Of a stretch of 64,000 nt of DNA, positions 1-64,000 are shown in pieces; position 1 is the first letter of the stretch; every line of letters begins with the position of its first letter. Where the stretch lies: positions 1,736,001 through 1,800,000 of the forward strand of contig NZ_CP085081.1 in assembly GCF_023243115.1 (NCBI RefSeq), written 5' to 3'. The notes under the pieces were generated by a model that ran no database searches, had not been told where the DNA came from, and worked only from the letters and a program-made list of their open reading frames with translations. The position numbers and the translations under genes are program-made. Origin of the DNA: Sediminicoccus sp. KRV36 (lineage in GTDB: Bacteria; Pseudomonadota; Alphaproteobacteria; Acetobacterales; Acetobacteraceae).

Positions 1-93
1 GGCTAAGCCGGCCAGCAAGACCAGCACACACCAGAACAACCCCAGGCTTCCTGGGTGCAACCGATCATGGACGGGGCGGGGCAGCCTGACCAT
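1..93 (-). CDS. Partial N-terminus of a membrane or exported protein
   Basis: An open frame reads left out of the window from an ATG at 93 to 91 and has no stop in its 31 visible codons. After a basic and polar start of about 17 residues it runs into a strongly hydrophobic stretch (LGLFWCVLVLLAGLA), which looks like a signal anchor or first membrane segment. It lies 122 bp downstream of the binding-protein gene on the same strand, so it could be a third gene of the GH8 operon. No clear Shine-Dalgarno sequence precedes the ATG. The product cannot be named from so little sequence. Confidence 0.4.
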   Translation of the reverse strand, partial: MVRLPRPVHDRLHPGSLGLFWCVLVLLAGLA

Positions 94-131
94 GCGGGGG
101 ACTATGCGTCCGGCATGGAGTTGCGACCTAG

Positions 132-153
132 TTCATTCTGAAAACCGAATGAA
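132..153. promoter_or_regulatory. Short inverted repeat upstream of the partial gene
   Basis: TTCATTC and GAATGAA form a perfect 7-bp inverted repeat separated by 8 bases, in an AT-rich spot of an otherwise GC-rich 122-bp gap. It may be an operator for the gene that begins at 93 or a weak terminator for the upstream operon. The sequence alone does not decide. Confidence 0.25.
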
Positions 154-215
154 AATGTAACCTCGACCCCATGAGTCCGACCGGCAGCCGAGGTGACATG
201 CCGCGGCCCGCCGCC

Positions 216-1370
216 TCAGCGCGGCCGACGAAACCGCGCGCCAATCTGCTCATCCCAGCGCCGCATCATGTAGGCCAGCCGGTCCGGGGAAAGCGGTGGA
301 ACCAGCGGCGCCCCGGCGATACTCCCGGCAGTCACCGGCGGCAGAAGGGTGTCCCAGGCGGCGCGCTCGATGGGGCTCAACATGCCATCGGCGGCCACGC
401 TCAATTCGGCCGCGGCACCGGGCAGCAGGCCGCGCCCGAAGCCCTGCCTCTGGATCTCGGGCCGCAGCAGAAAATCGGCGAGGCTACTGATCGCGGGCAG
501 CAAGGTCACAGAAACCCGCTGTGGCACGGCCAGGAACAGACCGAGCGGGATCAAGGGGCCATTGTCGAACAGGGTGAATCGCACCTGCTCCGGCAGGCCG
601 CCATTGGCGCGCTCCCGCAGATAGGTGGTGAGCAGGGCGGGCAGCAGCTCGCAGCGGCCACTGGCCAATTCCTCGACGGCAGCGGCGCTGGAGCTGGCGT
701 AGAAGCTGACATGCTCGCCCAGCTCCTCCAGATAGGCCCAGCTGCGTGCCCAGCCGCGGGCCGGGTCGGCCGGGTCGGTATCGCCGAGCAGATGCGGCAG
801 GGCCGAGATGAATTGCAGCCCCAATTGGGACTCGCCGGGCCTGGCATAGAGGAAGCGGCGCGGCCGCTCGCGCGCGAAATCGAGCAGCGCGGCGGCGGTC
901 CGGGGCACGGCGGGCAGATCATGCAGGCTGTGCAGCAGCAGCGGCCCGCCGGGTGCCGCCGAAACCACCGTCGCGATCTCCCCCGCGAGGGGGGACATCA
1001 GCCCGTTGCGCCGCGCCACCTCCGCCCCGCCCAGCGCGCGCATATCGGCGGGAAGGTTCTGCCAGAGCTGCTGGGCCGCGCCGAGCACCAGCCCGACATT
1101 GTCGGTCAGCACGGCATCCGTCAGGGCGCGGCCGGCCTGCTGCTCGGTCGCGAAGGCGCCGGCGATCCAGCCGGCCTGCGCCCCCTGGACCGAGAATTCG
1201 CCCACCATCCGGGGGCTTTGCCGCGCGAAATCGCGCAGCACAGCCAGCAGCGGTTCGGGGCTGTCAGCGGCCACGACGACACGCAGCGCGGGGGGGGGCG
1301 GCTGGGCGCGCAGGGCGACGGGACAGCCAAGCCCGGCGGCGAGGAGCGCCCGGCGGGAGAATCCGTTCAT
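216..1370 (-). CDS. Tat-exported extracellular solute-binding-like protein
   Basis: 384 aa. The start at 1370 overlaps the stop of the GH8 gene by ATGA, so the two are translationally coupled. The N-terminus has a twin-arginine signal (FSRRALLAAG followed by a hydrophobic run and an Ala-x-Ala-type cleavage region). The remainder, with an LRVVVAADSPEPLL opening strand and a C-terminal SLADFLLRPEIQRQGFGRG segment, resembles the periplasmic iron/polyamine-type binding-protein fold (family 1). No ABC permease or ATPase gene lies next to it. Its place behind a secreted endoglucanase suggests a role in polysaccharide handling or sensing rather than plain transport; that is inference. The exact family is uncertain. 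Confidence 0.75.
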   Translation of the reverse strand: MNGFSRRALLAAGLGCPVALRAQPPPPALRVVVAADSPEPLLAVLRDFARQSPRMVGEFSVQGAQAGWIAGAFATEQQAGRALTDAVLTDNVGLVLGAAQQLWQNLPADMRALGGAEVARRNGLMSPLAGEIATVVSAAPGGPLLLHSLHDLPAVPRTAAALLDFARERPRRFLYARPGESQLGLQFISALPHLLGDTDPADPARGWARSWAYLEELGEHVSFYASSSAAAVEELASGRCELLPALLTTYLRERANGGLPEQVRFTLFDNGPLIPLGLFLAVPQRVSVTLLPAISSLADFLLRPEIQRQGFGRGLLPGAAAELSVAADGMLSPIERAAWDTLLPPVTAGSIAGAPLVPPLSPDRLAYMMRRWDEQIGARFRRPR

Positions 1371-2617
1371 CGGCGGCTCCGATCCACAAGTTCTGGCGGC
1401 GTGGCGCGCGGGCCACCGGGCACCAGGAAGGCCGGGCGGGCCCAATTGGGTTCGGCGGGCTCTGTCGGCAGGGGGCGCAGCCGCCAGGGAATGACCGGCA
1501 GGCCGATGCCAAAGGCACGGCGCTCGGGCGGTGGCGCGGGCGGGGGGAGCGGCAGCGGGATGAAGGCTGGCGCCTCGGGCGGGGTCGCGGCCGCGATGCG
1601 CGCCTGCAGGATCAGCGCGGCGCCGTAGTAATCCGGCGCATCGGCGACCAGCGGCGGCGCTACGCTGCCATCCCCCGCCCGCGCACGGGCCAGGCCATAG
1701 ATGGCTTGCACCCCGGCATGGGCGGTGTAGGGCGCTACGCGGTCACTGCGCAGATCTACCCAGGCGGGGATTCGGCCGTTGAAGGCCGGGTCGCTCCAGA
1801 AGCGGCGCGCGGCGTCCAGCGTCGGCTCCTCCGGATGGGTCCAGGCCAGGTTGAGCGCGATCCGGATCGCATCCCAGGAGAAGCGCGTGGGCCGGCCAAC
1901 CGCCAGGGTCGGCCCCGAGCCGGGTGAGGCGGGCAGGAAAAGCCAGTCCGGCGGAAGGCGCCAGCGGCCGAATTCCGCCTGGCGCATCAGCGCCAGGGCG
2001 TCACGCTCCAGCGCCGCCCAATCCGGATCGGGCACCGCGCGGGACAAGGCGCGGATGGCGCCGAAGGCGTAGTAGGAGAGGTTGACGATCACGCCCTCCG
2101 ACTCGCGAAACCCGGCCGCGCCGGGCAGCAGCAGCCGGCGGCCCTGGCTTTCCACCACGCAGCAGCGCAGCAGATCCCGCCCCATGCGCGTGGCCCGGGC
2201 CCGGTATTCCGGCACCTCCCAACGCTCCGCCGCGCGCAGCAGCGCCCAGGCAATATAGAGATCGCCATCCGTCGCATTGTTGGAATCGGGCGGGAAGCGG
2301 TGATGCGGATCGAAGCGCCACATGAAGAGGCTGTCCTCCGACCGGGAGAGATTGGCCCGCGTCCATTCCCAGATGAGTTCGAAGCGCCGGCGGTCGCCGA
2401 AATGCGCGGCGAAGAACATGCCATAGCCCTGGCCCTCGCTATGCGAGATGCCGGCATTGGCGGTGTCAATCACGCGCCCATCGGCGCCGAGATAGCGGCT
2501 GGTGAAGGCCTGCCATTCGGAGAGCGGCGGCGCGGTGAAGGCAGCCCACGCCATGCCTGGCCCCGCGAGCAGCCCCAGGCAGACGAAGGCATACCACAGC
2601 AAGGCGCGATGGCGCAT
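1367..2617 (-). CDS. Glycosyl hydrolase family 8 endoglucanase (BcsZ/CMCax-like)
   Basis: 416 aa. The start at 2617 is chosen because AGGGAGG sits 5 bases upstream and a signal peptide follows (ALLWYAFVCLGLLAG...MAWA). GH8 marks are clear: the general-acid motif SEGQGYGM with Glu61, the substrate-site motif ATDGDLYIAWAL near residue 115, and FSWDAIRIAL with the likely base Asp249. Family members hydrolyse beta-1,4-glucan in the periplasm and assist cellulose or related exopolysaccharide secretion. The C-terminus is Pro-rich and longer than in the short BcsZ proteins. No bcsA/bcsB gene is visible here; the operon continues to the left with a binding protein and a membrane protein. It first reads as cellulase; other beta-glucans are possible substrates. 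Confidence 0.88.
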   Translation of the reverse strand: MRHRALLWYAFVCLGLLAGPGMAWAAFTAPPLSEWQAFTSRYLGADGRVIDTANAGISHSEGQGYGMFFAAHFGDRRRFELIWEWTRANLSRSEDSLFMWRFDPHHRFPPDSNNATDGDLYIAWALLRAAERWEVPEYRARATRMGRDLLRCCVVESQGRRLLLPGAAGFRESEGVIVNLSYYAFGAIRALSRAVPDPDWAALERDALALMRQAEFGRWRLPPDWLFLPASPGSGPTLAVGRPTRFSWDAIRIALNLAWTHPEEPTLDAARRFWSDPAFNGRIPAWVDLRSDRVAPYTAHAGVQAIYGLARARAGDGSVAPPLVADAPDYYGAALILQARIAAATPPEAPAFIPLPLPPPAPPPERRAFGIGLPVIPWRLRPLPTEPAEPNWARPAFLVPGGPRATPPELVDRSRR

Positions 2618-2782
2618 CGGACCTCCCTGCCGCCATTCCGACAGCCCGAAACTGAAAGCTAGCACGTCTCAGGATTTGCATGATTGCGATAACGCAACGC
2701 CCTGTGCCGGATTTCCCGCCATTTTGCAGCCCGTGGCGTCCCGGCGCGCTTCGGGCGTGCGCCGCGCCTCCCGCGGGAAAAG

Positions 2783-3080
2783 GTGAGCATGGCCTGCGAA
2801 ACCACCCCAACTGATCCGCGAATCGCGCCGGGTCCTGTCCTTTGGCTGCTGGGGCCGGCTGGCTCCGGCCAGGCCAGCATCGTCGCCGCCCGGAGCTGCG
2901 GCAAGACCTCGACAGTGCCACCGACACGGCGGAGATGTTGGAATGGCCGCCCGAGGCGCCCCGCCTGCGCTTCCTGGTGACCACCGGCCTGAATGGCGAA
3001 ACCCTCTATGACCCGGCCCAGGATATCGCCTTCATCGGCGCGGCACCGGCTCTGGTGCTGGCCGTGCTGCGGGCTGATGA
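2783..3080 (+). pseudogene. Decayed GTPase gene (HSR1/DUF697-type), frameshifted
   Basis: A GTG-initiated frame gives GPVLWLLGPAGSGQASIVAA, a P-loop in which the usual Lys of GxxGxGK(S/T) is replaced (GSGQAS). Near 2890-2910 the homology jumps to another frame, which continues EWPPEAPRLRFLVTTGLNGE and then APALVLAVLRADEPN. This is the order expected of the G1, G3 (DTxG, here VTTG) and following strands of a bacterial HSR1-like GTPase. The frame change, the lost P-loop lysine and the missing C-terminal half show a dead gene. It ends where transposase homology begins. Confidence 0.6.
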
Positions 3081-3082
3081 GC

Positions 3083-3250
3083 CGAACCGAGGGCTACCTG
3101 ACCAGCCAGCGCATCCGCAAGCGGATCGAGGAGGTCTTCGGCTGGATCAGGCGATCGGCCGGGCTGCGCCGGAGCAGGCACCGAGGGATCGGGCGGCCAG
3201 GTGCGAGATCTTCGCTGGCCGTCACCGCCTGCAAGCTGATCCGGCGGGCT
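3083..3250 (+). pseudogene. IS5-family transposase remnant (C-terminal end)
   Basis: The frame starting near 3077 reads RTEGYLTSQRIRKRIEEVFG followed by WIRRSAGLRRSRHRG and an LAVTACKLIRRAF tail. This matches the conserved end of IS5-type DDE transposases (Y-x-x-S-x-x-x-RKRIEE-x-FGW, then an AYNL-I-R-type tail), with the catalytic Glu in RIEE. Only about 56 codons remain; the DD part and the inverted repeats are absent. It is fused to the decayed GTPase frame, so an insertion followed by deletion is the simplest history. Confidence 0.7.
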
Positions 3251-3375
3251 TTCGGCGGAGTGCGTCGTCATGGCGCAAAGCAGGGGCGGGTTGCTGCGCT
3301 TCCTCGCCGTGGAACAATTGACGCGGCCCGGGCACCGCCCCCATGCTGCGTTGCACCCAAACCAGGAAGATGCGC

Positions 3376-4974
3376 ATGGACCTCTCCCGCCGCGCCGCGA
3401 TGCTGACCTCGGCCGCCATCGCCGCCAGTGTGAACTTCCCCGAGGCCGCCCTGGCCCAGGAAACGCCACGCCGGGGCGGCACCATGACGGTGCATTTCGC
3501 CACCGAGCAGCGCATCCTGAACCCGAGCCTGCAGGCTTCCACCGGCGTCTATATCGTTGGCGGAAAGATCCAGGAGCCGCTGGTGGATCTGAACGCGCAA
3601 GGCGTGCCCTCGCCCTGCCTGGCGACCGCCTGGGAATCCACGCCCGATGGCAAGACCATCACCTTCCGCCTGCGCCAGGGTGTCACCTGGCATGATGGGC
3701 GGCCCTTCACCTCGGCGGATGTGCAATTCACCGCGATGGAGATGTGGAAGAAGATCCTGAACTACGGCACCGCACTCCAGCAATTCCTGGAAGCGGTCGA
3801 GACGCCGGATGCGCATACGGCGGTGTTCAAATACTCGCAGCCCATGCCGCTGAACCTGCTGCTGCGCGCCCTGCCGGACCTCGGCTACATCTCGGCCAAG
3901 CATGTCTATGAAGGCACGGATATCCGGCAGAACCCCGCCAATACCGCGCCGATGGGCACGGGGCCGTTCAAATTCGTGCAGTATGAGCGCGGGCAATTCA
4001 TCATCGCCGAGCGCAACCCGAATTACTGGCGCGAAAACCTGCCCTACCTTGACCGCGTGGTGTGGCGCGTGATCACCGACCGTTCGGCGGCGGCGGCGCA
4101 GATGGAAGCGGGGCAGATCCTCTACAGCCCGTTTTCGTCGCTGGCGTTGGCGGATTTGACGCGTCTCGGCCGCGATCCGCGCTTCGAGGTGACGACGCGC
4201 GGCAATGAGGGCAATGCGCGCACCAACACGCTGGAATTCAATCAGCGCAACCCGATCCTCGCCGATCTGCGCGTGCGCCGGGCGCTGGCGCATGCGCTGA
4301 ACATTCCCTTCTTCATCGAGAATTTCCTCGGCGATTACGCGAAGCTGGGCACCGGGCCGATCCCCTCAACCTCCGCGGATTTCTACCCGACGGGCATGCC
4401 GCAATACGGCTTCGACCGCGCCGCCGCGAACCGGCTGCTGGATGAGGCCGGGCACCGGCGCGGGGCAGGGGGTGTGCGCTTCACGCTGCGTCTGAACCCC
4501 GCACCCTGGGGCGAGGATATCGCCCTCTTCACCACCTTCATCCAGCAGAGCCTGCAGGAGGTTGGCGTGCGGGTGGAAGTGGTGCGGCTGGATGCGGCCG
4601 GCTTCCTGCGCACCGTCTACAACGACCACAACTTCGATCTCGCCACGGGCTGGCATCAGTATCGCAATGATCCGGCAGTCTCGACCACGGTCTGGTATCG
4701 CTCGGGCTCGCCGCGCGGGGCACCCTGGACCAACCAGTTCGGTGTCACGGATGCCGAATTGGATACCATCATCGACAGCGCGGCGACGGAGCTCGATCCG
4801 GTTCGCCGCAAGGCGCGCTATGCGGATTTCGTGCGCCGCGCCAACACTGAACTGATGCTCTGGATGCCGATCGAGCAGATCTTCCTCTCGGCCTTCAGCC
4901 GCCGCCTGCGCAATCATGCCAATACGCCGCGCTGGGGCTCTTCCTCCTGGCATGATCTCTGGCTGGCCAATTGA
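3376..4974 (+). CDS. ABC transporter substrate-binding protein, family 5 (peptide/nickel type)
   Basis: 532 aa. ATG 3376 is preferred because AGGAAG lies 6 bases upstream; an in-frame ATG at 3370 is too close to it. The N-terminus is a Tat-like signal (LSRRAAMLTSAAIAAS...ALAQ). The mature protein has the SBP_bac_5 pattern: an RIL/NPS strand near residue 40, the VTWHDGRPFTSADVQFT motif near residue 115, and NTLEFNQRNPILADLRVRRA near residue 290. It is the periplasmic receptor for the importer encoded just downstream (two permeases and a double ATPase). The substrate, whether peptides, glutathione, nickel or another compound, cannot be read from the sequence. Confidence 0.92.
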   Translation: MDLSRRAAMLTSAAIAASVNFPEAALAQETPRRGGTMTVHFATEQRILNPSLQASTGVYIVGGKIQEPLVDLNAQGVPSPCLATAWESTPDGKTITFRLRQGVTWHDGRPFTSADVQFTAMEMWKKILNYGTALQQFLEAVETPDAHTAVFKYSQPMPLNLLLRALPDLGYISAKHVYEGTDIRQNPANTAPMGTGPFKFVQYERGQFIIAERNPNYWRENLPYLDRVVWRVITDRSAAAAQMEAGQILYSPFSSLALADLTRLGRDPRFEVTTRGNEGNARTNTLEFNQRNPILADLRVRRALAHALNIPFFIENFLGDYAKLGTGPIPSTSADFYPTGMPQYGFDRAAANRLLDEAGHRRGAGGVRFTLRLNPAPWGEDIALFTTFIQQSLQEVGVRVEVVRLDAAGFLRTVYNDHNFDLATGWHQYRNDPAVSTTVWYRSGSPRGAPWTNQFGVTDAELDTIIDSAATELDPVRRKARYADFVRRANTELMLWMPIEQIFLSAFSRRLRNHANTPRWGSSSWHDLWLAN

Positions 4975-5063
4975 GGGTGCGGGGGCGTCATCAATCGGGG
5001 TTTGCCGGGCCACTGCACCTGACGCCGGGTTGTCCGGCGTCAGGGTCGGGCCGGTAGGCTCGC

Positions 5064-6032
5064 TTGCGGATTCTGTCCCTCGCGGGGCGGCGGCTTGCTG
5101 CCTCGCTCCCCTCCCTGGTGATCATCCTCATCGGCGTGTTCCTGCTGCTGCAACTCGCCCCTGGCGATGCGGTGGACGCGCTGATCGCGCAGATGGGCGG
5201 CGGCGGCGATGCGGCGGCGATGCGCGCGGCCCTCGGCCTTGATCAATCCGTGGCCGCGCAACTTGCGCAATATCTCTGGCGGCTGGTGCGCTTCGACCTC
5301 GGCTTTTCCACCATCTACGGCAAGCCGGTGGCCACCGTGATCTTCGAGCGCCTGCCGGCGACGCTGCTGCTGATGACGGCCTCGCTCTCCTTCGCGTTCT
5401 TCTTCGGCCTGCTGTTCGGCGTGATCGCGGCGCGGCGGGTGAATTCCTGGCCGGATACCGTCATCTCCACGCTGGGGCTGCTGTTCTATGCCACGCCGTC
5501 CTTCTGGTTCGGGCTGATGGCCATCGTGCTCTTCGCCGTGCATCTGCAATGGCTGCCGGCGGGCGGGTATGAAAGCATCGGCGACGGTCTCACGGGCCTC
5601 GCCCGCGTGCTGGATATCGCCATGCATTTCGTGCTGCCCACACTCACCCTCGGGCTGATCTTCCTCGCCATCTATCTGCGCATCATGCGCGCCTCGATGC
5701 TGGAGGTGTTGACGCTGGATTTCGTGCGCACCGCCCGTGCCAAGGGGCTGGATGAAACCCGCGTCGTGATCCGCCATGTCCTGCGCAACGCCATGCTGCC
5801 GATGGTCACGCTGATCGGGTTGCAGGCCGGGACCATGCTGGGTGGTTCGGTGGTGGTGGAGAGTGTGTTCTCGCTCCCCGGCCTCGGCCGCCTGGCCTAT
5901 GAGGCGGTGGTGCAGCGGGATCTGAACACGCTGCTTGGCATTGTCTTCATCTCGGCCTTGCTGGTCATCCTGGTGAATTTCCTGGTGGACCTCGTTTATG
6001 CGCGGCTTGATCCGAGGATCGCGGGCCGATGA
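5064..6032 (+). CDS. Dipeptide-type ABC transporter permease (DppB-like)
   Basis: 322 aa with a TTG start at 5064, supported by GGTAGG 5 bases upstream and by the first membrane segment (LPSLVIILIGVFLLLQLAPG) beginning right after it. About six hydrophobic helices follow. The permease EAA-type loop is visible as ARAKGLDETRVVIRHVLRNA near residue 225. It forms the inner-membrane channel with the DppC-like partner, whose start overlaps this stop by ATGA. It is second in a four-gene operon with the family 5 binding protein 89 bp upstream. Confidence 0.92.
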   Translation: MRILSLAGRRLAASLPSLVIILIGVFLLLQLAPGDAVDALIAQMGGGGDAAAMRAALGLDQSVAAQLAQYLWRLVRFDLGFSTIYGKPVATVIFERLPATLLLMTASLSFAFFFGLLFGVIAARRVNSWPDTVISTLGLLFYATPSFWFGLMAIVLFAVHLQWLPAGGYESIGDGLTGLARVLDIAMHFVLPTLTLGLIFLAIYLRIMRASMLEVLTLDFVRTARAKGLDETRVVIRHVLRNAMLPMVTLIGLQAGTMLGGSVVVESVFSLPGLGRLAYEAVVQRDLNTLLGIVFISALLVILVNFLVDLVYARLDPRIAGR

Positions 6033-6862
6033 AGCGTTTCCTGCGCAACTATATCCGCAGCCCGGCCGCGGTGATCGGCCTGCTGCTGCTGTTCGTGGTC
6101 ATCTTCATGGCGGCCAGTGCGGATTGGTTCTTCCCGCGCGACCCGCTGAGCCTGGCCGGCCGTCCGCTGCAATGGCCAGGCGCCAATCCGCGCTTCTGGT
6201 TTGGCACCGACAATTCCGGGCGGGATATCGCGGCACAGATTTTCCACGGGGCGCGGATTTCGCTGCTGATCGGCCTGGTCGCCACCTCCATCGCCGTCAC
6301 CATCGGCATCTGCATCGGCGCCATTGCGGGCTATTACGGCGGCTGGGTGGATGATGTGCTGATGCGCGTGGTGGAGGCCTTCCAGACGCTGCCGAATTTC
6401 CTGCTGCTGCTGGTGTTTGTCTCCATCTTCGGGTCGGAACTTTTCACCGTCGTCATCGCCATCGGCGCCGTCTCCTGGCCCGCACCGGCACGACTGACGC
6501 GCGCGGAGTTTCTCTCATTGCGTTCGCGCGAATTCGTCGAAGCCTGCCACACGCTGGGCATGCGGGACCGGCAGATCATCTTCCGCGAAATCCTGCCCAA
6601 CGCCCTGCCGCCCGTCATCGTCTATGCGAGCGTCGTCATGGCGGTCGCCATCCTGCTGGAATCGGCTCTGGCCTTCCTGCGCCTCTCCGATCCGAACGTC
6701 GCGTCCTGGGGCAATCTGATCGGCCTGGGGCGCGATGTGTTGCGGGTGCAGTGGTATGTCTCAGCCATTCCGGGGGTGGCCATCCTGCTCACGGTGCTGG
6801 CGGTTTCGCTGGTCGGGCAGGGGCTGAATGACGCGCTGAACCCAAGGCTCAAGGGCCGATGA
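6029..6862 (+). CDS. Dipeptide-type ABC transporter permease (DppC-like)
   Basis: 277 aa, coupled to the previous permease by an ATGA overlap and to the following ATPase gene by another. The N-terminal cytoplasmic stretch MKRFLRNYIRSPAAVIG plus a membrane segment is typical of the DppC half. GTDNSGRDIAAQIFHGARIS near residue 70 is the family's conserved periplasmic-to-helix motif. The coupling loop is CHTLGMRDRQIIFREILPNA near residue 175. With DppB it makes the heterodimeric pore of the importer. Confidence 0.93.
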   Translation: MKRFLRNYIRSPAAVIGLLLLFVVIFMAASADWFFPRDPLSLAGRPLQWPGANPRFWFGTDNSGRDIAAQIFHGARISLLIGLVATSIAVTIGICIGAIAGYYGGWVDDVLMRVVEAFQTLPNFLLLLVFVSIFGSELFTVVIAIGAVSWPAPARLTRAEFLSLRSREFVEACHTLGMRDRQIIFREILPNALPPVIVYASVVMAVAILLESALAFLRLSDPNVASWGNLIGLGRDVLRVQWYVSAIPGVAILLTVLAVSLVGQGLNDALNPRLKGR

Positions 6863-8463
6863 GCGCTGTGCTCTCGCTCCAGGGTCTGTCCGTGGCGCTG
6901 CCGGAGGGGGCCGACCGGCCGCGCGCCTTGCAGGACGTCTCGCTGGAATTGCGGGCGGGCGAAATTCTGTGTGTCGTGGGTGAATCCGGTTCCGGCAAAT
7001 CCATGACGGCCAGCGCCATCATGCGCCTGCTGCCGCCACGTGTGGCCATCGAGGCCGGGCGCATCCTGTTTGACGGCCGGGACCTCGCCAGTGCCGATGA
7101 GGCCGAGATGCGCGAAATCCGTGGCGCGGGCATCGCCATGGTCTTCCAGGAGCCGATGACGGCGCTGAACCCGCTGCGTCCCATTGGCGACCAGATCGGC
7201 GAGATGTTCCGCATCCACACGCGGCTCTCCGGCTCCGAGATCGAGGCGCGCGTGCTGGCCCTGCTGGAGGAGGTGCGCATCCCTGATCCGCGCCTCGCTT
7301 ACCGCGCCTATCCGCATGAGCTTTCGGGCGGGCAGCGCCAGCGCGCGATGATCGCCATGGCGCTGGCCTTGAAGCCGCGCGTGCTGATCTGCGATGAGCC
7401 GACCACGGCCCTGGATGTGACGACGCAGGCGCAGATCCTCTCGCTGATCCGGGACTTGCAGCAGCGCCTGGGCACCGCCGTGCTGTTCATCACGCATGAT
7501 TTCGGCGTGGTGGCGGAAATCGCCGATCGCGTGGCCGTCATGCAGCATGGCGTGGTGGTGGAGCAGGGGGCCGCGCGCGATGTGCTGCAGAACCCGCAGC
7601 ATGACTACACCAAGGCGCTGATCGCCGCCGTCCCGCCGCTGGCCGCACCGCCGCCGCGCGCGATTTCGGCGGAGGCGATCCTCAGCATCGAGCATGTCAG
7701 CAAGACCTATCGCAATGGCGGTTTCTTCGGCCGGGGGCGCCGCGTCACCCGCGCGGTGCGCGATGTCTCGCTGATCCTGCCGAAGGGCGGCACGCTGGGC
7801 ATTGTGGGGGAATCGGGCTCCGGGAAATCCACGCTGGCGCGCTGCATCATGCGGCTGGTGAAGCCCGAAGCGGGCGCCATCCGCCTGGGCGAGACGGATT
7901 TCGCGCGGCTGTCCAAGGCGCAGCTGCGCGCCAGCGCCAAGCGCATGCAGATGGTCTTCCAGGACCCCTATGGCTCGCTCAACCCCCGCCGCAGCGCCGG
8001 CGAGCTGGTGGCGCAAGGCCCCATGATCCATGGCATGCCGCGCGATCAGGCCATGGCGCGCGCGCGCGAGCTCTTCGCGCTGGTCGGCCTCGATCCATCG
8101 GGGGTGGATCGCTATCCGCATGAATTCTCGGGCGGGCAGCGGCAGCGCATCGGCATCGCCCGCGCGCTGGCGCTGGAGCCGGAAGTGCTGGTGGCGGATG
8201 AGCCCGTCTCGGCGCTCGATGTCTCGGTCCAGGCGCAGGTGCTGCGGCTGCTGGCGGAATTGCGTGCGCGGCTCGGTCTTTCCATCATCCTGATCACGCA
8301 TGATCTGCGCGTCGCGGTGCAGGTCTGTGACCTGGTCGCCGTCATGAAGGATGGCGAGGTGGTGGAGCATGGCCCGATCGGCCGAGTGTTCGAGGCGCCC
8401 GAACACGCCTATACCAAGGCGCTGCTCGCTTCCGTGCCGGGGCGGGGTTTCGCCACCACCTGA
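6859..8463 (+). CDS. Fused double ATP-binding subunit (DppD-DppF type)
   Basis: 534 aa containing two complete ABC ATPase domains in one chain. Domain 1: Walker A GESGSGKS at residues 41-48, signature LSGGQRQRAM, Walker B VLICDEPTTALD. Domain 2: Walker A GESGSGKS near residue 315, signature FSGGQRQRIG, Walker B VLVADEPVSALD. Each is followed by the oligopeptide-transporter C-terminal extension. In Escherichia coli the two are separate proteins (DppD and DppF); fusions are well known in proteobacteria, so this is normal variation. It energises the importer of the three preceding genes. Start by ATGA overlap. Confidence 0.94.
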   Translation: MSAVLSLQGLSVALPEGADRPRALQDVSLELRAGEILCVVGESGSGKSMTASAIMRLLPPRVAIEAGRILFDGRDLASADEAEMREIRGAGIAMVFQEPMTALNPLRPIGDQIGEMFRIHTRLSGSEIEARVLALLEEVRIPDPRLAYRAYPHELSGGQRQRAMIAMALALKPRVLICDEPTTALDVTTQAQILSLIRDLQQRLGTAVLFITHDFGVVAEIADRVAVMQHGVVVEQGAARDVLQNPQHDYTKALIAAVPPLAAPPPRAISAEAILSIEHVSKTYRNGGFFGRGRRVTRAVRDVSLILPKGGTLGIVGESGSGKSTLARCIMRLVKPEAGAIRLGETDFARLSKAQLRASAKRMQMVFQDPYGSLNPRRSAGELVAQGPMIHGMPRDQAMARARELFALVGLDPSGVDRYPHEFSGGQRQRIGIARALALEPEVLVADEPVSALDVSVQAQVLRLLAELRARLGLSIILITHDLRVAVQVCDLVAVMKDGEVVEHGPIGRVFEAPEHAYTKALLASVPGRGFATT

Positions 8464-8475
8464 GGACGCCAGACC

Positions 8476-9378
8476 ATGCTGCGTTTCATCCTGGCCGGGC
8501 TGTTGCTGGCCGGGCCCGCTTTTGCCCAGATGGCCGCATTGCCGCCCGAGACCCAGGCGGCGATCCGCGCGATCGGGCCCAGCATGGGCGTCGAGGGCGT
8601 GGCCCGCACCGCCGCCGCTCTCGCCGCGCTGCAACCGCCGGCAGTGGTGGAGCCGCTGCGCGACCAGGCCTATGGGCCCGATCCGCGCCACCGCCTCGAT
8701 GTGTTTTCGCCCGGGCCTGGCTCGCGGCCGGTGCTGGTCTTTGTGCATGGCGGCGGCTTCGTGGGGGGCGACAAGACGCGGCCGGGCGCGTTTTTCTACG
8801 ACAATATCGGCCAATGGGCGGCGCGCTCGGGGCTGGTGGGCGTGAACATCACCTATCGGCTGGCGCCGCAGCATGCCTATCCGGCCGTTGTGGAGGATCT
8901 CGCGGCGGCCCTCAGCTGGGTGCGTGCGAATATCGCAGCCCTTGGCGGCGACCCGGCGCGCATCCTGCTGATGGGGCAATCGGCCGGGGCCGCGCATGTG
9001 GGCGACTATCTGGCGGCGCATGCGGCCGACCCCGGTGTGGCTTCCGCCATGCTCGTCTCGGGCGTGCATGATGTGGCGAGCTATCCGGCCTCACCCACCA
9101 CGGCAGCGTATTACGGCAATGACCCGGTGAAGCTGGCACAGCGCTCGGCCATTCCGGGGCTGACGCGGCTGGCCATTCCGCTGTTCCTGGCCTCGGCCGA
9201 TTTGGAGCCGCGCCCCTTCCAGGACCAGGTGGCGCGGCTGAATGCGGCGCTGTGCCTGGCCGGGCGCTGCCCGCCCTATCTGCACATGGCGGGGCACAAC
9301 CACTTCTCCACTGTGTTCGCCATCGGCACGGCGGATCAGGAATTGACCATTCCGCTGCTGGCGCTCGCCAACCGGTGA
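8476..9378 (+). CDS. Exported alpha/beta hydrolase (HSL-type carboxylesterase)
   Basis: 300 aa with a signal peptide (MLRFILAGLLLAGPAFAQ). The oxyanion motif HGGGFVGGDK lies near residue 91, the nucleophile elbow GQSAGA near residue 170, and a C-terminal His in AGHNHFS near residue 275. These mark the hormone-sensitive-lipase/BD-FAE-like group, which acts on short-chain esters. It starts 12 bp after the ABC operon and its stop overlaps the next gene by GTGA, so it is probably cotranscribed. A link between the ester hydrolase and the imported substrate is possible but unproven. Confidence 0.88.
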   Translation: MLRFILAGLLLAGPAFAQMAALPPETQAAIRAIGPSMGVEGVARTAAALAALQPPAVVEPLRDQAYGPDPRHRLDVFSPGPGSRPVLVFVHGGGFVGGDKTRPGAFFYDNIGQWAARSGLVGVNITYRLAPQHAYPAVVEDLAAALSWVRANIAALGGDPARILLMGQSAGAAHVGDYLAAHAADPGVASAMLVSGVHDVASYPASPTTAAYYGNDPVKLAQRSAIPGLTRLAIPLFLASADLEPRPFQDQVARLNAALCLAGRCPPYLHMAGHNHFSTVFAIGTADQELTIPLLALANR

Positions 9379-10556
9379 AGCCCTTTGCCGTCATCGGCGC
9401 CGGCCCGGCCGGGCTGATGGCGGCGGAAATCCTGGCTTCGGCGGGGCAGCCGGTCGTCATCTTCGACCAGATGGCGCAGCCAGCGCGCAAATTCCTGCTG
9501 GCCGGGCGCGGCGGGCTGAACCTGACCCATTCCGAACCGCTGGAGCGCTTCCTGCCGCATTACGGTGCCGCCGCCGAGGCGCTGCGCCCGGCCATCGAGG
9601 CGTTTCCGCCCGCCTCCCTCATCGCCTGGGCCGAGGGGCTGGGGCAGGCGGTCTTCACCGGCAGTTCCGGCCGGGTGTTTCCGCGCGCCATGAAGGCCTC
9701 ACCCTTGCTGCGCGCCTGGCTCGCGCGGCTGGAGGGGCTGGGGGTGACCCTGCGCCGGCGCCATCGCTGGATCGGCTGGGATGAGGCCGGCGCTCTGCGT
9801 TTCGCGACGCCCGAGGGCGAGGTGAGCTTCGCCCCCGCCGCCACCATCCTCGCGCTGGGCGGCGCCTCCTGGCCGCGCCTTGGCTCCGATGGTGGCTGGG
9901 TCAGCCTGCTGGCTGATGTGGCGCCGTTTCGCCCGGCGAATATGGGCTTCCGGGTGGCTTGGAGCCCGCATTTCGCCGAGCGATTCCAGGGCATGCCCCT
10001 GAAGCGCGCCGCACTCAGCTTCGCGGGCCGGACGCAACGCGGCGAGGCGATGATCACGCGCGATGGCATCGAGGGCGGGCTGATCTACGCCTTCAGCGCG
10101 GCTTTGCGGGATGCCATGGCGCGGGACGGCATGGCCGAAATCACGCTCGATCTGCGGCCGGATCTGGAGCGGATCCACCTCTCGGGCGGCGCCATGTCCC
10201 TCTCCAACCAGCTGCGCAAGCAGGCGGGCCTCTCGCCCGTCGCGGTGGGTCTGGTGCAGGAGGCGCTGCATGCCGGCGTGACGACGCCCGTGCCGGAATT
10301 GGTCAAGGCGCTGCCGCTGCGCCTGACGGGCATGCAGGGGCTGGAGCGGGCGATCTCCTCGGCCGGCGGGCTGCGCTGGTCCGCGCTGGAGGCGGATTTC
10401 AGCCTGCGCGCCCGCCCGGGCGTCTATGCCGTGGGCGAGATGCTGGACTGGGAGGCGCCGACCGGCGGCTACCTGCTGCAGGCCTGTTTCAGCACGGCGG
10501 TCGCGGCGGCGCGGGCCGCCTTGCGCGATGGGGTCACCGAACCACGCAGCGGGTGA
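9375..10556 (+). CDS. BaiN/HI0933-like FAD-dependent oxidoreductase
   Basis: 393 aa. The GTG start at 9375 overlaps the esterase stop (GTGA) and puts the FAD-binding motif VIGAGPAGLMAAEIL within the first 20 residues, so longer frames are rejected. Other family marks are ARKFLLAGRGGLNLTHSE near residue 45, FTGSSGRVFPRAMKASP near residue 95, GGASWPRLGSDGGW near residue 160 and the C-terminal GEMLDWEAPTGGYLLQACF. This is the HI0933/YhiN flavoprotein family, whose general role is poorly defined. The 3' end overlaps a convergent gene by 23 bp. Confidence 0.9.
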   Translation: MKPFAVIGAGPAGLMAAEILASAGQPVVIFDQMAQPARKFLLAGRGGLNLTHSEPLERFLPHYGAAAEALRPAIEAFPPASLIAWAEGLGQAVFTGSSGRVFPRAMKASPLLRAWLARLEGLGVTLRRRHRWIGWDEAGALRFATPEGEVSFAPAATILALGGASWPRLGSDGGWVSLLADVAPFRPANMGFRVAWSPHFAERFQGMPLKRAALSFAGRTQRGEAMITRDGIEGGLIYAFSAALRDAMARDGMAEITLDLRPDLERIHLSGGAMSLSNQLRKQAGLSPVAVGLVQEALHAGVTTPVPELVKALPLRLTGMQGLERAISSAGGLRWSALEADFSLRARPGVYAVGEMLDWEAPTGGYLLQACFSTAVAAARAALRDGVTEPRSG

Positions 10557-10914
10557 TGTTGACCGTCAGCCTGGTGCCGGCGAGCGAGCCTTCGAACGGC
10601 CCGCCGACCCGATTCGAAATTCCGCCGATGCCCGATGCCATGGCGATCGAGAATTCGGGGTTCACCTTGGTTCCCGCCGGGCCGGTGAGGACCACATGCG
10701 CATAGGCGCGCACGGGGGTCGGGCCGTTGTTGATGAAGCCGATCCGGATGCTGTTATTGGCTGTGCCGAAGTGGCTGGCCTCGGAGATTTCGATGTTGCA
10801 GCCATTGGCCGTGGCGCCGTTCACGATGAGGTTCGGGCCGGTCCAGTTCGTCTGCTGCGCCGCGGCGGGCAGGGTGGCCAGGAGCAGGGGCGTGGCCAGG
10901 AGGAGCTTGCGCAT
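10534..10914 (-). CDS. Small secreted protein of unknown function
   Basis: 126 aa with a clear signal peptide (MRKLLLATPLLLATLPAAAQ). The mature part of about 105 residues is rich in Asn, Gly and Thr and looks beta-stranded (IRIGFINNGPTPVRAYAHVV). It has two cysteines, one near residue 39 and one five residues from the end, which could form a disulfide. I do not recognise the family. It is convergent with the BaiN-like gene and overlaps it by 23 bp. Architecture and size resemble the secreted protein at 48663-49025. Confidence 0.75.
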   Translation of the reverse strand: MRKLLLATPLLLATLPAAAQQTNWTGPNLIVNGATANGCNIEISEASHFGTANNSIRIGFINNGPTPVRAYAHVVLTGPAGTKVNPEFSIAMASGIGGISNRVGGPFEGSLAGTRLTVNITRCVVR

Positions 10915-11030
10915 GGGTGTCTCACTCAGAGTGTTTCAATCGCCCAGAGCATGCCCGCCCCGGGCGTCCAGGGCGATCATGCCGCCCCGATGCCTGTGAT
11001 CGGCCCAGCCAATGGTCACGGATGAGGGTC

Positions 11031-11076
11031 AAGGAAACTGAGTTTCCTTGTGGGGGTAGAGGGGGCAAAGCCCCCT
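11031..11076. repeat. Double-hairpin intergenic element, likely terminator after aapM
   Basis: Two perfect inverted repeats lie next to each other: 11031-11049 (9-bp arms AAGGAAACT/AGTTTCCTT around one base) and 11060-11076 (7-bp arms AGGGGGC/GCCCCCT around AAA). The second begins 5 bases past the aapM stop, so it probably ends that minus-strand operon. Neither has a good U-tract. The same layout, a G/C-run hairpin, a short spacer with ACCC, then a GGAA-type hairpin, recurs at 17894-17943, which suggests a dispersed repeat family. Confidence 0.65.
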
Positions 11077-11081
11077 TGGTT

Positions 11082-12149
11082 TCACCGCTGCGCCGGCTGG
11101 AAATCCCGCTCCAGCCTCTGGCTGTATTTCGACATCGCGAAGCACAGGATGAAATATACCCCAGCCGCGAAGACATAGGCCTCGGTCGGGAAGCCCAGCC
11201 AGTTCGGATCACCCAGCGCCGAGCGCAGCGTCGTGAAGAAGTCGAACACGCCGATCACGATCACGAGCGTCGTGTCCTTGAACAGGCCGATGAAGGTGTT
11301 CACCTGGCTCGGGATGGTGATGGAGAGCGCCTGCGGCAGGATCACCAGCCGCATCTTCTGCCAGTAGCTGAGGCCCACCGCATCGGCCGCCTCGTATTGC
11401 CCGCGCGGCATGGCCTGCAGCCCGCCGCGCACCACCTCGGCCATGTAGGCCGCGGTGAAGATGGTGTAGGCGACCAGCACGCGGGCCAGGCGGTCCAGCG
11501 TGATGCCGTCCGGCAGGAACAGCGGCAGCATGATCGCCGCCATGAAGAGCAGGCTGATCAGCGGCACGCCGCGCACGCATTCGATCACCGCGGTGGAGAA
11601 CCAGCGCACCAGCGTCAGGTCGGAACGGCGGCCCAGTGCCAGCAGGATGGCCAGCGGATAGCCCAGGGCCAGCCCATAGACGGCGATGATGCCGGTGATG
11701 GTGATGCCCCCCCACAGCCGGGTCGCGACGGGGCTGAGGCCGAAGACGCCGCCGCCCATCAGCAGCAGCATGGTGGGGGCGGCCACCACCCAGGCCACCA
11801 GCAGCCACTTGTTCCAGCAGGCGCGGAAGGTGGAGGAAATGACGAGGGTGACGAGGATCACCAGCATCAGCCCCGGCCGCCAGCGCTCCTCATAGGGGTA
11901 GAGGCCAAAGACGCTGAACCAGAATTTCTCGCGGATGAAGGCCCAGCAGGCGCCGCCGGCTTCCCGGCAGGCCGCGGCATTGCCGTTCCAGGTGGCGTTC
12001 AGCACCGCCCAGGTGAAGAGCGGCGGCACCAGCCAGACCAGAAGGGCCAGGCAGGCGGCGCTGATGGCGATATTGAGGGGGCCGTTGAAGCAGGCGCGCG
12101 CGAAGGTGACGCTGCGTTCGCCGAAATTCGGCAGGATGGGCGCCGCCAT
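11082..12149 (-). CDS. aapM: General L-amino acid ABC transporter permease AapM
   Basis: 355 aa, the second permease of a polar amino-acid importer. It has an N-terminal helix, a long periplasmic insertion (residues about 50-85, with AACREAGGACWAFIREKFWF) that is typical of AapM/YhdY, and then the HisM-type core. The EAA loop is YEAADAVGLSYWQKMRLVIL near residue 255. It starts one base past the aapQ stop. An aapP ATPase gene would be expected next, but the operon ends here with two hairpins. Confidence 0.92.
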   Translation of the reverse strand: MAAPILPNFGERSVTFARACFNGPLNIAISAACLALLVWLVPPLFTWAVLNATWNGNAAACREAGGACWAFIREKFWFSVFGLYPYEERWRPGLMLVILVTLVISSTFRACWNKWLLVAWVVAAPTMLLLMGGGVFGLSPVATRLWGGITITGIIAVYGLALGYPLAILLALGRRSDLTLVRWFSTAVIECVRGVPLISLLFMAAIMLPLFLPDGITLDRLARVLVAYTIFTAAYMAEVVRGGLQAMPRGQYEAADAVGLSYWQKMRLVILPQALSITIPSQVNTFIGLFKDTTLVIVIGVFDFFTTLRSALGDPNWLGFPTEAYVFAAGVYFILCFAMSKYSQRLERDFQPAQR

Positions 12150-12150
12150 C

Positions 12151-13335
12151 TCAGCGCTCCTTCAGCGCGACGGCGCGGTTGTACATGTTCATCAGCAGCG
12201 AGGTGATGAGGCTGATGGCGAGATAGACGGCCATGAACAGCGTGATCACCTCCACCGCCTGCCCGGTCTGGTTGATCGAGGTGTTCGCGACGGAAACCAG
12301 ATCCGGATAGCCGATGACGACCGCGAGCGAGGAATTCTTCGTCAGGTTCAGGAATTGCGAGGTCATGGGCGGGATGATCACGCGCAAGGCCTGCGGCAGG
12401 ATCACAAGGCGCATGATGGTGCCGGAGGCAAGGCCCAGCGCGCGCGCCGCCTCCCATTGGCCCTTGTGCACGGATTGAATGCCCGAGCGCACGATCTCGG
12501 CGATGAAGGCCGAGGTATAGACCACCAGGCCGATCAGCAGCGCGAAGAATTCCGGGCTGAGCGAAAGCCCGCCCTCGAAGTTGAAGCCGGTGAGCTCCGG
12601 CCATTCGACCGTGGGTGCCCCGAAGACGAAGCCCGCCGCGACAGGCAGGCCGATCAGCAGCGCGAGCCCCGGGACCAGCGTGGATTTGCGCTCCCCTGTC
12701 TCGATCTGCCGCGCGCGTTCGCGCCGGGCGAGGCCGTACCAGAGAATGGCGGCGGTCAGCAGCGCCAGCAGGAAGGAATAGAGCGCGGGCTCGGCCAGCA
12801 GGGCCGGCAGCTTCACCCCGCGCTGCGAGAGGAAGAAGCCGGGGATCGGGTTCAGCGCCTGCCGCACCGAAGGCAGTTGCAGGATGATGGAATGCCAGAA
12901 GACCAGCTGCAGCACGAGCGGCGTGTTGCGGATCACCTCGATATAACCGCCGGTCAGGCTGCGCAGCAGCGGATTTTCAGCCAGCCGCGCGAGGCCGAGC
13001 AACACGCCCAGGATGGTCGCCAGCACGATCCCCACCAGGGCCACGCGCATGGTGTTGAGGAAGCCCTGCGTCAGCGCCAGGGCATAGCTGTCCGAAGGGG
13101 TATAGCCGAGCAGGCCTTCGCCAATGGGAAACCCGGCTGAGCGATTGAGGAAGCCATAGCCGAATTGCAGCCCGCGGGCCGCCATGTTGGTCAGCATGTT
13201 GTTGTAGAGCGACCAGCCGATGAAGATCACGGCGAAGGCGAGGCCCGCCTGCCACAGCACACCGCGCAGCGTGGTGCCGGCCGGCAGCGGGATCAACGGC
13301 TTGGCCGCTGGCATGATGGGGGTGGTGGTGCTCAT
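12151..13335 (-). CDS. aapQ: General L-amino acid ABC transporter permease AapQ
   Basis: 394 aa. It shows the AapQ/YhdX features: an N-terminal helix, FGYGFLNRSAGFPIGEG near residue 67 followed by the permease helices, a large central insertion of additional helices, and the EAA loop WEAARALGLASGTIMRLVIL near residue 300. The C-terminal NTSINQTGQAVEVITLFMAV segment is characteristic. It lies 69 bp downstream of the binding-protein gene and forms the heterodimeric channel with AapM in the inner membrane. Confidence 0.93.
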   Translation of the reverse strand: MSTTTPIMPAAKPLIPLPAGTTLRGVLWQAGLAFAVIFIGWSLYNNMLTNMAARGLQFGYGFLNRSAGFPIGEGLLGYTPSDSYALALTQGFLNTMRVALVGIVLATILGVLLGLARLAENPLLRSLTGGYIEVIRNTPLVLQLVFWHSIILQLPSVRQALNPIPGFFLSQRGVKLPALLAEPALYSFLLALLTAAILWYGLARRERARQIETGERKSTLVPGLALLIGLPVAAGFVFGAPTVEWPELTGFNFEGGLSLSPEFFALLIGLVVYTSAFIAEIVRSGIQSVHKGQWEAARALGLASGTIMRLVILPQALRVIIPPMTSQFLNLTKNSSLAVVIGYPDLVSVANTSINQTGQAVEVITLFMAVYLAISLITSLLMNMYNRAVALKER

Positions 13336-13404
13336 GCGGCGCCCTTTGTCACTCGACCTGGAAAGACCGAAGGGGCCGGAGCATGCGCCCCGGCCCCCAA
13401 GGGA

Positions 13405-14436
13405 TCAACGCGCCGGCGGGGCGTAGAGCAGGCCGCCCTGCGTCCAGATGTTGTTCTGGCCGCGCTCCAGCGCCAGCGGGGTGCTGGGGCCGAGGTGACG
13501 GTTGTAGATCTCGCCGTAATTGCCGAACTGGCGAATGATCTGGCGGGCATAATCGGCGCGCGATGCGCTGATGCTCTCACCCATATTGCCCTCGACGCCC
13601 AGGAAGCGGCGGATCGTCGGGTTGGTGCTGGAAGCCGCCATCTGCTCGACATTGGCCATGGTGATGCCCATTTCCTCGGCCTCGATCAGGGCGAAGACGG
13701 TCCAGGCGACGATGTTGGTGAGTTCCTCATCGCCCTGGCGGATGGTGGGGCCCAGCGGTTCCTTACTGATGCGCTCGGGCAGGATCACGTGGTCCGCCGG
13801 GCGGGTCAGCAGCGTGCGCTGCGCGGCGAGTGCGGCGAAGTCATTGGTGAACACGTCGCAGCGGCCGCTGTCATAGGCGCGGCGCAGCTCGTCCAGGTCC
13901 GAGATGACGACGGGCGTGAAGCGGAGATTGTGCTGGCGGAAGAAGTCATTGAGGTTCAGCTCGGTCGTCGTGCCGGGCTGCACGCAGACGGTGGCGCCGT
14001 TGAGCGCGCGGGCCGAGGTGACGTTGAGGCGGCGCGGCACCATCACGGACTGGCCGTCATAGAAGACCACCGCCGGGAAGTTGAAGCGGTTCACGTTGGA
14101 ATCGCGCGTCAGCGTCCAGGTCGTGTTGTTGGAGAGGATGTCCACCTCACCCGCGGCCAGCGCCGGGAAGCGGCTCTGCGAGGTGACAGGCACGAACTCG
14201 ACCTTGGTCGCGTCGTTGAAGATGGTGATCGCGACGGCGCGGCAGATCTCGACGTTGAAGCCCTGCCAGCGGCCCTGGCTGTCGGGCACGCCGAAGCCGG
14301 GATTGGAGGGGCCCTGGACGCCGCAGCGCAGGGTGCCGCGCTGGCGAATCTGGTCGAGGTCACGGCCGGCCAGGGCTTCCACCGGCCCGAAGGCCACGAA
14401 AGCTGCCGCGGCGGCGGCGAAGGCGGTCAACTTCAT
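13405..14436 (-). CDS. aapJ: General L-amino acid-binding periplasmic protein AapJ
   Basis: 343 aa. The start at 14436 follows an AAAAGGAA ribosome site and opens a signal peptide (MKLTAFAAAAAAFVAFGPVEALA). Mature family-3 binding-protein marks include IRQRGTLRCGVQGPSNPGFG, GRWQGFNVEICRAVAITIF, and the substrate-binding region NTTWTLTRDSNVNRFNF. It captures polar and other L-amino acids in the periplasm and delivers them to AapQ/AapM. The 267 bp upstream, between this gene and the transglycosylase gene, must hold the operon promoter. I found no sigma-54 consensus in that gap, although such operons are often nitrogen controlled. Confidence 0.93.
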   Translation of the reverse strand: MKLTAFAAAAAAFVAFGPVEALAGRDLDQIRQRGTLRCGVQGPSNPGFGVPDSQGRWQGFNVEICRAVAITIFNDATKVEFVPVTSQSRFPALAAGEVDILSNNTTWTLTRDSNVNRFNFPAVVFYDGQSVMVPRRLNVTSARALNGATVCVQPGTTTELNLNDFFRQHNLRFTPVVISDLDELRRAYDSGRCDVFTNDFAALAAQRTLLTRPADHVILPERISKEPLGPTIRQGDEELTNIVAWTVFALIEAEEMGITMANVEQMAASSTNPTIRRFLGVEGNMGESISASRADYARQIIRQFGNYGEIYNRHLGPSTPLALERGQNNIWTQGGLLYAPPAR

Positions 14437-14703
14437 CGGAAAATTCCTTTTCGTTGGCTCCGGCAAGGTATGCCCTCCCGGCTGGGCTGGCATGTGCCTG
14501 GAAGCTGGCCGGGTTTCAAGTGGGTTAAACCATTGTCATCACCGCGCTGCCCATGGGCCGCCCGTGGCTTGGGCAGTGGCCTGCGGCATGCCTTAAATTC
14601 GCACTCTATGCGGGCAACTGCTTCAGGCACTGTCCCGCGGGTTGTACCCGGCGGCTCCAACGCGAATGGCGCGAAGTGGCCTCCGGGAGGAGCCCGCGCC
14701 GGC

Positions 14704-15492
14704 CTATCGCCGTACCAGGCTCATCGGCACCATCGCGACCTGCCGGCCGGTGACCGGGATGGGATGGGCCCGATACGCATCCAGCCCACGCCCGCCGCTC
14801 CCGGACATGGGCAGGATCTGGGCGCGCTCGTCGCGATTCGTGAGCGAGAGACTCGTGGACGGCGGCAGCGGCCGCTGGCTGGCGAAGCTCATGCCCACCA
14901 GCGCGCGATCCTCGGCGTTGCGCGCCTGGGCGGCGGGCCAGGCGGCCTGGACCCGGGCGCGATAGGCCTGGGCCAGCTCCGGCGTGTGGGAATGGTAGTG
15001 CCCGGCCGCCGTGATCCAGTCATTCCGCGCCGCCTGCAGCTGCGTGAGGAATTGCGCGGCGTAGCGGGCATTGCTGACGGGGTCGAAGGCCTCCTCCAGG
15101 CTGGCGAAGGCGCGGGGGTGGTGGTGCAGGTTCACCTGCATGCAGCCGACATCGATGATGCGGACGCCACGCCCCTGCAATTCCCGCACGGCGGCAATTG
15201 CTGCCGCCTTGTCGGGGAAGAAATGACCGCGTCCCTCGGCATTGATGGTCCAGGGCCAGGGGCCGGAGGTGCCCGTCTCCGGGTTGCGCCGCCCCGATTC
15301 CACCCGCCCGATGGCCTGGAGCAGGCCGGCGGGGATCTGCGCATCCTGCTCGGCGCGGGCGATGGCGGCGCGGCATTGCAGCGTCGGGTCGGGCGCCGGA
15401 CTGGGGTTCACGGCCGGCTGTGCCAGGCCAGCGGCCGCGTTCAGCGTGATGCAGAGGAGCGTGAGGGCGGCGCGGGGGAGGATGCGGAGCAT
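14704..15492 (-). CDS. Exported lytic transglycosylase, SLT domain
   Basis: 262 aa. The start at 15492 is chosen because a signal peptide begins there (MLRILPRAALTLLCITLNAA) and CAGGG lies 7 bases upstream. The catalytic Glu is in LLQAIGRVESGR (Glu65). DVGCMQVNLHHHPRAFASLE and NARYAAQFLTQL near residues 140-175 are the next two conserved SLT motifs. The enzyme cleaves peptidoglycan glycan strands in the periplasm, forming 1,6-anhydro ends. The C-terminal region after about residue 210 is low in recognisable motifs. It stands alone on the minus strand; its promoter overlaps a candidate plus-strand RNA. Confidence 0.87.
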   Translation of the reverse strand: MLRILPRAALTLLCITLNAAAGLAQPAVNPSPAPDPTLQCRAAIARAEQDAQIPAGLLQAIGRVESGRRNPETGTSGPWPWTINAEGRGHFFPDKAAAIAAVRELQGRGVRIIDVGCMQVNLHHHPRAFASLEEAFDPVSNARYAAQFLTQLQAARNDWITAAGHYHSHTPELAQAYRARVQAAWPAAQARNAEDRALVGMSFASQRPLPPSTSLSLTNRDERAQILPMSGSGGRGLDAYRAHPIPVTGRQVAMVPMSLVRR

Positions 15493-15541
15493 GCCGAGCC
15501 CTGCGCAAGCCGCATGCCAGCCCTGGCCCATTCATCCCATG

Positions 15542-15575
15542 TTGCAATGCAAAAAATCGCTTGCATGCGAGCGAT
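15542..15575. promoter_or_regulatory. Two adjacent palindromes between the transglycosylase gene and the cupin gene
   Basis: TTGCAATGCAA (15542-15552) is a perfect odd palindrome. ATCGC and GCGAT (15556-15560 and 15571-15575) bracket a TTGCATGCGA core, making a 20-bp quasi-palindrome. They sit 50-83 bases upstream of the transglycosylase start and 20-54 bases upstream of the proposed start of the plus-strand RNA, so they could be operator sites for either. Confidence 0.35.
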
Positions 15576-15595
15576 CTCCCACCTATGTTCTGGGA

Positions 15596-15681
15596 GGCGG
15601 CAGGAACTTCGGTTCTTGCCTGCTTTCTTGGACGTTTCCTCCCTAAACTTGGCGGCGCAGCAATGCGTCGCCACTTTTTTT
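15596..15681 (+). ncRNA. Candidate small RNA with intrinsic terminator and anti-Shine-Dalgarno motif
   Basis: No protein gene reads rightward here, yet the plus strand has a textbook terminator: 9-bp arms (one mismatch) around GCAA at 15651-15672, followed by seven T at 15675-15681. Upstream is another stable hairpin, 15599-15620, with 9-bp arms (one mismatch) closing a TTCG tetraloop. Between them lies an unpaired stretch with TTTCCTCCCT at about 15635-15644, complementary to Shine-Dalgarno sequences. A possible promoter is TTGCAT (15561) and TATGTT (15584) with 17-bp spacing, giving a start near 15596 and an RNA of about 86 nt. Small RNAs with CCUCCC-type loops are known in alphaproteobacteria; the assignment to any family is inference. 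Confidence 0.6.
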
Positions 15682-15731
15682 GTCCAAAATCCAGCGAGCG
15701 TCCAGGCCGGGGGCAAAAACGCTGAGCGCTG

Positions 15732-16109
15732 TCAGGGGCCGTCCACAAGCCGCGTCTCGAATTGCGCCGGCGCCGTGATCTCGACCAGCTCCAGGTCATC
15801 CGAATGCACCAATTCGCGGTGGCGGATGCGCGGCGGCTGCAGCACGCTGGTGCCGGCGGTCAGCGTTACCTCGCCGATATCCTCATATTCGAAGCGCACC
15901 CAGCCCTTGACGATCCAGACCATCTGGAATTCCAGCTCGTGCAGGTGCCATTGCGGCTCGGCATGGACGCCCGGAATGGCACGGATCACATGGGCGCCGA
16001 AGCCGCCCTTGGTCGCCTCGGCGATGCCCAGGTCGCCATATTCAAAGAAGGCGCGCAGGCCGCGGGTGAAATCACGCCCATCGGCGTGCCGAATAATCGT
16101 CTTGTTCAT
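15732..16109 (-). CDS. Cupin-domain protein
   Basis: 125 aa, single cupin barrel. Conserved cupin motif 1 is visible as HAEPQWHLHELEFQMVWIVKG near residue 48 (His, His and Glu as likely metal ligands) and motif 2 as TAGTSVLQPPRIRHREL near residue 83. Its ATG overlaps the stop of the upstream GST gene (ATGA), so the two are coupled and may act on the same small molecule. No substrate can be assigned from the sequence. Confidence 0.82.
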   Translation of the reverse strand: MNKTIIRHADGRDFTRGLRAFFEYGDLGIAEATKGGFGAHVIRAIPGVHAEPQWHLHELEFQMVWIVKGWVRFEYEDIGEVTLTAGTSVLQPPRIRHRELVHSDDLELVEITAPAQFETRLVDGP

Positions 16110-16732
16110 GTCATCGGCACCGCGACATGGCGGGCGAAGCCGGCGCGGGCCAGCAACCGCCCATGCCAGGCGACGACGCGCGGCTGCGGCGCCCGCGTGA
16201 TCGGCAGGGCCAGCCAGCGATGGAGATAGGGGCCGAGGGCGATGTCAGCGAGGCTCGGCTGCTCGCCGCCCAGATAGGGCGCCTCGCCCAGGGCTTGCTC
16301 CACCATGTCCCACAGGGCCTGGGCTTCGTCGCGCGCGGCATGGGTGGCGGGCCAGTCGCGCTTCTCCTCGGGTGTCCGGATATAGGTGAAGAAGATGGTG
16401 GTCATCGGCGCGTTCAGATGCCCCAGCTGCCAATCCATCCAGCGCTCGGCGCGGGCGCGGGCGCGCGGTTCGGCCGGGTGCATGGCATGGCCGGGCGCGC
16501 GGGTGCCGACGAGGTAGCGGCAGATGCTGTTGCTCTCCCACAGGGAAAAGCCGTCCGGCTCCTCGATGGTGGGCACGCGCGCATTGGGGTTCATCGCCAG
16601 ATAGGCCGGCTCCCGCGTGCGGCCGAAGCTGCCGCCCGCATCCAGCCGCTGGAAGGGAATTCCCAATTCCTCGCAGAGCCAAAGCAGCTTCATGACATTG
16701 GAGGAGCTGGCGCGGCCCCAGATCTTCAACAT
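16106..16732 (-). CDS. Glutathione S-transferase family protein
   Basis: 208 aa. The N-terminal thioredoxin-like domain begins LKIWGRASSSNVMKLLWLCEE, with Ser residues where the catalytic Ser/Cys is expected (SSSNV). PNARVPTIEEPDGFSLWESN carries the cis-Pro and the glutathione-binding Glu-Ser pair near residue 65. The C-terminal helical domain contains the N-capping motif GEQPSLADIALGPYLHRW near residue 150. It heads a two-gene unit with the cupin gene. Divergent from the catalase gene, with 149 bp between the starts. The substrate is unknown. Confidence 0.9.
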   Translation of the reverse strand: MLKIWGRASSSNVMKLLWLCEELGIPFQRLDAGGSFGRTREPAYLAMNPNARVPTIEEPDGFSLWESNSICRYLVGTRAPGHAMHPAEPRARARAERWMDWQLGHLNAPMTTIFFTYIRTPEEKRDWPATHAARDEAQALWDMVEQALGEAPYLGGEQPSLADIALGPYLHRWLALPITRAPQPRVVAWHGRLLARAGFARHVAVPMT

Positions 16733-16881
16733 GGCGTTTCTCCCGAACCTGCGGGAAGTTTAGGGCGAGGTGGCGCCTGGGCGGAAGGGTGCCGGCCTTC
16801 CTTCCAAAACGACGCGGATTGACGCGTAACCTTTGCGTCGGGGGCGCCGAAACTGGCATGCACGCGAAAAGGAGATCGTCC

Positions 16882-17874
16882 ATGCAACGCCATTCCATCA
16901 GCCTCGCCCTCGCCGCCTGCGGCTTCGCCGCCATGCTGGGCGGCATGCCGGCCCAGGCCGAGCCCACGCCCGAGGAGATCATCAACGGCTTCGAAGGGGT
17001 GCTCGGCCCGGTGCGCACCCATCGGCCGAGCCACCCGAAGGGGCTTTGCGCGGCCGGGCATTTCACCGCTACCGCCGAAGGCACGCGGCTTTCCGTGGCG
17101 CCGGTCTTCAACGGCCAGCGCGTGACGACCATCATCCGCTTCGGCGTCGCTGGCGCCAATCCGCAGGCCGATGACCGGGCGCGCAGCACGCGCGGCCTGG
17201 GCATCCGCTTCGAGACGGCGGCGGGCGATGTCTGGGACATGGCCAATATCTCCGCCCCGATCTTCGGCGCGCCCACCCCCCAGTCCTTCCTCGAGAACCT
17301 GCGCGTGCGCGCGCCGGATCCTGCGGCCGGCCGGCCGAATGCCGAACGCATCGCGGCCTTTGTCGCGGCCAACCCCGCCGTGACGCTGCAAGGCGCCTGG
17401 CTCGCCGCCACCCTGCCGCCGGCGAGCTGGGCCACCACGCCCTATTTCGGCGTGAACACCTTCCGCTTCCGCGGCCAGGATGGGCAGGTGCGCCACGCGC
17501 GGTGGGTCTTCGAGCCCCGAGCCGGCGTGGCGCGCCTGACGGCCGAGCAGATGCAATCCCTGCCGCGTGATTTCCTGGCCGATGAGATTCGCCAGCGCAT
17601 CGCCCAGGGCCCCGTCGAGTTCGACATGGTGCTGCAATTTCCCGCCGCCGGTGATGACCTGACCAACCCGACCATCGCCTGGCCGGAGGATCGCCCGCGC
17701 GCGGTGGTGGGGCGGCTGACCGTGACCTCCGCGGCCGCAGGGCCCGGTGGCCCCTGTGATCCGATCAGCTTCATGACGCTGGACCAGGAGCCGGGCATCA
17801 GCCTCAGCGATGACCCGACGCTGCAGGCGCGGGCGGCGGCCTATGCCGTATCGCTCTCGCGGCGGACCAACTGA
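16882..17874 (+). CDS. Secreted minimal catalase (SrpA/catalase-related peroxidase)
   Basis: 330 aa. The start at 16882 has AAGGAG 7 bases upstream and a signal peptide (MQRHSISLALAACGFAAMLG...AQA). It has the small heme-catalase core: the distal His in RPSHPKGLCAAGHFTAT near residue 50, STRGLGIRFET near residue 105, and MANISAPIFGAPTP near residue 122 with the conserved Asn. The proximal heme Tyr lies in AAAYAVSLSRR at residue 321, reached through the typical PGISLSDDPTLQAR motif. Full-length catalases are about 480 aa and cytoplasmic, so this is the short periplasmic group, thought to use organic peroxides or hydrogen peroxide. Confidence 0.88.
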   Translation: MQRHSISLALAACGFAAMLGGMPAQAEPTPEEIINGFEGVLGPVRTHRPSHPKGLCAAGHFTATAEGTRLSVAPVFNGQRVTTIIRFGVAGANPQADDRARSTRGLGIRFETAAGDVWDMANISAPIFGAPTPQSFLENLRVRAPDPAAGRPNAERIAAFVAANPAVTLQGAWLAATLPPASWATTPYFGVNTFRFRGQDGQVRHARWVFEPRAGVARLTAEQMQSLPRDFLADEIRQRIAQGPVEFDMVLQFPAAGDDLTNPTIAWPEDRPRAVVGRLTVTSAAAGPGGPCDPISFMTLDQEPGISLSDDPTLQARAAAYAVSLSRRTN

Positions 17875-17893
17875 GACCAGCGTGAGGGGAGGT

Positions 17894-17943
17894 TCGAGGG
17901 GTTCCACCCCTCGAGCACCCTGGCAGGAACCTCATGTTCCTGC
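17894..17943. repeat. Double-hairpin intergenic element
   Basis: Two perfect hairpins stand in tandem downstream of the catalase gene: 17894-17914 (9-bp arms TCGAGGGGT/ACCCCTCGA, loop TCC) and 17923-17943 (8-bp arms GCAGGAAC/GTTCCTGC, loop CTCAT). The spacer GCACCCTG matches the layout of the element at 11031-11076 read on the minus strand. They may terminate catalase transcription. The rest of the 276-bp gap up to dsbB shows no further gene. Confidence 0.6.
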
Positions 17944-18150
17944 ACCTCCGGGAGCCATTTCATCGGGCCATGGCGGGGCAGGGGGCAGGTTGATGAGGTG
18001 TGGGCCTCGCCCGCCAGCGGTTTCACCCAAACCAATATGCGAGGGCGTTCAGGATTCCGGAAGATTCCCGCGCCGCGGCGGCGTTCCGATCGCCCTGCAT
18101 GCTTCCGCCGCGGCCCTTGCCGCTGGCAGCCGCCTGGCGTCTCATGAGGC

Positions 18151-18621
18151 ATGTCAGCTGCCCTTCTTATTGCGATCCTGGCCTTCGGCGCGCCGCTCTT
18201 TGCGCGAGGTTCCGAGGGGTGGTTCGGCCTTGCCCCCTGTGAGCTCTGCCTGTGGCAACGCTGGCCCTACTGGGTGGCGGGGGGCTTCGCCCTGGTTGCC
18301 ATTTTTATGTGGCGGCGTCCGGCCCTGCGCCTCGCCGGGTTGGCCGCTGGCGCCTCGGCCGCCATCGCAGCATTTCATCTGGGGGTGGAGTTCGGCTGGT
18401 GGCCCTCGCCCTTGCCGGGCTGCCAGGCGCCCAGCGCCAGCGGGATGGCGAGTGTGGAGGAACTGATGCGCAGCCTGGCCCCCACCCCGAACAAGCCTTG
18501 CGACCAGCCGGCCTATTTGATTACGGGCCTGCCCCTTTCCATGGCGGGGATGAACCTGATCTATGGGCTCAGCCTCGCCACTCTGGCCTGGCGGCTTGCT
18601 GCCAAGGAGCCCCGTGCATGA
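18151..18621 (+). CDS. dsbB: Disulfide bond formation protein B
   Basis: 156 aa, four predicted membrane segments. The first periplasmic redox pair is the CELC motif (Cys30, Cys33), followed at once by the quinone-proximal WQRWPYW segment. The second pair is formed by the Cys residues in PLPGCQAP (near 90) and NKPCDQP (near 114). DsbB reoxidises periplasmic DsbA and passes electrons to ubiquinone in the inner membrane. The ATGA overlap with the ubiquinone-biosynthesis gene that follows is functionally suggestive. The ATG at 18151 gives a short N-terminus before the first helix. Confidence 0.93.
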   Translation: MSAALLIAILAFGAPLFARGSEGWFGLAPCELCLWQRWPYWVAGGFALVAIFMWRRPALRLAGLAAGASAAIAAFHLGVEFGWWPSPLPGCQAPSASGMASVEELMRSLAPTPNKPCDQPAYLITGLPLSMAGMNLIYGLSLATLAWRLAAKEPRA

Positions 18622-19151
18622 CCGGACCCACCACCCGGACGGACCGCCGCTATCTCGAAGAGGTGATCCGGGTGGATCACGCCGGCGAATATGGCGCCAA
18701 GCGCATTTATCAGGGGCAGCTCGCCGTGCTGCGCGGCACCCGGCACGAGGCCACCATCCGCCACATGCAGGAGCAGGAGCAGGAGCACCTGGACACCTTC
18801 TCCCGTCTGATCGCCGAGCGCCGCGTCCGCCCCACGGCCCTGCTGCCCATCTGGCATGTCGCGGGCTTCGCATTGGGCGCGGCCACGGCGGCCTTGGGGT
18901 CACGCGCCGCCATGGCTTGCACCGTCGCCGTCGAGGAGGCGATTGATGAGCATTACCAGGCCCAGGAAGCCGCCCTGGGTGAGGATGAAGCCCCGCTGCG
19001 CGCCGATATCGCTCGCTTCCGCGCCGAGGAGCTGGAGCATCGCGACATCGGACTCGCCAATGAGGCGGAGCTGACGCCGGGCTACCGGCTGCTTTCGGCG
19101 GCGATCAAGATGGGATGCAAGCTGGCGATCCGGGTTTCGGAAAAGGTTTGA
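18618..19151 (+). CDS. coq7: Demethoxyubiquinone hydroxylase (Coq7 family)
   Basis: 177 aa, start by ATGA overlap with dsbB. The diiron ligands expected for Coq7 are all visible: Glu in RVDHAGEYGAKRIYQGQL near residue 24, EQEQEHLDTF near residue 55, AVEEAIDEHY near residue 107, and AEELEHRDIG near residue 140. The enzyme hydroxylates ring carbon 6 of demethoxyubiquinone in ubiquinone synthesis. The N-terminal half is shorter than in gammaproteobacterial Coq7 (about 215 aa), as is usual for the alphaproteobacterial form. Confidence 0.93.
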   Translation: MTGPTTRTDRRYLEEVIRVDHAGEYGAKRIYQGQLAVLRGTRHEATIRHMQEQEQEHLDTFSRLIAERRVRPTALLPIWHVAGFALGAATAALGSRAAMACTVAVEEAIDEHYQAQEAALGEDEAPLRADIARFRAEELEHRDIGLANEAELTPGYRLLSAAIKMGCKLAIRVSEKV

Positions 19152-19182
19152 ATTTCAGGGATTTCCAAGCGTTGTCACTCTT

Positions 19183-19197
19183 TGGCACGATCCTTGC
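19183..19197 (+). promoter_or_regulatory. Consensus sigma-54 (RpoN) promoter
   Basis: TGGCACGATCCTTGC matches the sigma-54 -24/-12 consensus (TGGCACG, four bases, TTGC) at every fixed position, with the GG and GC spaced exactly 10 bases apart. Transcription would start near 19209, about 36 bases before the kdsD ATG. It lies in the short gap behind coq7 and would drive kdsD-lptC-lptA-lptB-rpoN-hpf. An enhancer-binding-protein site should lie upstream inside or beyond coq7; I did not identify one. Confidence 0.8.
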
Positions 19198-19244
19198 CTA
19201 GCAAAGTCTTGACCCTCGTGGGCCGCCCGCCCATAGAGACGCGT

Positions 19245-20222
19245 ATGGATCATTCCCCCCCTCCATCGAGCCTGACCGCGGCGCGCCGCGTGCTGGCCCT
19301 GGAGTCTCAGGCGCTGGCGCAGATGGCCGAGGGCCTCGATGCCGGTTTTGACCGCGCCGTGGACGTGCTGGCCGCAGCGACCGGCCGCGTCGTCGTCTCG
19401 GGCATGGGGAAATCCGGCCATATCGGCCGCAAGATCGCCGCCACATTGGCCTCGACCGGCACGCCCGCGCAATTCGTGCATCCGGGCGAGGCGAGCCACG
19501 GCGATCTGGGCATGATCGTCGCCGGCGATGCCGTCCTTGCCTTGTCCAATTCCGGCGAGACGGCGGAGCTTTCGGACATCATTGCCCATACGCGGCGCTT
19601 CGGCATCGGCCTGATCGGCATCACCGCCCGCACCGGCAGCACCCTGGCCCGCGCGGCCGACGTGGCCCTGCTGCTGCCGCCGGCCGAGGAAGCCTGTCCG
19701 CTCGGCCTCGCCCCCATGACGTCCACCACCATGCAGCTCGCCATGGGCGATGCGCTGGCCGTGGCCCTGCTGATGCGGCGGGGCTTCGGCCCGGATGATT
19801 TCCGCGTCTTTCACCCGGGCGGCAAGCTGGGTGCCAGGCTCTCGCGCGTCGCGGATCTGATGCATGGCCCGGCGGAGCTTCCCCTGGCCCAGCCCGCGAC
19901 ACCGATGGCCGAGGCGCTGCTGGCCATGACGGCCCGGCGCTTTGGCTGCCTTGGCATCACCGATGGCGGCGGCCGGCTGATCGGCATCATCACCGATGGC
20001 GATCTGCGGCGCGCCCTCAAGCCCGGCGGTGACCTGCTGTCACACAGCGCGAGCGAGGTGATGACACCGAGCCCCCGCACCATCGCGCCCGATGCCCTGG
20101 CGGCCGAGGCGCTGCGGCTGATGAATGAGAGCGGCATCACCACGCTCTTTGTCGTGGATGCCGGGCAGCGGCCCATCGGCATCCTGCACCTGCATGACCT
20201 GCTGCGCGCCGGTGTCGCCTGA
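19245..20222 (+). CDS. kdsD: Arabinose-5-phosphate isomerase (KdsD/KpsF)
   Basis: 325 aa. ATG 19245 is used; an in-frame ATG at 19182 would lie inside the sigma-54 promoter. An N-terminal SIS domain (VVVSGMGKSGHIGRKIAATL near residue 45, FVHPGEASHGDLGMI, LALSNSGETAEL) is followed by two CBS domains from about residue 205. The enzyme converts ribulose-5-phosphate to arabinose-5-phosphate, the first step to Kdo for the LPS inner core. Its position just before lptCAB and rpoN is conserved in proteobacteria. Confidence 0.93.
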   Translation: MDHSPPPSSLTAARRVLALESQALAQMAEGLDAGFDRAVDVLAAATGRVVVSGMGKSGHIGRKIAATLASTGTPAQFVHPGEASHGDLGMIVAGDAVLALSNSGETAELSDIIAHTRRFGIGLIGITARTGSTLARAADVALLLPPAEEACPLGLAPMTSTTMQLAMGDALAVALLMRRGFGPDDFRVFHPGGKLGARLSRVADLMHGPAELPLAQPATPMAEALLAMTARRFGCLGITDGGGRLIGIITDGDLRRALKPGGDLLSHSASEVMTPSPRTIAPDALAAEALRLMNESGITTLFVVDAGQRPIGILHLHDLLRAGVA

Positions 20223-20235
20223 TGGGCGTCGCGCC

Positions 20236-20916
20236 ATGAGCGACAAGGTCCGCCGCACGGATTTCCGCGAGACCTCGCCGGATCGCCGGCGCGTGCTCAC
20301 CCCCTCGCGCGAGCGGCGGGTGCCCAGCCGCGGGCAGATCCAGCGCCGCCAGCGCCTGGTGCAGGCGATGAAGCTGGTGATGCCGCTGCTGGCCGCCTCC
20401 GTGCTCGGGCTGCTGGTCTTCTGGCCCGAGATCGAAGGGCGTGACAGCCGCCTGTCCTTCCGCCGCGGCCCTTCCCTGACGCCGGAGGCGCTGCAACTCG
20501 TGGCGCCGCGCTTCCAGGGCGTGGATGAGCTGAACCGGCCCTACACCATCACCTCCCGCTCGGCCCGCCAGCCCGGCCAGGAGGAGGTGATGCTGCTCGA
20601 TCTGCCGAAGGCGGATATCCTGATGACGGACGGCACCTGGGTCTATGTCGAGAGCAATCACGGCCGGTATGACAAGGCCGCCCAGCACCTGGATCTCTCG
20701 GGCGATGTGCGGCTGTTCCATGATGGCGGAATCCTGTTCCGCACCGAGGAAGCGGCCGTCCAGGTGGATGCCGGCACCGCCTCCGGCGACCGGCCGACCA
20801 AGGTCCAGGGCAGCTTCGGCACGGTCGAATCGGAAGGTTTTGAGCTGCTGGATCGCGGCGCGGTGATGATCTTCACCGGCCGCGCCCGCGCGATTTTGGA
20901 GGGACGCCAGCAATGA
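20236..20916 (+). CDS. lptC: LPS export protein LptC
   Basis: 226 aa. A basic cytoplasmic N-terminus of about 47 residues rich in Arg is followed by one membrane segment (LVMPLLAASVLGLLVFW) and a periplasmic beta-jellyroll domain (PRFQGVDELNRPYTITS near residue 90). The start at 20236 is 13 bp after the kdsD stop. LptC anchors the periplasmic LPS bridge to the LptBFG extractor. The gene overlaps lptA by ATGA. Annotated as LptC/YrbK from both sequence and position. Confidence 0.88.
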   Translation: MSDKVRRTDFRETSPDRRRVLTPSRERRVPSRGQIQRRQRLVQAMKLVMPLLAASVLGLLVFWPEIEGRDSRLSFRRGPSLTPEALQLVAPRFQGVDELNRPYTITSRSARQPGQEEVMLLDLPKADILMTDGTWVYVESNHGRYDKAAQHLDLSGDVRLFHDGGILFRTEEAAVQVDAGTASGDRPTKVQGSFGTVESEGFELLDRGAVMIFTGRARAILEGRQQ

Positions 20917-21896
20917 GGCTCGCTCAGGGAATTCTGGCCGGCATGCTGCTGGCCGGCGGCGTGGCCGCCCAGGGCATCGACATGTCCCAGGGCGGGCCTG
21001 TGGATATCACCGCCACCAATGGCATCGAGTGGCGCCAGGTGGAGCAGGTGGTCATCGCGCGCGGCGATGCGCGGGCCGTGCGGGACGGCACCACGGTGGA
21101 TGCGGCCCGGCTGCTGGCGCGCTACCGGCCGCAGGCAGCGGCGGGTGCGCCCGCCTCCGCTGCCCCCGCGCCTGCCGCCCCGGGGGAGACGCCGCTGAAT
21201 GGCGGCAATGAAATCTGGCGGATGGAAGCGGAGGGCGATGTGCGCATCTCCACCGCCACCGACATCGCGCGCGGCGATCGCGCGGTCTATGACATGGACC
21301 AGTCCGTGCTGGTGCTGACCGGGCGGGAGGTCAGCTACACCACGCCGCAGCAGGTGATCACGGCGCGGGACAGCCTGGAATACTGGACACAGCGGCGCAT
21401 GGCCGTGGGCCGGGGCTCGGCCCTGGTGGTGACGCAGGATGGCCGCCGCATCGCGGCGGATACGCTGGTCGCCTACATGCTGGAAGACCCGGCACCCACC
21501 GCGGGCGCCGCGGCGGCCACGCCCGCTTCCGCCCCCGCGGGCCGCCCGGCAGCCCGGCCCGGCACCGAGGGCGCTGCCGGCCCGCCGCCCGGCCAGGGCC
21601 GGATCGACCGGGTGGAGCTGTTCGGCAACGTCGAGATCCGCACGGAAACCGAGGTCATTCGCGGTGAGCGCGGTGTCTATTCGGCCGTGACCGGCCTCGC
21701 GCGGGTGCTGGGCAATGTGCGCATCACCCGGGGCGAGAATCACGTCGCGGGGCGGGAGGCGCTGGTCAACATGAATACCGGCGTCTCGCGCATCATTTCC
21801 CAGCCTGGCCAAAGGGTCCAGGGGATCATCACGCCCCAGCAAGGGGCCAATCCGACCGAGGCCACGCGCCCGGCCGGCCAAGGATCACCGCGATGA
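20913..21896 (+). CDS. lptA: LPS transport protein LptA (OstA-like), enlarged
   Basis: 327 aa with a signal peptide (MRLAQGILAGMLLAGGVAAQ). OstA-type repeats are visible: PVDITATNGIEWRQVEQVVI near residue 30, WRMEAEGDVRISTATDIARG near residue 105 and VELFGNVEIRTETEVIRGERG near residue 233. LptA normally has about 170-200 residues; here two Ala/Pro-rich linkers (about residues 70-93 and 191-227) separate the jellyroll blocks. It carries LPS across the periplasm between LptC and LptD. Coupled by ATGA on both sides. Confidence 0.87.
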   Translation: MRLAQGILAGMLLAGGVAAQGIDMSQGGPVDITATNGIEWRQVEQVVIARGDARAVRDGTTVDAARLLARYRPQAAAGAPASAAPAPAAPGETPLNGGNEIWRMEAEGDVRISTATDIARGDRAVYDMDQSVLVLTGREVSYTTPQQVITARDSLEYWTQRRMAVGRGSALVVTQDGRRIAADTLVAYMLEDPAPTAGAAAATPASAPAGRPAARPGTEGAAGPPPGQGRIDRVELFGNVEIRTETEVIRGERGVYSAVTGLARVLGNVRITRGENHVAGREALVNMNTGVSRIISQPGQRVQGIITPQQGANPTEATRPAGQGSPR

Positions 21897-22675
21897 ATTC
21901 CCAACTCGGCCCGATCGCCACGGCCAAACCCAATCTCTCGACGATTGACGGCTCGGGCGGGCTCGTCGCCACCGGGTTGGGCAAGCGCTACAAGAAGCGC
22001 CCCGTGGTCCGCAACGTCTCCATTTCGCTCAAGCGGGGCGAGGCGGTAGGGCTGCTTGGCCCCAACGGCGCGGGCAAGACCACCACCTTCTACATGATCA
22101 CCGGCCTCGTGCAGCCCGAGGAGGGCACGGTGATGATGGATGGGGCGGATGTGACGCGCCTGCCCATGTATCGCCGCGCGCGGCTTGGCCTCGGCTATCT
22201 GCCGCAGGAGGCGTCGATTTTCCGTGGCCTGACGGTGGAGCAGAACATCACCGCCGCCCTCGAGGTGGTGGAGCCGCAGCGCGAGCGGCGCGAGCAGATG
22301 CTGGAAAGCCTGATGGCGGAATTCGGCATCTCGCATCTGCGCCGCGCGCCGGCCCTGGCCCTTTCGGGCGGCGAGCGGCGGCGCTGCGAGATCGCCCGGG
22401 CACTGGCCACCCACCCCTCCTATATCCTGCTGGATGAGCCGCTGGCGGGCATTGACCCGATCGCCGTCTCGGAAATCCGCGATCTGGTGAAGCACCTCAA
22501 GAATCGCGGCATCGGCGTGCTCATCACCGACCACAATGTGCGTGAGACGCTGGAGATCATTGACCGCGCCTACATCATGCATGATGGCCAGGTGCTGATG
22601 GAGGGGCTGCCGCACGAGATCGTGGCGCATGAGGGCGTGCGCCGCGTGTATCTCGGCGAGAAGTTCAGTCTCTAA
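21893..22675 (+). CDS. lptB: LPS export ABC ATPase LptB
   Basis: 260 aa. Walker A LLGPNGAGKTTTFYMITGL near residue 60, Q-loop region GYLPQEASIFRGLTVEQN, signature LSGGERRRCEIARA near residue 157, Walker B YILLDEPLAGIDPIAV, switch His in LITDHNVRETL. It has about 20 additional N-terminal residues relative to the 240-aa E. coli form. LptB powers extraction of LPS from the inner membrane by LptFG. Coupled to lptA by ATGA; rpoN follows after a 75-bp leader with two hairpins. Confidence 0.95.
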   Translation: MNSQLGPIATAKPNLSTIDGSGGLVATGLGKRYKKRPVVRNVSISLKRGEAVGLLGPNGAGKTTTFYMITGLVQPEEGTVMMDGADVTRLPMYRRARLGLGYLPQEASIFRGLTVEQNITAALEVVEPQRERREQMLESLMAEFGISHLRRAPALALSGGERRRCEIARALATHPSYILLDEPLAGIDPIAVSEIRDLVKHLKNRGIGVLITDHNVRETLEIIDRAYIMHDGQVLMEGLPHEIVAHEGVRRVYLGEKFSL

Positions 22676-22678
22676 GAC

Positions 22679-22741
22679 CACCGCCATGCAGGCAGCCGCC
22701 ACACCAACCCTCCCTGCATGGCGGTGCGCCGCTTCGCGGCG
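22679..22741 (+). promoter_or_regulatory. Tandem hairpins in the lptB-rpoN leader
   Basis: A 14-bp perfect inverted repeat (arms 22679-22692 and 22713-22726, 20-base loop) is followed directly by a 6-bp hairpin with a TTC loop (22727-22741). The second ends where the GGCGGGG ribosome site of rpoN begins. There is no U-tract, so a partial terminator, an mRNA processing or stability element, or translational control of rpoN are all possible. Confidence 0.55.
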
Positions 22742-22750
22742 GGGTTAGCC

Positions 22751-24208
22751 ATGGCGCTCGGACCGCGCCTGGATCTGCGCCATTCGCAGTCGCTGATGAT
22801 GACGCCGCAGTTGCGGCAGGCCATCAAGCTGCTGCAATCCTCCAACCTCGAAGTCATGGCCTTCGTCGAGGAGGAGCTCGAGCGCAACCCGCTGCTGGAG
22901 CGCGACGAGACGCGCATCGCCGTGGCCGAGGCCGTGGCGCCGCAGCCGGATTCGGCCGCCATCGCGGGGTCGGACACGCTGGCCGTGGGCGATGCGGCGC
23001 CACTCGATGCCGATTTCTCCAATGTGATGGATGAGGGGGAGGCGTATCAGCCCAGCATCGGCGCCGGCGGGCGGATGGATTTCAGCGATGACCTCTCGGG
23101 CATCGAGGCCATGGCGGCCGCCGGGCCCAATCTGCGCGAACGCCTGGCCGAGCAGATCCGGCTGAATTTCGATGATGGCCGGGACCGGCTGATCGGCTCC
23201 GCCCTGCTGGCCATGCTGGAGCCTTCGGGGCGGCTCAGCCTCGATGCCGAAAGCCTGGCCGCCCGGCTGGGCTGCGCGGTGGCGGTGGTGGAGCGCGTCC
23301 GCCGCGCCATGCAGCGCTTCGAGCCGACGGGCATGTTCTGCGCCGATCTGCGCGAATGCCTGATGGTGCAGCTGCAGGAGGCCGGCCGCTGGGACCCCTA
23401 TATGGAGCGGCTGCTGGACCACCTGCCCCTGCTGGCCAAGCGCGACATGCGCGGCCTGATGGAAGTCTGCGGCGTGGATGCCGAGGATCTGGCGGAGATG
23501 GTGGCCGAGCTGCGCCGCCTGAACCCCAAGCCCGGTGCGGGCGGCGATGACGAGCCGCTGAACATCATCCAGCCCGATGTGCTGATGCGCGCCAACCACG
23601 AGGGCGGCTGGGTGCTGGAGCTCAATCCCGAAACGCTGCCCCGCGTGCTGGTGAATCGCGGCTTCGCCGCCCGCTGCACGGTGGGCATGAAGGACCGCGA
23701 ACAGAAAAGCTTCCTCGCCGAGCAGCTGCAAAGTGCCAATTGGCTGGTGAAGAGCCTGGAGCAGCGGGCCAATACCATCCTCAAGGTCGCGTCCGAGATC
23801 GTTCGCCGGCAGGATGGTTTCTTCCGCCACGGCGTCGGCCATTTGCGGCCCCTCATTCTGCGCGATGTGGCCGATGAGGTGGAGATGCATGAAAGCACCG
23901 TCAGCCGCGTCACGGCCAATAAATACATGGCGACACCGCGCGGGATGCTGGAGCTGAAATATTTCTTCACCACGGCCATCCAGGGCACGGCCGGGGGCGA
24001 ATCCGTCAGCGCCGAGGCGGTGCGCCACCGCATTCGCGGCATGGTCCAGGCCGAGACGGTGGAGACCGTGCTCTCGGATGACGCGATCGTATTGCGGCTG
24101 CGTGAAGAAGGCGTGGACATCGCGAGGCGGACCGTGGCCAAATACCGGGAAGCGATGCGCATCCCGTCTTCGGTGCAGCGCAAACGCGAAAAGGCCGTCA
24201 CGGCCTGA
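22751..24208 (+). CDS. rpoN: RNA polymerase sigma-54 factor
   Basis: 485 aa. ATG 22751 has GGCGGGG 6 bases upstream and gives the standard start MALGPRLDLRHSQSLMMTPQ; an upstream ATG at 22718 falls in a hairpin arm. Region I is Gln/Leu rich (LRQAIKLLQSSNLEVMAFVE). The core-binding domain spans about residues 120-315, the helix-turn-helix segment is near MHESTVSRVTANKY (about residue 380), and the RpoN box that contacts the -24 element is ARRTVAKYREAMRIPSS near residue 458. It directs transcription from GG/GC promoters with activator ATPases. The operon's own promoter matches this consensus. Confidence 0.96.
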   Translation: MALGPRLDLRHSQSLMMTPQLRQAIKLLQSSNLEVMAFVEEELERNPLLERDETRIAVAEAVAPQPDSAAIAGSDTLAVGDAAPLDADFSNVMDEGEAYQPSIGAGGRMDFSDDLSGIEAMAAAGPNLRERLAEQIRLNFDDGRDRLIGSALLAMLEPSGRLSLDAESLAARLGCAVAVVERVRRAMQRFEPTGMFCADLRECLMVQLQEAGRWDPYMERLLDHLPLLAKRDMRGLMEVCGVDAEDLAEMVAELRRLNPKPGAGGDDEPLNIIQPDVLMRANHEGGWVLELNPETLPRVLVNRGFAARCTVGMKDREQKSFLAEQLQSANWLVKSLEQRANTILKVASEIVRRQDGFFRHGVGHLRPLILRDVADEVEMHESTVSRVTANKYMATPRGMLELKYFFTTAIQGTAGGESVSAEAVRHRIRGMVQAETVETVLSDDAIVLRLREEGVDIARRTVAKYREAMRIPSSVQRKREKAVTA

Positions 24209-24296
24209 AGGGACACCCCCTGCTGGCCGGATGGCGGCTGGCCACGGGCGAAGGGTTTAGACCCGCGCCCGGAATGACTGAGGGGAAGTGACCACC

Positions 24297-24887
24297 ATGC
24301 ATATCACTGTCGCCGGCAAGCAGGTCGCCACCAGCGATGCTTTGCGCACCCATGTCGAGGATGGGCTGGGCACGATCACGGCGAAGTATTTCGACCATGC
24401 GCTGGAAGCGCGGGTCACCTTCCGCAAGGATGCCAAGGGGAGTGCCGGGGGGCACTTCGCCTGTGACATCAACCTCCATGCCGGGCGCGGGCTGATGATG
24501 CGCGGCGAAGGGCAGGGGGTGGATGCGCATAAGGCCTTTGACGAGGCGGCCGAGCATGTCGCCAAGCGGCTGCGACGCTACCGACGCCGCGTGAATGAAC
24601 ACGCCCGCAGTGCTGCGACGCAGCGCGAACCGCAGGAAACGATGCGTGAATACGTGGTGCAGGCCGAGGAAGCGGGCGAAGACGTCGCTGAGGTGAACGG
24701 CGCCGAACACCCGGCCGTGGTGGCGGAGCCGCTGGGCGAGCTGCACCTCCTGACGGTGGGGGAGGCGACCATGCGGCTGGAACTGGCCGGTCACCCGGTG
24801 ATCGTCTTCCGCAACCGCGGGAGTGGCGGGATCAACGTGGTGTATCGCCGCCAGGACGGGCATGTCGGATGGATTGATCCGGGATGA
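24297..24887 (+). CDS. hpf: Ribosome hibernation promoting factor, long form
   Basis: 196 aa. ATG 24297 is chosen over GTG 24288, which almost touches the AGGGGAA ribosome site. The N-terminal S30AE domain starts MHITVAGKQVATSDALRTHV and includes FDEAAEHVAKRLRRYRRRV. After an acidic linker, the C-terminal dimerisation domain (ELHLLTVGEATMRLELAGHP, then INVVYRRQDGHVGWIDP) marks the long HPF that forms 100S ribosomes alone. It is the last gene of the rpoN operon, ended by the hairpin at 24897-24924. The usual next gene, ptsN, is absent. Confidence 0.94.
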   Translation: MHITVAGKQVATSDALRTHVEDGLGTITAKYFDHALEARVTFRKDAKGSAGGHFACDINLHAGRGLMMRGEGQGVDAHKAFDEAAEHVAKRLRRYRRRVNEHARSAATQREPQETMREYVVQAEEAGEDVAEVNGAEHPAVVAEPLGELHLLTVGEATMRLELAGHPVIVFRNRGSGGINVVYRRQDGHVGWIDPG

Positions 24888-24896
24888 TCCCCGAAT

Positions 24897-24924
24897 GCGA
24901 GGGCGGCGCTTGCGCCGCCCTCGC
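24897..24924 (+). terminator. Strong hairpin after hpf
   Basis: A perfect 13-bp stem (GCGAGGGCGGCGC/GCGCCGCCCTCGC) with a 2-base TT spacer begins 9 bases after the hpf stop. It lacks a U-tract, but as the first structure behind a six-gene operon it most likely terminates it or protects the transcript's 3' end. Confidence 0.7.
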
Positions 24925-25063
24925 TGCGGGAACCCGGAGCCGTCCCTGAGACCTGGCCCGCCAACCCCGTGATGGCCGACCGGCCTAGGTCCGACGGGAG
25001 CCGTTGACATCAGGCTGCGGGCTGTTGACCCTCGCTGAGCCGTCCATCGCCCCGGAGAACGCC

Positions 25064-25522
25064 ATGCTGCTTCGAATGACCGTCCTCGCGCTGCTGGCCG
25101 TTGCGGGCTTGGCCTCTGCCGGCATGGCTTCTGCGCAAACCCCGCGCACCCTGAACGGTGCGGGCCTGGATTCCCCGCCGACCGCGGCGCTCTCGCCCGG
25201 CATCGAGGCCAATGGCCTGCTCTTCATCAGCGGGCAGCTGGCCTATTCTGCGGCGGCGCGCGGCATTCCCGCCGATATGGACGTCACGGCACAGACGGAA
25301 GTCGTGATGCAGCGGATCGACGCCATTCTGCGCGCCGAGGGCCTGACCATGGCCAATATCATCAAGGTCACGATCTTCCTGACCGACTTCAACGACTTCC
25401 TGACCATGAACGCCGTCTATTCCCGCTGGGTGCGCGAGCCGTTCCCGGCGCGCTCCACCATCGGCGTGGCCTTCCTGCCCTTCCGCGCCAAGGTCGAGAT
25501 CGAGGTGATCGCGCGGCGTTAG
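25064..25522 (+). CDS. Exported RidA-family protein
   Basis: 152 aa. ATG 25064 follows GGAGA by 5 bases and opens a signal peptide (MLLRMTVLALLAVAGLASAG...ASA). The mature part is one YjgF/YER057c/UK114 domain: LLFISGQLAYSA, TEVVMQRIDAILRAEGLTMA, IIKVTIFLTDFNDF, and PARSTIGVAFLPFRAKVEIE, which keeps the Arg that RidA needs for imine hydrolysis. Typical RidA is cytoplasmic and about 128 aa, so the signal peptide is unusual and predicts a periplasmic enamine/imine deaminase or a repurposed fold. It has its own ribosome site behind the hpf terminator. Confidence 0.87.
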   Translation: MLLRMTVLALLAVAGLASAGMASAQTPRTLNGAGLDSPPTAALSPGIEANGLLFISGQLAYSAAARGIPADMDVTAQTEVVMQRIDAILRAEGLTMANIIKVTIFLTDFNDFLTMNAVYSRWVREPFPARSTIGVAFLPFRAKVEIEVIARR

Positions 25523-25555
25523 CCACACCGCGCCGCGCATGCGGGCCAGCCCCTG

Positions 25556-25602
25556 GAGCATCATCCGTTCGAACGGGATCGTTTGGACGGATAAAGATGC
25601 TC
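25556..25602. repeat. REP-like intergenic palindrome
   Basis: GAGCATC at 25556-25562 and GATGCTC at 25596-25602 are perfect complements, and the inner arms (ATCCGTTCGAAC and GTTTGGACGGAT) pair with few mismatches, making a 47-bp imperfect palindrome. It sits between the convergent ends of the exported RidA gene and RNase D. Palindromes of this plan, with a GAGCATnATCC end, are dispersed in many alphaproteobacterial genomes; that membership is inference from memory. Confidence 0.55.
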
Positions 25603-25655
25603 GGACATCAATGGGTTGGAGGTTGTGTCGTGAGCCGTTGCGAACGGAACAAGCG

Positions 25656-26294
25656 CTAGTGTGAGAACAGGTCGGGCTCTGCATACCCCATCAGATCCAG
25701 CTTCCCCCGCGCCGGCAGGAAGCGGTAGCACTCCTCCGCGAGAGCCAGGCGGCCTTCACGCACCAGCAGGGCCTCCAGCCGCGCCCAGAGGGCGTGCAGG
25801 TGCAGCACGTCACTGGCGGCATAGGCGCATTGCTCGGGCGTGAGGTCGGGCGCACCCCAGTCGCTGGTCTGCTGCTGCTTGGAGATTTCGACGCCCAGCA
25901 GGTCCCGGCACAGATCCTTCAACCCGTGCCGGTCCGTATAGGTGCGCACCAGCTTGGAGGCGATCTTGGTGCAGCGCAGCGGTGCCGCCGTGGCGCCGAT
26001 GCCCTGATACAGCGCGGCCACGTCAAAGCGGGCGAAGTGGAACAGCTTCACCACGCCCGCATCTTCCAGCATCCGCACGAGGTTCGGCGAGGGGCCGCCG
26101 CCGGGGATGATCTGCACCAGATGTGCCACGCCATCGCCGGAGGAAAGCTGCACGAGGCAAAGTCGGTCCCGCCGCGGATCAAGGCCCATCGTCTCCGTAT
26201 CCAAGGCGATGACGGGGCCGAGGGAAAGGTCCGGCGGCAGATCCTGGCGATGAAGATGAATGGCGCCGGCGGGTGTGAAGAGAGTCTTCGCCAT
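25656..26294 (-). CDS. Ribonuclease D-type 3'-5' exonuclease
   Basis: 212 aa. The DEDDy exonuclease motifs are present: I, VIALDTETMGLDPRRD near residue 30; II, VVKLFHFARFDVAAL near residue 80; III, CAYAASDVLHLHALW near residue 165. It lacks the HRDC domains of E. coli RNase D (375 aa), as many short alphaproteobacterial forms do. It probably trims 3' ends of tRNA precursors or other RNAs, and the tRNA-Leu gene lies 53 bp upstream on the same strand. Start at 26294, with GAGGC 7 bases upstream. Confidence 0.9.
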   Translation of the reverse strand: MAKTLFTPAGAIHLHRQDLPPDLSLGPVIALDTETMGLDPRRDRLCLVQLSSGDGVAHLVQIIPGGGPSPNLVRMLEDAGVVKLFHFARFDVAALYQGIGATAAPLRCTKIASKLVRTYTDRHGLKDLCRDLLGVEISKQQQTSDWGAPDLTPEQCAYAASDVLHLHALWARLEALLVREGRLALAEECYRFLPARGKLDLMGYAEPDLFSH

Positions 26295-26347
26295 GACGGC
26301 AGCCTCGCGCGATGGGTTGGTGGGCGGCATCGCGCCAGAAAACACTT

Positions 26348-26435
<88 letters not shown>

Positions 26436-26559
26436 AATGTTTAAGCGGCGAAGTGAGGGCGAGATAGACGTGGCTCCGTGAGGCGTCAACCCCGCCCCCA
26501 CCTGTCCCGCTTGGCGTGCTGCGCCGCACGCCATATGAGGGTGCGGGCAGAGGATGGTG

Positions 26560-27495
26560 ATGATGCGCAAGGTAGCGACGGTGTTTGGCGGCGCGGGCTT
26601 CATCGGCCGCCAGGTGGTGCAGCGCCTGGCGCGCGCGGATTGGGTGGTGCGCGTGGTGACGCGCGATCCGCTCGGCGCGCGCGGCATGCACACCATGGGA
26701 CGCGTCGGCCAGATCGCGGGCCTCGCCGCCGATGTGACGGATGAGGCGGGTGTGGCGCGCGCCGTCGCGGGCGCTGGCGTCGTCGTGAATTGCGTCGGCA
26801 TCCTGCATGGCCGATTCGATGCGGTGCAGGGCGAGGGGCCCGCGCGCATCGGCCGGCTTTCAGCGGCGGCGGGTGTCGAGCGCGTCGTGCATATCTCGGC
26901 CATCGGCGCCGATGCGGCGAGCGAGAGCGCCTATGCCCGCAGCAAGGCGGCGGGAGAGGCGGGGCTGCTGGCGGCTTTCCCGCAGGCTACGATTCTGCGC
27001 CCCTCGATCGTCTTTGGCGAGGGCGATGCCTTCTTCAACCGCTTCGCGCAGCTCGGCACGCTGCTGCCCTTCATGCCGGTGATCTGCGGCGAGACGAAGT
27101 TCCAGCCCGTGCATGTCGGCGATGTGGCGGATGCGGTGATGGCCGCCCTGGCCGACCCCGCGACGGCGGGCCGGATCTATGAGCTCGGCGGCCCACGCGC
27201 CTGGAGCTTCCGCGAATTGCTGGCCTTCATCGTGAAGGAGACGGGCCGCAACCGGCGCCTGCTGGATATTCCGCTGGGCGTCGCGCGGGTGCAGACGCGC
27301 TTTGCGGAGCTGCTGCCCAACCCGCCTTTGACGCGGGATCAGCTGATCTTGTTGCAGCGCGATAATGTCGTGGCCGCTGGCGCGCTGACCCTGGCGGATC
27401 TCGGGATCAAGCCCGGGGCGGTGGAGGCGCTGGTGCCGCCCTATCTGGAGCGTTTCAAGCCTGGCGGGGCGCGGCGGGTTCGCCCGGGCGGGTAA
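26560..27495 (+). CDS. NDUFA9-type NAD(P)-binding epimerase/dehydrogenase
   Basis: 311 aa. ATG 26560 lies 6 bases behind AGAGG; neighbouring ATGs at 26554 and 26563 are also possible. The N-terminal Rossmann motif is VFGGAGFIGRQVVQRLA, followed by VVNCVGILHG near residue 85, a Tyr-x-x-x-Lys-like YARSKAAGE near residue 127, and ILRPSIVFGEGDAFFNRFA near residue 145. This is the atypical extended SDR group that includes the mitochondrial complex I subunit NDUFA9. In bacteria it is an unassigned reductase, possibly linked to ubiquinone or respiratory-chain assembly. Confidence 0.87.
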   Translation: MMRKVATVFGGAGFIGRQVVQRLARADWVVRVVTRDPLGARGMHTMGRVGQIAGLAADVTDEAGVARAVAGAGVVVNCVGILHGRFDAVQGEGPARIGRLSAAAGVERVVHISAIGADAASESAYARSKAAGEAGLLAAFPQATILRPSIVFGEGDAFFNRFAQLGTLLPFMPVICGETKFQPVHVGDVADAVMAALADPATAGRIYELGGPRAWSFRELLAFIVKETGRNRRLLDIPLGVARVQTRFAELLPNPPLTRDQLILLQRDNVVAAGALTLADLGIKPGAVEALVPPYLERFKPGGARRVRPGG

Positions 27496-27645
27496 AGTCC
27501 GTATCGGACCTAAATCGGCTTGTCCGGTTAATCGAATGTGACTGGATGATGGCGGGATGTCGAATTAATGTCAGTAAAGCTGTCCTTATAGGCATTTTCC
27601 CTCTGGCGTTCCCTGAAAAGCTTGGCTATGGGCATGGCGCGCCGC

Positions 27646-27678
27646 GCATCCTCGCGGCGAAATCCGCTTCGAGGATGC
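27646..27678 (+). promoter_or_regulatory. Hairpin covering the gltD Shine-Dalgarno sequence
   Basis: GCATCCTCG (27646-27654) pairs perfectly with CGAGGATGC (27670-27678); an inner GCGG/CCGC pair can extend the stem across a small bulge. The gltD ribosome site GAGGAT (27671-27676, 6 bases before ATG 27683) is entirely inside the 3' arm. Translation of glutamate synthase should therefore depend on this stem opening, which makes it a candidate cis-acting RNA switch. Confidence 0.6.
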
Positions 27679-27682
27679 CCCG

Positions 27683-29115
27683 ATGGCTGAGCGCATGCTG
27701 CAATTCGTCCGCCTCCAACAGCAGACGCCCGACAAGCGTGCGGCCGGCGCGCGGCGCGAGGATTTCAACGAGATCTACGCCCGCTTCGAGCCCGCCAAGG
27801 CGGCCGAACAGGCCAGCCGTTGCAGCCAGTGCGGCGTGCCCTTCTGCCAGGTGCATTGCCCCTTGCAGAACAACATCCCCGACTGGCTGAAGCTCACCGC
27901 CGAAGGCCGCATGGAGGAGGCCTATGAGGTCGCTTCCGCCACCAACACCTTCCCCGAGATCTGCGGCCGCGTCTGCCCGCAGGATCGCCTCTGCGAGGGC
28001 AATTGCGTCATCGAGAAGGGGTTCGACAGCGTCACCATCGGCTCGGTCGAGAAATACATCGTGGACACGGCCTGGGAGAATGGCTGGATCAAGCCGCCCA
28101 CCCCCTTGCGCGAATTGCCCTGGAGTGTCGGCATCATCGGTGCCGGCCCGGCCGGGCTGGCGGCCGCCGAACGGCTGCGCGTGCGCGGCTTCCAGGTGCA
28201 TGTCTATGACCGGTATGACCGCGTCGGCGGGCTGATGATCTATGGCATCCCAAACTTCAAGCTGGAAAAGGACGTGGTGCTGCGCCGCTGGGAGCAATAT
28301 GCGGCGGGCGGAATCCAGTTCCACATGAATGTCGCGGTCGGCCAGGATGTCTCGCTCGAGGAACTGCGCGAGCGGCATGACGCCGTCTTCATCGCGACGG
28401 GCGTCTACAAGGCGCGCGATATCGAGCTGCCGGGTGCCGAGCTGCGCGGCGTGGTGCCGGCCCTGGACTACCTCACCGCCTCCAACCGCAAGGGCCTGGG
28501 CGATGCCGTGCCGGAATTCGACAGCGGCGCCCTGAATGCCGAAGGGCGGGACGTGGTCGTGATCGGTGGCGGCGATACGGCGATGGATTGCGTCCGCACC
28601 GCGGTGCGCCAAGGTGCGAAGTCGGTCTCCTGCCTCTATCGCCGCGACAAGGCGAATATGCCGGGCTCGATGCGCGAGGTGAATAATGCGGAGGAGGAGG
28701 GGGTGAACTTCCTCTGGCTCTCCGCGCCGGAAGCCTTCCTGGGTGCGCAGGACGTGACGGGCGTGCGCGCCGTGAAGATGCATCTGGGCCTGCCGGACGC
28801 CACGGGCCGCCAGCAGGTGGAACCCATCGAGGGCAGCCATTTCGTCCAGCCCGCCACGCTGGTGGTGAAGGCGCTGGGCTTCGACCCCGAGGACCTGCCC
28901 CTGGCCTTCAACGAGCCCGCCCTGCCGGTCTCGCGCTGGGGCACGCTGAAGGTGGATCACAAGACGATGATGACGGGCCTGCCCGGGGTGTTCGCCGGTG
29001 GGGATATCGTGCGCGGCGCCTCGCTGGTCGTGTGGGGCATTCGTGACGGCCGGGACGCGGCGGCGCAGATCGAGGCCTATGTGAAAGCGAAGGCCAGCCT
29101 GGCGGAAGCGGCGGA

Positions 29116-29119
<4 letters not shown>
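27683..29119 (+). CDS. gltD: Glutamate synthase small subunit
   Basis: 478 aa. The N-terminal Fe-S region has CSQCGVPFCQVHCPLQNNIP near residue 48 and CGRVCPQDRLCEGNC near residue 95. The FAD site is GIIGAGPAGLAAAERLR near residue 150 and the NADPH site VIGGGDTAMDCVRTA near residue 293. FAGGDIVRGASLVVW near the C-terminus is typical. It passes electrons from NADPH to the large subunit, which makes two glutamates from glutamine and 2-oxoglutarate. The start at 27683 has its ribosome site in a hairpin. Stop overlaps gltB by ATGA. Confidence 0.96.
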
Positions 29120-33735
<4,616 letters not shown>

Positions 33736-33780
33736 CGGCCCCGCCTTCACTCACCGGGCGGCAGATGGCATAAGTGGGGG

Positions 33781-34449
33781 GTGCGAATCCTCTATCATCT
33801 GCCGCTCTCGCCCTATTCGCGAAAGGTGCGCCTGGCCCTGGCCGAAAAGCGCATCCCTTTCGAACTGCGCGTGGAAAAAGTCTGGGACCGGCGGCCCGAA
33901 TTCATCGAGATGAACCCCGCCTGCACCGTGCCGGTGCTGGTGGAGGAAAACGGCCTCGTCCTCGCCGACAGCTACGCCATCTGCGAATATCTGGACGAGG
34001 CCTATCCCGATATCGCGCTGTTCGGCCGCACCTTGGCCGAACGCGCGGAAGTGCGGCGGCTGCTCTCCTGGTTCGACAACCTCTTTGGCGCCGAGGTCTC
34101 GCGCAACCTGATCTGGGAGCGGCATCTGAAGCGGCAATTGGGGCATGGCCATCCGGATGGCGCCGTGATCCGCGCGGGCTATGCCAATCTCAAGACCCAT
34201 CTGGACGAGATCGGCTTCCTGGCCGAGCGCCACACCTGGCTCGCGGGGCCGCAGATCAGCATGGCGGATTTCGCGGCGGCCGGGCATCTCTCGGCGCTGG
34301 ACTACGCCAATGACGTGGATTGGAGCCACAACCAGTCGGCGCGCGACTGGTATGCCCGCGTGAAGTCGCGCCCCTGTTTCCGCGCCCTCCTGGCCGACCG
34401 GATCAGCGGGCTGGAACCACCGCCGCACTACGCCGACCTGGATTTCTGA
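33781..34449 (+). CDS. Glutathione S-transferase family protein
   Basis: 222 aa with a GTG start at 33781. The thioredoxin-like domain begins MRILYHLPLSPYSRKVRLAL, with Ser/Tyr at the active-site position; NPACTVPVLVEENGLVLADS carries the cis-Pro and the glutathione-binding Asp-Ser near residue 50. The C-terminal helical domain has GPQISMADFAAAGHL near residue 157. It follows gltB by 45 bp but may be independent. The stop codon TGA at 34447-34449 is the last base pair before the MITE-like element, so the insertion abuts the gene's end. Confidence 0.9.
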   Translation: MRILYHLPLSPYSRKVRLALAEKRIPFELRVEKVWDRRPEFIEMNPACTVPVLVEENGLVLADSYAICEYLDEAYPDIALFGRTLAERAEVRRLLSWFDNLFGAEVSRNLIWERHLKRQLGHGHPDGAVIRAGYANLKTHLDEIGFLAERHTWLAGPQISMADFAAAGHLSALDYANDVDWSHNQSARDWYARVKSRPCFRALLADRISGLEPPPHYADLDF

Positions 34450-34638
34450 GAGACCGTTTGGGAATGCTGGCGGCGGAGGATGCGCGAGGGATTTTTCGCT
34501 CCTGCAAGGCGCCGGACGCCGCCGATGCTGGTTGCATCGGCAAGTCTGGCGTCACGCCGGAGGCGTGCCTTCGGCACGACACGGCAGGGGCGGAAAAGAC
34601 CCGCGCAGCCGACCCGCCAGCATTCCCAAACGGTCTCT
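34449..34638. mobile_element. MITE-like element with perfect 25-bp terminal inverted repeats
   Basis: The 25 bases at 34449-34473 (AGAGACCGTTTGGGAATGCT plus GGCGG) are the exact reverse complement of 34614-34638. The 140-bp interior has no credible gene but has further self-complementary parts: an ATTTTTCGCTCCTGC stretch pairs imperfectly with GGCAGGGGCGGAAAAG, and small hairpins CCGATGC/GCATCGG and CGTGC/GCACG. The ends GAGACC...GGTCTC are bordered by TGA and TAA, reminiscent of the TNA target of IS5/IS1031-type elements, although the two triplets differ. A non-autonomous element moved by an IS5-type transposase is the best reading. Confidence 0.7.
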
Positions 34639-34651
34639 AAGGCGGTCATCC

Positions 34652-35644
34652 TTGACCCAAGCCGACAAGCCATGGCGCCGCGGGCTGCGCAACGGGCTCG
34701 TGCTGGGCCTGCTGGCGCTCGCTGGCCTGATCCTGATCAACCGCGGCGAAGTGAATGCGGTGGGGCTTGTCCTCCTGACGCTGCCCCTGGCGCTGCTCGC
34801 CTCCTTCACGCTGCACCTGCCGCAGCTCATGTTCGGCGCCAAGGCGTGGCTCGTCCTGCTGCCGCCCGAGCACAGGCCCTCCTTCTGGCGCATGGTCCGG
34901 CTGCGCTGGTACCGCGAGGCCGGTGATTCCCTGCTGCCGGCCGGCGCGGTGATGGGGCAGGCCGCCGTGACGCGCCTCATGATCCGTGACGGCGTGCCGA
35001 CCGAATTGGCGACGAGCACGGCCACCATCGGCATTGCTCTCGAATCCGTGGCGCAGCTGCCCTTTCTCATGCTGGGCCTCGCCATGCTGCTGACGCTGGA
35101 CCGGCACGCCGAGACCTCGGGCTTCCTGATCGGCCTCGCGGCTGTCCTGGCGACCGTGGTGGGCCTGTTCGCGGTGCAGCGACCGCCAGCGTTGCGCGCC
35201 TTGCGGCGCCTGCTGGTGCGCCTGGCCCGCCGCTGGCCGCGCCTCGACCCGGCCTGGATTGACCAGTTCCAGGAAGCGATGCTGCGCCTGCACGCGAACC
35301 GTCCCGCCTTGGCCCGCGCGGTGGCGCTGCATTTCGGTTCCTGGATGATGGGTGCCATCGAGATGATGGTCCTGCTCTGGCTGATCGGCCATCCGGTGAG
35401 CTTCGCCGAGGCGCTGGTGATCGAGAGCTTCGCGCAGGTGCTGCGCAATGCGGGCTTCCTGCTGCCAGGCTCGGCCGGTGTTCAGGAGGGGGCTATCCTC
35501 GCGGCGGGGATGCTGATGGGCGTGCCGCTCGCAGCCAGCGCCAATGCCGCGCTGGTGCGCCGCACGCGGGAGATCCTGGTGGGCAGCACGGGGCTGATCG
35601 CCTGGCGGCAGGATGAGATGCGGGGCGCCCGCGCTCAGCCATAG
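34652..35644 (+). CDS. HpnL-like/UPF0104 membrane protein (LPG synthase TM-region family)
   Basis: 330 aa with a TTG start at 34652, supported by AAGGCGG 6 bases upstream. Seven or eight hydrophobic segments. Family motifs are LRWYREAGDSLLPAGAVMGQ near residue 85 and NAGFLLPGSAGVQEGAILAA near residue 270, as in the HpnL branch of the lysylphosphatidylglycerol-synthase transmembrane family. HpnL-type proteins are linked to hopanoid clusters and a lipid-transport role has been suggested; this assignment is by motif, and the neighbours here are not hopanoid genes. The upstream MITE-like element occupies its promoter region. Convergent overlap of 10 bp with the next gene. Confidence 0.78.
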   Translation: MTQADKPWRRGLRNGLVLGLLALAGLILINRGEVNAVGLVLLTLPLALLASFTLHLPQLMFGAKAWLVLLPPEHRPSFWRMVRLRWYREAGDSLLPAGAVMGQAAVTRLMIRDGVPTELATSTATIGIALESVAQLPFLMLGLAMLLTLDRHAETSGFLIGLAAVLATVVGLFAVQRPPALRALRRLLVRLARRWPRLDPAWIDQFQEAMLRLHANRPALARAVALHFGSWMMGAIEMMVLLWLIGHPVSFAEALVIESFAQVLRNAGFLLPGSAGVQEGAILAAGMLMGVPLAASANAALVRRTREILVGSTGLIAWRQDEMRGARAQP

Positions 35645-37275
35645 GTCAGCGCATCATCCGCCCGGCTGCCGCTGGCCCGCACCGGCCCGCCATCGGTCAT
35701 GGCCAGCGCCACCGCCTCGGCCACGCGAATGCCATCCACCCCGGCCGACATGATGCCCCCCGCATAGCCCGCCCCTTCGCCCGCCGGATACAGCCCGCGC
35801 GTGTTCAGGCTCTGGCAATCCACCCCGCGCGGAATCCGCAGCGGCGAGGAGGTGCGCGTCTCCACCCCCGTCATCACCGCATCGGCCAGGGCGAAGCCGG
35901 GGATCTGGCGGTCAAAGGCGGGCAGCGCCTCGCGCATCGCGGCCACCACGAAATCCGGCAGGCAGGCGGCAAGATCGGTCGGCGTGACGCCGGGGCGGTA
36001 GGAGGGAATGACATCGCCCAGCGTGGTGGAAGGGCGGCCGGCCAGGAAATCCTCGACGCGTTGCGCCGGTGCGGCATAGGTGCCGCCGCCGGCCGCGAAG
36101 GCGGCCTCCTCCCAGTGGCGCTGAAATTCGATGCCGGCGAGCGGCCCACCCGGGTAATCAGCTGGCGTGATGCCGACCACGATGCCGGCATTGGCGTTGC
36201 GCTCATTGCGCGAATACTGGCTCATCCCGTTGGTGACGAGGCGCCCCGGCTCGCTCGCCGCCGCCACCACCGTGCCCCCCGGACACATGCAGAAACTGTA
36301 GACCGAGCGCCCATTGGCCGCGTGATGCACCAGCTTGTAATCGGCCGCCCCCAGCAAGGGGTGCCCGGCATGCGGGCCGAAGCGGTTGCGATCAATCAGC
36401 GATTGCGGATGCTCGATCCTGACACCGATGGAAAACGGCTTGGCCTGCATCGCAACCCCGCGCGCATGCAGCATGGCGAAGCTGTCCCGCGCCGAATGCC
36501 CGATGGCCAGCACCACATGCCGGGCGGCGATGCGCTCCCCGCCTTCCAGCACCACGCCCTGGACCTGGCGTGACGCGTCGAGGTCGAGGTCATCCACCCG
36601 GCAGCCGAAGCGGTATTCGCCGCCCAGCGCCTCGATCGTGGCGCGTATGGATTCCACCATCTGCACCAGGCGGAAGGTGCCGATATGCGGCTTGCTGACG
36701 TAGAGGATTTCCTCCGGCGCGCCGGCCTTCACGAACTCCTCCAGCACCTTGCGGCCGAAATGGAAGGGGTCCTTGATCTGCGACCAGAGCTTGCCGTCCG
36801 AGAAGGTGCCAGCCCCGCCCTCGCCGAATTGCACATTGCTTTCAGGGTGCAGCGTGTTCCGGCGCCAGAGGTCCCAGGTGTCCTTGGTGCGTTCGCGCAC
36901 CACCTTGCCGCGCTCCAGGATGATCGGCCGGAAGCCGGATTGCGCCAGGATCAGCGCTGCCAGCAGGCCGCAGGGGCCGGTGCCGATGATGACGGGGCGT
37001 TCGGCCAGGCCGCCCGGCGCGCGCGCCACGAAGCGGTAGGCCGTATCGGGCGCCTGGCGCAGGGCCGTGTCCCGGGTCAACAGCGCCGCTTCCTCCGGCG
37101 CTTCCACATCCAGCGTATAGGCCAGCATGATCCGCCGTGGATTGCGCGCGTCATAGCCGCGGCGGAAGATGGTGAAGCCATGGATTTCGGCGCCACCCAG
37201 CCTTGCGCGGATGGCGGTTTCCAGCGCCTCAGGCGGATGATCGAGGGGCAGGCGGATTTCGGTCAGTCGAAGCAT
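35635..37275 (-). CDS. Large FAD-dependent oxidoreductase (COG2509-type)
   Basis: 546 aa. ATG 37275 is chosen because GGGGAGG lies just upstream and MLRLTEIRLPLDHPPEAL is the usual opening. The FAD motif comes late, PVIIGTGPCGLLAALILAQ near residue 95, after an N-terminal domain of about 85 residues. Further marks: QFGEGGAGTFSDGKLWSQIK near residue 150, FSIGVRIEHPQSLIDRNRFG near residue 280, FCMCPGGTVVAAASEPGR near residue 325, and the C-terminal GLYPAGEGAGYAGGIMSAGV. The family is widespread and its substrate is not established. Confidence 0.88.
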   Translation of the reverse strand: MLRLTEIRLPLDHPPEALETAIRARLGGAEIHGFTIFRRGYDARNPRRIMLAYTLDVEAPEEAALLTRDTALRQAPDTAYRFVARAPGGLAERPVIIGTGPCGLLAALILAQSGFRPIILERGKVVRERTKDTWDLWRRNTLHPESNVQFGEGGAGTFSDGKLWSQIKDPFHFGRKVLEEFVKAGAPEEILYVSKPHIGTFRLVQMVESIRATIEALGGEYRFGCRVDDLDLDASRQVQGVVLEGGERIAARHVVLAIGHSARDSFAMLHARGVAMQAKPFSIGVRIEHPQSLIDRNRFGPHAGHPLLGAADYKLVHHAANGRSVYSFCMCPGGTVVAAASEPGRLVTNGMSQYSRNERNANAGIVVGITPADYPGGPLAGIEFQRHWEEAAFAAGGGTYAAPAQRVEDFLAGRPSTTLGDVIPSYRPGVTPTDLAACLPDFVVAAMREALPAFDRQIPGFALADAVMTGVETRTSSPLRIPRGVDCQSLNTRGLYPAGEGAGYAGGIMSAGVDGIRVAEAVALAMTDGGPVRASGSRADDALTYG

Positions 37276-37358
37276 GCGCCTCCCCTCGGCCGTGATGGGC
37301 CTTGGCGTCAAGTCCGCTATGCGAAAGGGGGCTATATCGGCGCGCGAAAGCCTGCGCT

Positions 37359-37730
37359 ATGAAGCCCGTGATGAGCTTCAAAGACACATTCGCCAATCGC
37401 CAGACCTCCGCAGCCGACGCCAAGCGCAAGCTGATGGAGCGCTTCCGCGCCCAGCCCGGCCCGGATGATCCCGCCGTCATCGCCCGCCTGGCCGAGCAGA
37501 AGGCCGCCGGTGAGGCGCGCCTGCTGCGCCAGGCCGAGGCACAGCGCCGCGCCGATGAAAAGGCCGCCGCCCTCGCCGCCGCCAAGGCCGAGGCCGCCGC
37601 CCAGAAGCAGCGCGACATCGAGGAAGCCGCCCGCGCGGTGATCGAGGAAAAGCGCCGCGCCGCCCAATTGCTGGTCGAGCAGAAGGCCGCGCGGGACGCG
37701 CGCTACGCGGCGCGCAAGAAGCGCCGCTGA
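37359..37730 (+). CDS. DUF6481-type coiled-coil protein
   Basis: 123 aa (start 37359; ATG 37371 is the alternative). MSFKDTFANRQTSAADAKRK near the N-terminus matches a small conserved alphaproteobacterial family. The rest is a long charged helix rich in Ala, Glu, Lys and Arg, with a strong heptad-like pattern from about residue 40, ending in a very basic RYAARKKRR tail. It may be a nucleic-acid-binding or structural coiled coil; no function is established. Confidence 0.78.
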   Translation: MKPVMSFKDTFANRQTSAADAKRKLMERFRAQPGPDDPAVIARLAEQKAAGEARLLRQAEAQRRADEKAAALAAAKAEAAAQKQRDIEEAARAVIEEKRRAAQLLVEQKAARDARYAARKKRR

Positions 37731-37759
37731 GGCCCCCCGAGCGAGCCTGACAGCGCGCC

Positions 37760-38155
37760 CTACAGCGCGCCCTGTTCCTTGAGCACCTGCTCGGCCATGC
37801 GTAGCGCGTCTATCGAGGCCGGGAAGCCGCAATAGGCGACGGCGTGGGTGAAGACCTCGCTGATCTCCTCGGCCGTGCAGCCATTGTTCAGCGCCGCCAC
37901 CAGATGGATGCGCAGCTCATGCGGGTGATTCAGCGCGCAGAGCATCCCCAGCGTGATCAGGCTGCGCTGCTTGCGGTCCAGCACCGGCCGGGTCCAGAGC
38001 GTGGCATAGGCCATCTCCTCCGAAAGGGCCCGGATCGCCGCGTTGAAGGGCGTGGTGGTCGCGTCACGCGCCTCGGTATAGGCGGCCCCCAGGATCTCCC
38101 GCATTTCGGCGCGGCCCCGCTTGCGGAGCGCGGCGTGGGCTTCATTCTCGTCCAT
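37760..38155 (-). CDS. Carboxymuconolactone decarboxylase (CMD/AhpD-like) family protein
   Basis: 131 aa. The start at 38155 lies two bases behind the stop of the RMF-like gene. The CMD core is RPVLDRKQRSLITLGMLCAL near residue 58, HELRIHLVAALNNGCTAEEI near residue 80 and VFTHAVAYCGFPASIDALR near residue 101. Single-domain proteins of this kind include 4-carboxymuconolactone decarboxylase (PcaC) and AhpD-like peroxidases. The AhpD CxxC pair is not present, so a lactone decarboxylase or unknown role is more likely. No other protocatechuate genes are near. Confidence 0.88.
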   Translation of the reverse strand: MDENEAHAALRKRGRAEMREILGAAYTEARDATTTPFNAAIRALSEEMAYATLWTRPVLDRKQRSLITLGMLCALNHPHELRIHLVAALNNGCTAEEISEVFTHAVAYCGFPASIDALRMAEQVLKEQGAL

Positions 38156-38157
38156 GG

Positions 38158-38397
38158 TCAGAATGGCTCCGCGCTGTCGCGCCGCAGCAGCCGCCGATAG
38201 GCGCCCTGCTCGCGCGAATGGCCGGTGACGGCATCGGCCAGCGCGTCCAGCCAGCCGGAGAACCAGGCCTTTCCCCAATCGCCGGTCTGGGCCATCGGGT
38301 TTTCCAGCACCGAGGCGCCCGCCTGGAAGGCCACGCGGCCGGCCGCATAGGCGTCATCGCTGACGAAGTTGTCGTCGGGGTCCACATCCTCGGGCAT
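38158..38397 (-). CDS. Ribosome modulation factor-like small protein
   Basis: 79 aa, start at 38397 with AGGAA 6 bases upstream. After an acidic N-terminus (MPEDVDPDDNFVSDDAY), the segment AYAAGRVAFQAGASVLENP and then WGKAWFSGWLDAL follow the pattern of RMF (A-x-x-x-G-x-x-A-x-x-x-G ... NP ... WL-x-GW-x-x-A). E. coli RMF is 55 aa and blocks the 30S platform during stationary phase. Its link to ribosomes here is by motif only. It is coupled to the CMD gene and divergent from uvrB. Confidence 0.72.
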   Translation of the reverse strand: MPEDVDPDDNFVSDDAYAAGRVAFQAGASVLENPMAQTGDWGKAWFSGWLDALADAVTGHSREQGAYRRLLRRDSAEPF

Positions 38398-38466
38398 TCG
38401 GGATTCCTGTGATTCGACCCTGGATATGACATCGCAGCGGCGGCCGCGCCATCCTATATTGGGGGC

Positions 38467-40692
<2,226 letters not shown>

Positions 40693-40739
40693 GTTCGACC
40701 AGAATATCGGCGTCGTGACACAATTGTCCGGCGCTGGTT

Positions 40740-41153
40740 CTACGCGGCTTTGCGGGCAGTGTACTGATACGCGCAGGGGACGCTGAAGGAAGGGTCGCTC
40801 GTGGACAGACGCAGCGTGACCTCGCCATCGGTGACTTGCCCGCTGCCCGATGACGATCCAACCCAGACCGGACCGGAGAAGGTGACATCGGAGATGGACC
40901 CGCCCGGGTTCACACGCGCTGTCAGCAGGTTGCGCCCCCCGCCGAGGCGCATCGAAAGCCCGCCATTTGCCACTGTCATCACGATGCGGCCGCCGGGCTG
41001 ACCACAGACAGGCGGAGAGATGGATAAGACCGTCCCGGTATACCGGCCATCGAAAGAGGGGTCGCCGGTCGGGGCGGTGGCCTGGGGACTGGACGTGCCA
41101 TCGCCAGCCGCGCAGCCAGCAACAAGGAGGCAGGCAAGGATCAACTTTCGCAT
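40740..41153 (-). CDS. Small lipoprotein of unknown function
   Basis: 137 aa. The start at 41153 gives a lipoprotein signal, MRKLILACLLVAGCAAG, with the lipobox LVAGC and Cys14 as the lipidation site. The mature part has a Ser/Thr-rich linker and then beta-type segments (DGRYTGTVLSISPPVCGQPG near residue 37, RIVMTVANGGLSMRLGGGRN) with two further cysteines. The family is not recognised. Convergent with uvrB, with 47 bp between them. Confidence 0.75.
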   Translation of the reverse strand: MRKLILACLLVAGCAAGDGTSSPQATAPTGDPSFDGRYTGTVLSISPPVCGQPGGRIVMTVANGGLSMRLGGGRNLLTARVNPGGSISDVTFSGPVWVGSSSGSGQVTDGEVTLRLSTSDPSFSVPCAYQYTARKAA

Positions 41154-41267
41154 GGCGATGCTCCGGGTTGGATCTGTATCAGAGGCGATTATTGCGCTGC
41201 CTGCAAATTGAATGTCATGGAAATGTCGCGGCGCGGCGATCATGCGATGCGGCACCCCGCGGGCCTG

Positions 41268-42743
41268 TCACAGCTGCTCCTCCACCGGCAGGCGCCGCAC
41301 CAGCCCGGCCAGCACGCGCCGCCATGCGCCTGCCATTGGTTCCTGCCGGAGGGTCGCGACGCCGCCATCGCGCCAGCCGATCCGCCCATCCTCCCACACC
41401 ACCTGCCAGCTCACCGCCGGATCCGCGAGGCGCGCATGTTCCGCCGCCACTTCGCCGGCGATCACGGCGTCGCACACGAAGGTGCCCATCTCCGTGTTCA
41501 GCGCGGCCGAGCGCGGATCGAGGTTGAAGGAGCCCACGAAGCCCAGCGCGCCATCCACCGCAAAGGCCTTGGTGTGCAGCGCCGCCCCGCGTGAGCCGAG
41601 CAGGCTGGTCTTGCCCTTGGTTTCTCCGTCCGGCCAGCGGGGTTTCAGTTCGAACAGCGTCACCCCCGCCGCCAGCAAGGCCTGGCGATACTTCGCGTAG
41701 CCGCCATGCACGGCCACCACATCCGTCGCCGCCAGTGAATTGGTGACGACGGAAACCCGCACCCCGCGCGCGCACAGGTCACACAGCAGCTTGAGCCCGG
41801 CCTGGCCCGGCACGAAATAGGGCGAGATGAGCAGCGCCTCTTGCCGCGCCTGGCGCAAGGCATCGGCGATCTCGGCGGCGATGCCGCCAGCGGCGCGGGC
41901 GCGCTTGCGGGCCCGCAGCCCGCGCTTCGCCTTCGCCGGCGGGTCGGCCACCACCTGGATGGCGTGATGCGGCAGCAGCCGCAGCCCCGACCCCTGGGCC
42001 AACTCATCCAGCACCGGCTCCCCGAGGCGGGCGAGCAGCGCATCCGCGGCCGGGCGATCCTCCGCGCAGGCCAGCACCATGCGCAGCGCCGGCAAGCCGC
42101 CCTGGCGCTCGGCGGTGGCGGCGGCGAGGCGCGCGGGCCGCGCCAGAGGGCTCGCCCAGTAGCGGTTGAAGACGTGCGTCGCCTGCTGCGCAGCCGGCCC
42201 CGCGATCAGCAGATCGAGGTCCCGGAATTGCACGGCGCCGCGCGCGCCCAGGCCGAAATACGCATCGCCCAGGTTGCGCCCACCCACCACCGCCAGGCAG
42301 TCATCGGCGATCCAGGATTTATTGTGCATGCGCCGGTTCAGATGCCGCCCGCCAAAGGCCAGCTCCAGCAGAAAGCCGAGGCGGCCGAAGCGGCGCCAGC
42401 GCGTGCCGTTGAACAGCCGCACCTCGATCAGCGGATGCGCATCCAGGGCGGCCAGCGTGCGCTCCCGGCCCAGGGCATAGACGTCATCCAGCAGCAGCCG
42501 CACCGTCACCCCACGATCGGCGGCCTCAAGCACTTCCTGCGCGAGCAGCTGCCCCGTCACGTCGCCGCGCCACATGTAATATTGCAGGTCGAGGCTGCGG
42601 CCGGCGGCCCGCGCGCTGGCGGCCCGCACGGCGAAGGCATCGCCGGCATCGCGCATCAGGGCCACGCCGCTGACGCGCCCCGCGGCATGCGGCACTGCGT
42701 CGGCGATGCTGCGTTGCAGGAGGGTCTGGTTGGGTGTGCTCAT
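41268..42743 (-). CDS. Phospholipase D-like protein (ClsC-type cardiolipin synthase)
   Basis: 491 aa, no evident membrane segments. Two HKD motifs are intact: HNKSWIADDCLAVVGGRN near residue 140 (His-x-Lys-x4-Asp) and ALHTKAFAVDGALGFVGSFN near residue 390. SLDLQYYMWRGDVTGQLLAQ near residue 50 is typical of the ClsC/YmdC group, which makes cardiolipin from phosphatidylglycerol and phosphatidylethanolamine. A basic Ala/Arg/Lys stretch near residue 270 (KAKRGLRARKRARAAGG) is unusual. A second PLD-type synthase is encoded at 44851. It is divergent from the TctC-like gene. Confidence 0.87.
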   Translation of the reverse strand: MSTPNQTLLQRSIADAVPHAAGRVSGVALMRDAGDAFAVRAASARAAGRSLDLQYYMWRGDVTGQLLAQEVLEAADRGVTVRLLLDDVYALGRERTLAALDAHPLIEVRLFNGTRWRRFGRLGFLLELAFGGRHLNRRMHNKSWIADDCLAVVGGRNLGDAYFGLGARGAVQFRDLDLLIAGPAAQQATHVFNRYWASPLARPARLAAATAERQGGLPALRMVLACAEDRPAADALLARLGEPVLDELAQGSGLRLLPHHAIQVVADPPAKAKRGLRARKRARAAGGIAAEIADALRQARQEALLISPYFVPGQAGLKLLCDLCARGVRVSVVTNSLAATDVVAVHGGYAKYRQALLAAGVTLFELKPRWPDGETKGKTSLLGSRGAALHTKAFAVDGALGFVGSFNLDPRSAALNTEMGTFVCDAVIAGEVAAEHARLADPAVSWQVVWEDGRIGWRDGGVATLRQEPMAGAWRRVLAGLVRRLPVEEQL

Positions 42744-42866
42744 CTTGCAGCTGGAGGGAAGGCCATGCGGGGGGATAGCAGAAACCAGCCGGCACCGCGC
42801 GGGTTGCAGGGGCTGGCCGTGGCGCCCCGCATGTCGCAGGATTTGGAAAACCGAGGGAACCACGCC

Positions 42867-43838
42867 ATGAACCGCCGCAACCTGCTCCAGGCCCTGCCGC
42901 TGATGCTGCCTGCGGGCGCCGCCTTCGCCCAGGCGGATTGGCCGACGCGGGGTGTCTCCATCATCGTTCCCTTCGCGCCCGGCTCCTCCTCCGACATCAT
43001 CGCCCGCGCCATGGCCAATGCCATGCAGGGCGCGCTGGGCCGGCCCGTCACGGTGGAAAACCGCCCCGGCGCCACGGGTGAGGTGGGGGCCCGCCAGGTG
43101 ATCCGCGCGGCACCGGATGGCTATACGCTGATGCATGCGCCGATCAGCACCTGGGCGATCAACGTCGCCCTCCGGCCGAACCTCGCCTATGACCCCGTCA
43201 CGCAGCTCACCCGCATCATGCAGACGGTGCGCACGCCCAATGTGCTGGTGATCAACAGCGCCGCCCTTCCAGCGACGGACCTGCCGGGCGTGCTGGCCTG
43301 GCTGCGGGCGCCCGGGCGCAATGCCAGCTATTCCACCAGCGGCGCCGGCTCCTCCGATCACCTCACCATGGAGATGTTCCGCCAGGCGACGGGGACGGAG
43401 ATCACGCATATCCCCTTCAGCGGCGGCGCGCCGGCGACGACCGCGCTGCTGCAGGGCACGGTGCAGCTTTCCTTCCAGAATCTCGGCTCGATCATGCCGC
43501 ATATCGCCGAAGGGCGAGTGCGCCCCATCCTGATCACGTCGGAGGCGCGCAGCCCGCTGCTGCCGCAGGTGCCGACGGGCGCGGAGCTCGGCCTCAGCGA
43601 TTTCGTGGTCTATTCCTGGCAGGGCTTCGGCGGGCCGCCGGCCATGGCGCCCGCGCTGGTCGAGCGGGTGCATGCGGCGGCGGTGGCGGGTTTGCGCGCA
43701 CCCGTCGTCGCCGCGCGCCTGGGTGAGCTGGGCTTTGATATCGTGGCGAGCACGCCAGCAGCTTTCGCGGCCTTCCAGGAAGGCGAGATCGCGCGGTGGC
43801 AGCGCGTCGTGCGCACCGGCCGCATCACGGTGGATTGA
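42867..43838 (+). CDS. TctC/Bug-type periplasmic binding protein
   Basis: 323 aa. ATG 42867 is preceded by GAGGGAA. The signal (MNRRNLLQALPLMLPAGAAF) is followed by the Bug-family opening WPTRGVSIIVPFAPGSSSDI near residue 25, then GRPVTVENRPGATGEVGARQ near residue 58, and THIPFSGGAPATTALLQGTV near residue 178. Such receptors bind small carboxylates; the matching TctAB membrane genes are not near, which is common for this very large paralogous family. The next gene, a PEP-mutase-type lyase 51 bp downstream, could act on the carboxylate. Confidence 0.92.
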   Translation: MNRRNLLQALPLMLPAGAAFAQADWPTRGVSIIVPFAPGSSSDIIARAMANAMQGALGRPVTVENRPGATGEVGARQVIRAAPDGYTLMHAPISTWAINVALRPNLAYDPVTQLTRIMQTVRTPNVLVINSAALPATDLPGVLAWLRAPGRNASYSTSGAGSSDHLTMEMFRQATGTEITHIPFSGGAPATTALLQGTVQLSFQNLGSIMPHIAEGRVRPILITSEARSPLLPQVPTGAELGLSDFVVYSWQGFGGPPAMAPALVERVHAAAVAGLRAPVVAARLGELGFDIVASTPAAFAAFQEGEIARWQRVVRTGRITVD

Positions 43839-43889
43839 CGGGTTGGGCCAAGCGCCTAGCCTTTGGCCACAGAAACGCTGAGGAATGCC

Positions 43890-44747
43890 ATGACCCCGCC
43901 CGAACGCCTGCGCGCCCATCTTGCCGAACCCGGCTTCGTCGTCATGCCCGCCGTCTGGGACGGGCTGAGCGCGAAGCTGGCCGCGGGGGCCGGCTACAAG
44001 ACCGCCTTCCTCTCCGGCTCCTGCGTGGCGGCGAGCCGGCTGGGTGGCCCCGACCTCGATCTGATTTCCTTCGGCGAGATGTTCGACAGCTTCAACATGG
44101 TGCATGGCGCCGCCCCCGAGACGCTGATCCTGGCCGATGGCGACCATGGCTATGGCAACCCGCTGAACGTCCAGCGCACCGTGCGCGCCTATGGCCGCGC
44201 CGGGGCAGCCGCGATCCTCATCGAGGACAAGATCACGCCGCGTCAGCTCACCTCCTCCGGCAAGCCCTGCCTGCCGCGTGAGGAAGCGCGCATGAAGATC
44301 CGCGCCGCTGTGCAGGCCGCGAAGGATTCCGGCATCCTGATCCTGGCGCGCACCGATTGCCGGCCGACGCAGGGCATTGATGAGGCGGTGGCGCGGATCG
44401 AGATGTATGTCGAGGAGGGGGCCGATATCCTGTTCCTCGACAGCCCGGCCGATGATGAGGAATTCCGCCGCGCGGTGGCGGCGGCGAAGGGCAGGCCCTC
44501 CTTCGCGGTGCTCTCGCCCGGGCCGGGGCGGCGCATTCCCTCGGTGACCGAGGCGGCGGCGCTGGGGCTGAAGATCGGCACCTACCCGACGGCGATGCTC
44601 TCACCTGCCATCGCGGGGATGCAGGCGGGGCTGGCCGCGCTGCTGGCGGGCGAGGCGGAGAGTGCCAGCGCGCTCAGCCCGGCCGTCCTGCGCACCACGC
44701 TCGGCTATCCGGATTATGACGTGCAGGGCAAGCCGTTCCTGGTGTAG
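43890..44747 (+). CDS. Isocitrate lyase/PEP mutase superfamily protein
   Basis: 285 aa. ATG 43890 follows GAGGAA. The alpha/beta-barrel motifs are FVVMPAVWDGLSAKLAAGAG near residue 16, LILADGDHGYGNPLNVQRTV near residue 75 (metal-binding Asp), AAAILIEDKITPRQLTSSG near residue 105, and ILILARTDCRPTQG near residue 150. The KKCGH-type loop of isocitrate lyase is replaced by SSGKPCLPREE, nearer to oxaloacetate decarboxylase or carboxyphosphonoenolpyruvate mutase relatives. The reaction is probably C-C or C-P bond cleavage of a small oxo-acid. Confidence 0.88.
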   Translation: MTPPERLRAHLAEPGFVVMPAVWDGLSAKLAAGAGYKTAFLSGSCVAASRLGGPDLDLISFGEMFDSFNMVHGAAPETLILADGDHGYGNPLNVQRTVRAYGRAGAAAILIEDKITPRQLTSSGKPCLPREEARMKIRAAVQAAKDSGILILARTDCRPTQGIDEAVARIEMYVEEGADILFLDSPADDEEFRRAVAAAKGRPSFAVLSPGPGRRIPSVTEAAALGLKIGTYPTAMLSPAIAGMQAGLAALLAGEAESASALSPAVLRTTLGYPDYDVQGKPFLV

Positions 44748-44850
44748 CGCGCCCATCGCCCCAGCGGCGCTGCCCGGGCGGAGATCGCCGTCACGGGGTC
44801 CCATTCCGCGAGGTTGGCGGGGCCGGTGATTTCGCCGCAAGCTGGCGGGC

Positions 44851-46278
44851 ATGATCCTGGCCCTGCACCTGGCCGCGCAATGCGCGGTCATCATCCGCGT
44901 CCTGCTCCGGCCGCATCGCGACCCAGCCTCCCGCGTGGCCTGGGTGGTGCTGGCCCTTGCCGTGCCGGTGGTGGGCATGCTGGCCTATCTGGTGCTGGGC
45001 GAGACCAATATCGGCCGCCGGCGGGCGGCGCGGATGCAGCGCGTGCTGGCGGAATTGCCCGAAGCGGCCCGCATGGGCCTGGCCGAGGGCGCGGCGGCCC
45101 CGGCGATTCCGGAGCGTCTGGAGGGGTTGTTCCGCGTCGGCCAATCCATCAGCGGCTATGGGCCGGTGGGGGGCAATACGGCGCGGCTGATCGGTGATTC
45201 CAACGCCTCCATCACCGCCATCGTCGCCGATATCGATGCGGCGACGCGGCATGTGCATCTGCTGTTCTATATCTGGCTGCCCGATGGCAATGGCCTGCGC
45301 GTGGCCGAGGCGCTGAAGCGGGCCGCGGCGCGCGGCGTGGCGTGCCGGGCGGTTGCGGATGACATCGGCTCCCGCGCCATGATCCGCAGCCCGCATTGGG
45401 CGGCGATGGCCGCGGCCGGCGTGCGGCTGGCGCGCGCGCTGCCGCTGGGCTTTCCCATCCTGCGCACGCTGGATGGGCGGATTGACCTGCGCAACCACCG
45501 CAAGATCATCGTGATCGACAACCGCATCACCTGGTGCGGCAGCCAGAACTGCGCCGATCCGGAATTCCTGCCCAAGGCGAAATTCGCGCCCTGGGTGGAT
45601 GCGGTGATGCGCTTCGAAGGCCCGATCGCGCGGCAGAACCAGCATCTCTTCGCCAGCGACTGGATGAGCTGGGGCGATGACGACCTGCGTGACATCCTGC
45701 TGGAGCCGCCGGGCCCGGATGCGGCGGGCGGTATCATCGCGCAGGTGGTGGCCAGCGGGCCGACCGAGCGCCACTCCGCCATGCCCGAGATGTTCCAGAG
45801 CCTGATCTACGCCGCCCGGCGGGAATTGGTGATCTCCACCCCCTATTACGTGCCGGATGAGGCCATGCAGGCGGCCTTGCGGGCGGCCGGCAATCGCGGT
45901 GTCGCGACCAGCATCATCTTCCCCGCGCGCAACGACAACTTCGCCGTGGCCGCCGCCAGCCAGAGCTACTACGCCGATCTGCTGGAGGCGGGCGTGCGGA
46001 TCCATGAATATCAGGGCGGCCTGCTGCACACCAAATCCCTGACGCTGGATGGCGAGGTGACGCTGATCGGCTCGGCCAATATGGACCGCCGCAGCTTCGA
46101 CCTGAACTACGAGAACAACATCCTACTGTACGACGCCGAGGCCACGGCCGCGATGCGCGCCCTGCAGGAGAGCTACATCGCCCGCAGCCGCCCGGTCCTG
46201 CCCGCCGATGTGGCGGCCTGGCCGTGGCATCGGCAGTTGCGGAACAACATCGCCTCGGTGCTCAGCCCCGTTCTGTAG
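44851..46278 (+). CDS. cls: Cardiolipin synthase (ClsA-type, PLD superfamily)
   Basis: 475 aa. Two N-terminal hydrophobic segments (MILALHLAAQCAVIIRVLL and VAWVVLALAVPVVGMLAYLV) anchor it in the inner membrane. HKD motif 1 is NHRKIIVIDNRITWCGSQN near residue 220 and motif 2 is LLHTKSLTLDGEVTLIGSAN near residue 395. HLLFYIWLPDGNG near residue 135 and STPYYVPDEAMQAALR near residue 330 are typical. It condenses two phosphatidylglycerol molecules to cardiolipin and glycerol. psd and pssA follow about 0.5 kb downstream. Confidence 0.93.
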   Translation: MILALHLAAQCAVIIRVLLRPHRDPASRVAWVVLALAVPVVGMLAYLVLGETNIGRRRAARMQRVLAELPEAARMGLAEGAAAPAIPERLEGLFRVGQSISGYGPVGGNTARLIGDSNASITAIVADIDAATRHVHLLFYIWLPDGNGLRVAEALKRAAARGVACRAVADDIGSRAMIRSPHWAAMAAAGVRLARALPLGFPILRTLDGRIDLRNHRKIIVIDNRITWCGSQNCADPEFLPKAKFAPWVDAVMRFEGPIARQNQHLFASDWMSWGDDDLRDILLEPPGPDAAGGIIAQVVASGPTERHSAMPEMFQSLIYAARRELVISTPYYVPDEAMQAALRAAGNRGVATSIIFPARNDNFAVAAASQSYYADLLEAGVRIHEYQGGLLHTKSLTLDGEVTLIGSANMDRRSFDLNYENNILLYDAEATAAMRALQESYIARSRPVLPADVAAWPWHRQLRNNIASVLSPVL

Positions 46279-46293
46279 GCTGGCAGCCCCCGC

Positions 46294-46698
46294 TCATGGG
46301 GTGGCGGGTGCGGCGCCGATGCCTTCCAGCCGGTCCAGATAAGGGTCCAGCGCCAGCGCGAAGCGCACCATCTCGCCCAGGAGGGCGACGGCGGTGGCCC
46401 GGTGAGGGGCCTGCGTCTCGACCGCCAGGCGGTGATCCGCGGTGAGGCGCAGCATCCAGCCCGGCGGCATGTCGGGCGGAATGCCGGCCAGGGCGCGGAT
46501 GGTGGAATGGCGGTCGGCGCCGGGTTCCGCCGTGGAGGGGATGCGGCCCGCGATGGCGCGCAGGCGCAACCCGCCTTCCTGCATCAGGGCCTCGCAAAGC
46601 CGGCCGCGCCAGGCGAAGCGGATGGCCGGGCTGAGCCCCGGGGCGCGGGGGGAGAGCGTGCCGTCGCGGGCGACGGCGAAGGGGCCAAGGGTCATCAT
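46294..46698 (-). CDS. Conserved-looking protein of unknown function
   Basis: 134 aa from ATG 46698 (a second ATG follows directly). It has no signal peptide or membrane segment. The sequence is Arg/Ala/Leu rich with segments FAWRGRLCEALMQEGGLRLR and MVRFALALDPYLDRLEGIG that look helical. I do not recognise the family. It is divergent from psd, with 48 bp between starts, and convergent with the cls gene, so the locus is compact enough to favour a real gene. Confidence 0.6.
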   Translation of the reverse strand: MMTLGPFAVARDGTLSPRAPGLSPAIRFAWRGRLCEALMQEGGLRLRAIAGRIPSTAEPGADRHSTIRALAGIPPDMPPGWMLRLTADHRLAVETQAPHRATAVALLGEMVRFALALDPYLDRLEGIGAAPATP

Positions 46699-46746
46699 GC
46701 GAAGCACAACTTGCCGCGAATGGGTGAACAGAGGATAAACCGAGCG

Positions 46747-47418
46747 ATGTCTCTCGCGAACAGCCTCTCCCTCGTCCTCGCTCCGCCGCACCCGGCCGGG
46801 CGGCCCTTCATCTATGCCGGCGCCGGGGTGGCGCTGCTGGGGGGGCTGATCCTCGGCTCCTGGCTGTTCTGGATCGGCGCCTTCTTCACCGCCTTCTGCC
46901 TGTATTTCTTCCGCGATCCCAAGCGCGTCCCCCCAGCGCGGCATGACCTCGTGCTGGCCCCGGCGGATGGCAAGGTCGTCCTCGTCGGCCCCGCCATCCC
47001 ACCGGCCGAACTGGACATGGGCAGCGAGCCGCGCTGGCGCGTCGCGATCTTCCTCTCGGTGCTGGATGTGCATGTGAATCGCAGCCCGGTGCAGGGCCGC
47101 GTGACGCGCATTTCCTACCGCCATGGCAAGTTCATGGATGCCAGCATGGAAAAGGCCTCCGAGGAGAATGAGCGCAATGCGCTGCGCTTCGAATTGCCCG
47201 ATGGCCGGGACCTGGCCTGCGTGCAGATCGCGGGGCTGGTCGCGCGGCGCATCCTGTGTTCCGCGCATGAGGGCGACCGGCTCATGGCGGGCGAGCGCTT
47301 CGGCATCATCCGCTTCGGCAGCCGCACCGATGTCTACCTGCCGCCCGGTGTGAAGCCCCTGGTGCTGGTGGGCCAGACGATGATCGGCGGCGAATCCATC
47401 CTGGCGGAGCTTGCGTGA
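46747..47418 (+). CDS. psd: Phosphatidylserine decarboxylase (short form)
   Basis: 223 aa. An N-terminal hydrophobic stretch (IYAGAGVALLGGLILGSWLF) precedes the catalytic domain. Motifs are FFRDPKRVPP near residue 55, VLAPADGKVVLV near residue 72, FLSVLDVHVNRSPVQG near residue 102, and RFGSRTDVYLPPG near residue 190, where the Gly-Ser bond is cut to form the pyruvoyl group. This short type (about 220 aa) is the usual alphaproteobacterial Psd. It makes phosphatidylethanolamine from the product of the next gene, which it overlaps by GTGA. Confidence 0.94.
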   Translation: MSLANSLSLVLAPPHPAGRPFIYAGAGVALLGGLILGSWLFWIGAFFTAFCLYFFRDPKRVPPARHDLVLAPADGKVVLVGPAIPPAELDMGSEPRWRVAIFLSVLDVHVNRSPVQGRVTRISYRHGKFMDASMEKASEENERNALRFELPDGRDLACVQIAGLVARRILCSAHEGDRLMAGERFGIIRFGSRTDVYLPPGVKPLVLVGQTMIGGESILAELA

Positions 47419-48293
47419 GCAAGCCCGGGCTGCGCGGCCGGCTGCGCCGCTTCAACACGCCGCGGCAGCGGCCGCGCTATCGTGGCCCCTCCTTCAACCG
47501 GCTGATCCCGAACCTGCTGACCATGATGGGGCTTTGCGCCGGGCTGGTCGCCATTCGCTTCGGGCTGGAAGGGCGCTTCGCCCAGGCCGCCGCCTTCATC
47601 GTGGCGGCGGGGGTGATCGACGGGCTGGATGGGCGCATCGCCCGGCTGCTCAAGGGCACCTCGCGCTTCGGCGCGGAATTCGACAGCCTCAGTGATTTCC
47701 TGTGTTTCGGCGTGGCGCCGGGCCTGATCCTGTATCTCTGGACCCTGCAGAATGCGGGGCCGATCGGCTTCATCCCCTGCACCATGTTCGCCGTTTGCAG
47801 CGCGCTGCGCCTCGCGCGGTTCAACGCGGCCAGCATTGCCGAGCCGGGGACCATCCCCCAGGTCAAGCCGGCCTATGCCCATGCCTTCTTCACGGGCGTT
47901 CCCGCGCCGGCCGGGGCGGGGTTGGCGCTGTTGCCGCTCTTTGCCTCGCTCGGCTTCGCCGAATGGGGCTGGGACGGGCTCGCGCAGGCGGCGCGGCATC
48001 CGCTGTTCAGCGCCGTGATGCTGTTCCTGGTGGGCGGGCTGATGGTCAGCACCGTGCCCTCCTGGTCCTTCAAGAATTTCAAGGTGCCGGCCCAGATGGT
48101 GCTGCCGCTGTTGCTGGGCACCGGCGGCTTCATCGCCTTCCTGGTGACCGAGCCCTGGGCGGCGCTTTCGCTCGGCGGGCTGATGTATTTCGGCATGCTG
48201 TATTTCTCCGCGCGTTCCTTCACGCGGCTGAAGCGCGAGGCGGAAGCGATGCGGGAGGCCGCGGCGGAGCCCGTGGCCCAGCCCGCCGCGTGA
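47415..48293 (+). CDS. pssA: CDP-diacylglycerol--serine O-phosphatidyltransferase
   Basis: 292 aa, GTG start overlapping the psd stop. The CDP-alcohol phosphotransferase signature D-G-x2-A-R...G-x3-D-x3-D is present as DGLDGRIARLLKGTSRFGAE followed by FDSLSDF (about residues 74-98). About seven membrane helices follow, with a basic N-terminus. It condenses CDP-diacylglycerol with serine. psd-pssA is a conserved pair; the third coupled gene here, a DSP-type phosphatase, is less usual. Confidence 0.94.
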   Translation: MSKPGLRGRLRRFNTPRQRPRYRGPSFNRLIPNLLTMMGLCAGLVAIRFGLEGRFAQAAAFIVAAGVIDGLDGRIARLLKGTSRFGAEFDSLSDFLCFGVAPGLILYLWTLQNAGPIGFIPCTMFAVCSALRLARFNAASIAEPGTIPQVKPAYAHAFFTGVPAPAGAGLALLPLFASLGFAEWGWDGLAQAARHPLFSAVMLFLVGGLMVSTVPSWSFKNFKVPAQMVLPLLLGTGGFIAFLVTEPWAALSLGGLMYFGMLYFSARSFTRLKREAEAMREAAAEPVAQPAA

Positions 48294-48679
48294 AGATCGG
48301 CGGGGTTCAGTTCGCCGCCGGCCCCTTCACCGCCCTGCCGGAGGGCGCCTTCGGCCTCTGCCTGGACCCGCACGCCCCGAACCGGGCGGCGGCGGCCATG
48401 ACGCTGGATATCGTGGATTTCGGCCTGCCTGACCCGGCCGAGCTGCGCGCCACGTTGGAAGCCCTGCGCGCCGCGATGGCCGCCGAGCCGGATCGTCTCT
48501 TCTATGTCGGCTGTCGCGCCGGGCTGGGCCGGACCGGCACCATCCTGGCCTGCCTCGCGGCCGAGGCCGGCGTTCCGGGCGACCCTGTCGCCTGGGTGCG
48601 CGCCGAACATGATTCGCGCGCGGTGGAGACGCCGGCGCAGGAGGAATTCGCGCGCAACTGGCTCAGGAGTGGCAGGTGA
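48290..48679 (+). CDS. Dual-specificity/tyrosine phosphatase-like protein coupled to pssA
   Basis: 129 aa, GTG start at 48290 overlapping the pssA stop (GTGA). The phosphatase loop CRAGLGRTG fits C-x5-R-(S/T) with Cys75 and Arg81. The segment DFGLPDP about 32 residues earlier (Asp43) is a plausible general-acid loop. The domain is smaller than most DSPs (about 150-180 aa). Because of the tight coupling to phospholipid synthesis genes, a lipid-phosphate substrate such as phosphatidylglycerophosphate, as for eukaryotic PTPMT1, is an attractive inference. A protein phosphatase is the alternative. Confidence 0.8.
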   Translation: MKIGGVQFAAGPFTALPEGAFGLCLDPHAPNRAAAAMTLDIVDFGLPDPAELRATLEALRAAMAAEPDRLFYVGCRAGLGRTGTILACLAAEAGVPGDPVAWVRAEHDSRAVETPAQEEFARNWLRSGR

Positions 48680-49025
48680 TCCGCAGCGCGCCTTGCAGCG
48701 CCGCCTCCGTGGCGCGCTGCTGCGTGGTGCCGAGTTGGATGATGATGCTCTGCTGCGGCCGGATGTCGAAGGCGTAGACCGCGCCAGGCGGTGGCGTCAG
48801 CAGGGGCAGCGGGAAGTGGTAGGAAAAATTCCGCCGCGCGGCCCCCGCATTGAACACCTGCAGGCGATAGCTGAAGAACCCAGCCTCCGGGATCACCACC
48901 ACGGGCTGAAGTTGCAGCATCCGTGGCCCAAGGCAGGCCCGGCCTGGTTGCGCGTTGCTTGCCGCGGGGGTGAGCAGCAGGAGCAGCGCCAGGGTTGCAG
49001 GAAGCATCCTCATCCGGCGCAGCAT
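48663..49025 (-). CDS. Small secreted protein of unknown function
   Basis: 120 aa from ATG 49025; ATGs at 49013 and 49007 are also possible. A signal peptide (MLPATLALLLLLTPAASNAQ) precedes a mature domain of about 95 residues with beta-type segments (FSYRLQVFNAGAARRNFSYH, then AVYAFDIRPQQSIIIQLG) and two cysteines, one early and one three residues from the end in RITCHS. The family is not recognised. It overlaps the phosphatase gene convergently by 17 bp, as the similar secreted gene at 10534 does with its neighbour. Confidence 0.7.
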   Translation of the reverse strand: MLRRMRMLPATLALLLLLTPAASNAQPGRACLGPRMLQLQPVVVIPEAGFFSYRLQVFNAGAARRNFSYHFPLPLLTPPPGAVYAFDIRPQQSIIIQLGTTQQRATEAALQGALRITCHS

Positions 49026-49063
49026 GCCGCATCACGCGGCCGCCGGCCAAGCGGGGTGTCGGG

Positions 49064-49804
49064 TTATCGCCGCAGCATCAGGCCGATGGGCACCATCTCC
49101 GCGATCACCCGCCCGGTGAATTGCGCCAGCGCCTCGCGCGCGGCGGCCAGGGCTTCGGCCGGCGGCTCGGGCGGCTGCGCGAGATAGGGCTGCAAGGCCG
49201 TGGCTTCGAGCGATGCGGCGCCAAGCGCGCGGTCCCGCAGGCTCTGGATGCCGCCCATCGCCATCATGGGGGACAGGGCGGCGTAGAGCGGCGCCAGCAC
49301 TTCGGGCCAATGCGCCAGATGCAGATAGAGCGTGGGAATGACGCCCCCCGCATGCCCATGCAGCCCCGCCAGGGCCAGGACCTCACGCAGCACTTTGGGG
49401 CTGAGCGCATCCAGGCGGGGCAGGGGCGGTGGGGCTGGCAGCATGGCGGGCGGCGGGCCGGCCGGGGCCTCGGCATGGCCCTGCTTGCCGCGCAGCAGCG
49501 CCGTCAGGACGATCAGATTGCTGAGATTGCCGCGGTTGTAGAGTGCCGCGAGTTCGGCCGCGCCAGCACCAAGCGGAAGGCTGGGCAGCGGCTCCAGTGC
49601 TGCGACCAGCCGCGCCGTGGCGGCCGGTACCAGGGGCAGGGCGGGCGCCACACTCGCCCAGGCCCAGGGCAGGACGCCCGGCAGGGTCGCGAAATGCCGC
49701 CAGATCAGGTTCACCAGCGGCAGGCCATAGGCCTCGCGCAGCTTGCCGTAGATGGCTGCGACTTCGGGCGGCGCATCCGCCTCCCGGATTTCCGGCAGAG
49801 TCAT
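49064..49804 (-). CDS. DehI-like (haloacid dehalogenase group I) protein
   Basis: 246 aa, start at 49804. The opening IREADAPPEVAAIYGKLREA near residue 5 and VNLIWRHFATLPGVLPWAWA near residue 31 follow the DehI pattern, and the second half repeats the same kind of helical unit (LAHWPEVLAPLYAALSPMMA near residue 170). DehI enzymes remove halogen from D- and L-2-haloacids, but many relatives have no proven activity. A Pro/Ala-rich linker near residues 110-130 joins the halves. It lies 10 bp behind the CaiB gene and is probably in the same operon. Confidence 0.7.
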   Translation of the reverse strand: MTLPEIREADAPPEVAAIYGKLREAYGLPLVNLIWRHFATLPGVLPWAWASVAPALPLVPAATARLVAALEPLPSLPLGAGAAELAALYNRGNLSNLIVLTALLRGKQGHAEAPAGPPPAMLPAPPPLPRLDALSPKVLREVLALAGLHGHAGGVIPTLYLHLAHWPEVLAPLYAALSPMMAMGGIQSLRDRALGAASLEATALQPYLAQPPEPPAEALAAAREALAQFTGRVIAEMVPIGLMLRR

Positions 49805-49814
49805 GCCGCGCGGC

Positions 49815-51089
49815 TCACTTGCGGCGCTTTTCCACCAGCACCCCGGCCTCGTGCAGCTTGGCGATCTCCTCACCGGAGAAGCCGAGCTTCGCCAGAACCT
49901 CCTGCGTGTGCTGGCCGAAGCGGGGCGGGGCGGCGCGGGTGCCGCCGGGCGTCCGGCTCAGCTTGATGGGCGTGCCGAGGCCGACGAAGCCATCCTTTTC
50001 CGTCACCATCTGGCGGTGCGCGGTATGGGCGGCGGCCATCGCCTCATCCACGCCCAGCACCGGCCCGGCGGGCAGGCCGGCCGAGAGCATGCGCTGGCAG
50101 AGATCATGCCCATCCTCGCCGGCGAAGCGCGCATCCAGGATTTCGGTCAGCGCCGCCTTGTTGATGACGCGCTGGCCATTGGTCTTGAAGCGCGGATCCT
50201 GCCAAAGCTCCGGCAGGCCCAGGAACTCCGAGAATTTCCGGAAGGTCGGGTCATTGCCGCAGCCCACGAAAATCTCGCAGGTCTTCGTCGTGAACTTGGC
50301 ATAGGGCGCCAGGTTTGGGTGCGGGTTGCCGGTGGCGACGGGCCGCTTGCCGTTCAGGAAGTAATTGGCGGCATGCGGGTGCAGCAGCGCCATGCCGCAA
50401 TCATGCAGCGTCATGTCACAATATTGCCCCTGGCCGGATTTCTCGCGCTCGACCACGGCCATCAGGATGGCTATGGCGCTGAACAGCCCGGTCGCGATAT
50501 CCACGATGGGGGTGCCCAGGCGCGTCGGCCCGGAATTTTCGGTGCCGTTGATGGACATCAGGCCCACCATGGCCTGCAGGATGGCGTCATAGCCCGGGAA
50601 GCCGCCGAGCGGCCCGGTGCCGCCAAAGCCCGAGACGCGGCAATGGATCAGGCGCGGGAAGCGCTTGGAGAGAACCTCCTCATAACCCAGGCCCCATTTC
50701 TCCATGCTGCCCGGCTTGAAATTCTCGACCAGGATATCGGCGCCTTCGAGCAGGCGCATCAGCACCTCGCGCCCCTCGGGCTTGCTGAGATCAAGGCCGA
50801 CGCTCCGCTTGTTGCGGTTCACGCCGACGAAATAGCTGGCATCGCCATCGGCGTTGAAGGGGGGGCCCCAGTCGCGCACCTCATCGCCCTGGGGCGGTTC
50901 GAGCTTGATGACCTCAGCCCCGTGGTCGCTCAGGATCATGGTGCAATAGGGGCCGCCCAGCACGCGGGTGAGGTCCACGACGCGCAGGCCGGAGAGCGCG
51001 CCAGGGCCGGTCGCGTTGCCCGCCCCTGCGGGCACGGTGGAGTTGCCGGCGCCGATCGGCACGGGCCCGGTGGTGGCTGGCATGTCCAT
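49815..51089 (-). CDS. CaiB/BaiF family III CoA transferase
   Basis: 424 aa. After an unusual Gly/Ala/Thr-rich leader of about 30 residues (VPIGAGNSTVPAGAGNATGP), the family starts with LSGLRVVDLTRVLGGPYCTM and LSDHGAEVIKLEPPQGDEVR. DLSKPEGREVLMRLLEGAD near residue 105 and the catalytic Asp in GFPGYDAILQAMVGLMSING near residue 165 are present. These enzymes transfer CoA between carboxylic acids, often in carnitine, bile acid or aromatic acid catabolism. It belongs with the two-subunit CoA transferase and nitroreductase upstream. Confidence 0.92.
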   Translation of the reverse strand: MDMPATTGPVPIGAGNSTVPAGAGNATGPGALSGLRVVDLTRVLGGPYCTMILSDHGAEVIKLEPPQGDEVRDWGPPFNADGDASYFVGVNRNKRSVGLDLSKPEGREVLMRLLEGADILVENFKPGSMEKWGLGYEEVLSKRFPRLIHCRVSGFGGTGPLGGFPGYDAILQAMVGLMSINGTENSGPTRLGTPIVDIATGLFSAIAILMAVVEREKSGQGQYCDMTLHDCGMALLHPHAANYFLNGKRPVATGNPHPNLAPYAKFTTKTCEIFVGCGNDPTFRKFSEFLGLPELWQDPRFKTNGQRVINKAALTEILDARFAGEDGHDLCQRMLSAGLPAGPVLGVDEAMAAAHTAHRQMVTEKDGFVGLGTPIKLSRTPGGTRAAPPRFGQHTQEVLAKLGFSGEEIAKLHEAGVLVEKRRK

Positions 51090-51154
51090 GGCAATTCTTC
51101 TCCCTCTCGCAGCCGCAAGATGCGCCGGTGCCGCGATTTTGTCGAACCTCGGAA

Positions 51155-51832
51155 CTATTCCGTGAAGCCCACGAAGTGAACGAAACTGGCGTTCGGCTCG
51201 CGGTCGGCGGTCACGCCATTGGCGGGAAAGCTCTCCTCCGGATAGCCGAGCGCGATGCAGGTCATGATCACCTGGTCCTCGGGAATGCCGGCCTCCTCGC
51301 GCACGATCTCGGAGCGCATGATGCCCTGCCCATTCACCACCGTGCCGAGGCCCCGATCCCAGGCGGCGAGGCAGATGCCGTAGCTGAGCGCGCCCAGGTC
51401 GAAATGCACGACGGCCCCCGGATCGAGGCTGCGGTCATAGCTCAGCACCAGGGAGACCGGCGCATCGAATTGGCGGAAGCCGCGCATCACCCAATCCTGG
51501 CGCATCGCCTTGTCATCGCGCGCGATGCCCATGGCGCCAAAGAGCTTGACGGCGACCGCCACCTGCCGGGCGCGATGCACGCCGGCATATTCGCCGTGGC
51601 TGACAATATCGCGATTGGCTTTCGCACCACCCGCCATGGTTTCCATGTTGCGCTGGCGAACCCGCTCCAGCGGCGCGCCGGTCAGCACATGGACATGCCA
51701 GGGCTGGGTGTTCATCGAGGAGGGGGCGCGCTTCGCGACCTCGATGATCTCCTCGATCACGCTGCGCGGCACGGGGTCCGCCCGGTAGCCGCGCACGCTG
51801 CGGCGGGTGCGGGAGAGGGTCTCGAAATCCAA
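51155..51832 (-). CDS. Nitroreductase family protein
   Basis: 225 aa from a TTG at 51832 with GGAGA 6 bases upstream; an ATG at 51862 lies in a hairpin and would add 10 residues. FMN-binding marks: SRTRRSVRGYRADPVP near residue 9, KRAPSSMNTQPWHVHVLTG near residue 37, LGALSYGICLAAWDRGLGTV near residue 150, and CIALGYPEESFPAN near residue 195. Members reduce nitro groups, quinones or enoyl bonds with NAD(P)H. It lies between the CoA-transferase pair and the CaiB gene. Confidence 0.9.
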   Translation of the reverse strand: MDFETLSRTRRSVRGYRADPVPRSVIEEIIEVAKRAPSSMNTQPWHVHVLTGAPLERVRQRNMETMAGGAKANRDIVSHGEYAGVHRARQVAVAVKLFGAMGIARDDKAMRQDWVMRGFRQFDAPVSLVLSYDRSLDPGAVVHFDLGALSYGICLAAWDRGLGTVVNGQGIMRSEIVREEAGIPEDQVIMTCIALGYPEESFPANGVTADREPNASFVHFVGFTE

Positions 51833-51857
51833 TGCGCGTCTCCGGGTTGAGGGGCGA

Positions 51858-51885
51858 GGCATGGAGGGGCGCTGCCCCTCATGCC
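51858..51885. terminator. Hairpin between the CoA transferase and nitroreductase genes
   Basis: GCATG-G-AGGGGC and GCCCCT-CATGC pair as 11 base pairs with one bulged G around a GCT loop. On the minus strand it lies 23 bases behind the CoA-transferase beta stop and just ahead of the nitroreductase start. It may be a terminator, an attenuator or a stabilising structure inside the operon. There is no U-tract. Confidence 0.5.
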
Positions 51886-51907
51886 CGCGGCATCGCCGTT
51901 CCGTGGC

Positions 51908-52648
51908 TCAGGCGGCCCTGGCGCGCCCGAAGACGCGGCTGCAGAATTCCGGATAGGTTTCCAGCATCTCGTCACAGACGGCGCCGCGCAGCAAAGCGAG
52001 CTCCGCTTCGGTCGGTGCGGGGGTTTCGCCAACATCCTCCGCCACATCGAATTCGAAGCCGGTCATGGCGCGGATGCTCTCCAGCGTTTCACCGGCATGG
52101 ATGGAGGCGAGGGAGAAGCGGCCGCGCTCCGGGTGGAAGTGGAAGATGCAGCGCCCGGTCACCAGCGCCTGCGCATGGCCGCGGCGGTAGACGCCCGGCT
52201 CCGAAACGCCGGGCGCCGAGATATGGGCCACGCGGTCCACCAGCACGCGCGGGCTGTGCTCCTCGCGGAAGAGGATGGTGCGGCCGGCCATGAAATACAT
52301 GAAGGCCGAGCCGAAGCTGCCGGGGAAACGGACGCCCAGGCCGGGCCAATCGCCCGTGCCGATGAGGTTGAGATTGGCCTGACCATCAATCTCCCCGCCG
52401 CCGAGGAAGAACAGGTCCACGCGGCCCTGGCCCGTCAGGTCAAACAACTCGCGCGAGCCTTCGGTGAAGGGATTGCCGGTGCGCTTGTGCAGCAGCGAAA
52501 GCCGAAGCGGCTCACCCTGCTTCACGCAGAGCCAGCAGGCGGCGGCCGGAATGGGCGAGGCGGCACCCACCGCGATATGCGCCGTCGGCACGGCACGGAT
52601 CAGCCGCGCGATGGAGACGGCGAGAAGTTCTTCGGTCCGGTAGCTCAT
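51908..52648 (-). CDS. CoA-transferase family I, beta-type subunit
   Basis: 246 aa, start at 52648 by ATGA-type overlap with the alpha gene. MSYRTEELLAVSIARLIRAV opens it; RVDLFFLGGGEIDGQANLNL near residue 76 and RFPGSFGSAFMYFMAGRTIL near residue 107 are strong family marks, with the Glu in GGGEIDG a possible active-site residue. Such pairs include glutaconate/3-oxoacid CoA transferases and IpdB-like ring-cleaving hydrolases of steroid breakdown. The sequence does not separate these options. Confidence 0.88.
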   Translation of the reverse strand: MSYRTEELLAVSIARLIRAVPTAHIAVGAASPIPAAACWLCVKQGEPLRLSLLHKRTGNPFTEGSRELFDLTGQGRVDLFFLGGGEIDGQANLNLIGTGDWPGLGVRFPGSFGSAFMYFMAGRTILFREEHSPRVLVDRVAHISAPGVSEPGVYRRGHAQALVTGRCIFHFHPERGRFSLASIHAGETLESIRAMTGFEFDVAEDVGETPAPTEAELALLRGAVCDEMLETYPEFCSRVFGRARAA

Positions 52649-53466
52649 TCGGCGGCCACCGCTTGCCCGCCAAACACATGCTCGGCGCACCATTCGGCGA
52701 AGCCCGCCTCGGTCTTGGCGGCGCGGGCATAGGCCAGCACGTATTCGGTGTCGAAGCCGTATTCATCCAGCAGGGCGGCCGGCTGCGCGCCACGCTCGGC
52801 GATGGCCACACCCGAGATATAGGTCGCGTTGATGGCGCCGGGGCAGAGGCGCTCATCCTCGAGGAAGTTGCCCTCCACCACACGCTCCACCGTGACGAGG
52901 GCGCGCTTGCTGGCATGGGCGATGGTGGCGCATTCACGCCGCCGCCCCACCCAGACATTGCCGACGCTATCGGCCATCACGGCGTGGAACACGGCCACAT
53001 CCGGATTGAGCGCGGGCAGGAGCGTGATTTTCTCGCCGGTGCCAAAGGGGCTTTCCACCACCCGCCAATCCGGGCGGTTGGCCAGGATGTCGCTGCCGAT
53101 CAACCCGCGCAGCGGCATGAAGGGCACGCCTTTCTCGGTGGCTTGCAGCATGGTGTGGATGGCCGGGCAGGTGGCGTCCAGGATGCGCAACGTGCCGGCC
53201 TTGAGTGCGGCCGAGAAGCGCGGCGCGAAGCCGGCCTCGCCCAGCGTGACCGCGCTGGTCTGCACCTCCTCCACGCAGCCCGCGCCGATCAGGATATCGG
53301 TGGCGAAGCCCGAGATCGGCACGCCCACCAGGCGCAGCTTGCGCGCACCCCGGCGGATCAGCGCCTTGGCGAGTGCGACGGAGGGGAGGGAGTTGTCGGG
53401 CGGCAGCGCGATCATTGCCCCATCGGGGATGCTCGCGGCCATCGCGTCCAGGCTCATTGGGGTCAT
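52645..53466 (-). CDS. CoA-transferase family I, alpha-type subunit
   Basis: 273 aa, start at 53466 with AGGAA 7 bases upstream. MAASIPDGAMIALPPDNSLP near residue 7 replaces the usual Gly-Gly-Phe-rich loop, so it is a divergent (IpdA-like or Atu-type) alpha subunit. Others: KLRLVGVPISGFATDILIGA near residue 46 and NPDVAVFHAVMADSVGNVWV near residue 155. It works as a heterodimer or heterotetramer with the beta subunit encoded next. Expected to act on an acyl-CoA in carboxylic-acid catabolism. Confidence 0.86.
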   Translation of the reverse strand: MTPMSLDAMAASIPDGAMIALPPDNSLPSVALAKALIRRGARKLRLVGVPISGFATDILIGAGCVEEVQTSAVTLGEAGFAPRFSAALKAGTLRILDATCPAIHTMLQATEKGVPFMPLRGLIGSDILANRPDWRVVESPFGTGEKITLLPALNPDVAVFHAVMADSVGNVWVGRRRECATIAHASKRALVTVERVVEGNFLEDERLCPGAINATYISGVAIAERGAQPAALLDEYGFDTEYVLAYARAAKTEAGFAEWCAEHVFGGQAVAAE

Positions 53467-53506
53467 GGGGCGTTCCTTCCTGGGCGCGAGGCTAGACCGG
53501 AAGTTG

Positions 53507-54514
53507 TCAGGCTTCCAGCCACTCCCGCGTGGCAGCCTTGAGGAAGGCAAAATCCTCGGGCAGGCCCAGGGGATTGCCCGCGCGATGCCCGTTGATGCTG
53601 GGGATCACGCGCATCTCACCATGACGCAGATGCGGCAATTCCAGCGCATTGTCGGCCACGCGGAAATAGAGATCCGTCTCGCCCGGCATCAGCAGCACGC
53701 GCGCTTCGATCGCCGCCAGCGCCTGGGAGAGATCCCCGCCGTAAAGCGGGTTGGCGCTGATATCGCCAGCATCCCAGCAGCGCGCCTGGGCATAAAGATT
53801 GCCGGCATCGCGCATGCCCCAGCGGGCTTCCCACTGGTTGACCAGGAAGGCTTCCAGGCTCGGCTCATTCGCCAGGTGCCGCCCCGCGCGATAGAAATCC
53901 TGGCTCAGCGCCCAGCTCGCATAGATGCGGCCAAAGGCGCGCAAGGCGGCCACCGGCTTGGCCGAGAAGCGCCCACCGCCGATATGCTCGGGTGCCGCTT
54001 CCAGCACCGCCATCAGGCTGCGCAGGAACACCTGGTTGTGCACCGCCGTGCGCGCGCTGCCGCAAATGGCGATGATGCGCTCCACCGCCCCGGGGAAGAT
54101 CGCCGCCCAGTGATAGGCCTGCTGCGCGCCCATGGACCAGCCATAGACGCAGTGGAGGCGCTCCACCCCGAACACCTCCGTCAGCAGCCGCCGCTGCGCC
54201 TGCACATTGTCCCAGGAGGTGACGAGCGCCGGATACGCCGCATCATTCGAAGGGCTGGAGGACAGCCCATTGGCGAACATGTCCGGCTGGATGATGAACC
54301 AGCGCGTCGGGTCGAGAATGCCATCCGGCCCGATCAGCCATTCCAGCTCCGGATGCAGCGCCGAATAGCTGGTGGGATAGAGGATCACATTGTCCCGCTT
54401 GGGCGAGAGCGTGCCATGCGCCTTCCAGCTCAGCTTGGCGTCGCGGATCATCTCGCCCGAGAGAGTGGGCATGTCACCCAGCGCATGGATGCCGGTTTGC
54501 GTGGGCCAGGTCAT
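53507..54514 (-). CDS. Alpha/beta hydrolase, homoserine O-acetyltransferase-like
   Basis: 335 aa. The fold follows MetX: GEMIRDAKLSWKAHGTLSPK near residue 20, WFIIQPDMFANGLSSSPSND near residue 72, the nucleophile elbow YGWSMGAQQAYHWAAIFP near residue 124, Asp in LLMPGETDLYFRV near residue 275 and His in INGHRAGNPLG near residue 310. True MetX is usually about 370 aa or more, and there is no metW next to it, so a hydrolase or acyltransferase of other specificity is more likely. It overlaps the Kelch gene stop by ATGA. Confidence 0.85.
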   Translation of the reverse strand: MTWPTQTGIHALGDMPTLSGEMIRDAKLSWKAHGTLSPKRDNVILYPTSYSALHPELEWLIGPDGILDPTRWFIIQPDMFANGLSSSPSNDAAYPALVTSWDNVQAQRRLLTEVFGVERLHCVYGWSMGAQQAYHWAAIFPGAVERIIAICGSARTAVHNQVFLRSLMAVLEAAPEHIGGGRFSAKPVAALRAFGRIYASWALSQDFYRAGRHLANEPSLEAFLVNQWEARWGMRDAGNLYAQARCWDAGDISANPLYGGDLSQALAAIEARVLLMPGETDLYFRVADNALELPHLRHGEMRVIPSINGHRAGNPLGLPEDFAFLKAATREWLEA

Positions 54515-55638
54515 GATAAGGTGAAGGCCTCATGCACCGCGGATTGCACCATGCCGCCGAGTACGGCACCGCCGCCCGCCACATAGATGGCATCGCCGAT
54601 GGTCACCGCCGCCACCGCATGGCGCGGTGTCGGCATCGGCGCGTGGCTTTGCCAGGTGTTGGTGCCAGGGTCGTAGCTTTCCATCTGGCCGAAGACCTTG
54701 GCATCGCGTGCGACACCGCGCTCGATGATGCCGCCCTCACCACCCATGCAGAAGAAGCGGTCGCGATAGATCACCATGCCATGGCCGGAGCGCGGCGTGG
54801 GCAGCGGCGCGCGCTCCTCCCAGAAATCCCGCGCCGGGAGATAGACGTGGTGCTGGTCGGTGTTGAACTGGAAGGTGTTGAAGCGCCCGCCGATCACATG
54901 GATCAGGCCGTTATAGGTGACGCAGCCGACATGGTCGCGCCCGGCGGGCAGCGGGCGGCGGCGCTCCCACCGATCGGTCGCGGGGTCATAGACCTCGTGC
55001 CAGGCGATGCTGGCGCGCTCATCCGCGGGGTCCGTCGCACCGCCGATAAGGTGCAGCTTGCCCTCCAGCATGGTGGCGGCGGCGGCACCGCGCGGGCGGG
55101 GCAGGCGGGCGATCTCCCGCCAGCGATCCGCCGCCACGTCATAGACATAGGCGTGGTCGTCACACAGGCGGTTCTGCTCGATGAAGCCGCCCAGCGCATA
55201 GACGCGGCCGGCATCGGCCACCACGGCCACGTGGTTGGCGCCGCGCGGCAGCGGGGCCGCGTCATACCAGCGGTCCGAAGCCGGGTCATAGACGGTGTGA
55301 TAGGCGCGGTTGAACTGCCCCTCGCCATAGCCGCCCACCACATGCATGCGGCCATTCCAGGCCGTGGCCCAGGCCATTTCGCTGCGCGGGATCGGCATGT
55401 CGGCCCGCGTCACCCAGCGCCCCGGCGGGCCGGCTGGCGCGGGTGAGGCCGTGACGCGCTGCGCCTCCTGCTGGGGCGTGATGTGATGCGGCGCGCCACC
55501 CTGGAACACATTGGCAAAGGGCTGCGGCGAGGAGGGCAAGGGCCGCAGCGCCGGCGCATGATGCTGATGCGCCGATTGCGCCAAGGCCGGGCCCGCCAGA
55601 AGAGCCGCGCCGGCGCCGAGAAGATGACGACGATCCAT
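54511..55638 (-). CDS. Exported Kelch-repeat protein
   Basis: 375 aa. A signal (MDRRHLLGAGAALLAGPALA, Tat-like) and a His/Pro-rich linker are followed from about residue 75 by five to six Kelch blades, each with the Gly-Gly and Tyr-Asp-x6-Trp pattern: MHVVGGYGEG/YDPASDRWYD, VYALGGFIEQ/YDVAADRWRE, LHLIGGATDP/YDPATDRWER, IHVIGGRFNT, FCMGGEGGII/YDPGTNTWQS, IYVAGGGAVL. It should fold as a periplasmic beta-propeller, perhaps an oxidase-like or binding protein. It sits between hpnJ and the alpha/beta hydrolase in one operon. Confidence 0.88.
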   Translation of the reverse strand: MDRRHLLGAGAALLAGPALAQSAHQHHAPALRPLPSSPQPFANVFQGGAPHHITPQQEAQRVTASPAPAGPPGRWVTRADMPIPRSEMAWATAWNGRMHVVGGYGEGQFNRAYHTVYDPASDRWYDAAPLPRGANHVAVVADAGRVYALGGFIEQNRLCDDHAYVYDVAADRWREIARLPRPRGAAAATMLEGKLHLIGGATDPADERASIAWHEVYDPATDRWERRRPLPAGRDHVGCVTYNGLIHVIGGRFNTFQFNTDQHHVYLPARDFWEERAPLPTPRSGHGMVIYRDRFFCMGGEGGIIERGVARDAKVFGQMESYDPGTNTWQSHAPMPTPRHAVAAVTIGDAIYVAGGGAVLGGMVQSAVHEAFTLS

Positions 55639-55706
55639 CGAAGCAAGACTCCCAATATGTGAGGCCTCGGGTTGTAGCCCGCCGCGCCGCCGGGTGGCAG
55701 GGGGCC

Positions 55707-57140
55707 TCAGGCGGCCTTGCTGCCGGCACGCTCCCGCAGGAAGCGGAAGAACTCCACCCCCTCCCGCAGGCGGCGCACCATCATCTGCCGGTCACGGATC
55801 ATCTCACCGCAGATGGAGGCGATCTTCGGCGCGCGGAAATAGAATTTCCGGTAGAATGTTTCCACGCTGTCGAAGATTTCCGTATGCGCCAGATGCGGAT
55901 AGGCGAGCGGCGCGATCTGCACGCCATGCGCATCCACATATTCGGTATTGGCCGTATCCAGCCAGCCTTCGCGCGCCGCCTGGTCCCACAGGAAGGTGCC
56001 GGGATAGGGGGCCGCCAGGCTCACCTGCACCGTGTGGGGGTTGGTCTCGATCGCGAAGCGGATGGTTTCCTGGATCGTCTCCTTCGTCTCGCCCGGCAGG
56101 CCGAGGATGAAGGTGCCGTGGATCTTGATGCCGAGCTCATGGCAATCCTTCGTGAATTGCCGCGCCACATCAATGCGCATGCCCTTCTTGATGTTTACCA
56201 GGATTTGCTGATTGCCCGTCTCATACCCCACCAGCAGCAGGCGCAGTCCATTATCCGCCATCACCTTCAGCGAGGCGCGCGGCACATTGGCCTTGGCATT
56301 GCAGGACCAGGTGACGCCGAGCTTGCCCAGCTCCTTCGCGATGGCTTCCGCGCGCGGCAGATCATCCGTGAAGGTGTCATCGTCGAAGAAGATTTCCTTC
56401 AGCCCGGGGAAATTGGCGAGGACGTATTTGATCTCCTCGATCACATGGCCGACCGAGCGCGTGCGGTAGCGATGCCCGCCCACCGTCTGCGGCCAGAGGC
56501 AGAAGGTGCAGCGGCTCTTGCAGCCGCGGCCTGTGTAGAAGCTGACATAGGGATGCTTCAGATAGCCGATGAAATACTTTTCGTATTGCAGGTCCCGCTT
56601 GTAGACCTCACTCACGAAGGGAAGATCATCCATGTTTTCCAGCATGGCGCGGTCCTGGTTGTGGACGATGACGCCTTCGCTGTTACGGAAGCTCAGCCCC
56701 TTGATGGCCGAGAGATCCATGCCCGACGCCACGTCCTTCACCGTGAAATCGAACTCATTGCGCGCCACCCAATCCACCACCGGGGCATCGCGCAGGCTTT
56801 CATTCGCCTGGACGGCAACCTTGGCGCCGATCAACCCGATCTTGATATTGGGGTTTTCGGCCTTCAGCCGCTCGGCCACCTTCACATCGGACGCGAAGGA
56901 GGGTGTGGAGGTGTGCAGCACCGCCATGTCATAATCCCGCGCCATGGGGGCGACATCCGCCAGCGACTGGTTGTGCGGCGGCGCATCCACCAGCTTGGAG
57001 CCGGGGATCAACGCCGCCGGCTGGGCCAGCCAGGTGGGGAACCAGAAGGACTTGATCTCCCGCCGGGCCTGATAGCGCGAACCTGCACCCCCATCGAAGC
57101 CATCGAAGGAAGGAGCCTGGAGGAAGAGCGTGCGCATCAT
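55707..57140 (-). CDS. hpnJ: B12-binding radical SAM protein, hopanoid-associated HpnJ
   Basis: 477 aa (ATG 57140 or 57137). The N-terminus MMRTLFLQAPSFDGFDGGAG followed by SRYQARREIKSFWFPTWLAQ is characteristic of HpnJ. A cobalamin-binding region covers about residues 20-160. The radical SAM cluster motif is GCKSRCTFCLWP (C-x3-C-x2-C) near residue 210, with IFFDDDTFTDD near residue 255 and ILGLPGETKETIQET near residue 350. HpnJ belongs to the pathway that modifies bacteriohopanetetrol side chains. No squalene-hopene cyclase gene is in this window. Confidence 0.88.
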   Translation of the reverse strand: MMRTLFLQAPSFDGFDGGAGSRYQARREIKSFWFPTWLAQPAALIPGSKLVDAPPHNQSLADVAPMARDYDMAVLHTSTPSFASDVKVAERLKAENPNIKIGLIGAKVAVQANESLRDAPVVDWVARNEFDFTVKDVASGMDLSAIKGLSFRNSEGVIVHNQDRAMLENMDDLPFVSEVYKRDLQYEKYFIGYLKHPYVSFYTGRGCKSRCTFCLWPQTVGGHRYRTRSVGHVIEEIKYVLANFPGLKEIFFDDDTFTDDLPRAEAIAKELGKLGVTWSCNAKANVPRASLKVMADNGLRLLLVGYETGNQQILVNIKKGMRIDVARQFTKDCHELGIKIHGTFILGLPGETKETIQETIRFAIETNPHTVQVSLAAPYPGTFLWDQAAREGWLDTANTEYVDAHGVQIAPLAYPHLAHTEIFDSVETFYRKFYFRAPKIASICGEMIRDRQMMVRRLREGVEFFRFLRERAGSKAA

Positions 57141-57545
57141 GCCGGGAGCAAGCCTTTTGTCAGAGGCGACCCCAGGGCAAACCCCAAGGCCGGAGAGCGA
57201 ACGGATGCCGGGTTTGCCCGCGGAAGTCCAGCGGCGGATGGAGTCGCTTGGGGTGCGCAGGCGAGGGTGGGGCCTGACCATCTTACGGCCTTACGCCCTT
57301 ACCGCGAGACGTGATGTTTTCGGACAAATGCCGGAGGGGGCGCGGCGGGGGCGGGGAGGAGCTTTGGACGGGGAGGGGGAGGGTAGAGCACATGGATGAG
57401 AAGGTAGGAAGAAATGCCGGAAAAGTCGAGGTAAAGTGACTTGGGTTGGGCGTTCTGCTCGGCACAGCTAGCCAGCTTGGCCATGCGCGCGACTTTTGGT
57501 TGGATGACGATTCCCTTCCAAGGCTGCTTCGCCTACGTTCTTAAC
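57141..57545. other. 405-bp region between hpnJ and the methyltransferase gene
   Basis: No credible gene. It contains a 10-bp perfect inverted repeat (GGGCAAACCC 57175-57184 and GGGTTTGCCC 57210-57219), a short direct repeat of TTACGGCC-like units at about 57286-57308, and a purine-rich tract on the plus strand at about 57330-57430 dominated by GGGG and GAGG runs. It probably holds the promoters of the divergent hpnJ and methyltransferase genes and marks the left border of the lower-GC island. Confidence 0.6.
57175..57219. promoter_or_regulatory. 10-bp inverted repeat upstream of hpnJ
   Basis: GGGCAAACCC and GGGTTTGCCC are perfect complements separated by 25 bases, beginning 35 bases before the hpnJ start. 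The spacing suits an operator bound by a dimer or a leader hairpin. No regulator is assigned. Confidence 0.4.
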
Positions 57546-58193
57546 ATGGATCCGACCTACAATCTCAACGGTGCCTTCAAGCCCCCGGTCAAGCGGTCAG
57601 CTGATCTCGACGGCCCCGATTTTTACCCGACCCCTGAATGGGCGACGCGCGTTTTGGTGGACAGCGAGCGATTTGAAGGACGGATTTGGGAGCCGGCATG
57701 CGGCGACGGAACCATGGCACGTGTCCTCGCCTGTACCGGATTACCTGTTGAAGCGAGCGACCTTTATGACAGAGGTTTTGGCAAGAGTGGCGTCGATTTT
57801 CTCGCATTGTCGCACACCGTAGAAAACATTATCACAAACCCTCCCTACAATAGTGCAGAGGGGTTTGTGGAGGCTGGATTGCGTCAATCGACAAAAAAGC
57901 TGTGCCTCCTGCTGCGCCTCGCATTTCTGGAGGGGGCCAACCGCCAAAGAAATATCTTTCAGAATATGCCCCCGGCGCGCGTATGGGTATTTAGCGAACG
58001 TATTACTTTTTATCCGGCGGGTGCAGTCGTGAAGGGAAGCGGTACAACTGCTTATGCTTGGTTCGTGTGGGACGTAGAAAGTAGGCCACGCGAAACAAGT
58101 TTGAAGTGGCTACCCCTCGGATACAAGCGGCGTTATTCTAATTCTTCAAAATCGGCGGCAACAAAATCAGAAAATCCAATGCTATTCAAGTAG
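57546..58193 (+). CDS. Adenine-type DNA methyltransferase (phage/mobile-element type)
   Basis: 215 aa from ATG 57546; in-frame ATGs at 57486 and 57504 are possible. DFYPTPEWATRVLVDSERF near residue 26, the SAM-binding motif I WEPACGDGTMARVLA near residue 49, and the catalytic motif IV NPPY (in IITNPPYNSAEGF near residue 95) define an N6-adenine class methyltransferase without a visible recognition domain. Codon use is clearly more AT-rich than in all neighbours, pointing to transfer. No restriction enzyme is obvious, but the convergent gene may be a partner; the 3' ends overlap by 61 bp. Confidence 0.82.
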   Translation: MDPTYNLNGAFKPPVKRSADLDGPDFYPTPEWATRVLVDSERFEGRIWEPACGDGTMARVLACTGLPVEASDLYDRGFGKSGVDFLALSHTVENIITNPPYNSAEGFVEAGLRQSTKKLCLLLRLAFLEGANRQRNIFQNMPPARVWVFSERITFYPAGAVVKGSGTTAYAWFVWDVESRPRETSLKWLPLGYKRRYSNSSKSAATKSENPMLFK

Positions 58194-58834
58194 GCTAGGC
58201 CGATTCGAGTTACCTGAATGCCTCCTGGTATCTTCTTGGCCCAACCTTGACCGAATATTGTCTTGGGGCCGTCCTTGTGAGATGATGTCGCGTTGCGGAG
58301 GACAATATGCCAAGCAACTTCATTTCTCCTTGACGGTGATGGGGTTCGGTCGGCCGCTGAGAGATCAAAGTATTTAGGGATTTCTCTACGTAAGTCAGCA
58401 ATAGAGATGGAGCGACTTTTTTGGCTGGCCGCAATTTTAAGGACTAGAAGGCGAGCTTCCCGCTCCAGTAAGCGGTCGTGCGGTGATCGCTCTAAAATTC
58501 CAAACTGGAATTTCTGCCCTCTACGCCAAGCTATCGCCGTTTCGGGTATCTGCATTTCCTGAATGATCCGCAGAACCATCTCTGAAATAATGGCTTCATC
58601 ATATATCTCGTCAGATAGATAGAGAGTCGCTGTCACATCAGCTTGAATATGACCTTGGTATACTCGCAGATAAAATATCGTGTCATTTCCGATTACGAAA
58701 CTAGATCCTTTGAATTTATCAAAATCATCTTCGCTGTTTCGGATAACAAGAGTGCAATACTCCAGTGAGCGCCAAATAATAGCGTGTGCGATAATGTCGT
58801 TTTCGGGTTCAAATTGAGATACGCGAACGGTCAT
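58133..58834 (-). CDS. Unknown island protein with a winged-helix-like C-terminus
   Basis: 233 aa. ATG 58834 overlaps the stop of the 105-aa gene upstream (ATGA). The N-terminal 105 residues are mixed alpha/beta (HAIIWRSLEYCTLVIRNSED, FYLRVYQGHIQADVTATLYL). The C-terminal part, from about residue 130 (LEREARLLVLKIAASQKSRS, RREIPKYFDLSAADRTPSPS, GGIQVTRIGLAYLNSIG), follows the plan of the winged-helix domain found at the N-terminus of Mrr-type restriction proteins. That similarity is by eye and uncertain. AT-rich codon use. The 3' end overlaps the methyltransferase gene by 61 bp. Confidence 0.7.
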   Translation of the reverse strand: MTVRVSQFEPENDIIAHAIIWRSLEYCTLVIRNSEDDFDKFKGSSFVIGNDTIFYLRVYQGHIQADVTATLYLSDEIYDEAIISEMVLRIIQEMQIPETAIAWRRGQKFQFGILERSPHDRLLEREARLLVLKIAASQKSRSISIADLRREIPKYFDLSAADRTPSPSRRNEVAWHIVLRNATSSHKDGPKTIFGQGWAKKIPGGIQVTRIGLAYLNSIGFSDFVAADFEELE

Positions 58835-59148
58835 GGCTGCATATTCTTGAATGTGGAAACCGGGATACAGGCGAAATCTTTGCCGCAGGCCGTCCGGAGT
58901 TCGACGCCTGGGCACGTTTCAAGATACCATTTAGCTTCGTGCGGGGCGCTACCGCGGCCAGGAAGCACATTGGTTGTGAACTCAATGCCTCGTATTTCAG
59001 GCAAGCTTCCCGGATACGCCTTGACGGACGGCAGAGAACTGCCCCTTGCAGGAAGCCCCCATATTTCTTTAGACTGTTCCTGTTTTGCAGCGATTTCCTT
59101 TGTCTGCGTGGGTGTCTCTTTCCTATGATACGGTATATCCGGCACCAA
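58831..59148 (-). CDS. Unknown 105-aa island protein, coupled to the next gene
   Basis: 105 aa from TTG 59148, or 104 from GTG 59145; AGGGA lies 5 or 8 bases upstream. Lys/Gln/Glu-rich N-terminus (TKEIAAKQEQSKEIWG) and a C-terminal half with RGIEFTTNVLPGRGSAPHEA and CGKDFACIPVSTFKN, including three cysteines. No family recognised. The ATGA overlap with the 233-aa gene, the good ribosome site and the shared lower GC support a real gene and a two-gene unit. Confidence 0.6.
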   Translation of the reverse strand: MVPDIPYHRKETPTQTKEIAAKQEQSKEIWGLPARGSSLPSVKAYPGSLPEIRGIEFTTNVLPGRGSAPHEAKWYLETCPGVELRTACGKDFACIPVSTFKNMQP

Positions 59149-59159
59149 AGACGTCCCTG

Positions 59160-59207
59160 ATTGTTTGACTGGAATGTACTAACGGTTCAGCACCCGGGTC
59201 AAACAAT
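59160..59207. terminator. 10-bp inverted repeat at the right edge of the low-GC island
   Basis: ATTGTTTGAC (59160-59169) and GTCAAACAAT (59198-59207) are perfect complements with a 28-base loop that itself contains ACCCGGGT. It lies 31 bases past the stop of the radical SAM gene and 12 bases upstream of the 105-aa gene. It may be a bidirectional structure: terminator of the former, operator of the latter, or a remnant border of the island. Confidence 0.4.
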
Positions 59208-59237
59208 TGATCATAGGCGGTGTTCTCGCTGTTCCGA

Positions 59238-60347
59238 TCACCCCGCCCCCATCAACCCCCTGATCCGCCGCCCGTGATTAATCACCGCCCCCAACGACCC
59301 CAAATTCCGCTTATCCGCCAAAGCCCCCAGAGCCGCCCCAATCTTCCCCTCCCGCAGCCGCGCAAAGCTATCCCCCAGCGCCACCGAGAAATGCAGCATG
59401 ATGCTCGCATCGCGGTAGCAATCCGTGGTGCAGGCCTGGCAGCCATCGCGCACCGCCATCTCGGGCGTGTAGTCCATCACCTTGGAGATCGGCTTGTTCC
59501 AATCCTCGCAGCGCCACAGGTCGTAGTTCCAGTCGAGGTAGAAATACTTGTACCCCGCATGGCAGATGAATCGCTCGCCCTGGCCCGTCAGCCGCCGCCG
59601 CATATCGGCGATGCCCTCCTTGGGGTTGAACACCGGCATCACCGCCCGCGTCTTCTCCACCCCGTCAAACGCCGCAATCAGCTCCGCCACGGACATGTCC
59701 ACCAGCGCGCTATCCTCGGAATAGACGAGCGAGGAGGAACCGAGTGCGGCCTTCCGCGGATACGAAAACGTCACCGCCGCAAACCCCAGCTCCTTCAGGA
59801 AATGCCCCAGGGCCGCGTAATCCCGCACCAGCCGCGTCATCGCGACGGAGGCGATGGGCGTGATCCCCATCTCCCGCATCCGGGTCGTGCTCTCCTTGAT
59901 GCGCTCGCACACGCCCTTCAGGCCGCGATTCTTCTCGTGCTCGGCGGCGTCCTCGCTGTCGATCGAGATGAACAGCGTGGAAATCCCCGTCCCCCGCAGC
60001 GATTCCAGCTGCCCGGGCAGCAGCCAGCCATTGGTCACCATGGTGGGCTGCACGCCCATCTCATGGGCGGTGCGCGCCATCTCGGCGATTCGCTTGTGCA
60101 GCAGCGGCTCGCCCCCCATGAACGTCACGAAGCGGACATTGCCCTTGAGGCGCATATGCGCCAGCGCATCGGCGAACAGGTCGGCGTCCATCGTCCGCCG
60201 GTCGGTCACGAAGCCCTTGTCATGCGCGAAGTTGCAGAAGTCGCAGGTGGCGTTGCACAGATTGGTGACGGAGGCGTTGAGGATGGCCGGCCCGCCTTGC
60301 GGCACCAGGCGCAAGAGATCCATCAGGCCTGATTGTTTCGCGGTCAT
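59238..60347 (-). CDS. Radical SAM protein with SPASM-like C-terminal cysteines
   Basis: 369 aa, start at 60347 with AAGGA upstream. The cluster motif is CNATCDFC (Cys31, Cys35, Cys38) in SVTNLCNATCDFCNFAHDKG. FVTFMGGEPLLHKRIAEMAR near residue 75 is the GGE motif for SAM binding. The C-terminal region has CHAGYKYFYLDWNYDLWRCE near residue 263 and DGCQACTTDCYRDASIM near residue 305, like SPASM or twitch auxiliary cluster sites. SPASM proteins often modify peptides or sugars; no precursor peptide gene is obvious next to it. Specific function unknown. Confidence 0.85.
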   Translation of the reverse strand: MTAKQSGLMDLLRLVPQGGPAILNASVTNLCNATCDFCNFAHDKGFVTDRRTMDADLFADALAHMRLKGNVRFVTFMGGEPLLHKRIAEMARTAHEMGVQPTMVTNGWLLPGQLESLRGTGISTLFISIDSEDAAEHEKNRGLKGVCERIKESTTRMREMGITPIASVAMTRLVRDYAALGHFLKELGFAAVTFSYPRKAALGSSSLVYSEDSALVDMSVAELIAAFDGVEKTRAVMPVFNPKEGIADMRRRLTGQGERFICHAGYKYFYLDWNYDLWRCEDWNKPISKVMDYTPEMAVRDGCQACTTDCYRDASIMLHFSVALGDSFARLREGKIGAALGALADKRNLGSLGAVINHGRRIRGLMGAG

Positions 60348-60441
60348 CGCTGGTCCTTGTCACATCGCGCCCGGCGCGGGCCTTCGGATTGCACGAAAGC
60401 GGGCCCGCTGCCAAGCAAAGCCGCCGCTCATCCGGCGCAGG

Positions 60442-61128
60442 TCACCGTTGCGCGGCCCCCACCCGCAAGCCAGCCCCCATCCGCCGCTCCAGCAGCGATT
60501 GCCCCGCCATGAACAGGGAGGTGATGGCCAGGTAATAGATCCCCGCCGCCGTCAGCGCCTCCATATAGCGGAAGCTGGAGGCCGCGGTCTGGTTCGCGAC
60601 CAGCAGCAACTCCTCCACCGCGATGACGGAAACCAGCGCCGAAAGCTTCAGCATCCCGATGAACTGGTTCCCGACCGAGGGGATGATGACGCGGATCGCC
60701 TGCGGCAGCACGACAAGGCGCAGCGTCTGCGCGCGGTCCAGCCCCAGGGCGCGCGCCGCCTCGCGCTGGCCAGGCGGCACGGCGCGCAGGCCGGAGCGGA
60801 TGATCTCGGCCATATAGGCGCCCTCATTCAGCGAGAGCGCCAGCACGGCGCAGGCAAAGCCGGGCAGCACGATGCCGAAGCCGGGCAGCACGTTGAACGC
60901 AAAGAGCAGCTGGAACAGCACCGGCGTGCCGCGAAACAGCCAGAGGTAGAAGGTCGCGAAGGCGCGCAGCGGCCGGGCCCGCACCTCGGCCAGGATGGCC
61001 AGCACCAGCCCCATCACCATCCCGCCCAGTAGCGCGCAAAGGCTGAGCAGCAGGGTCATTCCCGCCGCGTGGAAGAAGCGCGGGCTCAGCAGGTAATGGA
61101 GAATCAGCTCCGGCGCGTCGAAGGGCAT
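60442..61128 (-). CDS. Polar amino-acid ABC transporter permease
   Basis: 228 aa, start at 61128 overlapping the binding-protein stop by one base (TGATG). A HisM/GlnP-type permease with about five helices: FFHAAGMTLLLSLCALLGGM near residue 18, FRGTPVLFQLLFAFNVLPGF near residue 65, and the EAA loop QREAARALGLDRAQTLRLVV near residue 120. It forms a homodimeric or mixed channel for the binding protein encoded just upstream. No ATPase gene follows; the radical SAM gene lies 94 bp downstream. Confidence 0.91.
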   Translation of the reverse strand: MPFDAPELILHYLLSPRFFHAAGMTLLLSLCALLGGMVMGLVLAILAEVRARPLRAFATFYLWLFRGTPVLFQLLFAFNVLPGFGIVLPGFACAVLALSLNEGAYMAEIIRSGLRAVPPGQREAARALGLDRAQTLRLVVLPQAIRVIIPSVGNQFIGMLKLSALVSVIAVEELLLVANQTAASSFRYMEALTAAGIYYLAITSLFMAGQSLLERRMGAGLRVGAAQR

Positions 61129-61919
61129 CAGGGGGTGACGCTCACCTCGGGCGGCAGGTTCCACTTGGCGAGCAGCCGGGCATAGGTGCCGTTGGTCACC
61201 AATTGGCGCATGGCGGCGATGACGGCGGTGGCCAGGGCCGCATCCTCCCGCCGCAGCGCGATGCCGTTTTCGGTGAAGCCGAAGGTCTCGCCCGCGATGG
61301 CGAAGATGCCGGGGTTCAGCGCCACGGCACGGGCGGCGGCGGGCGTCGTGTCATAGAACGCATCCGCCCGGCCCTGCCGCACGGCGATGGTCGCGTCCTG
61401 CCGGCCGGGGAAGGTCAGCACAGTGGGGCCGGGGCGGCCGCCGGCGCGGCAGGCGGCGTCATCCTCCCGCGCGTAGGTTTCCATGGTGCTGCCAAGCTCG
61501 ACGGCGATGCTGCGCCCGCAGACATCGGCGCGCCCGTTGATCCCGCGCGGATTGCCGGCCCGCACCACGATGTTGCTGCCGATGCGCATGTAGGGGATCA
61601 GCGTCACCTGCTGCGCGCGCTCGGGCGTGATGCGCATGGCGCTGTTGATGATGTCGAAGCGCCGCGCCTGGAGGGCGGGGATCAGGCCGTTGAAATCCAT
61701 GTTCATGATGGCCGGCCGCAGCCCCATCAGGCTGCTCAGCGCCTCGCCGTAATCCACGCTGAAACCGATGATCCGCCCTTCGTCCAGGAACTGGAAGGGC
61801 GGGTAGGTGGCGGCGGTGCCGTAGCTCAGCGTGCCCGGCGTCACCAGCGGCGCCGGGATGGGTTGCCCATGGGCCGGGGTGATGGCGAGGGCCATCAGGG
61901 CAATGAGGATGCGGCGCAT
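61128..61919 (-). CDS. Amino-acid ABC transporter substrate-binding protein (family 3)
   Basis: 263 aa. The start at 61919 opens a signal peptide (MRRILIALMALAITPAHGQ). Family-3 marks: LSYGTAATYPPFQFLDEGRI near residue 31, GFSVDYGEALSSLMGL near residue 52, GLIPALQARRFDIINSAMRI near residue 77, FTENGIALRREDAALATAVI near residue 210. Two cysteines near residues 135 and 160 could pair. It faces a GntR regulator gene across 177 bp. The ligand is an amino acid or opine-like compound; the exact one is not readable. Confidence 0.9.
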   Translation of the reverse strand: MRRILIALMALAITPAHGQPIPAPLVTPGTLSYGTAATYPPFQFLDEGRIIGFSVDYGEALSSLMGLRPAIMNMDFNGLIPALQARRFDIINSAMRITPERAQQVTLIPYMRIGSNIVVRAGNPRGINGRADVCGRSIAVELGSTMETYAREDDAACRAGGRPGPTVLTFPGRQDATIAVRQGRADAFYDTTPAAARAVALNPGIFAIAGETFGFTENGIALRREDAALATAVIAAMRQLVTNGTYARLLAKWNLPPEVSVTP

Positions 61920-62048
61920 GGCAAGGGTGTCTCCGGGGGGTGTGGCGTGGGGCCACGCAAGGCGCGTGCCATGGGCCTGGGGGCGGCTGTGGCGGGGATT
62001 GGCGCCTCGCGCTGCCCGGCGGCGATGCAGGCCCGCAGTCAAATGATC

Positions 62049-62074
62049 GATAATTTTGCACTTTGACGATTATC
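62049..62074. promoter_or_regulatory. Candidate operator in the divergent promoter region
   Basis: GATAAT (62049-62054) and ATTATC (62069-62074) form a perfect inverted repeat with 14 bases between, in an AT-rich patch of the 177-bp gap between the binding-protein gene and the GntR gene. Position and symmetry suit autoregulation by the adjacent GntR protein. A TTGACG (62063) and GATAAA (62086) pair with 17-bp spacing overlaps it and would start transcription almost at the GntR ATG. Confidence 0.5.
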
Positions 62075-62096
62075 CAGGGATCGCCGATAAAGGCGC

Positions 62097-62813
62097 ATGG
62101 CCAAACCCGAAACATTCTCCTCCGGCGGCGCCACCCTGGCCGATACGCTTCGCCACGCGCTGCGGGCCGATATCGTGGCCGGGCGGCTGGCCCCCGGCGC
62201 GCCGCTGCGCACCAGCAAGCTCTGCCAGCTCTATGGCTGCAGCCTCGCACCCCTGCGGGAGGCGCTGGCCTCGCTCACCGCCACGGGGCTGGTCATCGCG
62301 GAGAGCCAGCGCGGCTTTCGGGTGGCCCCCGTCTCGGCGGCGGATTGGCGGGACATCATGGCCCGGCGCGGGGAGCTGGAGCCGCAGGCGCTGCGGGCCA
62401 GCCTCCTCTCCGCCGGCGATGAATGGGAGGGGGAGGTGGTGCGCTGCCACCATCAATTCGCGCTCATCTCCCGCCGGGCGGCGGCCGGCGCCGCCCTGAT
62501 CGGGGAGGAATGGGAGGCGCGGCACCGCGCGCTGCACCTGGCGCTGATCGGCGGTTGCGGTTCCGGCTGGCTGCTGCGGATCTGCGGCCTGCTCTATGAC
62601 CATGCCGACCGCTACCGCCGCCTCGCCCTGCTGCAGCCGCGCCGCCTCAAGGCGCTGACGGCGGAGGAGGATGCGATTGTGGCGGCGGCGCTGCGGCGTG
62701 ATGCTGCCCAGGCCTGCACCCTGCTGGAGGCGCATATCGCGGGCACGCGGGATGCCGTGCTCGCCGCATCGCGCCTGTGGGCGCCGGAGATTCGCGATGA
62801 ACACGCCGCCTGA
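62097..62813 (+). CDS. GntR-family transcriptional regulator (FadR/FCD subgroup)
   Basis: 238 aa, ATG 62097 just behind AAAGG. The N-terminal winged helix covers about residues 14-78: LRHALRADIVAGRLAPGAPL, the recognition helix region GCSLAPLREALASLTATGLV, and SQRGFRVAPVS. The C-terminal FCD-like all-helical domain has HHQFALISR near residue 120, HRALHLALIGGCGSGWLL near residue 145 and the metal-site-like HADRYRRLALLQPR near residue 168. It probably controls the divergent amino-acid transporter and its own RidA partner. Stop overlaps the RidA gene by 17 bp. Confidence 0.9.
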   Translation: MAKPETFSSGGATLADTLRHALRADIVAGRLAPGAPLRTSKLCQLYGCSLAPLREALASLTATGLVIAESQRGFRVAPVSAADWRDIMARRGELEPQALRASLLSAGDEWEGEVVRCHHQFALISRRAAAGAALIGEEWEARHRALHLALIGGCGSGWLLRICGLLYDHADRYRRLALLQPRRLKALTAEEDAIVAAALRRDAAQACTLLEAHIAGTRDAVLAASRLWAPEIRDEHAA

Positions 62814-63210
62814 ACACAGCCTGGTCCTGCGCCAGGAATACCGCGTCGAGACGCTGCATGAGCCGGTGAGCCACTACACGGATGCGGTGCGCTGGGGGAA
62901 TATCCTCTTCGTCTCCGGCGTATCGCCGCTGGATCAGGAGAGCCGCGTGGTCAGCGCCGATGTGACGGTGCAGGCCGAAAAGGTGTTCGAGAACATGGCC
63001 GCGGTGCTGGCCGCCGCCGGCGCGCGCTTCGAGGATGTGCTGAAGGTGACGGTCTTCGTCACGGATGTGGCGGACCGGGTGGCGATCAACGCGGTGCGCA
63101 AGCGCTGGTTCGGCGCGGTGCGCCCGGCCTCGACCCTGGTGGGCATCGCGGCCTTCACCATCCCGGGCATGAAGCTGGAGATCGAGGCGGTGGTGGGGCT
63201 GCGCGGATAG
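62797..63210 (+). CDS. RidA-family protein lacking the catalytic Arg
   Basis: 137 aa, start at 62797 inside the GntR gene. One RidA-type domain: WGNILFVSGVSPLDQESRVV near residue 34, QAEKVFENMAAVLAAAGARF, LKVTVFVTDVADRVAINAVR. At the place of the usual P-A-R-S/T it reads RPASTLVGIAAFTIPGMKLE, so the imine-hydrolysing Arg is replaced by Ser. This puts it among the RidA subgroups without that Arg, of unknown activity, often encoded in amino-acid or nucleotide catabolic operons. No signal peptide, so cytoplasmic, unlike the RidA protein at 25064. Confidence 0.88.
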   Translation: MNTPPEHSLVLRQEYRVETLHEPVSHYTDAVRWGNILFVSGVSPLDQESRVVSADVTVQAEKVFENMAAVLAAAGARFEDVLKVTVFVTDVADRVAINAVRKRWFGAVRPASTLVGIAAFTIPGMKLEIEAVVGLRG

Positions 63211-63217
63211 GCCGCAC

Positions 63218-63637
63218 TCAGCCCATCGCCCAGAGATAGGCCATCACCGCGCCGCCGCCCAAGGCCGTGCGGCCGGCATGCAGCCAGCCCCAATGGCGGA
63301 TCAGCGCGCGGCTGGCCGCATCCCCCACGGGCATCGCGTTCAGCCTGTGGTTGGTCGGCATGATGCCCCACAGCGTATAGGGCCAGTTCGCCAGGATCAG
63401 CGCCGCCCCCGCCAGCCAGCGTGCATCCGCATGCGCCCAGGCCGCGGCCAGGCCCAGCAGGCCCGAGATCACCGCCAGGCTCGCCTGCATGGCGAAGCCG
63501 CGCGCGTAGCTGGGCTTCCACTGCGCCAGCAGCGCCGCGTCATCCAGCAGCAGCCGCGCCGGCTGCTCGGCGATGTTGATGTAGAGGGCCGCCCCGGCAA
63601 ACAGCGCGGCGCAGGCCAGCGCGAGCTGCCCGAGCAT
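63218..63637 (-). CDS. DUF1772-type membrane protein
   Basis: 139 aa with four predicted membrane segments ([71 protein letters not shown]). [10 protein letters not shown] near residue 95 and the [10 protein letters not shown] segment near residue 114 are the conserved polar motifs of the DUF1772/anthrone-oxygenase-like family. The function in bacteria is not established. It starts at the base after the stop of the aminotransferase gene, so the two are coupled. Confidence 0.83.
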
Positions 63638-64000
63638 TCAGGCCACCAGGGCGGGCTTGATGGCGCGGAACCCCGCCTCGGCCGCGTCCAGCACGGCCTG
63701 GATATCGGCCTCGGTATGCGCCGCGCAGAGGAACATGTTGTGCCGCGGGTGCAGATAGGCCCCGGCCTGGAGGGTGGCCGCGCAGAAGGCCCGCCCGGCG
63801 GCGAAATCCACATCGCCCTCGAACAGCAGCAGCGGCATGGCGGGCGGCCCGGATTGCCGCAGCCCGATATGGAACCCCCGCGCTCGCTCGGCCAGCCCGT
63901 CCCGCAGCATCTGGCCGAGGCGGGCGATATGCCCCACCACATCCCGCCGCTCCAGCTCCGCCAGCGTCGCCACCGCCGCCGCCATCGCCACGGCCGAACA
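63638..64000 (-). CDS. Class III aminotransferase, C-terminal fragment (window edge)
   Basis: The last 120 codons of a gene that enters from the right edge. The CSAVAMAAAVATLAELERRD segment at the edge and RARGFHIGLRQSGPPAMPLL, GRAFCAATLQAGAYLHPRHN, MFLCAAHTEADIQAVLDAAE match the small domain of glutamate-1-semialdehyde aminomutase-like class III PLP enzymes. The catalytic Lys lies outside the window. True HemL or an omega-amino-acid aminotransferase cannot be separated here; linkage to a DUF1772 gene speaks against housekeeping hemL. Confidence 0.8.
   Translation of the reverse strand, partial: CSAVAMAAAVATLAELERRDVVGHIARLGQMLRDGLAERARGFHIGLRQSGPPAMPLLLFEGDVDFAAGRAFCAATLQAGAYLHPRHNMFLCAAHTEADIQAVLDAAEAGFRAIKPALVA

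What the first reader, a model, noticed from the sequence alone, without database searches (positions are those of the whole stretch)
15596..15681. Orphan plus-strand small RNA with UUCG hairpin, CCUCCC motif and intrinsic terminator
Both flanking protein genes are on the minus strand, yet the plus strand carries a complete terminator (GNRA-looped stem plus seven U), a 5' UUCG-capped hairpin and, between them, a single-stranded UUUCCUCCCU that is complementary to ribosome-binding sites. A 17-bp-spaced promoter-like pair lies just upstream. The layout is that of a trans-acting RNA that blocks translation starts, like the CCUCCC-loop RNAs of other alphaproteobacteria.
Basis: partly seen in the sequence, partly recalled or inferred. 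Interest (0 to 1): 0.75.

Follow-up and report, generated by a model that had tools for sequence, protein, structure and literature searches.

The report
Storage-polymer-linked mmgR-type small RNA
This stretch looks like a bacterial small RNA gene of an already described family (mmgR, or alpha-r8) that can block translation starts, and its promoter carries a conserved site matching the one used by the regulator that senses stored PHB plastic granules.

Summary
In detail: at 15596-15681 (+) there are a 5' UUCG hairpin, a linker with UUUCCUCCCU, a GCAA-looped stem and seven U. The element passes the Rfam gathering score for RF00519 (suhB/mmgR; 48.4 bits against 41). It is a new member of the known alpha-r8 family (S. 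meliloti MmgR, Caulobacter SisA-D). In relatives, 37 of 37 window-type copies fold into a 5' hairpin plus terminator, with some compensatory changes.

One addition: the promoter carries the palindrome YGCRNYGCR, the core of the reported site of the PHB-sensing repressor PhaR/AniA. It lies upstream of the -35 in 37 of 37 window-type copies, against 0 of 29 copies of a sister type. In the whole genome, box-spacer-CTTGC occurs only here and at a phasin promoter (pattern built after seeing both).

I propose an anti-Shine-Dalgarno trans-acting RNA released together with phasin when PHB accumulates. Expression, PhaR binding and targets are untested. Phasin start regions pair poorly with the linker, and three window-type genomes have the box without a detected PhaR gene.

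The parts
15543..15551 (.). TGCAATGCA, putative PhaR/AniA operator (YGCRNYGCR core), centred about -50
   Evidence: sequence; upstream box in 37 of 37 window-type copies, 0 of 29 class B copies; PhaR motif from PMC12542648 passages; full S. meliloti motif not matched
15561..15566 (+). -35 element TTGCAT
   Evidence: sequence; CTTGC recurs in the alignment of relatives
15584..15589 (+). -10 element TATGTT, 17-nt spacer
   Evidence: sequence; alignment; not listed by the E. coli consensus scan
15596..15681 (+). predicted sRNA transcript, alpha-r8/mmgR family; start about 15596-15597 inferred from the -10
   Evidence: Rfam RF00519 match 15615-15688, 48.4 bits, gathering score 41; fold z -5.3
15596..15624 (+). 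5' hairpin with UUCG loop; mostly 5' of the Rfam model
   Evidence: a 5' hairpin predicted in 37 of 37 copies; two of its pairs with changes on both sides in the genus alignment
15635..15644 (+). UUUCCUCCCU, anti-Shine-Dalgarno 10-mer
   Evidence: sequence; GTTTCCTCCC present in 86 of 103 sorted family hits
15650..15681 (+). intrinsic terminator, GCAA-looped 10-pair stem and seven U
   Evidence: compensatory changes

Best explanation
It is a gene for an alpha-r8 (mmgR-type) small RNA of about 86 nt. The sequence shows the promoter, 5' hairpin, anti-SD linker and terminator. Inferred: with Hfq, the UUUCCUCCCU linker pairs with purine-rich ribosome-binding sites of several mRNAs and blocks their translation. 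Inferred: transcription is held down by free PhaR at the upstream operator and released, together with phasin, when PHB granules bind PhaR, so that the RNA retunes translation to the carbon-storage state. The second alpha-r8 gene in the genome lacks the operator and would answer to other signals.
For: Rfam match above the gathering score. 43 of 60 genomes of the relative set (own genome included) have an above-cut-off copy. Window-type copies: 37 of 37 fold into a 5' hairpin and terminator by a loose pair-count criterion; 5 of 24 consensus pairs in the genus alignment keep the pair through changes on both sides. YGCRNYGCR upstream in 37 of 37 window-type copies against 0 of 29 class B. In named records the box is upstream in 66 of 80 loci, and 77 of 80 have one somewhere in -104..-40, against 254 of 9266 control windows. 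Own genome: PhaR, PHB synthase, Hfq, two phasins. The phasin at C1:96822 has two boxes matching the full S. meliloti motif, and 7 of 7 genus phasins of that type whose start was found have paired boxes. Box-spacer-CTTGC occurs only at that phasin and here. PhaR binds the S. meliloti mmgR promoter and represses mmgR (passages). Caulobacter SisA represses mRNAs, likely through the same 10-mer (passages).
Against: No expression data. PhaR binding untested; the window box fits the core but not the full S. meliloti motif (no full match in the window). Only the upstream box is present; 0 of 21 genus copies have a second box near the start site. Three window-type genomes (G001, G013, G018; 86, 74 and 91% complete) have the box but no PhaR was found. 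Three Gluconacetobacter copies and one Acidisoma copy lack the upstream box although PhaR is present. Own phasin start regions pair poorly with the linker (rank 52 and 54 of 54), unlike the MmgR-phasin link proposed in S. meliloti; that background was picked for strong SD sites, which favours it. Over all phasin loci taken, 16 of 45 had a box, with many doubtful starts.
Confidence: 0.75

Rival explanations
1. An alpha-r8 anti-SD RNA without PhaR control; the palindrome is an upstream promoter element or the site of another regulator.
For: Core box only, no full motif match in the window; box without detected PhaR in G001, G013 and G018; PhaR without upstream box in Gluconacetobacter and Acidisoma silvae copies.
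Against: Box kept at nearly fixed distance in 37 of 37 copies, same layout at the phasin promoter only, published PhaR binding at S. meliloti mmgR.
Confidence: 0.2
2. The palindrome serves the divergent SLT transglycosylase gene (14704-15531, minus), not the RNA.
For: Box lies near the start of the divergent SLT gene; 31 of 37 window-type loci have the SLT gene beside the RNA.
Against: The other 6 loci (L094, L098, L102, L109, L115, L116) show no SLT hit at E 1e-6 in the fetched stretch (L094 has only about 500 nt upstream) yet keep the box at the same distance.
Confidence: 0.04
3. Not an RNA gene: a chance terminator, the 3' end of read-through, or part of a protein gene.
For: No transcript data; loose terminators are common by chance; plus-strand open frames of 1011 and 134 codons overlap the site.
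Against: Rfam match; changes on both sides of pairs; length changes of 1-2 nt among relatives within the element, which would break a frame; the long frame is antisense to Pfam-domain genes.
Confidence: 0.03

Closest known systems
MmgR of Sinorhizobium meliloti (Rfam RF00519, alpha-r8)
   Same: Rfam family, UUUCCUCCCU core, terminator, box matching the core PhaR/AniA site at the promoter
   Different: 5' hairpin lies further upstream and the Rfam proximal hairpin is degenerate; box upstream of the -35 rather than between -35 and -10 as reported for S. meliloti; own phasin start regions are poor partners; two family genes above cut-off here, one in S. meliloti
SisA-D of Caulobacter crescentus (alpha-r8)
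   Same: same 10-mer with anti-SD signature; several paralogues with unlike promoters (passages)
   Different: SisA adjoins an N-formylglutamate amidohydrolase gene; here the neighbours are SLT, cupin and GST; a CrfA-like sponge was sought only as perfect complements of the 10-mer
alpha-r14 (NfeR1) CCUCCUCCC RNAs
   Same: C-rich anti-SD motif in unpaired regions
   Different: a single UUUCCUCCCU, not CCUCCUCCC in three hairpins (definition from PMC10746234 passages); no other Rfam family reached its gathering score at this place

Membership tests
alpha-r8 / mmgR (RF00519) | covariance-model score above the curated gathering score | tested here: met
   48.4 bits against 41
alpha-r8 / mmgR (RF00519) | 10-mer UUUCCUCCCU in a largely unpaired internal stretch | tested here: met
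   15635-15644; mean unpaired probability 0.72 in the model
alpha-r8 / mmgR (RF00519) | Rho-independent terminator at the 3' end | tested here: met
   15650-15681
alpha-r8 / mmgR (RF00519) | weak hairpin upstream of the 10-mer | tested here: inconclusive
   Rfam proximal stem is degenerate; a 3-pair mini-stem and a strong distal UUCG hairpin are predicted instead
alpha-r8 / mmgR (RF00519) | discrete Hfq-bound transcript | not testable with these tools
   an Hfq gene is present; no RNA data
PhaR/AniA regulon | YGCRNYGCR core palindrome in the promoter and a PhaR gene in the genome | tested here: met
   15543-15551; PhaR at G000:C1:474973
PhaR/AniA regulon | full S. meliloti motif with AT-rich arms | tested here: not met
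   no full-motif match in the window; so PhaR control is proposed, not filed as shown
PhaR/AniA regulon | PhaR binding and derepression without PhaR | not testable with these tools
   needs gel shift and a mutant
alpha-r14 (NfeR1) | CCUCCUCCC in the unpaired regions of three hairpins | tested here: not met
   one CCUCCC only in 15596-15681; definition from PMC10746234 passages

The most novel reading that the evidence does not exclude
In Acetobacteraceae the window-type alpha-r8 gene is the PHB-sensing branch of a split family. PhaR controls it through a promoter module shared in this genome only with a phasin gene, while its class B paralogue has no operator. The PhaR-to-alpha-r8 wiring known from Sinorhizobium would then be old and widely kept, and the RNA would pass the granule state on to translation of mRNAs other than phasin.
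Probability: 0.55. Interest if true: 0.5.

Novelty: new member of a known kind. Interest (0 to 1): 0.35.

Why it matters
By the 2025 Caulobacter paper (passages), MmgR was until then the only characterised member of the family, and the paper leaves open whether siblings are redundant and whether all are tied to carbon metabolism. Here two paralogues in one genome, one with a PhaR-type box and one without, make that question directly testable and suggest that the link to PHB storage is a conserved property of one branch.

Tried and rejected
Phasin as the direct target: start regions of the two own phasins rank 52 and 54 of 54 against genes called in the window by a simple script; PhaR ranks 37 and PhaC 26, and six genus phasins 38 to 50. 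The script chose background starts for strong SD sites, which makes this harsher than fair; I reject phasin as an obvious target, not as a possible one. Best of the 54 was the neighbouring GST gene, but its orthologues vary from -11.7 to -26.7 kcal/mol: a weak lead. Perfect complements of the 10-mer: 7 sites in the genome, 2 being the sRNA genes; of the other 5 only an SDR-like gene has the site at a start codon. Of its 20 genus copies examined (own included) many but not all keep a strong purine-rich site; not decisive.

Box loss following PhaR loss: G029 has a family copy without box and no PhaR or phasin hit, but there are exceptions both ways (box without PhaR: G001, G013, G018; PhaR without upstream box: L209, L228, L262, L267), so no rule. 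A consensus fold of all 37 copies missed the 5' hairpin, whose stems differ in length; single folds and the genus alignment show it. In one search some loci were read on the wrong strand; corrected.

Limits of the sets. Of 113 rows I worked with 103; the 10 left out are from genomes outside the family. The window type (class A) was defined by its linker (TTGGACGTTTCCTCCCT, then A, T or G, then AACT), so linker identity within it is by construction; the box and the stems were not used to define it. The box was seen in the 37 copies first. One search was given 30 of the 80 loci; 26 genomes were searched, one locus was not held.

Literature: no listing pointed to this family in Acetobacteraceae (one search returned no paper). 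The 2016 mmgR phylogeny paper was seen only as a reference and PMC5370414 is not held. All papers cited were seen as passages only.

Full report
WHAT IS THERE. The flanking genes with Pfam domains, an SLT-domain protein and a cupin, are on the minus strand. A TTGCAT-17-TATGTT pair lies upstream; the E. coli consensus scan does not list it, but CTTGC and a similar layout recur in relatives.

WHAT IT IS. Rfam names it: RF00519, suhB / Makes More Granules Regulator RNA (mmgR), 15615-15688, 48.4 bits against a gathering score of 41. The literature calls the family alpha-r8. From passages of PMC12559287: it is said to be present in all Alphaproteobacteria except Rickettsiales, it carries UUUCCUCCCU and a terminator, and Caulobacter SisA represses many mRNAs, likely through this 10-mer, with CrfA as sponge. 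From passages of PMC8401924 and PMC12542648: S. meliloti MmgR limits PHB, is repressed by AniA (PhaR), and its promoter is bound by PhaR.

RELATIVES. The host's genus in the relative set includes Roseococcus pinisoli and Rubritepida flocculans; this is my inference from equal contig lengths. The own genome has two copies above cut-off and a third, weaker hit. In the relative set 43 of 60 genomes (own included) have a copy above cut-off. Of 113 hits I sorted 103 by linker: 37 window-type (class A), 29 of a second type (class B, whose own-genome copy lies before a gene that I read as proS) and 37 others; 86 of the 103 hold GTTTCCTCCC. The linker defines class A, so its identity there is by construction. 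The SLT gene is beside the RNA in 31 of the 37 class A loci. 37 of 37 fold into a 5' hairpin and a terminator by a loose pair count. In the genus alignment of 20 copies, 5 of 24 pairs (two in the 5' stem, three in the terminator) have sequences with both sides changed and the pair kept; two copies break or gap part of the 5' stem. The 37-copy consensus fold found the terminator but not the 5' stem.

THE PROMOTER. Upstream of the -35, 37 of 37 class A copies carry YGCRNYGCR starting between -104 and -84 from CCTCCC; class B has 0 of 29 there and 1 of 29 with a box nearer the start. In shuffles of the class A regions 0.23 have such a word anywhere in 105 nt. The two sets overlap in part. This is the core of the PhaR site reported for S. 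meliloti, though the window copy does not match the full motif. In the own genome a phasin gene at C1:96822 has two full-motif boxes; the other phasin has none in 200 nt. The pattern TGCANTGCA-N5-12-CTTGC occurs twice in 4.9 Mb, at that phasin and at this RNA, both with AAAAATCGCTTGC; the reversed pattern gives none. I built the pattern after seeing both sites, so it shows exclusiveness rather than an independent discovery. PhaR, PHB synthase and Hfq genes are present; the PHB synthase hit lies about 33 kb from the RNA gene. PhaR was found in 26 of 26 further genomes searched that hold a named locus (at least two of them are genomes of the first set again), but not in G001, G013 and G018, which have the box and are 74-91% complete.

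HOW IT LIKELY WORKS. Shown: sequence anatomy, family membership, conservation of stems and box. Inferred: PhaR keeps RNA and phasin low until PHB granules take PhaR away; the RNA then pairs through its anti-SD linker with start regions and lowers translation. Against a simple copy of the S. meliloti picture, the start regions of the two own phasins rank 52 and 54 of 54 (background chosen for strong SD sites). Candidate targets such as an SDR-like gene with a perfect complement at its start site are leads only, since any strong Shine-Dalgarno sequence would score.

VERDICT. Very probably a real, conserved small RNA gene and a new member of a known family; the PhaR-type operator is the part worth a bench test. 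No listing pointed to this operator in Acetobacteraceae, but key subscription papers were not readable.

Noticed in passing
L001 1501-1578 (G000:C1:1511996-1512073): Second alpha-r8 copy (52.3 bits) between a short plus-strand ORF and an ORF that I read as proS; class B, no PhaR-type box.
   Followed up: partly
G000:C1:3066355-3066427 (L003): Sub-threshold hit (30 bits) with a different linker, GCTTTGCCTTCCTCAACCTTG, seen in 7 genomes of the genus set; possibly a separate small RNA family.
   Followed up: no
L066, L051, L035, L085, L072: Further weak hits in the genus with related linkers (for example GCGTTTCCTCCCATGACCTTGGCCGG in L051), perhaps other alpha-r8 offshoots.
   Followed up: no
G000:C1:579683-579697 (L187): The only other match to TGYTGCRNYGCRAAA in the genome lies near the start of an ORF that I read as a peroxiredoxin gene.
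   Followed up: no
window 16106-16732: Start region of the neighbouring GST gene is the best partner of the linker among 54 window genes, but this is not evenly kept in relatives.
   Followed up: partly
G000:C1:3793020-3793029 (L335): Perfect complement of the 10-mer at the start site of an ORF that I read as an SDR-family oxidoreductase.
   Followed up: partly
window 26351-26435: tRNA gene on the minus strand (Rfam RF00005).
   Followed up: no
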